Source: a virus. Taken from it: a stretch of 30,568 nucleotides of DNA. The notes below the pieces were generated by a model. That model was given only the letters and a program-made list of their open reading frames with translations. It did not search any database and was not told the origin of the DNA. Location of the stretch: IMG/VR virus record IMGVR_UViG_3300030101_003496, positions 1 to 30,568 of that record. One strand, 5' to 3'. Positions 1 to 30,568 of the stretch are shown here, piece by piece (position 1 is the first letter of the stretch; each line of letters begins with the position of its first letter). The translations under genes were made by a program, and so were the position numbers.

Positions 1-2
1 GA

Positions 3-1409
3 GAAGGGTTTTATTACAATGCGCCTGGACAAAGGCGCGATGATAAAATCTTCGATGAAACAGCAGTAGTTGGTACTCAAGAGTTTGCATCGCGTTTACA
101 GTCAGGGCTTGTTCCTAACTTTGCAAGATGGGCAGATCTTCTTGCAGGTAGTGAAGTGCCTGATGATGAGCGTGATCAAATAAATAATCAGCTTGATGAA
201 ATTACTGAATATGTTTTTGAGATAATTCAAAACAGTAATTTTGGGCAAGAAGTACATGAGTGCTTTATTGATCTAGCTGTAGGTACATCTTGTTTGTTGA
301 TTGAAGAAGGTGATGCAGTAAATCCAGTGCGGTTTTCTGCAATACCACTACCAAAGATTGTATTGGAAACGGGGCCAGATGATCGAATAGATCATGTATA
401 TCGTATCCGAGAAGTGCGTCACAACAATCTCAGTATTACATTCAAGAATGCAAAATTTAGTGATCGCGTTATGCAGATGATTGAAAAGCAACCAGAAAAG
501 AAATGTGAAGTTCTAGAGGTTGTTTGTAGATTGTATGACAAACCAAATGTGGAACGATATGGTTACTATGTAGTTGACAAAACGCATGGCGAGTTAATTA
601 CACAGGAAATCTTTGAGGGTGTTGGTAGCAACCCATTTGTTTGTTTTAGATGGTCAAAAGCCTCTGGTGAGATTTATGGGAGGGGGCCACTAGTAAATGC
701 ATTGAGTGCTATTAAGACAACTAACCATACAATTAGATTGATATTAGAAAATGCAGATATGGCAGTGTCTGGTATCTATCAAATGGATGATGATGGGATA
801 GTAAATGTTGACACAATTAACCTTGTTCCTGGGACTGTTATTCCTAAAACTCCTGGCTCTGCGGGTTTAGTGCCAATACCAGCCGCAGGTAATTTTGATG
901 TTGCTGGTTTGGTTTTGAATGACATGCGTTTGAATATTAAACGCGCTTTGTATAATGATATGCTTGGTGATCCTAATAGAACACCTGCAACTGCAACTGA
1001 AATAGCAGAACGTATGGCAGATTTATCTAGAAGGATTGGTTCTGCTTTTGGACGCTTGCAAGCAGAAATGGTGCAACCAGTATTGCAAAGAGTTGTATAC
1101 ATTTTGCGTAAACAAGGACGTATTGAAATACCCACAGTAAATGGTAGGGAAGTTAAAATTAGAAGTTCTTCACCTCTTGCACAGGCACAGGCAAATCAGG
1201 ATATAGTGTCTCTGGATAGATTCTTGGAGGTAGTTGGAGGTCGCTTTGGGCCGCAAATGGTAAATATGCTAGTTGATAGTGATGAAACTGCTGTCTATCT
1301 CGCCAAAAAATTTGGTGTCCCTGATAGTCTGATTAGAGATGAAGATGAAAGAGAAGCAATGAAAGAACAAATGATGATGGCAATGCAACAGCAGGGCGGT
1401 CTTGGTTAA
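3..1409 (+). CDS. Portal protein (head-tail connector), remainder
   Basis: This is the main part of the T7 gp8-like portal. The frame is open from base 3, although the first ATG in frame is only at 156-158 (the ATG inside 'cctgatgatgag' is out of frame, so the translated start there would be a GTG). The residues before 156 (GQRRDDKIFDETAVVG, then FASRLQSGLVPNFARWADLL) are typical of podovirus head-tail connectors, so the true start is at 30455 across the junction. The C-terminus is Met- and Gln-rich (MMMAMQQQGG), as often seen in portals. The stop TAA overlaps the next ATG by one base (TAATG), suggesting translational coupling. It sits downstream of TerL and upstream of scaffold and capsid, as in BPP-1-like and other podoviruses. 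Confidence 0.88.
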   Translation, partial: EGFYYNAPGQRRDDKIFDETAVVGTQEFASRLQSGLVPNFARWADLLAGSEVPDDERDQINNQLDEITEYVFEIIQNSNFGQEVHECFIDLAVGTSCLLIEEGDAVNPVRFSAIPLPKIVLETGPDDRIDHVYRIREVRHNNLSITFKNAKFSDRVMQMIEKQPEKKCEVLEVVCRLYDKPNVERYGYYVVDKTHGELITQEIFEGVGSNPFVCFRWSKASGEIYGRGPLVNALSAIKTTNHTIRLILENADMAVSGIYQMDDDGIVNVDTINLVPGTVIPKTPGSAGLVPIPAAGNFDVAGLVLNDMRLNIKRALYNDMLGDPNRTPATATEIAERMADLSRRIGSAFGRLQAEMVQPVLQRVVYILRKQGRIEIPTVNGREVKIRSSSPLAQAQANQDIVSLDRFLEVVGGRFGPQMVNMLVDSDETAVYLAKKFGVPDSLIRDEDEREAMKEQMMMAMQQQGGLG

Positions 1410-1663
1410 TGTCTCATGTAGGCATTGATGGCTTTCCTCGGTCAAAAGAGGAAGATGAACAAATATCTGAAAATGTTAAAGCACTGTTTGGAACGGATGC
1501 GGGTAAGGCTGTATTAGCATATTTTCGATCAATTACTATTGATGCAGTAACTGGCGCAAATATTTCTGATCAGGAACTTAGGCATCTTGAAGGACAACGT
1601 TATTTTGTAGGTCTAATTGAAAGACGTAAACTTCATGCAGAAAAGGTAACTAGAGATGAGTGA
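1409..1663 (+). CDS. Bbp19-like small virion-module protein
   Basis: This 84-residue protein is encoded between portal and scaffold. The pattern LFGTDAGKAVLAYFRS followed by a conserved EGQRYFVGLIERR tail resembles the small family named after Bordetella phage Bbp19, which holds this position in many podoviruses. Its function is unknown to me; the position suggests an assembly role in the head or connector. It starts on the ATG that overlaps the portal stop, and its last codons overlap the start of the scaffold gene by 8 bases, so portal, this gene and scaffold are probably translated as a coupled unit. The family assignment is from remembered sequence patterns only. Confidence 0.6.
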   Translation: MSHVGIDGFPRSKEEDEQISENVKALFGTDAGKAVLAYFRSITIDAVTGANISDQELRHLEGQRYFVGLIERRKLHAEKVTRDE

Positions 1664-2360
1664 AGCACCAGATAATGCAGAAACTGTTGAAGGAACAGTA
1701 GAAGCACCTGCCGCCGAAACAGTCGTTACAGATCGTCCCGAGTGGCTACCAGAAAAATTTAAATCAGCAGAGGATATGGCTACAGCATATTCAAGCCTTG
1801 AAAGTAAACTTGGTAAGGATCAAGAAACTTTGAAAAGTTCTTTGCTTGAGGAAATTCAAAATGAAGCCCTGGCTGATAGACCTGAAAGTGCAGGTGACTA
1901 CCAACTTAAAGAAGGCTATGAGGAGTTTGCAACTGATCCTCTTATGGATTGGTGGTCAAATTTTGCGTGGACTAATGGATTTAGTCAGGAAGAATTTGAT
2001 GAGGGTCTGGAGAAGTTTACAGCAGATGGCATTGATATGGATGCTGAAATTGAAAAGCTGGGTGACAATGGTAATGCACGTATTGAAGCGGCTGCTCTTT
2101 GGTTTCAAAAACATATTCCTGAAAAGTTTGCACCAGTATTGGAACGCATTGGTGAAAGTGCTGAAGGGGTAGAACTGGTAGAGTTTCTTATGGAAATGAC
2201 ATCACAGCAATCAATGTCAGGTGATGCAACTGCACCAACTACTCTTACAAAAGCAGAGCTTGAAGAAAAAATGCGTGACCCACGTTATTGGAATCCAACA
2301 CAACGCGATAATAATTTTGTAAAAGAAGTCACAGAAGGATTTGCAAAAATATCAAGATAG
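1656..2360 (+). CDS. Capsid scaffolding protein
   Basis: This 234-residue, strongly acidic protein has an N-terminus rich in Glu, Ala and Thr, then a segment with RPEWLPEKF and AEDMATAYSSLESKLG that recurs in scaffold proteins of T7-like and other podoviruses. The C-terminal part is helical and charged, ending in a Lys-containing tail (NNFVKEVTEGFAKISR) that could contact the capsid. Scaffolds direct procapsid assembly and leave before or during packaging. The position directly before the major capsid gene fits. An alternative + frame inside it (1846-2172) is only a shadow. Confidence 0.82.
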   Translation: MSEAPDNAETVEGTVEAPAAETVVTDRPEWLPEKFKSAEDMATAYSSLESKLGKDQETLKSSLLEEIQNEALADRPESAGDYQLKEGYEEFATDPLMDWWSNFAWTNGFSQEEFDEGLEKFTADGIDMDAEIEKLGDNGNARIEAAALWFQKHIPEKFAPVLERIGESAEGVELVEFLMEMTSQQSMSGDATAPTTLTKAELEEKMRDPRYWNPTQRDNNFVKEVTEGFAKISR

Positions 2361-2444
2361 TGTAATTATTTCATTGTGTGCGGCCCGTAGATAGCGGATG
2401 GCCCCAATGGGATAACCAGATGATGCGAAAATCGGACAACCAAG

Positions 2445-2468
2445 CCTTAAGTGAAACTTTGTTTAAGG
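2445..2468 (+). promoter_or_regulatory. Hairpin covering the capsid ribosome binding site
   Basis: CCTTAA (2445-2450) and TTAAGG (2463-2468) form a perfect 6-bp stem, extendable by G-T pairs. The 3' arm contains most of the likely Shine-Dalgarno AAGGA (2466-2470) that serves the capsid ATG at 2479. The 118-base gap between scaffold and capsid holds this hairpin and no ORF. A role in controlling capsid translation or protecting the 5' end of a processed capsid mRNA is inference. Confidence 0.4.
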
Positions 2469-2478
2469 AACTGTAAAA

Positions 2479-3294
2479 ATGGCTAATACAATAGATCAAG
2501 CCTTTATTACGCAGTTTGAAACAGAAGTGCATTTAGCTTATCAGCGTATGGGTTCGAAACTTCGCAACACTGTACGTCAAGCTTCAGGCGTTACTGGATC
2601 AACTGCACGTTTCCAGAAAATTGGTAAAGGCGTTGCTAATACCAAATCTCGGAACGGTGATGTAACAAGCATGGAGCTTGTACATACAAATGTAACTGCA
2701 ACTCTGACGGATCATTTTGCTCCCGAATACATCGACAAACTTGACGAACTCAAAACAAATATTGATGAGCGTCAAGCTGTTGCACAATCGGCGGCATATG
2801 CTCTTGGTCGAAAGACTGATGAGTTGATTGTGACTGCTATGGATGCCGGTGCTAATAGCACTCAAATCCATGACACAAGTTCGGCTCTTGAAAAAGCTGA
2901 CTTGCTTCAAACTTTTGAGACATTTGGTGGTGCAGACATACCTGAAGATGGTGGACGTTATATTGCAATGAACTCCAAAGGTTACGCAGACTTGTTTAAT
3001 ATTAATGAGTTTGCATCAAGTGACTTTGTGGGTGAGCAAAATCTTCCGTTTGCTGGCGGTATGACAATGAAAGAATTTCTTGGATTCAAGATTTTCTCAA
3101 CATCAGCAGTTTCTGCTGGTAAGTCATTTGCTTACCATACATCTGCTGTTGGTCTGGCTGTTGGATCAGATGTAGCTACAGAAGTGAACTATGTTGCACA
3201 AAAAGTAGCGCATTTGATTACTGCTCATATGTCGATGGGTGCTGTTGTTATTGATGACAATGGTGTCTATGAACTTCTAGACAATAATTCATAG
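2479..3294 (+). CDS. Major capsid protein
   Basis: This 271-residue protein directly follows the scaffold. It opens MANTIDQAFITQFETEVHLAYQ, then has the pattern with TARFQKIGKGVANTKSRNGDV and a HFAPEYIDKLDE segment seen in podovirus capsids of the BPP-1 type. The C-terminus contains a Gly/Ala- and beta-rich stretch with AHMSMGAVVIDDNGVYEL, typical of the end of the HK97-fold axial domain. It is shorter than T7 gp10 (about 345 residues), so it is a compact HK97-fold shell protein. It has a usable ribosome binding site (AAGGA, 8 bases from ATG) and is followed after 9 bases by a small gene preceded by AGGAGG. Confidence 0.85.
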   Translation: MANTIDQAFITQFETEVHLAYQRMGSKLRNTVRQASGVTGSTARFQKIGKGVANTKSRNGDVTSMELVHTNVTATLTDHFAPEYIDKLDELKTNIDERQAVAQSAAYALGRKTDELIVTAMDAGANSTQIHDTSSALEKADLLQTFETFGGADIPEDGGRYIAMNSKGYADLFNINEFASSDFVGEQNLPFAGGMTMKEFLGFKIFSTSAVSAGKSFAYHTSAVGLAVGSDVATEVNYVAQKVAHLITAHMSMGAVVIDDNGVYELLDNNS

Positions 3295-3303
3295 GAGGGC
3301 ATT

Positions 3304-3573
3304 ATGGCATATGCGGCTTCAGGACTTACCAATCTCGCATCAGCTTCAGGTGTAAACCTGTGGCATTACACAACCACTGATACTATTGCTACTGTAAATA
3401 CCGCAGGGTATTTTAATGATGCAGTAGGTATGATTGGTGCAAATGATGTGATTGTTGCTGTAACGTCAACAGGTGGAACACCTGCTGTCACACTGACTTA
3501 TGCAAACTCAGTAACAGCATCGGCTATTGACGTAGTTGATGGTCTTACTGTAACTGCAACAGACAGTGACTAA
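3304..3573 (+). CDS. Small beta-rich protein after capsid, possible head decoration protein
   Basis: This 89-residue protein is almost free of charge and rich in Thr, Ala, Val and Ser (MAYAASGLTNLASASG at the start, then repeated short beta-like strands). It has a strong ribosome binding site (AGGAGG) just after the capsid stop. Small proteins in this place in related podoviruses start with a similar MAY...NLV...LW.Y.TTD pattern. Composition and position suggest a head decoration or stabilising protein, but no catalytic or known fold signature is visible, so this is inference. It is the last gene before a strong transcription terminator. Confidence 0.6.
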   Translation: MAYAASGLTNLASASGVNLWHYTTTDTIATVNTAGYFNDAVGMIGANDVIVAVTSTGGTPAVTLTYANSVTASAIDVVDGLTVTATDSD

Positions 3574-3582
3574 TTAGGATGA

Positions 3583-3603
3583 GGGGGGAGAAATCCCCCC
3601 TTT
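3583..3603 (+). terminator. Intrinsic terminator after the capsid genes
   Basis: GGGGGGA (3583-3589), loop GAAA, TCCCCCC (3594-3600), then TTT. The stem is perfect, GC-only apart from one pair, and closed by a tetraloop of the GNRA type. The T tract is short (3 T), so termination is probably partial. It separates capsid genes from tail genes, where a drop in expression is expected. The next gene starts only 7 bases after the T tract. Confidence 0.75.
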
Positions 3604-3609
3604 GACCTT

Positions 3610-4197
3610 ATGACATCGACAGCATCAAATTCATCTATAGATATTTGTGCAAGGGCTTTGATTCTTATTGGAGCAGAGCCTATTACTTCGTTTTCAGACA
3701 ATACAACAGAAGCACTTGTAGCATCTAATATGTATGAAGATGTTGCACGATCTAGTTTGACTAACTGTCGATGGAGATTTGCAACTGACCAGGCTCAGTT
3801 AGCAAGATTAACAGATGAACCAACAGGGCGATTTGATGTTGCCCATCAGTTACCAGCTAATTTTTTGATGTTGAATGCAGTAACTGTAAACGACAATCCA
3901 ATAAACTACACAGTATATGGCGATAAGATTTTTAGTGATTCATCTGAAAATGATACCGTAATTGCAGATTTTATTTTTAGAGCAAGTGAGGTGGATTGGC
4001 CTTCTTATTTTTCTATAGCAGTTGAATATGCAATGGCTGGTATTTTTGCCAGTGCTATTGCTAGGGATTCGGGACTTACTCAACTCATGGAAATTAAAGC
4101 TACTCAGCTTATGGCAAAAGCACGAAATAATGATGCACAACAACAAACAACAAGAAAACTTATTACTTCGAGGTTTATCACTGAAAGGCAAAGTTAA
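3610..4197 (+). CDS. Tail tubular protein A (T7 gp11-like)
   Basis: This 195-residue protein has the usual gp11-type opening (SIDICARALILIGAEPITSF), the segment SSLTNCRWRFATDQAQLARL and the LPANFLMLNAV motif found in T7-like tail tube or gatekeeper proteins. It forms the ring joining the portal to the nozzle. The ATG at 3610 has no clear Shine-Dalgarno; the only purine-rich stretch upstream is the G run of the terminator hairpin about 20 bases away, so initiation may be weak or coupled. The stop overlaps the next ATG (TAATG). Confidence 0.85.
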   Translation: MTSTASNSSIDICARALILIGAEPITSFSDNTTEALVASNMYEDVARSSLTNCRWRFATDQAQLARLTDEPTGRFDVAHQLPANFLMLNAVTVNDNPINYTVYGDKIFSDSSENDTVIADFIFRASEVDWPSYFSIAVEYAMAGIFASAIARDSGLTQLMEIKATQLMAKARNNDAQQQTTRKLITSRFITERQS

Positions 4198-6422
4198 TGC
4201 CTAAAATTACTATACCTATTAACAGCTTTACATTTGGTGAATTAAGCCCATCTCTTACATCGCGCATTGATACGCAAGTGTACCAATCAGGTGCAAAAAA
4301 AGTACGTAATTTACGTGTAATTAATCAAGGTGGTGTTAAAAAACGACCTGGCACTGAACGTGTTCATGAATTTTCAAATACAGTAAATACATCCAATGCT
4401 CTTGAAATGAGAGCAGAGCCTTTTGTATTTTCAGATGACGAGCAATATATTTTTGTATTTAGTAATGAAAAACTAGATATCTTTTTTATAAATCCCACTA
4501 CCGGTGCGGTTTCACTTTCAACATCATTAACAGGGTCAACTAACTGTCCGTGGACTACAGCTAAATTACAGGCGCTGACAATGGCATCAACAGCAGATTC
4601 TACAATAATCTGCCATGAAACATTTATGCCAAAAGTAATAAAACGAACTGCACTGAATACATTTACTTCTTCTACGTTTACATTTGATAATAATGGTGTC
4701 GATGATTCACCACTACAGCCATATTATAAATTTGATGCAACTGGCATTACAATAACTCCATCAGCTGTATCTGGTAATGGGATTACTTTAACAGCAAGTT
4801 CTAGTTATTTTGTATCTGGGCATGTTGGCGCGTATTTTTTGATTGGTGAAACACCTGTAGAAATCAAAACATTTTCAAGCGCTACTTCTGTTACGGCAGA
4901 TGTAACTGGTTCAATTAAACGAACATTGCTTCCTGATTCAGTAGAAGTATTTCAAGGTGTAAGTGTTGCTCGTATTACATTAGTTAATCATGGATTATCA
5001 GTTAGCGATTCAATAACAGTAGCAAGAGTTGGCACTCTTGGAGGAATTTCTGCGGCAAATATTGAAGGATCTCGCAGTGTTTCTACTGTAATTGATCAAA
5101 ATACATTTGAGTTTACAACAGGCGCGGCGGCAACAGCATCTGCAATAGGTGGGGGAAGCGGAACAATTGCTTCGACAGCCGCAACTTCTGAATTTTTTGA
5201 ACAATCATATTCATCAGTTCGTGGGTTTCCCTCGGCTGTAGCATTTCATGAAGGACGTTTGTTTTTTGGTGGTACAACCTCACAGCCAAATCATATCTGG
5301 GGATCAAAGTCGAATTTCTTTTTTAACTTTGATGTAGGATCTGGTGCAGATAATGATAGCATTGATTTAAACTCTAACTTTGGTGAGTTTTCACATATCA
5401 GACACTTGGTATCTAATCGTGACCTACAAGTATTTTCTGTAAGTGCGGAATCATTCATACCTTCATTTCAAGACAGACCAATTACGCCTTCTAATGCAAG
5501 GTTGAAAAAACAAACACCATTTGGATCCTCGCTATTAAAACCACAGCCGTTTGATGGTGATACGTTGTATGTCCAGGTATCAGGAAAAATGCTTGGTTCA
5601 TATATTTATAGTGAGCGTGAGCAAGCATACAATACAAGCAATGTTTCTATTACCGCAGAACATTTGATGCTTGACCCAACAGATATCGCATCTATTAAGG
5701 GTGGGTTTAATGGACAAGAATCATATTGTTTCCTTGTAAACCCAGATGGAACAATATCTGTGTTTTATTCTGCAAGATCAGAAGAACGTGCAGGTTGGAT
5801 GTTGTGGAGTACAAAAGCCAATCAAAAATTCCATAGTGTAACTGTAGTAGATCGTAGAGTGTTTTGCATTTGTATGAGAGATGAAGGCGATGGAACAAAT
5901 CGCTATTATCTTGAAGAATTTTTAGAAACTATGCCTATGGATTTTGCAGACGAGTTTTCAGGATCGGCTGGTGTTTTTGATGTTAGTTCACATTTTGCAA
6001 ATGGTGCAGTGGTTAAGGTTGTTAGTGGGACAGATTTTATTGGTGAGTTTACTGTTGCTAGTGGCGATGTAGATGTATCATCTGTTAAAGAAATTACATC
6101 TGCATTTATTGGATTTGCTTTCGATGTAACCTTGGAAACAATGCCTATTGATAGACTTACAAATGCTGGTAATTTAACAGGTAAGCCACGTAAAATAGAT
6201 ATGGTCACACTTGATTTGTTAGACACATTATCAGTATCGGTGAACAGTAAAGATCTTATTATTCGTACAGTTTTAGATGACTTCTCGTTGGATAGAACAA
6301 AGTTTACTGGTAAAAAAGAATTTAGGTTGGTTGGGTTTTCAAAAGATCCAACTGTGGTGGTAAGTCAATCAGTACCATTTGATATGCAGGTTAATGGCAT
6401 GACAATAGAGGTTTCATTCTAA
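4197..6422 (+). CDS. Tail tubular protein B (T7 gp12-like nozzle)
   Basis: This 741-residue protein starts with INSFTFGELSPSLTSRID and then QGGVKKRPGTERVHEF, the hallmark opening of gp12-type tail nozzle proteins in podoviruses (F..GE.SP.L..R.D and GG...RPGT). The middle contains ITLVNHGLSVSDSITV and GFPSAVAFHEGRLFFGGT with WGSKSNFFFNF, also family features (beta-propeller blades). It forms the hexameric nozzle to which fibres bind. Both ends overlap neighbours by one base (TAATG), so it is coupled to tail tube A and the next internal protein. Four small minus-strand frames within it are shadows. Confidence 0.88.
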   Translation: MPKITIPINSFTFGELSPSLTSRIDTQVYQSGAKKVRNLRVINQGGVKKRPGTERVHEFSNTVNTSNALEMRAEPFVFSDDEQYIFVFSNEKLDIFFINPTTGAVSLSTSLTGSTNCPWTTAKLQALTMASTADSTIICHETFMPKVIKRTALNTFTSSTFTFDNNGVDDSPLQPYYKFDATGITITPSAVSGNGITLTASSSYFVSGHVGAYFLIGETPVEIKTFSSATSVTADVTGSIKRTLLPDSVEVFQGVSVARITLVNHGLSVSDSITVARVGTLGGISAANIEGSRSVSTVIDQNTFEFTTGAAATASAIGGGSGTIASTAATSEFFEQSYSSVRGFPSAVAFHEGRLFFGGTTSQPNHIWGSKSNFFFNFDVGSGADNDSIDLNSNFGEFSHIRHLVSNRDLQVFSVSAESFIPSFQDRPITPSNARLKKQTPFGSSLLKPQPFDGDTLYVQVSGKMLGSYIYSEREQAYNTSNVSITAEHLMLDPTDIASIKGGFNGQESYCFLVNPDGTISVFYSARSEERAGWMLWSTKANQKFHSVTVVDRRVFCICMRDEGDGTNRYYLEEFLETMPMDFADEFSGSAGVFDVSSHFANGAVVKVVSGTDFIGEFTVASGDVDVSSVKEITSAFIGFAFDVTLETMPIDRLTNAGNLTGKPRKIDMVTLDLLDTLSVSVNSKDLIIRTVLDDFSLDRTKFTGKKEFRLVGFSKDPTVVVSQSVPFDMQVNGMTIEVSF

Positions 6423-6988
6423 TGAGTTGGCAAATAGCGGCGGCAATCGCAGGGGTAGCAATGGGAGTAGCAGGTGCGGGGCAAACACGCGCGGCTGGTC
6501 AGGTAGCACGTACTCAAGCACGATTGCAAGCGATAGAAATAAGAAAACAGCGTTTTGGATTGCAAGAACAAGCATTGCAAACACAACAACAAAGACTGGA
6601 ACAGTTTGAAGATTTAGTAAATACAAATGCCGCATTTGCCGCATTTATGGGTAGGTCTGACAGAAGTATTCGTGCATTACAAAAACAAGAAGCAAGAAAA
6701 TATTCTACAGATGTAAGGCGTATTCAAGCACAAGCGCAGAGGGAAATAGATAAATTAAACCTGCAAGCACGTACTGAGGAGCAAAGAGGTGAATCAGCTA
6801 AACAAATAGCTAGCTACAATGCAAATGCACAATTGGTATCTACTATTGGTAGTGCGGCAATGTTGTATGGAACCTCTGGTAGTAACCCCTCAAGTACAAG
6901 TACATCAACAACTAGCTCTACTGCAGGTTTAGGTGGTAGTCCTTCATTAAATTTAACAAATCCAGGTATGGCTCCCACAAATTATTAG
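6422..6988 (+). CDS. Internal virion protein, gp14-like
   Basis: This 188-residue protein has a small N-terminal hydrophobic segment (IAAAIAGVAMGVAGAG), a long Gln/Ala/Arg-rich helical middle (about residues 25-135) and a low-complexity Ser/Thr/Gly tail rich in STSTSTTSSTAG. This layout (short glycine-rich hydrophobic start, then a long Q/A-rich helix) is typical of T7 gp14-type ejection proteins, which enter the host outer membrane at infection. It sits between the nozzle and two large internal proteins, as in T7-like cores. The assignment is by layout and position; I see no single diagnostic motif. Confidence 0.7.
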   Translation: MSWQIAAAIAGVAMGVAGAGQTRAAGQVARTQARLQAIEIRKQRFGLQEQALQTQQQRLEQFEDLVNTNAAFAAFMGRSDRSIRALQKQEARKYSTDVRRIQAQAQREIDKLNLQARTEEQRGESAKQIASYNANAQLVSTIGSAAMLYGTSGSNPSSTSTSTTSSTAGLGGSPSLNLTNPGMAPTNY

Positions 6989-6997
6989 GAATTTATA

Positions 6998-9313
6998 ATG
7001 GTTGAAATAAAAAGAACTCGGCCTGGAACATCGTTTCTCAATAAACCTGTTGGTGTTGTAAACATTAAAACGGGTGAAGAAGGTGTGCTTCAAGAAAAAG
7101 CGAAAATGTTTAGTACAGTCAGTGATATTGGATTCAAAATTGCTGACCAAATGCAACGACAAGAAGCAACTCAAGCCGCCAATAATGTGCAAATTAGAGA
7201 TGCAGAAGGCAATCTCACTTACGAAAATGTAGAAAATTTAGGAAATTTTGGTAGAAGCCAAGCAGACATAGATAGAATTGTTGCAAAGCGGTTTTTAACA
7301 GCACACCAAGTTCAAGTAAAAACTGAAATGACATTGCTTGCAAATGAAGCATTAGCCAATAATACAAAAAGTGAAATATTTAAAGTGCAGATGAATGACT
7401 ATATGAATAGTCAACTTGAAGCACTAAGAAAAGTAGACACGCCAGAAAATGTTTTGTCATTAGTTCAAGATCAAATGCATGGCTATGCTGGTGGATTTAT
7501 AACAGCACGACAGGCAGAAAATTTAAAAGCTGAAAAAAATCTAGCGGCTAGAAACTTTAAGATAGCGGGTCAAAACGGGTTAGGTGATTTATTAAGTTTG
7601 CCGCCAGAGCTAGCCGAAAGAGCATATAGAGTTTTAACTCAAAATTTTGCAGAAGAAGCGCCTGAACACGGGTTATCTGATTCTGAGGTTTTGGCATTCC
7701 AAAACAATGCACAAGATAATTTAACAATGAATTATTTTAATCAGGCAGTGCGTAACAACAATATTACAACGCATGATTTGAGATTGTTGCAAGCAAAGCA
7801 ATATGATCATCCACGTTTAAAGCCATTTTCCAAACTTATTAATATTTTGAAAAATACTGATCAAACTCGTCTTGATGAATTTGAGACACAGCTTTCTCAG
7901 TTTCGAGAAAATTTTAAAGCATTGCAAAAAGAAACTGCTGGAATGGAATCTGTTTTGGCAGAGATTAGTACTGGAATTAATCCTTCCCCTACAAGCACAC
8001 AGTCAAGTAATTACGAAAAATTTCTCAATAGTGAATTTGGTCGCTTACCTACTCCGCGCGGTGCATTGTATCAAAATGACGAATCATTAGGGACTGAAGC
8101 TAATTTTCTTGGTGTATCAGAAAGCACAATGGAGGCTTTAGAGGATTTTGCAGATGGCATACTTTTGCCTGAAGATGCATTTCAAGCAATGAGAATAATG
8201 TCTGCGTTTGAAGAAGCATCACTTAAACGCGGCTATACATTGCAATCAAAGTTGGGACAATCGAGTAAAGGATCAAAAATTATTGCTCGGTATCAACAGT
8301 TAAAAGGTTTGGCACAACGAGGCCCTACTGACTTTCAGAACGCTTATATGCTTACTCAGGGTGGTGCATTGCCTATAGATCAGCAAGCAAAAAATATGGC
8401 AGAAAATTTATTTGGATCATTAAGTGATGCAACAGAATTTGGATATGCACAAGACAAAACACCTGAAAAAAACATACAGGATATGATTACTAACTATGTA
8501 AATAAAATAGCTAGAGATGCTCCAGCAGGTGTACAGCAAAGCATTAGAGGATTAGTAAAATATGCCGCTATTATTCCTAATCAGAAAATGGATGCATTAG
8601 TAGAAGATCATCTCACACGATACTTTCCTCCATCAATGTTTATGGAACAATCACGTGATGGTGATTATTCAAAGTATGGTATGCCGCCAGAGTATTATGT
8701 TGGGTATAATCCAGAAGCATTAGAAGATTTGCAAACAGCAATTGAAAAGCAAATTTCACAGTTTGATTTAGGATTTGAGGATGTAGCACTTAGGCTTATT
8801 ACTGGAAGTGATGCAGGTGCTTCATATGTTATTTATCAAAAAGGTGGCACTGACCAGGCACTTACAGATGCTAATGGCATACCTTTGACCATTGATACTC
8901 GCCAGCATTTGAAAGCAGTAGATGTAAGAACCCGATTTAGCGAAAGAGAAATTATGTCTATTCGTGAGGTCGCTACTCAAGAGATATTCCATCCATTGCT
9001 AATCCATCATGCAAAAACAGATTTTTCATCAAGAACAACAAATGAACTGTATACAATCCGTAGAAAGATTCGTGGTGTTGGATATATGAAATCGGATCAA
9101 GAATCAGCACTCAAACAAGAACGTTTGCTTGCAATTGACAAAGAAATTGCATCACGTAGATCTGGTGGATTTATTCGTGGGTTGCCTGTGGATATTGTGT
9201 CTGGTAAGCGAGAGTTTGAAATAAAGGAGCCAGCAGGTATTGAGGGTGCAAGAGGTTCAGAAGCATTTAAAAGAGGAACTGCTGTAAACCCAAAACGAAA
9301 ATCTGATAAATAA
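6998..9313 (+). CDS. Internal virion protein, gp15-like
   Basis: This 771-residue hydrophilic, mostly helical protein lacks membrane segments. It starts 9 bases after the previous stop with an AGGA Shine-Dalgarno. Length (T7 gp15 is about 747 residues), position between a gp14-like and a gp16-like protein, and charged helical composition support a core/ejection protein of the gp15 type. No enzyme motif is visible. The C-terminus ends in a basic tail (GTAVNPKRKSDK). The first residues (VEIKRTRPGTSFLNKPVGVV) and the first residues of the next gene share a similar RP...P.G style opening, perhaps a common core-docking signal; this is only a visual impression. Confidence 0.68.
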   Translation: MVEIKRTRPGTSFLNKPVGVVNIKTGEEGVLQEKAKMFSTVSDIGFKIADQMQRQEATQAANNVQIRDAEGNLTYENVENLGNFGRSQADIDRIVAKRFLTAHQVQVKTEMTLLANEALANNTKSEIFKVQMNDYMNSQLEALRKVDTPENVLSLVQDQMHGYAGGFITARQAENLKAEKNLAARNFKIAGQNGLGDLLSLPPELAERAYRVLTQNFAEEAPEHGLSDSEVLAFQNNAQDNLTMNYFNQAVRNNNITTHDLRLLQAKQYDHPRLKPFSKLINILKNTDQTRLDEFETQLSQFRENFKALQKETAGMESVLAEISTGINPSPTSTQSSNYEKFLNSEFGRLPTPRGALYQNDESLGTEANFLGVSESTMEALEDFADGILLPEDAFQAMRIMSAFEEASLKRGYTLQSKLGQSSKGSKIIARYQQLKGLAQRGPTDFQNAYMLTQGGALPIDQQAKNMAENLFGSLSDATEFGYAQDKTPEKNIQDMITNYVNKIARDAPAGVQQSIRGLVKYAAIIPNQKMDALVEDHLTRYFPPSMFMEQSRDGDYSKYGMPPEYYVGYNPEALEDLQTAIEKQISQFDLGFEDVALRLITGSDAGASYVIYQKGGTDQALTDANGIPLTIDTRQHLKAVDVRTRFSEREIMSIREVATQEIFHPLLIHHAKTDFSSRTTNELYTIRRKIRGVGYMKSDQESALKQERLLAIDKEIASRRSGGFIRGLPVDIVSGKREFEIKEPAGIEGARGSEAFKRGTAVNPKRKSDK

Positions 9314-9314
9314 C

Positions 9315-12300
9315 ATGTCACAAATACCAATAAGAAATCGACCTATTGTAAATCCAACACCATATGGATTTGTTGATAGGCCAATAGGAATACCACCAAA
9401 AGAAGATTCTTTTCTGGATGTATATAAAGCAACCATTCAGAGAGATATATATCCAGTTATGGATGCAACAGTAGAGCATGTAAAATTTTCAGAACGTGCG
9501 TATGATCCTAGTTTTGATTTTGTAGATGCAATACAAAATAATCCATTTTTAGAACAGAATATAAAACATGTAGCACATGCTAAAGATGCAGAGCATTTAG
9601 CATTTTTGGAATCAAGTTTACGTGCAAACCAGGAAAGGCGTGAACTAGCAGAGCGTGAGGGGTTTACTCTTACGTCACTTGCGGCTGAAGCTGTTAATCC
9701 AATTAATCTTTTATTTTTAGTTCCCATATTTGGTCAATTAGGTGCGGCGGCACGAGGTGTCAAAACACTTGGACAAGCAGGGTTACTTGGTGCAAGGCAG
9801 GGTGCAATTGGTGGGTTAACTGTTGAGGCAATCAGATATCCGTTTGACCAACTAGAAACACCACAAGAGGCAATATTTAACATTGGTGCTAGCACTGGTT
9901 TAGGTGGAGCATTAGGTGTGGGAATACCTGCGTTTTTTAGATTGTATTCAAGAACCTTTAATGGTCGTGGTCAGCAAATGGCCCCTGAGTTTGAACGTGC
10001 TGAACGAACAATAGCACGTAATGAACGAGGTGGCATTGGCGATGATATTGATGGCATTGCTATTAAAACAATAGAAATGGAGGATATTAACGTTCCTCCT
10101 GTTCAAGTTAAAAATAATGAAATTATTCTTAATGAAGATCGTATTGAAAAAGACTTTTTAGATTTTGAATATATGAATTCTGAAGTATCAGGTGGTTCAG
10201 GTCTTGGCAGAAATACATTTGATGATATCAATATGTATGGTGATTTTTTGATTCACAAAACTTCATTGCAAATAAAAAATCCTGGAAAGTATGATCCAGT
10301 AGAACCAGAACCACTTGTTAAAAGCAAAGGTGAATCACAAGAATTATTTGATTTGCGAGTAAAAAAAGAAAGAAAACGAGCCGCAGATGAAACAAGAAAA
10401 CGTGCTGATCAATTAAATACAGATGCTATAAATCGTGCGGCTGAAGGATATGGAACAAAACCTAATGCATTTGTTAGGTTTAACCCTTTTGCGGGACCTG
10501 CGCTACGTGTTGCTCGTGATCCTGATATGCCAGAGCCAGTAAAAAGATATATGAGCTTGCTAAGTGGCAATAATATTATTGCACTAGATAGAAATACGGC
10601 AGGTTTTGGAACTAATGGTGTTGATCAACAAATACCTAAATATACAGCGATGTTTCGTAGATATTACACAGAACTAGAAAGTTTATGGGTAAAGGATATC
10701 AAAGGCAGAAAACCAATAAAGGCTAATTGGACAGGTGCTAGGGTTGAAGAATTTATGCCTAGTCCTAAAAATATAAGAGAGTGGGAAGAAGAACGATTCC
10801 GTCAGTACATTGATGATATGGCTGATGATGCAATACCTTCTGATGATCCTATTCAAAAAGAATTTAATAAAACGATACGAAACATGATGCGTGAGTTTTT
10901 AACACGCGCTCAAGATGAACGTATGCTTCTTGGAATTGAAAACTATGATATTCAATTACGTAGTCTTAATCAGAAACTAGCCCAAGAACAAAAGATACTT
11001 GATGAATTAGTGGAGGCAGGGGCAGATCCAGCACAGATTAGATTAGCTGAAGCGCGTGTTGATAAAATCAAAAATGGTGAAGATGGAATTGTTGCAATTG
11101 AGGATGCAAAGCTAAATGCTCGTCCAGAAAATAATTACAACATTCCACGATTTTACGATGTAATAAAACTTAGGCAGGGCAAAAAAGATAACAATGCCTA
11201 CTATGCTGGGTTTCGTCAGTTATTGGTAGACGAGTTTACTGATAATCCAATCAACTTTGTTTTGAATGAAAAAACAGGAAAGATGGATCGTGTTGATTTA
11301 GATCCTGTCCAGGCGGCTGATAATGTAATTGAAAATATCATCAATGAAAATAATCTGCCAAATGGCAGTCAACCACGAGGTAACAGAGCTAAACATTTAA
11401 AACGCAGGGCGTTGAATATTCCTGATTCAAAGTTAAAAGATTACCTAATATTGAATACATCAGTACTACAAAAATATGCAGAAAATATGGGTTATCGAAT
11501 TGCATGGCAACGTAATTTTGGTAATAAAACACTTGATGATGTTTTAGATGATATTGAAAAAACAATTAATGAAGCACCTAATCTGACACCACAGCAAAAA
11601 GAACAAAAAACAATACTTGCTAAAAAAGCATTTGTTGGTGATCACCTACGCATATTAGGCGCACATATAGGTGATCCACATACATGGGATAATCAAGTGG
11701 CAAAAATAGCTACAGGGGTTACGGCTTATACACGATTAGCGGCATCGGGTATTACTACTATTGGTGATTTGGCAAATGTAATTGCTGCTCGTTCTACACG
11801 ACAAATGATTATGGATTTTGCAACAGAAGGCAGAAAGCTATTAGATAATGTTGCAGATGTAGAGGAATTTGCAGAAGTGTTGGCTCCTGGCCCACAGTTT
11901 GTAAGAGATCAAATGTTTGCTGATGCACGTAGTGGTGTGCAACCATCTATGGCAGATAAAATTTTACACTATCCTGACAAATTATTTTTCCAAACGCCTA
12001 TACTGGGTAATGATCTTTTATTAGGTACATCTATTACACGAAGGATAGCGGCGGCGTATAATGCGTCTGACATTATAAAAATATCAATTAAGATAGCTGA
12101 TGGCACTGCATCAAAAATAGAATTACAACAAGCAGGTACACTTGGATTAAATAAACGTGTAGCTAGTGCTATTGCTAAAATGCCATTTGAAAAGTCGGAC
12201 ACTGGTAGAGTATTTTATGCAAATACAAAAAATTGGCCTACAGATACAAAACAAGGCAGATTAGCGCATGATGCATATCTTGATGCAATTGAACTAGCAA

Positions 12301-12977
12301 CCAATTCACAGATTATTTTAGCAAAGAATTTTGATAGACCATTGATTGTTGATGGTGTGGCATTTGTTCGATATCATCCAATGATGAAATATTTGGGCAT
12401 GGAGCCAGATTCACGTGTGTCATATCAAGGTAAGCAGTATGCACAGATAAAACGTGGCACTGGCTTTTTGAGAATGCCGTTTCAATTTTTGAATTATGCA
12501 TTTGGCGCAACATCATCAGTATTAGGAAGGTCTTTTGATCCACTGCAAGAGCGCAGATTGCAACATATTGCGGCATCATTAGCTATATCAACATTGCTGT
12601 TGCAAATAACAAAGCCTTATATTTTTGACAAAGATCCAATGGACATTGCGGCACGTGTAGTTGATAGATCAGGTATTACTGGTGTATATGGAGATTTGTT
12701 GTATGAAGGTATTCATACATGGTCAGCTGTAGGCGGTGATCCAGATTCTTTGCCATTTAGTCCAAAGGGCAAGCAAGGCCCAATTAATACAGCCGATACA
12801 TTGTTAGGGCCAGCACCTACATTGTTACGAGATTTAAGTTTTGCGGCTCGTGATTATGTAGATAATAGAAGCTCTGCAAATGCACGAGAGTTAAGTAGGC
12901 AGTTACCTAGATTTGTTGCTCCAGGTATTGATGTTGATTTTAAACTTTTACATGATATTGCCGCAAAATTTGAGTAG
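9315..12977 (+). CDS. Large internal virion protein, gp16-like
   Basis: At 1220 residues this is the largest protein of the window. A glycine- and alanine-rich hydrophobic stretch is visible around residues 115-160 (NPINLLFLVPIFGQLGAAARG and beyond) and a second around 190-215. The rest is long and helical. Length and position (T7 gp16 is 1318 residues) fit the ejection protein that forms the trans-envelope channel. I cannot see a lytic transglycosylase motif at the N-terminus, unlike T7 gp16. The peptidoglycan-cutting activity may therefore be absent, or carried elsewhere in the virion. It starts 2 bases after the previous stop. Confidence 0.7.
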   Translation: MSQIPIRNRPIVNPTPYGFVDRPIGIPPKEDSFLDVYKATIQRDIYPVMDATVEHVKFSERAYDPSFDFVDAIQNNPFLEQNIKHVAHAKDAEHLAFLESSLRANQERRELAEREGFTLTSLAAEAVNPINLLFLVPIFGQLGAAARGVKTLGQAGLLGARQGAIGGLTVEAIRYPFDQLETPQEAIFNIGASTGLGGALGVGIPAFFRLYSRTFNGRGQQMAPEFERAERTIARNERGGIGDDIDGIAIKTIEMEDINVPPVQVKNNEIILNEDRIEKDFLDFEYMNSEVSGGSGLGRNTFDDINMYGDFLIHKTSLQIKNPGKYDPVEPEPLVKSKGESQELFDLRVKKERKRAADETRKRADQLNTDAINRAAEGYGTKPNAFVRFNPFAGPALRVARDPDMPEPVKRYMSLLSGNNIIALDRNTAGFGTNGVDQQIPKYTAMFRRYYTELESLWVKDIKGRKPIKANWTGARVEEFMPSPKNIREWEEERFRQYIDDMADDAIPSDDPIQKEFNKTIRNMMREFLTRAQDERMLLGIENYDIQLRSLNQKLAQEQKILDELVEAGADPAQIRLAEARVDKIKNGEDGIVAIEDAKLNARPENNYNIPRFYDVIKLRQGKKDNNAYYAGFRQLLVDEFTDNPINFVLNEKTGKMDRVDLDPVQAADNVIENIINENNLPNGSQPRGNRAKHLKRRALNIPDSKLKDYLILNTSVLQKYAENMGYRIAWQRNFGNKTLDDVLDDIEKTINEAPNLTPQQKEQKTILAKKAFVGDHLRILGAHIGDPHTWDNQVAKIATGVTAYTRLAASGITTIGDLANVIAARSTRQMIMDFATEGRKLLDNVADVEEFAEVLAPGPQFVRDQMFADARSGVQPSMADKILHYPDKLFFQTPILGNDLLLGTSITRRIAAAYNASDIIKISIKIADGTASKIELQQAGTLGLNKRVASAIAKMPFEKSDTGRVFYANTKNWPTDTKQGRLAHDAYLDAIELATNSQIILAKNFDRPLIVDGVAFVRYHPMMKYLGMEPDSRVSYQGKQYAQIKRGTGFLRMPFQFLNYAFGATSSVLGRSFDPLQERRLQHIAASLAISTLLLQITKPYIFDKDPMDIAARVVDRSGITGVYGDLLYEGIHTWSAVGGDPDSLPFSPKGKQGPINTADTLLGPAPTLLRDLSFAARDYVDNRSSANARELSRQLPRFVAPGIDVDFKLLHDIAAKFE

Positions 12978-12986
12978 GATAAAGTT

Positions 12987-15410
12987 ATGACTATTACAAT
13001 TGCAAATAACAATCCAAGGATTGCTTACACTGCGACAGCATCACAGACAGCATTTACTGTGCCGTTTGAGTTTTTTGATGCCAGTGATTTAAATGTCTTT
13101 ATCAATGAAACGTTAAAAACAATCACAACACACTACACTGTTAGTGGTGGTAATGGATCAACAGGAACAGTTACACTTACAAGTGGTGCTACTGTAAATG
13201 ACAAAGTGTTGATTACACGTGACGTAACCCTTGAAAGAACAACAGACTTTCCAACTTCGGGCCCATTCCAGGTTGCATCACTCAATACTGAGTTAGATAA
13301 AATTATTGCAATGATGGCTGATCTTAATGATCTTGCTGGCAGGGGCATTCAACTAGCCGATTCAGATACAGCAGTTAGTGTAACACTGCCAAATGTTACT
13401 GGCAGGGCTGGTAAAGTATTGGCGTTTAATGCAAGCACTGGTGCTGTTGAGGCTGGCCCAACAATTACAGCAACTCAAACTGTTGCAGAGATATCTGCGG
13501 ATATTTCTACTGTTGCAGGTATTTCTAGCAATGTAACTTCAGTAGCTGGTATTGCTAGTAATGTAACAACTGTAGCAGGTATAGCGGCTAATGTTACTAC
13601 AGTTGCTGGTAAGGCTAGTTTAATTACTTCTGACTTTGTGTCTGATCTGAATACTCTTGCTACAAGTGCTATTATTGAAGACCTTGGCATTTTAGCTACA
13701 GCAGATATTGTTTCTGATATTAATACTTTAGCTACTTCTGATATTGTATCAGACCTCAATACGTTAGCTACATCAGATATTGTGTCGGATATCAATACTC
13801 TTGCTACAAGCGATATTGTTTCTGATCTTAACGCTTTAGCAACATCAGATTTTATATCTGATTTAAACACAATTGCTACTAGTGCAAACATTACTAACAT
13901 TTCAACAGTCGCTACTAACATTGCGGGCGTAACTAGTTTTGCTGAACGTTATCGTGTTGGTTCATCTGATCCATCATCAAGTTTAGATGAAGGTGATCTT
14001 GCCTTTAATACAACAGACAATAATCTAAAATTTTATAATGGCTCTGCATGGGTGGCTATTAGTCCTGGCATTGCTAATGTTGTTGAAGATACTACCCCAC
14101 AACTAGGTGGCACTCTTGATGTTAATGGTAATACCATTGATATGAATGGTAATGAGCTAATCCTTGACGTTGATGCCGATACATCAATTACAGCAGACAC
14201 TGATGACCAGATAGACTTTAAAGTTGGTGGATCAGACAAAGCATCTCTTACATCAACTGGATTAAATGTTGACACTATTGGAGAAAAGACTGCTGATGCT
14301 GGCGTTACAGTTGATGGAACCAATGTCAAAGATAATGCTATTAAACCTACAGATTCGTCAGGTACTAATGCCGCAGGAACAGCACTAACACTTAAGGGTG
14401 GTGCTGGCACTGGTTCGGGTACTGGTGGGTCTATCATATTGCAAACGGCAGATGGCGGTTCATCTGGTTCTAGTGTTAATTCTCACGCGACTCGGGTGAC
14501 AATTCTTGATGATGGAAATGTTGGCATAAATGAACCAGCACCATCGGTGCCACTAGAAGTAAAAGGCGCACAGGCATTTGGTTCTAGTGCATCAAATTTG
14601 TCAACATCTACAACCAAAGCGGCGGTTAGAATAAGAGGCTCAAGCGATTCTTCGACATCACTGTTCTTTGGCTCAATAACTAATGATGCAGAACAATATA
14701 TTCAATCTGCAAATGGTGCAGGTTCAGCCGCAGATGACATAATTTTGAACCCCTTTGGTGGTAATGTCATGGTAGGCCAAGGTAGCTCGGAGCGTACACG
14801 TGTTGACACATCAGGACGACTGTTGATCGGTATTACTGCTCCTACTACTACTGGCGCATACTTTGAACCAAGTTCTCTTGATAGGACTGTGTTATTTCTT
14901 GGAAGTTCAAACGCAACCAGTGGGATTACATTATTAGTATTTTCCAATCCAAACGGGATTGTTGGTGGTGTTAGCACTAATGCAAGCTCTACAAGTTACA
15001 ACACATCATCAGACTATAGATTGAAAGAAAATGTTGCTGATTTAACAGGCGCGATTGACCGTGTAAAAACACTCGCCCCAAAACGATTTAATTTTATAGC
15101 TGATCCCGACACCACAGTTGATGGTTTCTTGGCGCATGAAGTTACGGCTGTACCTGAAGCAATCACTGGAACCAAAGATGCAACAGAGGCTATTGGTGAT
15201 GTAAAAGACGCCGATGGCAATGTTGTAGAAAGCAAAGTGGTCAAGCCACAAACGCTTGAAGATGGTCACACTTGGACAGAAACTGGGACACGGCCTGTCT
15301 ATCAAGGCATTGATCAATCTAAACTAGTGCCAGTGCTTACAGCCGCACTGCAAGAAGCGATTGCAAAAATCGAAACGCTTGAGACTAAAGTCGCGGCTCT
15401 GGAGGGCTAA
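12987..15410 (+). CDS. Tail fibre with T7-type N-terminus and S74 self-cleaving chaperone
   Basis: This 807-residue protein has three visible regions. Residues 1-125 match the T7 gp17-type attachment domain (TAFTVPFEFF, then VLITRDVTLERTTDFP). Residues 176-215 hold four 10-residue repeats (VAGI.SNVT.), and 224-295 hold six 12-residue repeats (LATSDIVSDLNT type), expected to form a trimeric coiled coil or beta shaft. Around 335-350 is a short pattern (LKFYNGSAWV) common in environmental fibres. The C-terminus from about 670 is an S74 intramolecular chaperone: SSDYRLKENV carries the catalytic Ser675-Asp676 pair, followed by FLAHEV and a final coiled coil. It should assemble as a trimer and release the chaperone by autocleavage. 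It has an AGGATAA ribosome binding site. Confidence 0.88.
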   Translation: MTITIANNNPRIAYTATASQTAFTVPFEFFDASDLNVFINETLKTITTHYTVSGGNGSTGTVTLTSGATVNDKVLITRDVTLERTTDFPTSGPFQVASLNTELDKIIAMMADLNDLAGRGIQLADSDTAVSVTLPNVTGRAGKVLAFNASTGAVEAGPTITATQTVAEISADISTVAGISSNVTSVAGIASNVTTVAGIAANVTTVAGKASLITSDFVSDLNTLATSAIIEDLGILATADIVSDINTLATSDIVSDLNTLATSDIVSDINTLATSDIVSDLNALATSDFISDLNTIATSANITNISTVATNIAGVTSFAERYRVGSSDPSSSLDEGDLAFNTTDNNLKFYNGSAWVAISPGIANVVEDTTPQLGGTLDVNGNTIDMNGNELILDVDADTSITADTDDQIDFKVGGSDKASLTSTGLNVDTIGEKTADAGVTVDGTNVKDNAIKPTDSSGTNAAGTALTLKGGAGTGSGTGGSIILQTADGGSSGSSVNSHATRVTILDDGNVGINEPAPSVPLEVKGAQAFGSSASNLSTSTTKAAVRIRGSSDSSTSLFFGSITNDAEQYIQSANGAGSAADDIILNPFGGNVMVGQGSSERTRVDTSGRLLIGITAPTTTGAYFEPSSLDRTVLFLGSSNATSGITLLVFSNPNGIVGGVSTNASSTSYNTSSDYRLKENVADLTGAIDRVKTLAPKRFNFIADPDTTVDGFLAHEVTAVPEAITGTKDATEAIGDVKDADGNVVESKVVKPQTLEDGHTWTETGTRPVYQGIDQSKLVPVLTAALQEAIAKIETLETKVAALEG
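13512..13631 (+). repeat. Four in-frame 30-bp repeats in fibre gene
   Basis: Four tandem 30-base units encode VAGISSNVTS, VAGIASNVTT, VAGIAANVTT and VAGKASLITS. The DNA of the units has drifted at many third positions while the peptide pattern is kept, so selection acts on the protein (fibre shaft). Confidence 0.8.
13656..13871 (+). repeat. Six in-frame 36-bp repeats in fibre gene
   Basis: Six tandem 36-base units encode variants of LATSDIVSDLNT, with D-L-N and D-I-N alternating in the middle units. Synonymous drift between units is again visible. A 12-residue period suggests a shaft element whose length can change by unit gain or loss. Confidence 0.82.
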
Positions 15411-15581
15411 ATGGTAAAACCAACTGTCATAAGTCTTGCAAGTCGTGTTGATAAACTAGAAGCTGTCAGTGAGGAACGCTTTCAAGAAACAATTAATCGT
15501 ATCAAACGCCTGGAAATGGTTATTGTAGGCACTGGTGGCGCAACAATAGTTTTACTTCTTAACATTTTATTGGGTGGTTAG
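15411..15581 (+). CDS. Small coiled-coil plus membrane-anchor protein, XhlA-like, putative lysis protein
   Basis: This 56-residue protein starts directly after the fibre stop (TAA ATG). An N-terminal amphipathic, heptad-like helix (about residues 6-35, with SRVDKLEAVSEERFQETI) is followed by one C-terminal transmembrane helix (VIVGTGGATIVLLLNILLGG). This is the layout of XhlA-type haemolysin/holin accessory proteins and of some small holins. It is the first gene of a cluster with two more membrane proteins and an endolysin. The sequence supports membrane topology; a role in lysis is inferred from context. Confidence 0.65.
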   Translation: MVKPTVISLASRVDKLEAVSEERFQETINRIKRLEMVIVGTGGATIVLLLNILLGG

Positions 15582-15592
15582 CAGGTGATGGT

Positions 15593-16063
15593 ATGGTCGA
15601 ACCAATATCTGCCGCACTAACGGGCATTGCCCTAGTACAAAAATCTGTTGATTTTATAAAATCTAATATAGCTACAGCTAACGATATCAAAGACATTGCA
15701 GGTGCTTTGGATGGGTTGTTTGCTGGTGAAAAGCAAGTACAGAAAGAACGCTTTTCAGAAAAATCTATGCTGGGGCAAACAAAAGATGCTGCATCCAAGG
15801 TGATAGATGCCAAACTTGCGGCAGAAGCAATGCACGAAATGAGAACTTTGATCAATCATCGGTTTGGTCATGGAACATTTCAACAAATTATTGCAGAGCG
15901 TAATAAGGCTATTAGGGAGGAAAAGGAGCGTATTGCTGAACAAAAGCGTATTGCTCGTAAACAAGCTCAACAACGTAAAGAAATGATAATGGTTATTGGT
16001 TCCGTTGTAGGTGGTATTGGTGTTTTCTTATTTGTTCTTTTTGTATTTTTGATGTCGCAATAG
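15593..16063 (+). CDS. Membrane-anchored helical protein in lysis cassette
   Basis: In this 156-residue protein, residues 1-60 contain a mild hydrophobic patch and IAGALDGLFAGEKQVQKERF; residues 95-130 are a highly charged helix (NKAIREEKERIAEQKRI); residues 133-155 are a strong C-terminal transmembrane helix (MVIGSVVGGIGVFLFVLFVF) ending a few residues before the stop. Tail-anchored proteins like this are common beside phage holin and endolysin genes. It may be an antiholin, a pinholin partner or an inner-membrane spanin-like factor, but no cysteine lipobox or other diagnostic is present. I do not recognise a named family. The start is chosen at the ATG at 15593; an upstream in-frame start is not available without crossing the preceding stop region. 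Confidence 0.65.
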   Translation: MVEPISAALTGIALVQKSVDFIKSNIATANDIKDIAGALDGLFAGEKQVQKERFSEKSMLGQTKDAASKVIDAKLAAEAMHEMRTLINHRFGHGTFQQIIAERNKAIREEKERIAEQKRIARKQAQQRKEMIMVIGSVVGGIGVFLFVLFVFLMSQ

Positions 16064-16072
16064 GAGTGAGAT

Positions 16073-16465
16073 ATGTGGGGTAGTTTGATATCACCCCTTG
16101 CAGGGATTGTAGGAAACTACATGGAGGGCAAGGTAGAAGAATCAAAAGCCAAAGCTAAAGCGAAGGTAGCAAAGGCAGAAGCAGAGGCAGAAGTATCTAA
16201 AAAAGTAGCATCGGGTAAGGTTAATTGGGAAAACACAATGGCTGATGCCACAAAAGATTCCTGGAAAGACGAGCTTTCTTTGGTAGTTTTGTTACTTCCT
16301 TTGCCACTTGTAATGTTTGAAGGCACACGAGATGCTGTAAAAGAAGGTTTTGCTATACTTGAGACATTACCTGATTGGTATCAATATCTTCTTTTTATTG
16401 CTATCAGCAGTAGTTTCGGGATTAAAGGTGCAGACAAACTAATGAGTATGCGTAGAAAAAAGTAA
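16073..16465 (+). CDS. Holin of the gene-transfer-agent 3TM type
   Basis: This 130-residue protein begins with MWGSLISPLAGIVGNYMEG, followed by an Ala/Lys/Glu helix (KAKAKAKVAKAEAEAEVSKK), then WENTMADATKDSWKDE, a hydrophobic segment (LSLVVLLLPLPLVMF, about 68-82) and a second one after PDWYQYLLFIAISSSFGIKGAD (about 100-123). The W..IMA.AS..SWKDE...PDWYQYLL...SFGI.GAD pattern is the one I associate with the holin family named for release of gene transfer agents (GTA_holin_3TM). It permeabilises the inner membrane so that the endolysin can act. A good Shine-Dalgarno (AGGAGTGAG) precedes it. Confidence 0.82.
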   Translation: MWGSLISPLAGIVGNYMEGKVEESKAKAKAKVAKAEAEAEVSKKVASGKVNWENTMADATKDSWKDELSLVVLLLPLPLVMFEGTRDAVKEGFAILETLPDWYQYLLFIAISSSFGIKGADKLMSMRRKK

Positions 16466-16468
16466 AGG

Positions 16469-16509
16469 CTCCTGCAATGAAACTATCACCACACTTTTCT
16501 TTGCAGGAG
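16469..16509 (+). promoter_or_regulatory. Perfect inverted repeat enclosing the endolysin start codon
   Basis: CTCCTGCA (16469-16476) sits immediately before the endolysin ATG, and its exact reverse complement TGCAGGAG lies at 16502-16509 inside the gene. The 8-bp stem with a 25-base loop would place the start codon at the base of the helix. It could slow initiation of the endolysin; this is inference. Confidence 0.45.
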
Positions 16510-16938
16510 ATGACAAAAAGTCAGACAGCACTCAGAAACGGCATTGATAATACTCCTACCTCTAAGCATAAGGAAGCACTAGAAGCCCTCTGTGTGAACG
16601 TCCTAGAGCCTATACGGGGTAATTTTAAAGCACCTGTGATTGTATCTAGTGGATATCGTAGTGAAGCACTGTGTTTGGAGATTGGCAGTAAGACAACCAG
16701 TCAACATGCAAAGGGACAAGCCGCAGACTTTGAGATTATTGGTGTTTCTAATTATGATGTTGCCTGGTGGATACGAGAGAACTTAGTGTTTGATCAACTG
16801 ATACTTGAGTATTACACACCAGAAGATCCTAACAGTGGCTGGATTCACATTTCTTACAGAGATGATGGCAAGAATAGAGATCAATGCCTGACATTTGATG
16901 GCACTGATTACACAATTGGATTGGCTAGAAAGAAATAG
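16477..16938 (+). CDS. Endolysin, M15-type peptidase
   Basis: This 153-residue protein has a typical M15A (D-Ala carboxypeptidase-like) core. It shows SSGYRSEAL around 57-65, then SQHAKGQAADFE with zinc ligands His77 and Asp84, and WIHISY with zinc ligand His124. The opening LSPHFSLQEMTKS is also usual for this family in phages. It cuts peptide cross-links of peptidoglycan at lysis. There is no signal peptide, so export relies on the holin encoded just upstream. A second in-frame ATG (codon 12) lies directly behind GCAGGAG, but the spacing is too short for good initiation. Confidence 0.9.
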   Translation: MKLSPHFSLQEMTKSQTALRNGIDNTPTSKHKEALEALCVNVLEPIRGNFKAPVIVSSGYRSEALCLEIGSKTTSQHAKGQAADFEIIGVSNYDVAWWIRENLVFDQLILEYYTPEDPNSGWIHISYRDDGKNRDQCLTFDGTDYTIGLARKK

Positions 16939-16980
16939 GCTGGCATTGATTTACAACACCAGCCTTAAGGGTAAACCCTT
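16937..16980 (+). terminator. Two small hairpins at the end of the late operon
   Basis: AGGCTGG (16937-16943) pairs with CCAGCCT (16959-16965), starting within the endolysin stop codon. It is followed by AAGGGT-AA-ACCCTT (16967-16980). No T tract follows directly, so a rho-independent terminator is uncertain; the pair may mark the 3' end of the late transcript. Confidence 0.4.
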
Positions 16981-17025
16981 GGTTTAGCAATTACATATAA
17001 TATAAATTGTTCGTAATTAATCAAT

Positions 17026-17063
17026 AAAAAAGGGGCAGTGTTCAATCAGGAGGCACTGCCCCT
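17026..17063 (-). terminator. Intrinsic terminator of the minus-strand operon
   Basis: Read on the minus strand, AGGGGCAGTG (17063-17054) pairs perfectly over 10 bp with CACTGCCCCT (17040-17031), followed by TTTTTT. The loop is 13 bases. It lies about 150 bases after the last minus-strand gene and faces the end of the late genes. Confidence 0.85.
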
Positions 17064-17215
17064 AGTAAGTGATACTTAAATTTTCCCTATCCTTTTTACG
17101 ACTAACAGGGCATTGCGATAGTATTCGATGCTGAATAGCTGGACACGGAATACCACGATTTAAGTTATGAATCACGAGACACACTTACTTGCCCCGTCGT
17201 CCAAAAAGGGGTTAG
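17064..17215 (-). other. Gene-free 3' trailer of the early operon
   Basis: This 152-base stretch lies between the last minus-strand stop and the terminator, with no ORF. The ends can pair (GACTAAC at 17100-17106 with GTTAGTC at 17211-17217), and smaller stems are possible inside, for example around TATTC/GAATA near 17122-17137. It would be transcribed as the 3' trailer of the early mRNA. It does not fold as a tRNA by eye. Whether it is a functional RNA is unknown. Confidence 0.3.
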
Positions 17216-17434
17216 TCAACCAATTCCTTTTTTGAATTGTTCATCAATATGTACTACTCGTAGTGGTTTGTTTGGTTTGCGTTTTGCTAGTTCTATTTTG
17301 ATTTCTTTTGCAGACATACCTGCGTTACTTAGACTGTGTATTGATTTGCGTAGTTCGTAGTATTGCTTCCAGCGTCCACCCCATTTGCTTGTTGGGGGGC
17401 AACGTTGGATTTGTATTGGAGCCTGGTCTGACAT
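17216..17434 (-). CDS. Hypothetical basic protein, last gene of early operon
   Basis: This 72-residue protein starts at the ATG overlapping the previous stop (TGATG), not at the TTG one codon upstream. It is basic, with WGGRWKQYYELRKSI, then AGMSAKEIKIELAKRKPN, which looks like a short helix-turn-helix or DNA-contacting helical hairpin (AGMSAKEIKIEL), followed by PLRVVHIDEQF. The resemblance to small regulators is weak and based only on the helix pattern. I do not recognise the family. Confidence 0.6.
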   Translation of the reverse strand: MSDQAPIQIQRCPPTSKWGGRWKQYYELRKSIHSLSNAGMSAKEIKIELAKRKPNKPLRVVHIDEQFKKGIG

Positions 17435-17649
17435 CAATCAAGTGTATCAGACATACTCTTATCTAGTAAAGGTACGCAGGTTGCAAAGGTGAAGCTACCA
17501 ATGGGTTCTTCCTCATTGTATTCTTCTGCTTGTTCCATGCATTCTTCTGCTGAGATTGTGTAGGTTACATCTCTGATTGTGTATTTGTGCGGATCACTCA
17601 AGGAGGTTGCTACAAATACAATTAATAAATAATCAAACATTGGACACAT
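17434..17649 (-). CDS. Hypothetical small protein with N-terminal signal or membrane segment
   Basis: This 71-residue protein has a hydrophobic start (MFDYLLIVFVATSLSDP after MCP), then a soluble acidic part with three cysteines and EEYNEEEPIGSFTFATC. The hydrophobic N-terminus suggests insertion in or export across the inner membrane. The start could be ATG at 17649 or the second ATG at 17640; neither has a clear Shine-Dalgarno. Its stop overlaps the next start by one base. No family recognised. Confidence 0.6.
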   Translation of the reverse strand: MCPMFDYLLIVFVATSLSDPHKYTIRDVTYTISAEECMEQAEEYNEEEPIGSFTFATCVPLLDKSMSDTLD

Positions 17650-17667
17650 CTTTTATTGGAGGGATGG

Positions 17668-17703
17668 TGGCAGGGTCACGAAAGGAGTTAAGCGACCCTG
17701 CCA
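17668..17703 (-). promoter_or_regulatory. Intercistronic 10-bp hairpin
   Basis: TGGCAGGGTC (17668-17677) and GACCCTGCCA (17694-17703) are perfect inverted repeats with a 16-base loop, placed between two minus-strand genes. No T tract follows on the minus strand, so it is more likely to stabilise the 3' end of the upstream mRNA or to attenuate weakly than to terminate fully. Confidence 0.5.
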
Positions 17704-17709
17704 TAAACC

Positions 17710-18078
17710 TTAGAAGCCTACATCTGGCCCCGTGGGTTCGTCACGTTTGTCTGACAAAGAGCAAGACATGTAGTTTAGTCCTGTTTCTTTGGCTTGTTTA
17801 GTCCAAACAGCAACACGTCTGTTTCCAAATGGCCCCGAATAATCGGGATGCTTGTCGGTTTTCTTATCATTGTTTTGGTATAGCGTCCCGACTTTTTCAT
17901 AGAGGTCGATAATGTCTTTACCATCTCTGGTCGTGACCATAACAGCGGCCACCCGTTTTTTCTGTCCATTGTCATTGATCTCACCTGTTAGTATGACTCT
18001 GGTATTTGGTTCAGAGGAATCAGGTTTGTTGCGTGGTGGGAATAGTGCGCCACGATTAGTATCATCAAATTGCGTCAT
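17710..18078 (-). CDS. Conserved phage protein after ERF, possible ssDNA-associated protein
   Basis: This 122-residue protein contains GALFPPRNK near the start and NNDKKTDKHPDYSGPF, then RRVAVWTKQAKETGLNYMSCSLS at the end. The pattern NDKK.DKHPDY.G...VAVW.K....G..YMS.S is one I recall from small uncharacterised proteins that travel with phage recombination genes. The beta-rich composition and position behind an exonuclease and an annealing protein suggest a single-strand DNA-binding or recombination accessory role, but this is inference. It has a very strong ribosome binding site, AGAAGGAGATATACTATG, so high expression is likely. Confidence 0.65.
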   Translation of the reverse strand: MTQFDDTNRGALFPPRNKPDSSEPNTRVILTGEINDNGQKKRVAAVMVTTRDGKDIIDLYEKVGTLYQNNDKKTDKHPDYSGPFGNRRVAVWTKQAKETGLNYMSCSLSDKRDEPTGPDVGF

Positions 18079-18096
18079 AGTATATCTCCTTCTGTA

Positions 18097-18642
18097 CTAT
18101 TGTTGCGCCCAAGCATTTGGGTTTGATTGTGGTGTTTCTGGTTCTTTGGGTTGTTTGTCTGGCAATGTCTTGGCAAGGTTCTTCTTTCTACCATCCTGTT
18201 TTGCTTTTTCTTCTTTTGCATTGGAAAGATCGTCAGCATCATCATCAGGTGTTGGCAGTCCAAAGGCCGCACATAATCCATAGCGTTTAGCATATGTAAT
18301 ACCTGCACCATGCTTTTGTGGATTTGATCTATCCTTTTCTTGCACATGAATAGGTGTACGGCTCACTTGGCTTTCACCAGATTCATGCATCAATATGGTG
18401 CGTATGTAATTCACTTGCGGATTGTGATCTAGAAAATCAATCTCTTGTGTGAATGTAAGGCCAAATTGACAAGCACCACGAACAGTATCAATAACCTGAT
18501 TGATATCTGCATATGTACCCCAGACACCAGAAGCATTCTGTGATGCTGTTGGCCTGGTTTCATGGAAAGCAATCAAGGCTTTGACCAGTGTGTCAGGTTT
18601 TGATTTGGCAGTTGGTTTACGTTTGTCTTTCGTTTCCGTCAT
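18097..18642 (-). CDS. erf: ERF-family single-strand annealing protein
   Basis: This 181-residue protein is counted from the ATG preceded by AAGGAGAAACATAC; an upstream in-frame ATG at 18660 lacks a Shine-Dalgarno. The central part has the ERF pattern: WGTYADINQVIDTVRGA, then GLTFTQEI, a stretch with ILMHESGES, and HGAGITYAKRYGLCAAFGL before an acidic DDDADD segment. The G...TYA.RY.L....G signature is the strongest part. The C-terminal tail is low in complexity (Pro, Gln, Asn, Lys), as usual in SSAPs. It anneals complementary single strands made by the exonuclease encoded just upstream. Confidence 0.88.
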   Translation of the reverse strand: MTETKDKRKPTAKSKPDTLVKALIAFHETRPTASQNASGVWGTYADINQVIDTVRGACQFGLTFTQEIDFLDHNPQVNYIRTILMHESGESQVSRTPIHVQEKDRSNPQKHGAGITYAKRYGLCAAFGLPTPDDDADDLSNAKEEKAKQDGRKKNLAKTLPDKQPKEPETPQSNPNAWAQQ

Positions 18643-18671
18643 GTATGTTTCTCCTTTCATACTACAAACGA

Positions 18672-19454
18672 TTAGCTGGTTATGTATATTCGCTTTGCTC
18701 CTCTCTTGTCACGTTTGACTTCTAGAGCGTTGCAATGCACCTTACGTTCATTGTCAGCTACCAATGACTTCAGGTTTTTGGCGGCAGTTGCATTACGATC
18801 TGCCGCTTCTTTTGTTTCTATGTATTCGTGTGCCAGACTTACAAACTCATTGTCAGTGTTAGCATCACGGGCAACCATGTCATTGATTTTGATATAATCA
18901 ATGCTTGGCATGTCAGGAATATCTGGATTGACTGGTTCAATATTATCTGTCACAGACTGCCAGAAATGTTGAATGTGTTGGATCAATAGCCCTTGATACT
19001 CTTGGTCTGCATCTATCTTTACATAATCATGCTTTTGATTACCAAAGATGCACGACAGATACATGGATGATATGGCTGATATCTGCATGTAAAACTGTAG
19101 TTGGGGCATGTACCGATCAAGTTGTTTGGTCATGTTTGTTGTTTGGTTGGTATGTTTGCACTCCAAACCAATGCGTTGCCCATACTCTGTAAAGACACCA
19201 TCAAGCGTACCTCGACATGGAACACCATTCCACATCATGTTGAACACTTCTTGCTCTGATACCTCTACTTGTTTTTTCCTGGCAAACAGTTGCACATTGA
19301 ATGGCTCAGTGAATATGCCTAGTTGCACTGGCAATACATCAGACAAATCATCTGGTTCTTTGCGTCCTGTTTTCTCCATCCACAGTGAATATAAATCACC
19401 ATCGACAATTCGGACAGCATCACTGCCACCGATAAATCCAGTTCTATCTTGCAT
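18672..19454 (-). CDS. YqaJ-type (lambda exonuclease-like) PD-(D/E)XK exonuclease
   Basis: This 260-residue protein contains the core of the YqaJ/lambda exonuclease family: IGGSDA at 8-13, LGIFTEPF with Glu50, GTLDGVF with Asp85, GLECKH with Glu98 and Lys100, and MPQLQFYMQI with Gln118 and Gln120. It should degrade the 5' strand of double-stranded ends to produce 3' overhangs for the ERF protein next to it. Residues 200-250 are charged and helical. It has a strong ribosome binding site (GTAAAGGAG). The pair exonuclease-annealing protein is a standard two-component recombination module. Confidence 0.88.
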   Translation of the reverse strand: MQDRTGFIGGSDAVRIVDGDLYSLWMEKTGRKEPDDLSDVLPVQLGIFTEPFNVQLFARKKQVEVSEQEVFNMMWNGVPCRGTLDGVFTEYGQRIGLECKHTNQTTNMTKQLDRYMPQLQFYMQISAISSMYLSCIFGNQKHDYVKIDADQEYQGLLIQHIQHFWQSVTDNIEPVNPDIPDMPSIDYIKINDMVARDANTDNEFVSLAHEYIETKEAADRNATAAKNLKSLVADNERKVHCNALEVKRDKRGAKRIYITS

Positions 19455-19467
19455 TGTGAGTTCTCCT

Positions 19468-20001
19468 TTACTCGTTCTTTGTATCAGGTGTTTGCCCTGT
19501 TAACAACCTTTCTTTTGCTTTTTTTGGTATACGAATCAACATGTTACCAAGCGCGGCAGGTAGTTCTCCACTATCAATCATTGCTTGTGTTTCTGCGATA
19601 TGTGCATCACAGCTTTCAAGTGTGAATGGATTACCTGTTCGTTCCTCTATCTCTTTTTTCTTTGGGTTAGCAAGATGTCGATCAATAGACTCATGGTTAT
19701 GAACCCACTCAGCACTTACTTTGCCAGCAATCTTCGAGACAAGGTGTGGCGAAAACCAGACACGAAACTCTTGAGCAGAACAACAACGGTCAAAGACTTT
19801 ACCAACCAACAGAGAAAACGTTTCTTCATTTGAAATGCGATTATCCAAACTTTGATTCAATGTTTTTCTAAGTTGTCGATAATACTCTTGTTGTGAGTCC
19901 TTGTTATTACGAATATGTTTTGGACAATCATACAATGTTGCCATCTTTTGTATGAATAGCTTGTGTATGATCTGCTCACGTTGATGATGATTTAGTTCCA
20001 T
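19468..20001 (-). CDS. Unknown protein between DnaA-like domain and exonuclease
   Basis: This 177-residue soluble, helical and mildly basic protein starts MELNHHQREQIIHKLFIQK. No Walker motif, zinc site or nuclease signature is visible. Its start codon overlaps the end of the DnaA-domain gene (26 bases), so the two are translated together. In many phages the gene beside an initiator encodes a helicase loader or replisome-recruiting factor; that role is possible here but is not shown by sequence. I do not recognise a family. Confidence 0.7.
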   Translation of the reverse strand: MELNHHQREQIIHKLFIQKMATLYDCPKHIRNNKDSQQEYYRQLRKTLNQSLDNRISNEETFSLLVGKVFDRCCSAQEFRVWFSPHLVSKIAGKVSAEWVHNHESIDRHLANPKKKEIEERTGNPFTLESCDAHIAETQAMIDSGELPAALGNMLIRIPKKAKERLLTGQTPDTKNE

Positions 20002-20281
20002 TGTTTTCTTTCTTCATACGTTCTTTGTATTGTTTGATATTGTACATGACTGTTGTGTGATCACGCTCAATCATCTCACCAATCTCAGGTGTAGAAAATC
20101 CACGTTCCTGTAACATGAAACAAATTTTCTGTCGGGTTTCTATTACATGTGGATTGTCTTTACGTCTGCCATAGAAATCAAATGATGATACTTCTTCTTC
20201 ATCAAGAGTTTGTCTAATCACATCAGTCATTTGAAATTTACGATAACGTTTTTCTTCAGGTGTTTTTGGTCTGGTATTCAT
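19976..20281 (-). CDS. Stand-alone DnaA domain IV (DnaA-box-binding helix-turn-helix)
   Basis: This 101-residue protein is essentially only DnaA domain IV. Residues 37-55 (FYGRRKDNPHVIETRQKI) match the stretch that in bacterial DnaA reads SKRR...VARPRQ. Residues 62-78 hold STPEIGEMIERDHTTV, equal to the diagnostic S.PEIG...GRDHTTV signature that contacts TTATNCACA boxes. There is no AAA+ ATPase domain. It could bind DnaA boxes as a replication-origin factor, a competitor of host DnaA, or a transcription regulator. Three perfect boxes lie at 24348-24366 and 24771-24779. It overlaps both neighbouring genes by 26 bases, so expression is tightly coupled. Confidence 0.85.
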   Translation of the reverse strand: MNTRPKTPEEKRYRKFQMTDVIRQTLDEEEVSSFDFYGRRKDNPHVIETRQKICFMLQERGFSTPEIGEMIERDHTTVMYNIKQYKERMKKENNGTKSSST

Positions 20282-20585
20282 TGAGTATTTCCTCTACTAG
20301 TTCTCCTGGGACTATTAGTAACCATTTACGATCTGTCCCACGTTTATAGATTGCTACATCTCTATTTTCTAAGACTGTAAATGGTGATGGAAAGCTAGAT
20401 TGCTTTCTGTATTTGACCTCGGCAATAAGTTGTCGACCATCAAAATCTAATACCAAATCACCAGAGTATTCTCCACCGAGAGAGCCAGATAATGGCTGTC
20501 GTTTTGTGCGAACACCTAATGAGTTGAATAGTTTTTCAAAAAACTTTTCATGATATGTACCTTTGGCTTTGCTTTTACTTACCAT
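20256..20585 (-). CDS. Hjc-like PD-(D/E)XK nuclease, putative Holliday junction resolvase
   Basis: This is 109 residues when started at the ATG behind AAGGAAACAACACCC; the longer frame to 20630 lacks a ribosome site and overlaps the upstream gene. The compact fold shows Glu13 in TYHEKFFEKLF, Asp43 in EYSGDLVLDF, and Glu56-x-Lys58 in LIAEVKYRK, the usual spacing of archaeal-type Hjc and phage resolvase-like nucleases. It may resolve recombination intermediates or debranch DNA before packaging. A role as a restriction-type nuclease cannot be excluded. It overlaps its two neighbours. Confidence 0.72.
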   Translation of the reverse strand: MVSKSKAKGTYHEKFFEKLFNSLGVRTKRQPLSGSLGGEYSGDLVLDFDGRQLIAEVKYRKQSSFPSPFTVLENRDVAIYKRGTDRKWLLIVPGELVEEILNEYQTKNT

Positions 20586-20749
20586 GGGTGTTGTTTCCTT
20601 ACAGGCTTTGCTTGGCTTTTGATAAAGCATTCACGACACATAACTGTGTGTTCTTCTGGTTCGATGTTTGTAAGCAATGCAACCCAATCAGATTCTTTGA
20701 GTTTGCATACAGAACAGGTAATAAAGAATTGCTTATCTTTAGAACGCAT
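20579..20749 (-). CDS. Small zinc-ribbon protein
   Basis: This 56-residue protein starts at MRSKDKQFF; the longer open frame to 20878 lies inside the methyltransferase gene and is rejected. It carries CSVC (residues 12-15) and CREC (38-41), a pair of CxxC knuckles about 22 residues apart, so a single zinc ribbon is likely. The C-terminus is basic (KSQAKPVRKQHPW). Function unknown; small zinc proteins in phage early regions often bind nucleic acid or host RNA polymerase. It overlaps the methyltransferase stop by 11 bases and the next gene by 7. Confidence 0.65.
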   Translation of the reverse strand: MRSKDKQFFITCSVCKLKESDWVALLTNIEPEEHTVMCRECFIKSQAKPVRKQHPW

Positions 20750-21383
20750 GATGTATGTACCAACCCCATTGTTGGGCCATTGCATCAGCAATACCTTTGT
20801 AGAATCTACTGCGTATTTTCCAACGATCAGCACTTGGTGGTGCATGATGTACTTCTGGTCTAGCAGTTGACCCATCAAGACACCCTGTAGGTTTGAGTTT
20901 TGGCAGGTTTCGTAACCAAAGACAGGTGCGTTTCTTTACATTGTCTTTGCCATCATCGGCTGTTTCAAACTGCCATGGCTGGATAGACTGTGCTTGTGGT
21001 TCATAGTTTCTTATGCGCTCTTTGGCATACTTGTGCATCACTGGATTCTCAACAGCAATATGTGGAATATCTACATTCCATATGTCAGAGAATAGATCAG
21101 CACCTTCATCAAGTTCTTGCCACATCTCATCCAGTGTTTTGCCTGGTGGTGGCTTTGAAAGCCATCGAACACCAGAGTTGCATAACCTTGTACATGGTGG
21201 GTGTGCTACGAATAACATATCCCAATCATGATCAACCATTACATCACGCACATCAGCAACAAAGTGTTTGTTAGTTGGAATATCACTGGGTAACACATCA
21301 CATGACCATGCATCATGCCCAGCACGAATGAATGCTTCACGAACAATGCCAGATGTTTCACATCCAATTAGTATTTTTGCCAT
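20739..21383 (-). CDS. DNA cytosine-C5 methyltransferase-like protein
   Basis: This 214-residue protein starts with an SAM-binding motif I-like opening (ILIGCETSGIVREAF). It then has VADVRD, HPPCTRLCNSG with Cys64 (equivalent to the catalytic PC motif IV), and AVENPVMHKYAK with Glu112-Asn113 (motif VI EN), followed by KKRTCLWLRNLP (motif VIII-like). It is shorter than full C5 methyltransferases and has no clear target-recognition domain, so specificity may be unusual or the enzyme may act differently. The likely role is protecting phage DNA from host restriction. Its ATG overlaps the preceding stop (TGATG). Confidence 0.75.
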   Translation of the reverse strand: MAKILIGCETSGIVREAFIRAGHDAWSCDVLPSDIPTNKHFVADVRDVMVDHDWDMLFVAHPPCTRLCNSGVRWLSKPPPGKTLDEMWQELDEGADLFSDIWNVDIPHIAVENPVMHKYAKERIRNYEPQAQSIQPWQFETADDGKDNVKKRTCLWLRNLPKLKPTGCLDGSTARPEVHHAPPSADRWKIRSRFYKGIADAMAQQWGWYIHHAF

Positions 21384-21544
21384 CAGTCAATGTCCTTATG
21401 TTCAATGCCCAACACTTCTTGAATATGAAACATAGCATTGCATACCTCATTCCACTGTTCGTCATACATAAGATCGCCTTCTGGTATGCAATCTTCACGA
21501 TAAGTATGAAGCGCATCCCAAACTACTTTTAGTAAATCATTCAT
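21383..21544 (-). CDS. Hypothetical 53-residue acidic protein
   Basis: This small ORF fills the gap between two larger genes. It begins MNDLLKVVWDALHTYR, continues DCIPEGDLMYDEQWNEV, and ends with a short helix ending EHKDID. The ATG is preceded by AAAGG about 10 bases upstream; the stop overlaps the methyltransferase start by one base (TGATG). Both facts support it as a real gene. It is acidic with no known motif; small acidic early proteins sometimes inhibit host DNA-binding proteins, but nothing here proves it. Confidence 0.65.
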   Translation of the reverse strand: MNDLLKVVWDALHTYREDCIPEGDLMYDEQWNEVCNAMFHIQEVLGIEHKDID

Positions 21545-21547
21545 TGG

Positions 21548-21778
21548 TTAGACCTTTATAATTCCAAATCTTGCTGTTGGATCTTTGCTCAATTGTTCTT
21601 GATTGCGTTTTAGACGTTCTTCTTTTGTCAAAGGATTTTGTTTTTCTTCTAATGAATATTTTTTTTCTGGTTGTTGTTTTTCTCTGACAAGTTTGCCCGA
21701 ATATGGAATGCCTGGATTATCAAACCGTTTATCAATTGTACCGTTTATCAAGTCTTTGAATCCTCTATTATTAGCCAT
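21548..21778 (-). CDS. Hypothetical charged protein
   Basis: This 76-residue, highly charged and probably largely disordered protein has KLVREKQQPEKKYSLEEK and NPLTKEERLKRNQEQLSKD. Its ATG follows the previous stop directly (TAA ATG), with the strong GGAGG Shine-Dalgarno lying inside the end of the upstream gene. No family recognised. Confidence 0.65.
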   Translation of the reverse strand: MANNRGFKDLINGTIDKRFDNPGIPYSGKLVREKQQPEKKYSLEEKQNPLTKEERLKRNQEQLSKDPTARFGIIKV

Positions 21779-22102
21779 TTAGTCCTCCTTTGGTTGGAAT
21801 GGGACAACACTGTCATTGTTGTCATTTCTGTATTGTGATCGGCTTTTGTGTAGTTTCATTCCAAAATCCATCAGATGTTGTTTGAGATGATACTGTATGA
21901 TTGCAGTAACACTGCCACCATCATCATCCATTTTGTCTAGAACTGTAGTTGCAGATGCATATACCAATGCAAGTATTGATGGTGTTGTTGGCATTAGTTT
22001 GTTGACAATTTCATCAACAACAAATGGTTTGTTTGGGTCAGCAGTAATCTCACGCAGATGATTAGCTAACTCTACTTCAAGATCTTCAAGTGTTGGTGTC
22101 AT
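21779..22102 (-). CDS. Hypothetical protein
   Basis: This 107-residue protein is mainly helical: TLEDLEVELANHLREITAD, then a hydrophobic helix (SILALVYASATTVLDKM) and an acidic, Asn/Asp-rich end. The ribosome binding site is strong (AAGGAGTAAATTCAA before ATG), and it overlaps the upstream gene by 17 bases. I do not recognise a family; there is no metal or nucleotide site to see. Confidence 0.68.
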   Translation of the reverse strand: MTPTLEDLEVELANHLREITADPNKPFVVDEIVNKLMPTTPSILALVYASATTVLDKMDDDGGSVTAIIQYHLKQHLMDFGMKLHKSRSQYRNDNNDSVVPFQPKED

Positions 22103-22352
22103 TTGAATTTACTCCTTCTTCTAATTTCCAGACCTGAAAAGTTTTAGGATTGATATGTTGTCGACTGACTAAACGATATTGTTTTTTGTTTTGTCTATTA
22201 CGCAAAGAGTTATGAACCCGTGCTTGAAGAAGTTCAGTATTACTCATAATTATGCAATCACCATGTTTCATTTGATCTAACGTTTCTTTTAATTCTGCAT
22301 GTTTGCCTCTGTATTTTGGAAACGGTATTTGTTTGATTTCATATTTAGTCAT
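22086..22352 (-). CDS. Hypothetical protein
   Basis: This is 88 residues from the ATG behind AGAAAGGAAATCAA; the longer frame to 22388 would start inside a GC-rich hairpin and has no ribosome site. The N-terminal half has KHAELKETLDQMKHGDCIIMSN and the middle ARVHNSLRNRQNKKQYRLVSRQ, a basic beta-like stretch often seen in small DNA-binding or host-takeover proteins. Function unknown. Confidence 0.65.
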   Translation of the reverse strand: MTKYEIKQIPFPKYRGKHAELKETLDQMKHGDCIIMSNTELLQARVHNSLRNRQNKKQYRLVSRQHINPKTFQVWKLEEGVNSNDTNT

Positions 22353-22377
22353 TTGATTTCCTTTCTGTTGGGCGATT

Positions 22378-22421
22378 GACCACAGCACCCGCCCTCACAC
22401 GGGCGGGGCGGGGCTGTGGAC
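22378..22421 (-). promoter_or_regulatory. GC-rich two-part hairpin between ardC and next gene
   Basis: Outer stem CCACAGC (22380-22386) with GCTGTGG (22413-22419); inner stem CCCGCCC (22388-22394) with GGGCGGG (22401-22407), loop TCACAC. It fills the 76-base gap after the ardC stop. It has no T tract; it shares an ACCCGCC arm with hairpins at 23754-23785 and 25333-25365. The right arm leads into TGTGGACAA (22415-22423), one base off a DnaA box. Confidence 0.6.
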
Positions 22422-22428
22422 AACGCCA

Positions 22429-23328
22429 TTACTCTGCGGCAGTTGCCATCAGGCTCTTTCGTTTCTCACCTTCAAGGTATGCAACAGCTTTTCCAGCCGC
22501 AGTCATAGCCCTGGTCAAAGCGTTTGGTTCATCCTTAAGCCCTGTCAACCAAGTGTTGATATACTTGGCATGGTCTGGTGTTGGTTGCGCTTCTATACCA
22601 AGTTGCACAGCAAGAATCACAGAGCCGAGTTCGGCAATGAGTTCTTCATATGCATAGTCGCTGGAAAACTTGCCCTTGGCTTTTAGTCTATTGAGTCTGC
22701 TTTTATGGCCTGTCCAATGGACATGCTCATGCAAGAGAGTTGAATAGAAACTTTGTGTTGCTGTTGCGTCAGGTGTATCGACAAAGACATCAGCTTTTGG
22801 CATGTGTATTGTATCGGTAGCAGGTACATAACAAGCACTTGACCCACCATACTGAACATTAGCATTTACCAAATTGATGAATGCTTCACAGTCTTGATGC
22901 TGTGTTACTAGATTCTTTTTGGCCGGTGGTGTTGATTCAACATAATCGAGAAGTTGAGCTTCGTTCCATACTGGATATGTTTTTGTGTATGCGTATGCTT
23001 TTTCTGTTTCTGGATTGAAGCCCTTGTCAAACTTTACGACATACCCACCATTTCCTTTTGGTATAGCAGAGGCACGACCAACCTTTTTCCATTGTGTGTA
23101 AGTTGCCCAGCGATTGCTAGTAAATCCTCGAGCATCTGCTATTGCAATAAGATTAAACCAATTGATACCAGCATATTGATATCCAGTTGTTGCATTGATT
23201 GGTGATTGTAGATTGGATGAACCCAACCAAGGCTTCACCCAATTTTTGCCATGATCCTCCAAGTTTTTGACAAAACGTGTCAGGATATTTTCAAGAATAT
23301 CTTTATGCTTCATCGCATTCTCTTTCAT
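22429..23328 (-). CDS. ardC: ArdC-like antirestriction protein with metalloprotease domain
   Basis: This protein is 299 residues from the first ATG, or 294 from the ATG at 23313; both are plausible and neither has a textbook ribosome site. The N-terminal half has the ssDNA-binding ArdC pattern: NWVKPW, GYQYAGINWFNL, FTSNRWATYTQWKKVGR and a late PVWNEAQL. The C-terminal half is the MPTase domain with HEHVHWTGH (His200, Glu201, His204) and a downstream EELIAE glutamate as likely third ligand. ArdC proteins protect incoming DNA from restriction, shown mainly for conjugative plasmids; here it would act early in infection. It overlaps the end of the upstream gene. Confidence 0.88.
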   Translation of the reverse strand: MKENAMKHKDILENILTRFVKNLEDHGKNWVKPWLGSSNLQSPINATTGYQYAGINWFNLIAIADARGFTSNRWATYTQWKKVGRASAIPKGNGGYVVKFDKGFNPETEKAYAYTKTYPVWNEAQLLDYVESTPPAKKNLVTQHQDCEAFINLVNANVQYGGSSACYVPATDTIHMPKADVFVDTPDATATQSFYSTLLHEHVHWTGHKSRLNRLKAKGKFSSDYAYEELIAELGSVILAVQLGIEAQPTPDHAKYINTWLTGLKDEPNALTRAMTAAGKAVAYLEGEKRKSLMATAAE

Positions 23329-23551
23329 AAGTACCCAAGGCTTTCTTTATGACATGGTATTGTTTTGCCATTTGGACTGTTTGTTCAGCTTCTTTGATAT
23401 GATGCAAGCATCGGTCAAGTGGTATGACTCCTGTAAATGGTTCATACATTGTGTTTTCTACAGATTCTCGTGACCACTTGAGATGCATTTCTAGATCTTC
23501 AAGTTGTTTTTTGATTGGGTGGTCTGAGCCTGGACGAGATAATATAGACAT
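23303..23551 (-). CDS. Hypothetical helical protein upstream of ardC
   Basis: This 82-residue, helical protein contains KKQLEDLEMHLKWSRESVEN and CLHHIKEAEQTVQMAKQY, suggesting an antiparallel helical hairpin. Its ATG overlaps the preceding stop by one base (TAATG) and is served by AAAGGAGAC about 6 bases upstream. Its end overlaps ardC. No family recognised. Confidence 0.65.
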   Translation of the reverse strand: MSILSRPGSDHPIKKQLEDLEMHLKWSRESVENTMYEPFTGVIPLDRCLHHIKEAEQTVQMAKQYHVIKKALGTYERECDEA

Positions 23552-23724
23552 TAGTTGTCTCCTTTTGCTTCAAGATATTCGTCAGTTGATTCATATTGGT
23601 CGATAATATTTTGGCTCCACAAAGAGGAACATTCATCGTTTTTTATATGAAGTTCTTCTTTCAGTTTCGCATTTTGTTTTTTCAATTCTTGATTTTCAAC
23701 AATCAAGTTTTTGATATCGCTCAT
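23551..23724 (-). CDS. Small coiled-coil protein
   Basis: This 57-residue protein starts MSDIKNLIVENQELKKQN and continues KLKEELHIKND, a clear leucine/asparagine heptad coiled coil of about 28 residues, then an acidic end with STDEYLEAKGDN. It has a strong AAGTAAAGGAG Shine-Dalgarno element. The stop overlaps the next start (TAATG). It may dimerise; function unknown. Confidence 0.68.
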   Translation of the reverse strand: MSDIKNLIVENQELKKQNAKLKEELHIKNDECSSLWSQNIIDQYESTDEYLEAKGDN

Positions 23725-23753
23725 GGTTTTCTCCTTTACTTATGAACGAGGGC

Positions 23754-23785
23754 TGCACCCGCCTCACCCCAGCTGGGCGGGTGCA
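23754..23785 (-). promoter_or_regulatory. GC-rich 10-bp intercistronic hairpin
   Basis: TGCACCCGCC (23754-23763) and GGCGGGTGCA (23776-23785) are exact inverted repeats; the loop contains the palindrome CCCAGCTGGG overlapping the right arm. It stands between two minus-strand genes in AT-rich surroundings, without a T tract. It shares the ACCCGCC arm with two other hairpins. Confidence 0.65.
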
Positions 23786-23796
23786 ACCTGAGTGAA

Positions 23797-23964
23797 TTAT
23801 TCTGTTGGAAATTCTTTTATAACTGTTGGTTCATTCATATTGTCTTTCCAATGGTCGAAAGTTTCGATGGGTCTACCGTCTTGATATTCAGCATAATCTT
23901 CTGGCTCTAACTCCACATCGAAAACAACTTGCACTTGCAAGGTCATTGGTTTGTATTTTTTCAT
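23797..23964 (-). CDS. Hypothetical 55-residue acidic protein
   Basis: The start is chosen at the ATG behind AAAAGGAGAATGCATTC, giving MKKYKPMTLQVQVVFDVEL; the longer frame to 24012 has no ribosome site. The sequence is a short beta strand pair followed by an acidic part (EPEDYAEYQDG) and WKDNMNEP. No family recognised. Confidence 0.62.
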   Translation of the reverse strand: MKKYKPMTLQVQVVFDVELEPEDYAEYQDGRPIETFDHWKDNMNEPTVIKEFPTE

Positions 23965-24008
23965 GAATGCATTCTCCTTTTGGATTTCAATTCTATAGTC
24001 CTGGCTCA

Positions 24009-24218
24009 TCATTCATCTCTTTCTAATAATTCTTGTTTTAAAATGTGGCCATTGCCGTGCTTTGGGTAATAAGTAGTGGACATAATTTCTTCATCTGGAT
24101 CACAACCAGCATCAGCAATTTCTTCATCATTTAAACAAATTTTTCGAGTAATAAATCCGCTTTGCCTGTCTCGTACATCAACAATGGCAAAGCAATTTTT
24201 GAAGCATGTTTCTACCAT
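24009..24218 (-). CDS. Hypothetical 69-residue protein with several cysteines
   Basis: The ATG at 24218 overlaps the stop of the upstream membrane peptide (TAATG) and follows AAGGAAAAATTTA. The protein has Cys at positions 5, 9, 24 and 35 (ETCFKNCF, RKICLND, DAGCDPDE) and an acidic middle. The cysteine spacing is irregular, so a zinc site is possible but not clear. The longer frame that includes the upstream region is a shadow of the membrane peptide in another frame. Confidence 0.62.
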   Translation of the reverse strand: MVETCFKNCFAIVDVRDRQSGFITRKICLNDEEIADAGCDPDEEIMSTTYYPKHGNGHILKQELLERDE

Positions 24219-24328
24219 TAAATTTTTCCTTCCATTGCAATTGAAATAATCCAGAACGATAGATAGATAGCCGCCAGAGTTCCAAATAGAACAAAGGCTT
24301 CTAAAATATTCCAAAGTAATTTTTTCAT
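24218..24328 (-). CDS. 36-residue single-span membrane peptide
   Basis: Short ORF reading MKKLLWNILEAFVLFGTLAA and onward to SFWIISIAMEGKI. A positive N-terminus (KK) is followed by about 24 hydrophobic residues, so it is a single transmembrane peptide. It has an excellent ribosome site (AAGTAAAGGAG) and its stop overlaps the next ATG, both strong signs that it is real. It would be the first gene transcribed from the promoter at 24356-24384. Possible roles are inhibition of a host membrane protein or superinfection exclusion; none is shown. Confidence 0.68.
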   Translation of the reverse strand: MKKLLWNILEAFVLFGTLAAIYLSFWIISIAMEGKI

Positions 24329-24347
24329 GGTAAGTAATCTCCTTTAC

Positions 24348-24366
24348 TTATACACATTGTGCATAA
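24348..24366. promoter_or_regulatory. Two inverted perfect DnaA boxes
   Basis: TTATACACA (24348-24356) and TGTGCATAA (24358-24366) each match the DnaA box consensus TTATNCACA, on opposite strands, with one base between them, giving a near-palindrome TTATACACATTGTGCATAA. The site overlaps the -10 region of the minus-strand promoter, so a bound protein would affect transcription. Confidence 0.72.
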
Positions 24367-24384
24367 CTAATCTTAGCTTGTCAA
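24356..24384 (-). promoter_or_regulatory. Sigma-70-like promoter of the main minus-strand operon
   Basis: On the minus strand, TTGACA (24384-24379, perfect -35), a 17-base spacer and CACAAT (24361-24356, 4 of 6 to TATAAT). The start would be about 20 bases before the AAGTAAAGGAG of the membrane-peptide gene. A hairpin (24391-24407) and a terminator for the upstream gene lie just upstream. Confidence 0.5.
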
Positions 24385-24388
24385 TAAG

Positions 24389-24412
24389 GTCTTGGGCGTA
24401 GCCCAAGTCAAT
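24389..24412 (-). repeat. Palindromic boundary repeat, left copy
   Basis: CTTGGGC-GTA-GCCCAAG (24391-24407) with flanks. On the minus strand the 24 bases match 25839-25863 (+) except for one inserted G. The two copies bracket the GC-rich island. Confidence 0.75.
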
Positions 24413-24422
24413 TTATCCGAAC

Positions 24423-24458
24423 AAAAAAAGGGAAGCAGGGCGTTGGCCCCGCTTCCCT
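24423..24458 (-). terminator. Intrinsic terminator after the 143-residue gene
   Basis: On the minus strand AGGGAAGC (24458-24451) pairs with GCTTCCCT (24436-24429), with an inner GGGC/GCCC pairing (a single mismatch between) and loop CAAC, followed by 7 T. It starts 5 bases after the stop codon of the gene. This makes the upstream gene a separate transcription unit. Confidence 0.88.
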
Positions 24459-24463
24459 GAGTG

Positions 24464-24895
24464 TTAGTCGGACAACGTGTCCCGACATAGGATTGCACCA
24501 TCACGGTACCTTGCGGCTCCGCACATCTGCATCTCCATGCGCTCGTGCCACTGAGCCGCGCGTTCGCGCCGACTGTCGTAGACAGTCGTATTAGGCTCAT
24601 CGACTGACTCGCGCTGTAGCTTCTCGCGGATTGCAGTCTCCTCAAAGACTGCGTTATCCAGTCTTTCTTGAGACTCTGCAACCTTTGTTACCTGAAACTC
24701 ATAATCGCGGTCTGCGCGCCATACGAGGTTCTCAGCCATGCGCTCACGCGCATACTTGAGTTCATCGCACTGTGGATAACAAACGTCGATGAGGTTACGC
24801 ATAAACTCTGCACAGGCCTCCACCTCTGCTGAGAACTCAGCTTCGTTGATAGCCTTAGTTTCTTTAACTGCTTTAGTTGCTTGCTTCTTAGACAT
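24464..24895 (-). CDS. Unknown protein in GC-rich island
   Basis: This 143-residue, charged, mainly helical protein begins MSKKQATKAVKETKAINEAE, a Lys/Ala/Glu-rich start; the middle is rich in Glu and Arg (YARERMAENLVWRADRDYEF) and the end contains RRERAAQWHERMEMQMCGAARYRDG. Five cysteines are present without clear CxxC pairs. The base composition is unlike the neighbours (39 of 60 G or C in 24541-24600). It has AGTAAAGGAG before the ATG and a dedicated terminator, so it is its own operon, transcribed from the divergent control region. It contains a perfect DnaA box at 24771. I do not recognise the family. Confidence 0.72.
   Translation of the reverse strand: MSKKQATKAVKETKAINEAEFSAEVEACAEFMRNLIDVCYPQCDELKYARERMAENLVWRADRDYEFQVTKVAESQERLDNAVFEETAIREKLQRESVDEPNTTVYDSRRERAAQWHERMEMQMCGAARYRDGAILCRDTLSD
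24771..24779 (-). promoter_or_regulatory. Perfect DnaA box inside coding region
   Basis: TGTGGATAA, the reverse complement of the strong DnaA box TTATCCACA. It lies 405 bases from the inverted pair at 24348-24366. I found no other perfect TTATNCACA match in the window by eye. Confidence 0.65.
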
Positions 24896-24942
24896 GATAT
24901 AACTCCTTTACTTCTAAGATTGCTGTGTAGCTTCTTCTCGCT

Positions 24943-24981
24943 ACAATACCACCGGTATCACGCGTTTTCGGGCAGTCAAAG
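24943..24981 (-). promoter_or_regulatory. Left arm of divergent promoter/operator repeat
   Basis: Read on the minus strand, the 28 bases 24981-24954 (starting CTTTGACT, then CCCGAAAACG, ending GTGATACC) match 25127-25154 on the plus strand at 25 of 28 positions. GTATTGT follows 4 bases later (24949-24943). This arm points towards the 143-residue gene. The TTGACT to TATTGT distance (25 bases) is too long for a normal sigma-70 promoter, so an activator or operator role is possible. Confidence 0.6.
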
Positions 24982-25010
24982 CGAGCCGACCCCCTTGGGC
25001 GGCGAGTTCA

Positions 25011-25125
25011 GCAACTATTTGACAGCATCGCGGAGAGTATCAAGACACTCGCTCGGCGACATAGAGTGTCGCCTAGCCCTGGTAGTTTGGGCAGATGTGC
25101 CACACACACGATAACCAATAGTTGC
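25011..25125. repeat. Inner inverted repeat and stem-loops of the control region
   Basis: GCAACTATT (25011-25019) and AATAGTTGC (25117-25125) are exact inverted repeats that extend the outer 28-bp repeat. Between them are two overlapping stems: GGCGACA-TAGAG-TGTCGCC (25055-25073) and GACACTC (25044-25050) with GAGTGTC (25064-25070). The two stems share bases and exclude each other. The left half has about 29 extra bases between the inner and outer elements compared with the right half. Confidence 0.6.
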
Positions 25126-25126
25126 A

Positions 25127-25167
25127 CTTTGGCTTCCCGAAAACGTGTGATACCCTGCATGTATTGT
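25127..25167 (+). promoter_or_regulatory. Right arm of divergent promoter/operator repeat
   Basis: The plus-strand counterpart of 24981-24943: CTTTGGCT, CCCGAAAACG, GTGATACC, then GTATTGT 6 bases later (25161-25167). It points towards terS, about 300 bases downstream. The conservation of the element on both sides of a common centre suggests one regulator controls both directions. Confidence 0.6.
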
Positions 25168-25180
25168 GAGAGAGAGAATA

Positions 25181-25246
25181 GGGCTTTGCATGCCCCCACG
25201 CCCACAGCCCAAGGCGAGGACGTTTGGGGGCATAAGCAGAAAGCCC
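25181..25246 (+). promoter_or_regulatory. Long stem-loop in terS leader
   Basis: GGGCTTT (25181-25187) pairs with AAAGCCC (25240-25246), and ATGCCCCCA (25190-25198) pairs with TGGGGGCAT (25225-25233), 16 perfect pairs in two blocks around a 26-base loop. Confidence 0.6.
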
Positions 25247-25250
25247 GTAA

Positions 25251-25291
25251 GACGATATTGACCGCGCCGCCTTCGGCGCGCCAATAGCGTC
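25251..25291 (+). promoter_or_regulatory. Strong GC-rich stem-loop in terS leader
   Basis: CGCGCCG-CCTT-CGGCGCG (25263-25280) is extended outside by GACGATATTG (25251-25260) and CAATAGCGTC (25282-25291) with one mismatch, giving 16 pairs in a 41-base element. No T tract follows, so it is not a simple terminator. Confidence 0.65.
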
Positions 25292-25332
25292 ACGACCATA
25301 TCGTACCCGTACTCAGTACTTTGTTAGTGGCA

Positions 25333-25392
25333 ACCCGCCTGTACACGCCCCTCGACGGGGCGGGTATGGGCATTCTTGCAACACTAGAATGC
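25333..25392 (+). promoter_or_regulatory. Two further stem-loops in terS leader
   Basis: ACCCGCC (25333-25339) with GGCGGGT (25359-25365), alternatively CGCCCC with GGGGCG inside it; then GCATTCT (25370-25376) with AGAATGC (25386-25392). The first shares its arms with the hairpins at 22388 and 23754. Confidence 0.55.
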
Positions 25393-25463
25393 ATAATTGC
25401 AACTTGATTTTACTTGACGAACCCTCTTAAACTCCGGAGGTATGCACCAGCATACTGAGGATT

Positions 25464-25853
25464 ATGTGTTCGATGGATATCACAAATACAGAGCGTAAAC
25501 TAACCAAGAGGCAGACTGCACTAGTAGACTACCTCGTAGCAAATGGTGGGACTGTGAAGGATGCCGCGCATGCGGTGGGATATGCTGATGGTGAGAGTGG
25601 GAGAGTGAGTGCTAGCAAGGCTCTCGGGCAATCGCATGTGCAAGCGTATATGATGGATAAGATGAGACAAGAGATGGGTGTACGTGCTACGTTAGCCCTC
25701 TCGACAGTCACGAAGCTAGCTGGCACTGCGAAGAGCGAGTATGTTCAGCTGGAAGCTAGTAAGGATCTCCTAGATAGGGCAGGTTTCAAGGCTCCTGATA
25801 AACACATGCACCTACATGCTGGTGACATACGAGTAGAGATTGACTTGGGCTGA
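25464..25853 (+). CDS. terS: Terminase small subunit
   Basis: This 129-residue protein has the common TerS pattern: LTKRQTALVDYLVANGGTVKDAAHAVGYAD near the N-terminus (helix-turn-helix that binds the packaging site), then a central helical oligomerisation region and SEYVQLEASKDLLDRAGFKAPDK, which is a recurrent end motif of small terminase subunits. It selects phage DNA and stimulates TerL. The start is the ATG at 25464 behind TGAGGATT; a small stem (25440-25455) lies between this and an upstream GGAGG. The stop codon lies inside the right palindromic boundary repeat. Base content is higher in GC than in most genes (30 of 60 in 25501-25560). terL is 2.5 kb further downstream. Confidence 0.82.
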   Translation: MCSMDITNTERKLTKRQTALVDYLVANGGTVKDAAHAVGYADGESGRVSASKALGQSHVQAYMMDKMRQEMGVRATLALSTVTKLAGTAKSEYVQLEASKDLLDRAGFKAPDKHMHLHAGDIRVEIDLG

Positions 25854-25863
25854 CGCCCAAGAC
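25839..25863 (+). repeat. Palindromic boundary repeat, right copy
   Basis: ATTGACTTGGGCTGACGCCC and the following AAGAC. It contains the last codons and stop of terS and folds as CTTGGGC-TGAC-GCCCAAG-type stem. It is the inverted copy of 24389-24412 with one extra G. Confidence 0.75.
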
Positions 25864-26031
25864 AAGTCATTGCTAGGAATATCTGCCGCATAGCACCTAG
25901 TTCTGCTAGCAGGGGTAGGGGGAAAACTGCACACGCCAGTCCGATGTGGGGTCCATTACAAACATTATTTCTTCTCAAGGCTCGAAAAAAACGTATACTC
26001 AAAAAATATTTATTTTTAAAAAGGTTCGATC
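25854..26031 (+). promoter_or_regulatory. Gap after terS with AT-rich possible promoter
   Basis: These 178 bases hold no ORF. The first part holds small inverted repeats (CTAGG/CCTAG and the palindrome CTGCTAGCAG near 25902). The last 50 bases are very AT-rich, with TATACT at 25992-25997 as a possible -10 element; no good -35 is present at the expected distance. It may start transcription of the packaging and structural genes. Confidence 0.3.
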
Positions 26032-26589
26032 ATGTCGCCTGATGAGAAGTTTGAATCGAAGTTAGCGTCAGCCGCCTATAGGACTGTAGAGTTGGCTTTG
26101 GATACTGACGGGTTTCTTGACGAGACTAATGTGCCTATTGAGTTTCTGATGATTCTTAAGAAGGGGATTCAGGAAGCTGGGGATGTTGAGGCATTGGATC
26201 TTGGGCTGGTAGACTTTCCGCAGAATGAAGAAGTTCCTGAGTTTATTCCACAGTTGACTGCTGTGCGGACGAACAGTGGGGGCTACAATGTCTTTGATCC
26301 TGAAGGGGAGGTTACAGAGATTGCTTTTCATATACCTGCAAATTTTGAAAGGTATGGTGATTTGCTTGAGAGCCTTCCAGATGCAGACAATCCAAACATG
26401 ACATTGCCTACAGGCTTTGTAAGTAATGATAGGCTTGATTATCTAGAGGGTGCTACAGATCGTGCTATGGAAGCCAGGCCAGAGAAGATTGATCCTGATA
26501 CACTTACATTTACGCAGATGCTTGCCAGAGAACGCCAGACAGATAATGAGAAGTTTATGTGGCGTGGTCAGGAATATATAAATGGCTAG
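26032..26589 (+). CDS. Hypothetical acidic protein
   Basis: This 185-residue acidic protein shows no recognised motif. It starts MSPDEKFESKLASAAYRTVE and continues NVPIEFLMILKKGIQEAGD, apparently helical, then a Pro/Glu-rich middle and an end with FTQMLARERQTDNEKFMWRGQEY. The ribosome site is modest (AAAAAGG about 9 bases before ATG). It lies between the terminase subunits, where small accessory genes of unknown role are common. The next gene starts 8 bases before its end. Confidence 0.7.
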   Translation: MSPDEKFESKLASAAYRTVELALDTDGFLDETNVPIEFLMILKKGIQEAGDVEALDLGLVDFPQNEEVPEFIPQLTAVRTNSGGYNVFDPEGEVTEIAFHIPANFERYGDLLESLPDADNPNMTLPTGFVSNDRLDYLEGATDRAMEARPEKIDPDTLTFTQMLARERQTDNEKFMWRGQEYING

Positions 26590-26866
26590 AGATCCACGAT
26601 TGGTGAGAGCAGGGGTAAAGGGTTACAACAAACCAAAAAGAACACCTAACCATCCTACCAAGTCTCATATTGTGGTTGCCAAGGTTGGCGATAAAATTAA
26701 AACAATCCGATTTGGACAGCAGGGAGCTAAAACTGCTGGCAAACCCAAGCAGGGTGAAAGTGAGCGCATGAAAAAGAAACGCGCTAGCTTTAAAGCAAGA
26801 CACAGAAAAAACATTGCACGTGGCAAGATGTCTGCGGCATACTGGGCAAACCTAGTTAAGTGGTGA
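26582..26866 (+). CDS. Small basic protein of a family widespread in marine phages
   Basis: This 94-residue, strongly basic protein has ARDPRLVRAGVKGYNKPKRT near the start, then HPTKSHIVVAK and IKTIRFGQQGAKTAGK, ending RASFKARHRKNIARGKMSAA and YWANLVKW. I recall near-identical patterns (DPRLVRAGV.G.NKPKRTP.HP.KSHVV and RHAKNIAKGKMSAAYWA) from many marine phage genomes. Their function is not known to me; the positive charge suggests DNA or RNA binding, perhaps in the virion. It overlaps the preceding gene. Confidence 0.75.
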   Translation: MARDPRLVRAGVKGYNKPKRTPNHPTKSHIVVAKVGDKIKTIRFGQQGAKTAGKPKQGESERMKKKRASFKARHRKNIARGKMSAAYWANLVKW

Positions 26867-26872
26867 GTAGAT

Positions 26873-27481
26873 ATGGAACTTGATAGTCTTCAAAGTGAGC
26901 AAAGAAAGTTAGATAAACTAGAAGCTGACATGCGTGATAAAGACATGTCGCCAGGTCAAAGGCGAACATTAAGAGACCTTATTAAAGAACAAAGAAAAAT
27001 CACAAACAGAGCATACCGAGTTCAAGAAGATGAAATATTAAAAGGTGAATATGACCTTGATGATGGGCCAGATACTACAAAAGAAGATCGTGAAAAAAAG
27101 GTTAAGGCTCGTCGCGCTCGACAACGAGAAAATAGAAAAGTACGAAATGAAGGCAAAGCAATTCGTAATAAGGCTCTAAGAGAGATAGTTAAAAAAGCAG
27201 ACGATATTAAAAATTTGAATAGATCAGATATTAAGCAAGTTAGGTCACTTGCAAATCAGGCCGCGAGTGATTATCAAGCACCTAAAATAAAAGATCTTAT
27301 TAAAAATACTGCACAAAAAACGTCTGCATCTCGCAGTCTTTTAGGTGCTATTGCTAAAGGAGCAGGTTTATTTGGTGCAGGTGTTATGGTTGGAGAGTTG
27401 GTTCGTGTTCATAATCAAATTAAAAAGAATCCTACTGAACGATATGGATCAAAAACATTATTTGACATACTTACAAAATAA
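26873..27481 (+). CDS. Hypothetical coiled-coil protein with C-terminal hydrophobic segment
   Basis: In this 202-residue protein, residues 1-115 are highly charged helices (SEQRKLDKLEADMRDKDMSP and KKVKARRARQRENRKVRNEG). Residues about 157-177 are a glycine-rich hydrophobic stretch (LLGAIAKGAGLFGAGVMVGE), followed by a short basic end. This layout resembles ejection or membrane-interacting virion proteins but is not specific. No family recognised. Confidence 0.7.
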   Translation: MELDSLQSEQRKLDKLEADMRDKDMSPGQRRTLRDLIKEQRKITNRAYRVQEDEILKGEYDLDDGPDTTKEDREKKVKARRARQRENRKVRNEGKAIRNKALREIVKKADDIKNLNRSDIKQVRSLANQAASDYQAPKIKDLIKNTAQKTSASRSLLGAIAKGAGLFGAGVMVGELVRVHNQIKKNPTERYGSKTLFDILTK

Positions 27482-27492
27482 GGAGAGTTGCT

Positions 27493-27591
27493 ATGGCATA
27501 TGGCAAGTCAATGTTTCCCATGGGTAATAAAAAGAAAAAACAAATGAAATCTAAAAAACGCAAAAAACCTGCTGGTAGAGGAATGTACTAA
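27493..27591 (+). CDS. 32-residue very basic peptide
   Basis: It reads MAYGKSMFPMGNKKKKQMKS and ends KKRKKPAGRGMY; nearly half of the residues are Lys or Arg. It follows a strong AAGGAGAG site (8 bases before ATG), and its stop overlaps the next ATG (TAATG). Both neighbours are also basic. It may condense DNA or bind RNA; there is no direct evidence. Confidence 0.65.
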   Translation: MAYGKSMFPMGNKKKKQMKSKKRKKPAGRGMY

Positions 27592-27791
27592 TGGCAAGAG
27601 GTGTACCACATTTTACAAAAGATGGGTCTTTGTTTAAAGGCAAAATGCATAAGATGAAAGATGGTACTGTTCATACAGGAGCATCGCATACATCTAGCAG
27701 TAAAGAGTTATTTCATATTGGAGATCTGCCAAAACCAGTTAGAAGAAAAGCACTGGTAGCTATGCTGAAAGCACGGAAAGCTAGTGCATAA
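27591..27791 (+). CDS. Small basic protein, conserved in phages
   Basis: This 66-residue protein has GVPHFTKDGSLFKGKMHKM, then DGTVHTGASHTSSSKELFHI and a basic C-terminus. The H.TKDG..FKG..HKM..G..HTGA.HT..S..LFH pattern is one I recall from marine podoviruses and myoviruses, always without function. The start and the stop both overlap neighbours by one base. Confidence 0.7.
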   Translation: MARGVPHFTKDGSLFKGKMHKMKDGTVHTGASHTSSSKELFHIGDLPKPVRRKALVAMLKARKASA

Positions 27792-27958
27792 TGGCTGTAA
27801 ATGAGGCAGGTAACTATACCAAGCCGAAAATGCGAAAGAACTTATTTAATCGTATTAAGGCTGGTGGAAAAGGTGGCGCTCCTGGGCAGTGGTCAGCCAG
27901 AAAAGCCCAGATGCTTGCTCGTGAATATAAGAAACGTGGTGGTGGTTATACCAGTTGA
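27791..27958 (+). CDS. Small basic protein with KAGGKGGAPGQWSARKAQ motif
   Basis: This 55-residue protein has NEAGNYTKPKMRKNLFNRIK, then AGGKGGAPGQWSARKAQMLA and a REYKKRGGGY end. The GGKGG.PGQWSARKAQ...YK..GGGY pattern is shared by proteins of many marine phages and some large DNA viruses (I associate it with a DUF5872-type entry, from memory). Function unknown; it may bind nucleic acids. The ATG overlaps the preceding stop. Confidence 0.72.
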   Translation: MAVNEAGNYTKPKMRKNLFNRIKAGGKGGAPGQWSARKAQMLAREYKKRGGGYTS

Positions 27959-27971
27959 GAAGAAATAGGTT

Positions 27972-28229
27972 ATGGCACTCAAAAAGTCACAGAGAAGCCT
28001 ACTTTCATGGGGCAAGCAGAAGTGGAGAACAAAAAGCGGCAAGCCTTCTACTCAGGGGCCAGAAGCTACAGGTGAGCGTTATCTCCCTGAAAAAGCGATT
28101 AAAGCTCTATCGTCCCGTGAATACGCCGCCACTACTGCTACTAAACGCAGAGCGATTAGAAAAGGTAAACAATTTTCTAAACAACCGCGCAAAATTGCGC
28201 GAAAGACAGCGAGCTATAGAAAGACTTAA
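27972..28229 (+). CDS. Small basic protein, conserved in marine phages
   Basis: This 85-residue protein has MALKKSQRSLLSWGKQKWRT, then ERYLPEKAIKALSSREYAAT, RKGKQFSKQPRKIARKTASY and RKT. The L..SQ.SL..W.KQ.W...SGK and KGKQ...QPKKIARK..RY patterns recur in marine phages and some large DNA viruses. It is preceded by a weak AATAGG site. Its stop overlaps the next ATG by one base. Confidence 0.72.
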   Translation: MALKKSQRSLLSWGKQKWRTKSGKPSTQGPEATGERYLPEKAIKALSSREYAATTATKRRAIRKGKQFSKQPRKIARKTASYRKT

Positions 28230-28420
28230 TGTTTCTGCACACAATAAACGAAGAAGAAAGACGCATTCTTAGAACGATTGTAAAGAAGGTGCATCTTAAA
28301 CATCATCCAGAGCAGTTCTGTACTGATTATGAAGCAGATAAACTCATATCCATTATTGCACCCGAAGTGGTTGAAAGGCTGATGAAAGTTGGCAAGGATA
28401 TGAACGTTGACAACATTTAA
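28229..28420 (+). CDS. Hypothetical protein directly before TerL
   Basis: This 63-residue helical protein has EERRILRTIVKKVHLKHHPE, then CTDYEADKLISIIAPEVVER and a short end. The TD.EADK.I...APE...R pattern resembles short proteins placed directly upstream of terL in other podoviruses. The two genes overlap by 14 bases, so the protein may couple translation or act with terminase. No biochemical role known. Confidence 0.68.
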   Translation: MFLHTINEEERRILRTIVKKVHLKHHPEQFCTDYEADKLISIIAPEVVERLMKVGKDMNVDNI

Positions 28421-29921
28421 ATACAAACCTGATGGGGAAGTACTTAAATCCTTTATGAAGGATAATACTTTCTTTCGTGGGATTCGTGGCCCCGTTGGTT
28501 CTGGTAAATCTGTTGGATGTTGTGTTGAGGTATTCCGCAGGGCATTAGCACAAGAAAAGAATGAGCAAGGTATACGCAAGTCTCGCTGGGCAATCATAAG
28601 AAACACAAACCCACAGCTTAGAACTACTACTATCAAGACTTGGTTGGATTGGTTTCCTGAAGAAACATGGGGCAGATTCCAATGGTCTGTGCCATACACT
28701 CACCATATTCAACAGGGTGATATTGATCTCGAAGTAATATTCCTGGCTCTTGATAGGCCTGAAGATGTGAAGAAACTATTGTCTTTGGAACTTACTGGTG
28801 TGTGGGTCAATGAAGCACGAGAAATACCAAAGTCTATCATTGATGCATGCACTATGAGGGTCGGACGTTATCCATCTATGAGGGAAGGCGGCCCAACTTG
28901 GTCAGGAGTAATTGCAGATACTAACGCGCCAGAGGAGGATCATTGGTGGCCAATAATGTCGGCAGAGGTTCCAATACCAGATCACATACCAATGGAAGAA
29001 GCAAAAATGCTGGTGGCTCCCGACAATTGGCGGTTCTTCACACAACCAGCAGGAATGTCAGAAGTAAAAGACGAGGATGGGTCAATACAAGATTATCAGC
29101 CAAACGTGAATGCAGAAAATCAAAATAACTTGTTGGGGAGTTACTACTCGAACTTGATCAAAGGCAAGACGAAAAGCTGGATAGATGTATATGTGATGAA
29201 TCGCCTTGGAACTATTAATGAAGGGAAGCCTGTATATCAAATGTGGGTAAGCGACACACATGTATCGAAAGAAGAAATACCAGTAGCCGCAGGGTTGCCA
29301 ATATACATTGGCCTGGATTTTGGGCTAACACCAGCCGCAGTTTTTGGGCAATGTGTTAGAGGCCGTTGGCTTATTTTGCAAGAGATCGTAGCCTTTGACA
29401 TGGGTATTGTCAGATTTGCGGAGTTGTTACGTCAGGAAATAGCAACAAGATACTCAGACTGTGAGGTTACAATTATTGGTGATCCAGCAGGTGATTTTCG
29501 CGCACAGACAGATGAAAGCACACCATTTATGGTTTTACGTGGTGCAGGTTTGATTGCTAGACCTGCAAGCAGTAATGATGTGTCACTTAGAGTAGAAGCT
29601 GTAGCTGGAACATTGAATAGAATGGTTGAAGGGCAATCAGGTATATTGGTTGATTATCGTTGCAAAGAACTGATTAAAGGATTTGAAGGTGGTTACGGCT
29701 ACAAAAGAATGCAGGTATCAGGTGAGCGATATGATGACAAACCCGATAAAAATAGATTTTCCCATATACATGATGCATTACAATATTTAATGTTAGGTGG
29801 TGGTGAAGGACGAAAGGTTCTGAATAATCAGAAACAAGCCGAAGCGTTTACTATCAAAAGGGACTTTGATATATTTACCAGGCAACCCAAACGTCAAGCA
29901 CCAAGATTGTGGAGTAGATAA
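28407..29921 (+). CDS. terL: Terminase large subunit, TTG start
   Basis: In this 504-residue protein the N-terminal ATPase has Walker A GPVGSGKS (28-35) and a Walker B region LTGVWVNEARE (about 129-139). The C-terminal RNase H-like nuclease has Asp304 in YIGLDFGLTP, Asp359 in IIGDPAGDF and Asp456 in HIHDALQYL. It cuts concatemers and pumps DNA into the procapsid. The frame is closed upstream by TGA two codons before TTG 28407, and TTG has AAGGA 9 bases upstream. The next ATG (codon 17) would remove FKYKPDGEVLKSF, which is part of the conserved opening in this family, so TTG is preferred. Confidence 0.92.
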   Translation: MTTFKYKPDGEVLKSFMKDNTFFRGIRGPVGSGKSVGCCVEVFRRALAQEKNEQGIRKSRWAIIRNTNPQLRTTTIKTWLDWFPEETWGRFQWSVPYTHHIQQGDIDLEVIFLALDRPEDVKKLLSLELTGVWVNEAREIPKSIIDACTMRVGRYPSMREGGPTWSGVIADTNAPEEDHWWPIMSAEVPIPDHIPMEEAKMLVAPDNWRFFTQPAGMSEVKDEDGSIQDYQPNVNAENQNNLLGSYYSNLIKGKTKSWIDVYVMNRLGTINEGKPVYQMWVSDTHVSKEEIPVAAGLPIYIGLDFGLTPAAVFGQCVRGRWLILQEIVAFDMGIVRFAELLRQEIATRYSDCEVTIIGDPAGDFRAQTDESTPFMVLRGAGLIARPASSNDVSLRVEAVAGTLNRMVEGQSGILVDYRCKELIKGFEGGYGYKRMQVSGERYDDKPDKNRFSHIHDALQYLMLGGGEGRKVLNNQKQAEAFTIKRDFDIFTRQPKRQAPRLWSR

Positions 29922-30448
29922 TGTCTCAGACACAGAACCAATTTAGCATAATGCAAGCCGCAGGTGCATCGGCAAGAAAAGCTCAAAGAGATCCAGCATT
30001 TGCTAAAAAACTTGCTGAAGAGAATCCCTTTGGTGCTAGTGCGTATAGTAGTTTGCTAAGAGAGGCGCGTGGTGCTGGCCTTGATCCTCGAACTATCTCA
30101 TTTTTTCGACAAGAAGAAACTGAACTCACGAGACTGCAAGAAGAAGCAAACCGCAGGCTTAAGAAAAAGAAAAGTGGTATTTTTGGAAAACTAAGATCAA
30201 TCTTTTCACCTGCTAGTATTGCAAAAGCGCGTGGTGCAGTTAAGGTTCAAGAAGCAAAACTTGAAGATTTAGCTGGCAATATAAGATCAGAGATTACAAA
30301 AGCAATTGAAATTCAAAAACTAAAGCGAATGCGTAGTACTGCTGTTGAAGAACTACAACAAGCAACAGGAACTACAAAGCGCGGCAGAGCATCTTTGCTT
30401 GCATCAGATCAGGGTGGCAAAGGTTTCTTTTCACGATATTTTGGATAG
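29921..30448 (+). CDS. Hypothetical protein between TerL and portal
   Basis: This 175-residue helical, basic protein contains AFAKKLAEENPFGASAYSSL, then a long charged helix (EETELTRLQEEANRRLKKKK), a second helical block and a basic end with GGKGFFSRYFG. The ATG overlaps the terL stop by one base. Similar unassigned proteins occupy this position in other podoviruses. It could be a virion or assembly protein; nothing more specific is visible. Confidence 0.68.
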   Translation: MSQTQNQFSIMQAAGASARKAQRDPAFAKKLAEENPFGASAYSSLLREARGAGLDPRTISFFRQEETELTRLQEEANRRLKKKKSGIFGKLRSIFSPASIAKARGAVKVQEAKLEDLAGNIRSEITKAIEIQKLKRMRSTAVEELQQATGTTKRGRASLLASDQGGKGFFSRYFG

Positions 30449-30454
30449 TGTATT

Positions 30455-30568
30455 ATGAATGAAAAAGAACTTGCAAAGCATTATCTAAAAAAATACGAAA
30501 CGGCTCGTGCATTAAGGGTAAGTTTTGAGGACTTATTTCAAGAATGCTATGACTATGCATTGCCTCAA
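30455..30568 (+). CDS. Portal protein (head-tail connector), N-terminal 38 codons
   Basis: This is the start of the portal gene, cut by the right edge of the window. It opens with ATG 7 bases after the stop of the preceding gene and reads 38 complete codons ending YDYALPQ. The rest of the protein is at the left edge of the window (base 3 onward), where the reading frame continues with EGFYYNAPGQRRDD. One base is missing between base 30568 and base 1; if it is restored, the split codon is NGA, most likely Arg, and the protein is about 507 residues, a usual length for T7-like connectors. The Shine-Dalgarno sequence is weak (GGATAG about 10 bases upstream). The portal forms the dodecameric DNA channel at one capsid vertex and docks the terminase during packaging. 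Confidence 0.85.
   Translation, partial: MNEKELAKHYLKKYETARALRVSFEDLFQECYDYALPQ

Follow-up and report, generated by a model that had tools for sequence, protein, structure and literature searches.

Analysing the whole 30,568-nucleotide stretch of the viral record IMGVR_UViG_3300030101_003496 (hereafter the window), we identified an inverted pair of perfect DnaA boxes lying on the early promoter of a phage operon that itself encodes a stand-alone DnaA domain IV. With moderate confidence, we read the pair as a conserved early-promoter operator, which the phage's own domain IV protein would bind to limit early transcription. This reading is based on three observations: box pairs recur at the early promoters of relatives that carry the gene, they are absent from relatives without it, and their layout tracks the protein clade. 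Judged from its sequence, this conserved site has a credible role, which would represent a new form of DnaA-box promoter control in phages. Its two elements are:

19976..20281 (-): stand-alone DnaA domain IV protein, 101 aa, identified by Pfam, PDB sequence profile and predicted fold
24348..24366 (no strand assigned): inverted perfect DnaA-box pair, TTATACACA-T-TGTGCATAA, proposed operator

The 101-aa protein matches the Pfam family Bac_DnaA_C (PF08299) with 34.8 bits, for a curated cut-off of 31.5, and no other DnaA domain, lacking both the AAA+ ATPase domain III and domain I. No second copy of the domain was found elsewhere in the record. The Pfam result confirms a previous model-made description of this DNA (hereafter the sequence-only reading), which had proposed a 101-residue protein consisting of domain IV without ATPase. 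Comparison with PDB sequence profiles also identified the protein as DnaA domain IV (1j1v), and its AlphaFold model (pLDDT 87.5) superposes on 3pvp_A (TM 0.68/0.72, rmsd 1.1) and 1j1v (TM 0.60/0.64), the top fold matches (3pvp, 8btg and 1j1v) being DnaA in every case. In E. coli DnaA, the bases are contacted by residues 399, 423, 432-435 and 438-439 (PMC5043019). The window protein keeps contacts 423 and 432-435, with the helix-5 contacts R, D, H and T and the helix-4 P of DnaA retained; positions 438-439 differ, and R399, the basic-loop contact of E. coli, is without a clear counterpart. The protein is a putative reader of the DnaA box TTATNCACA. Because it has neither an AAA+ domain nor domain I, the protein could not melt an origin as DnaA does, and would retain box recognition alone.

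A consensus scan of both strands detected exactly three perfect TTATNCACA sites in the window, at 24348 (+), 24358 (-) and 24771 (-), the same three that the sequence-only reading had listed. Its chance estimate of about one match in 30 kb proved too low: dinucleotide shuffles gave an expectation of 2.26 +/- 1.42 and reached at least three sites in 39 of 100 cases, so that three sites represent no excess. One-mismatch boxes were not enriched either (39 observed vs 48.6 expected), and box-count enrichment was rejected as evidence, neither count being above chance. The improbable feature is the pairing alone, since no exact pair appeared in shuffles of 625 kb. The pair forms a 19-bp near-palindrome, reading TTATGCACA-A-TGTGTATAA on the minus strand. 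The proposal that all three boxes, spread over 432 bp, belong to one system held for the pair at 24348-24366 and failed for the box at 24771-24779, which was dropped as incidental because it is part of the coding sequence of ORF 24464-24895 and the relatives L002 (TTTATCCGAAG) and L138 do not keep it. A decoy titrating host DnaA off the host origin, another role suggested in the sequence-only reading, found no support and appears barely conceivable: the number of boxes would presumably rise with phage copies, but each genome holds a single conserved pair and boxes are not generally enriched.

The pair is embedded in the control region of a leftward operon, whose main features are:

24429..24458 (-): intrinsic terminator between ORF 24464-24895 and the early promoter, with a stem of 13 bp and then a run of T
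24356..24384 (-): sigma70-like early promoter for the leftward operon, TTGACA-N17-CACAAT, 10/12 matches
24218..24328 (-): early operon gene 1, 36-aa hydrophobic peptide MKKLLWNILEAFVLFGTLAAIYLSFWIISIAMEGKI, kept in L002, L003 and L154
22429..23328 (-): ArdC-like anti-restriction protein (ArdcN + MPTase-PolyVal)
20256..20630 (-): Holliday-junction-resolvase-like protein; its position just upstream of the DnaA-domain gene is conserved
19468..20001 (-): 177-aa helical protein, conserved partner whose start overlaps the DnaA-domain gene
18672..19454 (-): YqaJ exonuclease, farther down the operon
18097..18660 (-): ERF annealing protein, farther down the operon
17710..18078 (-): SSB-like protein, farther down the operon (17710..19454 with YqaJ and ERF)

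The TTGACA-N17-CACAAT site is the top promoter-like site across 19900-25470. It sits directly after the strong 13-bp-stem terminator, and the box pair covers its -10, in agreement with the overlap between boxes and operon promoter that had been claimed. The same promoter was found in L002, L003, L138 and L154. The genes follow in the order 36-aa peptide, ArdC-like, methyltransferase-like, resolvase-like, DnaA-domain, 177-aa, YqaJ, ERF and SSB-like, and they probably form one early transcript from the peptide through the SSB-like gene, since all lie on the same strand with no other good promoter or terminator between them. The domain-IV-only protein, whose gene lies ~4 kb farther along the operon, would occupy both boxes side by side and, placed over the -10, would block or tune RNA polymerase; as it accumulates it would limit early transcription, hence its own synthesis. 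A 19-bp near-palindrome on a -10 is also a typical repressor site, and could be the ordinary palindromic operator of another phage repressor with an accidental likeness to DnaA boxes. We consider this very improbable, since the half-sites remain DnaA-like while their orientation and spacing vary among subfamilies, and letter-permuted motifs fail to reproduce the pair counts given below.

The region preceding the promoter has peculiarities of its own. ORF 24464-24895 (-) encodes 143 aa with no Pfam or PHROG match and has the strong terminator at its end. Between this ORF and TerS lies a GC-rich, apparently noncoding segment (24905-25420, -), a 331-nt part of which folds at -141.8 kcal/mol vs -107.3 in shuffles (z -6.4). 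Aligned with L002 and L138, it shows a mean column identity of ~88%; Rfam gave no match, and the segment is a candidate large structured RNA. In some relatives, the slot corresponding to 24420-25400 holds another GC-rich sequence and another small ORF, as if its contents beside the early promoter were swapped as whole cassettes. The swapped slots are:

L003, 4750-5390
L010, 450-1080
L154

The relatives identified through the terminase comprise variously labelled contigs from marine MAGs, together with the Pelagibacter phage EXVC031P. Across relatives, boxes are kept at the early promoter in four arrangements: inverted with a gap of 1 or 3, outward with a gap of 0, and tandem every 12 bp. The close relatives L002, L003 and L154 keep the pair with one degenerate box (TTGTACACA or TTATACAGA); on the minus strand the pair reads TTATGCACA-A-TGTGTACAA in L002 and L003 and TTATGCACA-A-TCTGTATAA in L154. 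The promoter of L138, L151 and L157 bears ACATACACA-GGG-TGTGGATAA. More distant contigs of the same terminase group hold tandem 12-bp boxes, and two hold outward pairs:

L016, tandem: TGGGGATAA-CCT-CGTGTATAA
L041, tandem: TTATCCCCT-ATA-TTATACACA
L167, tandem: TGTGTATAA-TAA-TGGGTATAA
L171, tandem: TGGGTATAA-CTT-TGGGTATAA
L017, tandem: TGGGTATAA-CTA-TGTGCAAAG
L015, tandem: TGTGTGTAT-TGT-TGTGTATAT
L052, tandem: three consecutive boxes
L166, outward, gap 0: TGTGTATAA-TTGTACACA
L175, outward, gap 0: TGTGCATAA-TTATTCACA

The promoters of L015, L016, L017 and L041 were first chosen by promoter score alone, and those of L052, L166, L167, L171 and L175 came from box searches. In L154, L157 and L175 the DnaA-domain gene was not seen, these contigs being short on that side.

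This recurrence was quantified on contigs anchored by TerS. In the 24 that carry the DnaA-domain gene, 5 pairs had at most one mismatch in total (0.05 in shuffles) and 17 pairs, spread over 14 contigs, had at most two (1.4 in shuffles). The comparison group consisted of 19 TerS-group members without a recognised DnaA-domain gene, of which 6 kb or more was searched in each case, and yielded 0 pairs (vs 0.1) and 4 pairs (vs 2.75) at the same thresholds. The difference between contigs with and without the gene gave Fisher p values of 0.044 (at most one mismatch) and 0.015 (at most two), kinship being ignored. None of 300 letter-permuted motifs reached 5 or 17 pairs, and among 125 distinct DnaA-domain contigs 6 pairs were observed for 0.25 expected. 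Furthermore, 6 of 8 subfamily promoters, picked by promoter score (7 top-ranked, 1 second), contain a box with one mismatch or none, for a null mean of 0.64 and a maximum of 4 in 4000 trials with the -35/-10 hexamers fixed. DnaA boxes overlapping a promoter are thus conserved beyond chance. The sequence-only reading had asked for co-conservation of boxes and gene in relatives and had listed an autoregulator among its options: both are supported by pairs at the early promoter of many gene carriers (5 vs 0.05) and by their absence (0) from non-carriers. The association could also reflect shared descent, because carriers and non-carriers probably have different early modules as a whole.

Some carriers depart from this pattern. 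The L235/L237 subclade, whose protein is 36-38% identical, has the promoter without a canonical box, its arms resembling TGTGTAGTA..CTACCACA, and no canonical boxes were found in the distant DnaA-domain contigs L023, L053, L199 and L202. The early promoters of L235, L237 and L159, which are DnaA-domain phages or near relatives, carry TGTG...CACA-like arms in place of a canonical box; their recognition sequence may have changed. In L051, a promoter located 189-230 bases upstream of TerS contains TGTTTATAA twice, at a distance of 12 bp, reproducing the tandem DnaA-box layout with an altered core (TTATAAACA); this contig is too short to judge the presence of the gene.

Box layout follows protein clade. 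In the protein tree, the window, L003, L138, L235 and L237 form one clade (support 100/99), apart from L015, L016, L017, L041, L052, L164, L166, L167, L171 and E. coli DnaA; the finer branching order is unsure because several branches are long. The inverted layout belongs to the window/L138 clade, the tandem 12-bp layout to L015, L016, L017, L041, L052, L164, L167 and L171, and the outward one to L166. L164 calls for caution about this link, as it combines a very divergent DnaA-domain protein with the same promoter boxes as L016.

The same data bear on the possibility that host DnaA binds the boxes, tying the early promoter to the host DnaA level or cell-cycle state, with the phage protein as a competitor. 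Tandem boxes every 12 bp resemble the arrays bound by full-length DnaA, and the box fits the general bacterial DnaA consensus. L164, keeping the boxes of L016 despite its very different phage protein, points in the same direction. However, pairs are absent from relatives without the gene and the layout tracks the phage protein clade, although host and clade may be confounded. On balance, we regard control by host DnaA as unlikely. Both versions have precedents, since bacterial DnaA represses the transcription of its own gene, from a promoter bearing a DnaA box, and host DnaA acts at the phage lambda ori and on the expression of lambda replication proteins (PMC8203912). Binding by the phage protein, which we favour, has to accommodate several points against it: the same box is read by host DnaA, L235 and L237 lack a canonical box, R399 has no clear equivalent and positions 438-439 differ, L164 joins a very divergent protein to the boxes of L016, and shared descent may explain the association with the gene.

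The 177-aa neighbour raises the question of replication. The order resolvase, DnaA domain, 177-aa protein was conserved in 12 of the 13 contigs examined, usually followed by the YqaJ exonuclease, L166 being different. A helicase loader was suspected from the position of the gene before any structure search. The model of the 177-aa protein (pLDDT 82.5) ranked lambda P (9oa1) first among 675 aligned chains, with Z 8.4 and an rmsd of 3.3 over 90 residues, a Z under about 13 being weak for helical models. Sequence homology to lambda P was rejected, as Pfam, PHROGs, PDB sequences and profile-profile comparison all returned nothing. Foldseek gave no confident PDB match, and the sole strong match in BFVD was an unnamed viral protein. 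The predicted fold leaves a lambda P-like helicase loader as a hypothesis, and together with the domain IV protein this neighbour may have an additional role in replication.

The pair could accordingly be part of a replication origin, marked by the DnaA-domain protein and supplied with host helicase by the 177-aa protein, as a split initiator of the lambda O/P kind. The overlapping conserved gene order, the fold match and the lack of polymerase or helicase among the scanned proteins are consistent with it. There are, however, two boxes only, placed on the -10; most relatives have no origin-marking array of DnaA boxes near the gene, and the fold likeness to P is weak and unaccompanied by sequence similarity. 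We hold this origin function to be distinctly unlikely. A combined possibility, also doubtful, bears on the minimal DnaA-like initiator suggested in the sequence-only reading: a bare DnaA domain IV and a P-like loader may make up the initiator, the pair serving as both operator and initiation site, so that a phage with no polymerase of its own would capture the host replisome without the DnaA ATPase.

Other candidate signs of an origin were discarded. A cluster within the 177-aa gene (19601-19970), with four one-mismatch boxes in the window and L003 and three in L004, was taken as chance or local because other subfamilies lack it. GC skew, which the sequence-only reading had recommended computing, follows the change of coding strand and provides no origin evidence. 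Its statement that the phage has no polymerase holds for the window proteins scanned but need not extend to the whole genome, since this linear IMG/VR record begins with a truncated head-tail connector gene (profile match beginning at position 89 of 489).

Stand-alone Bac_DnaA_C domains without ATPase also occur in many unrelated phage contigs, several of them adjoining replication-like genes; in L239, L253, L319, L345 and others, HTH_36 or other replication-like proteins are frequent neighbours of the domain. No description of the function or sites of these phage domains was found in the literature searched. A conserved candidate site on the gene's own operon provides a concrete, testable role for such a domain, and the relatives, in which protein clade and box layout vary together, amount to a natural experiment in the promoter arrangement of a monomeric box reader. 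Should the 177-aa neighbour prove to load helicase, the two activities of DnaA, reading boxes and loading helicase, would be separable into two small proteins. Phage lambda O-P is comparable in that a DNA-binding gene overlaps the next gene, whose predicted fold weakly resembles P, whereas the window has DnaA domain IV in place of O, the search for DnaA-box arrays revealed no iterons, and the 177-aa sequence does not resemble P. The initiators of iteron plasmids bind origin repeats and also inverted half-repeats at their own promoter. The window shares with them inverted copies, and its relatives tandem copies, of a short box at the promoter driving the presumed binder's operon, but it has a DnaA-type fold instead of a Rep fold and no iteron origin was found in it. 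The autorepression of bacterial dnaA through the box at its own promoter (PMC8203912) is alike in that a boxed promoter precedes the gene for a DnaA-type DNA-binding domain; the phage arrangement differs from it by a protein consisting of domain IV only, by a close pair of boxes placed over the -10, and by the phage early operon that this promoter drives.
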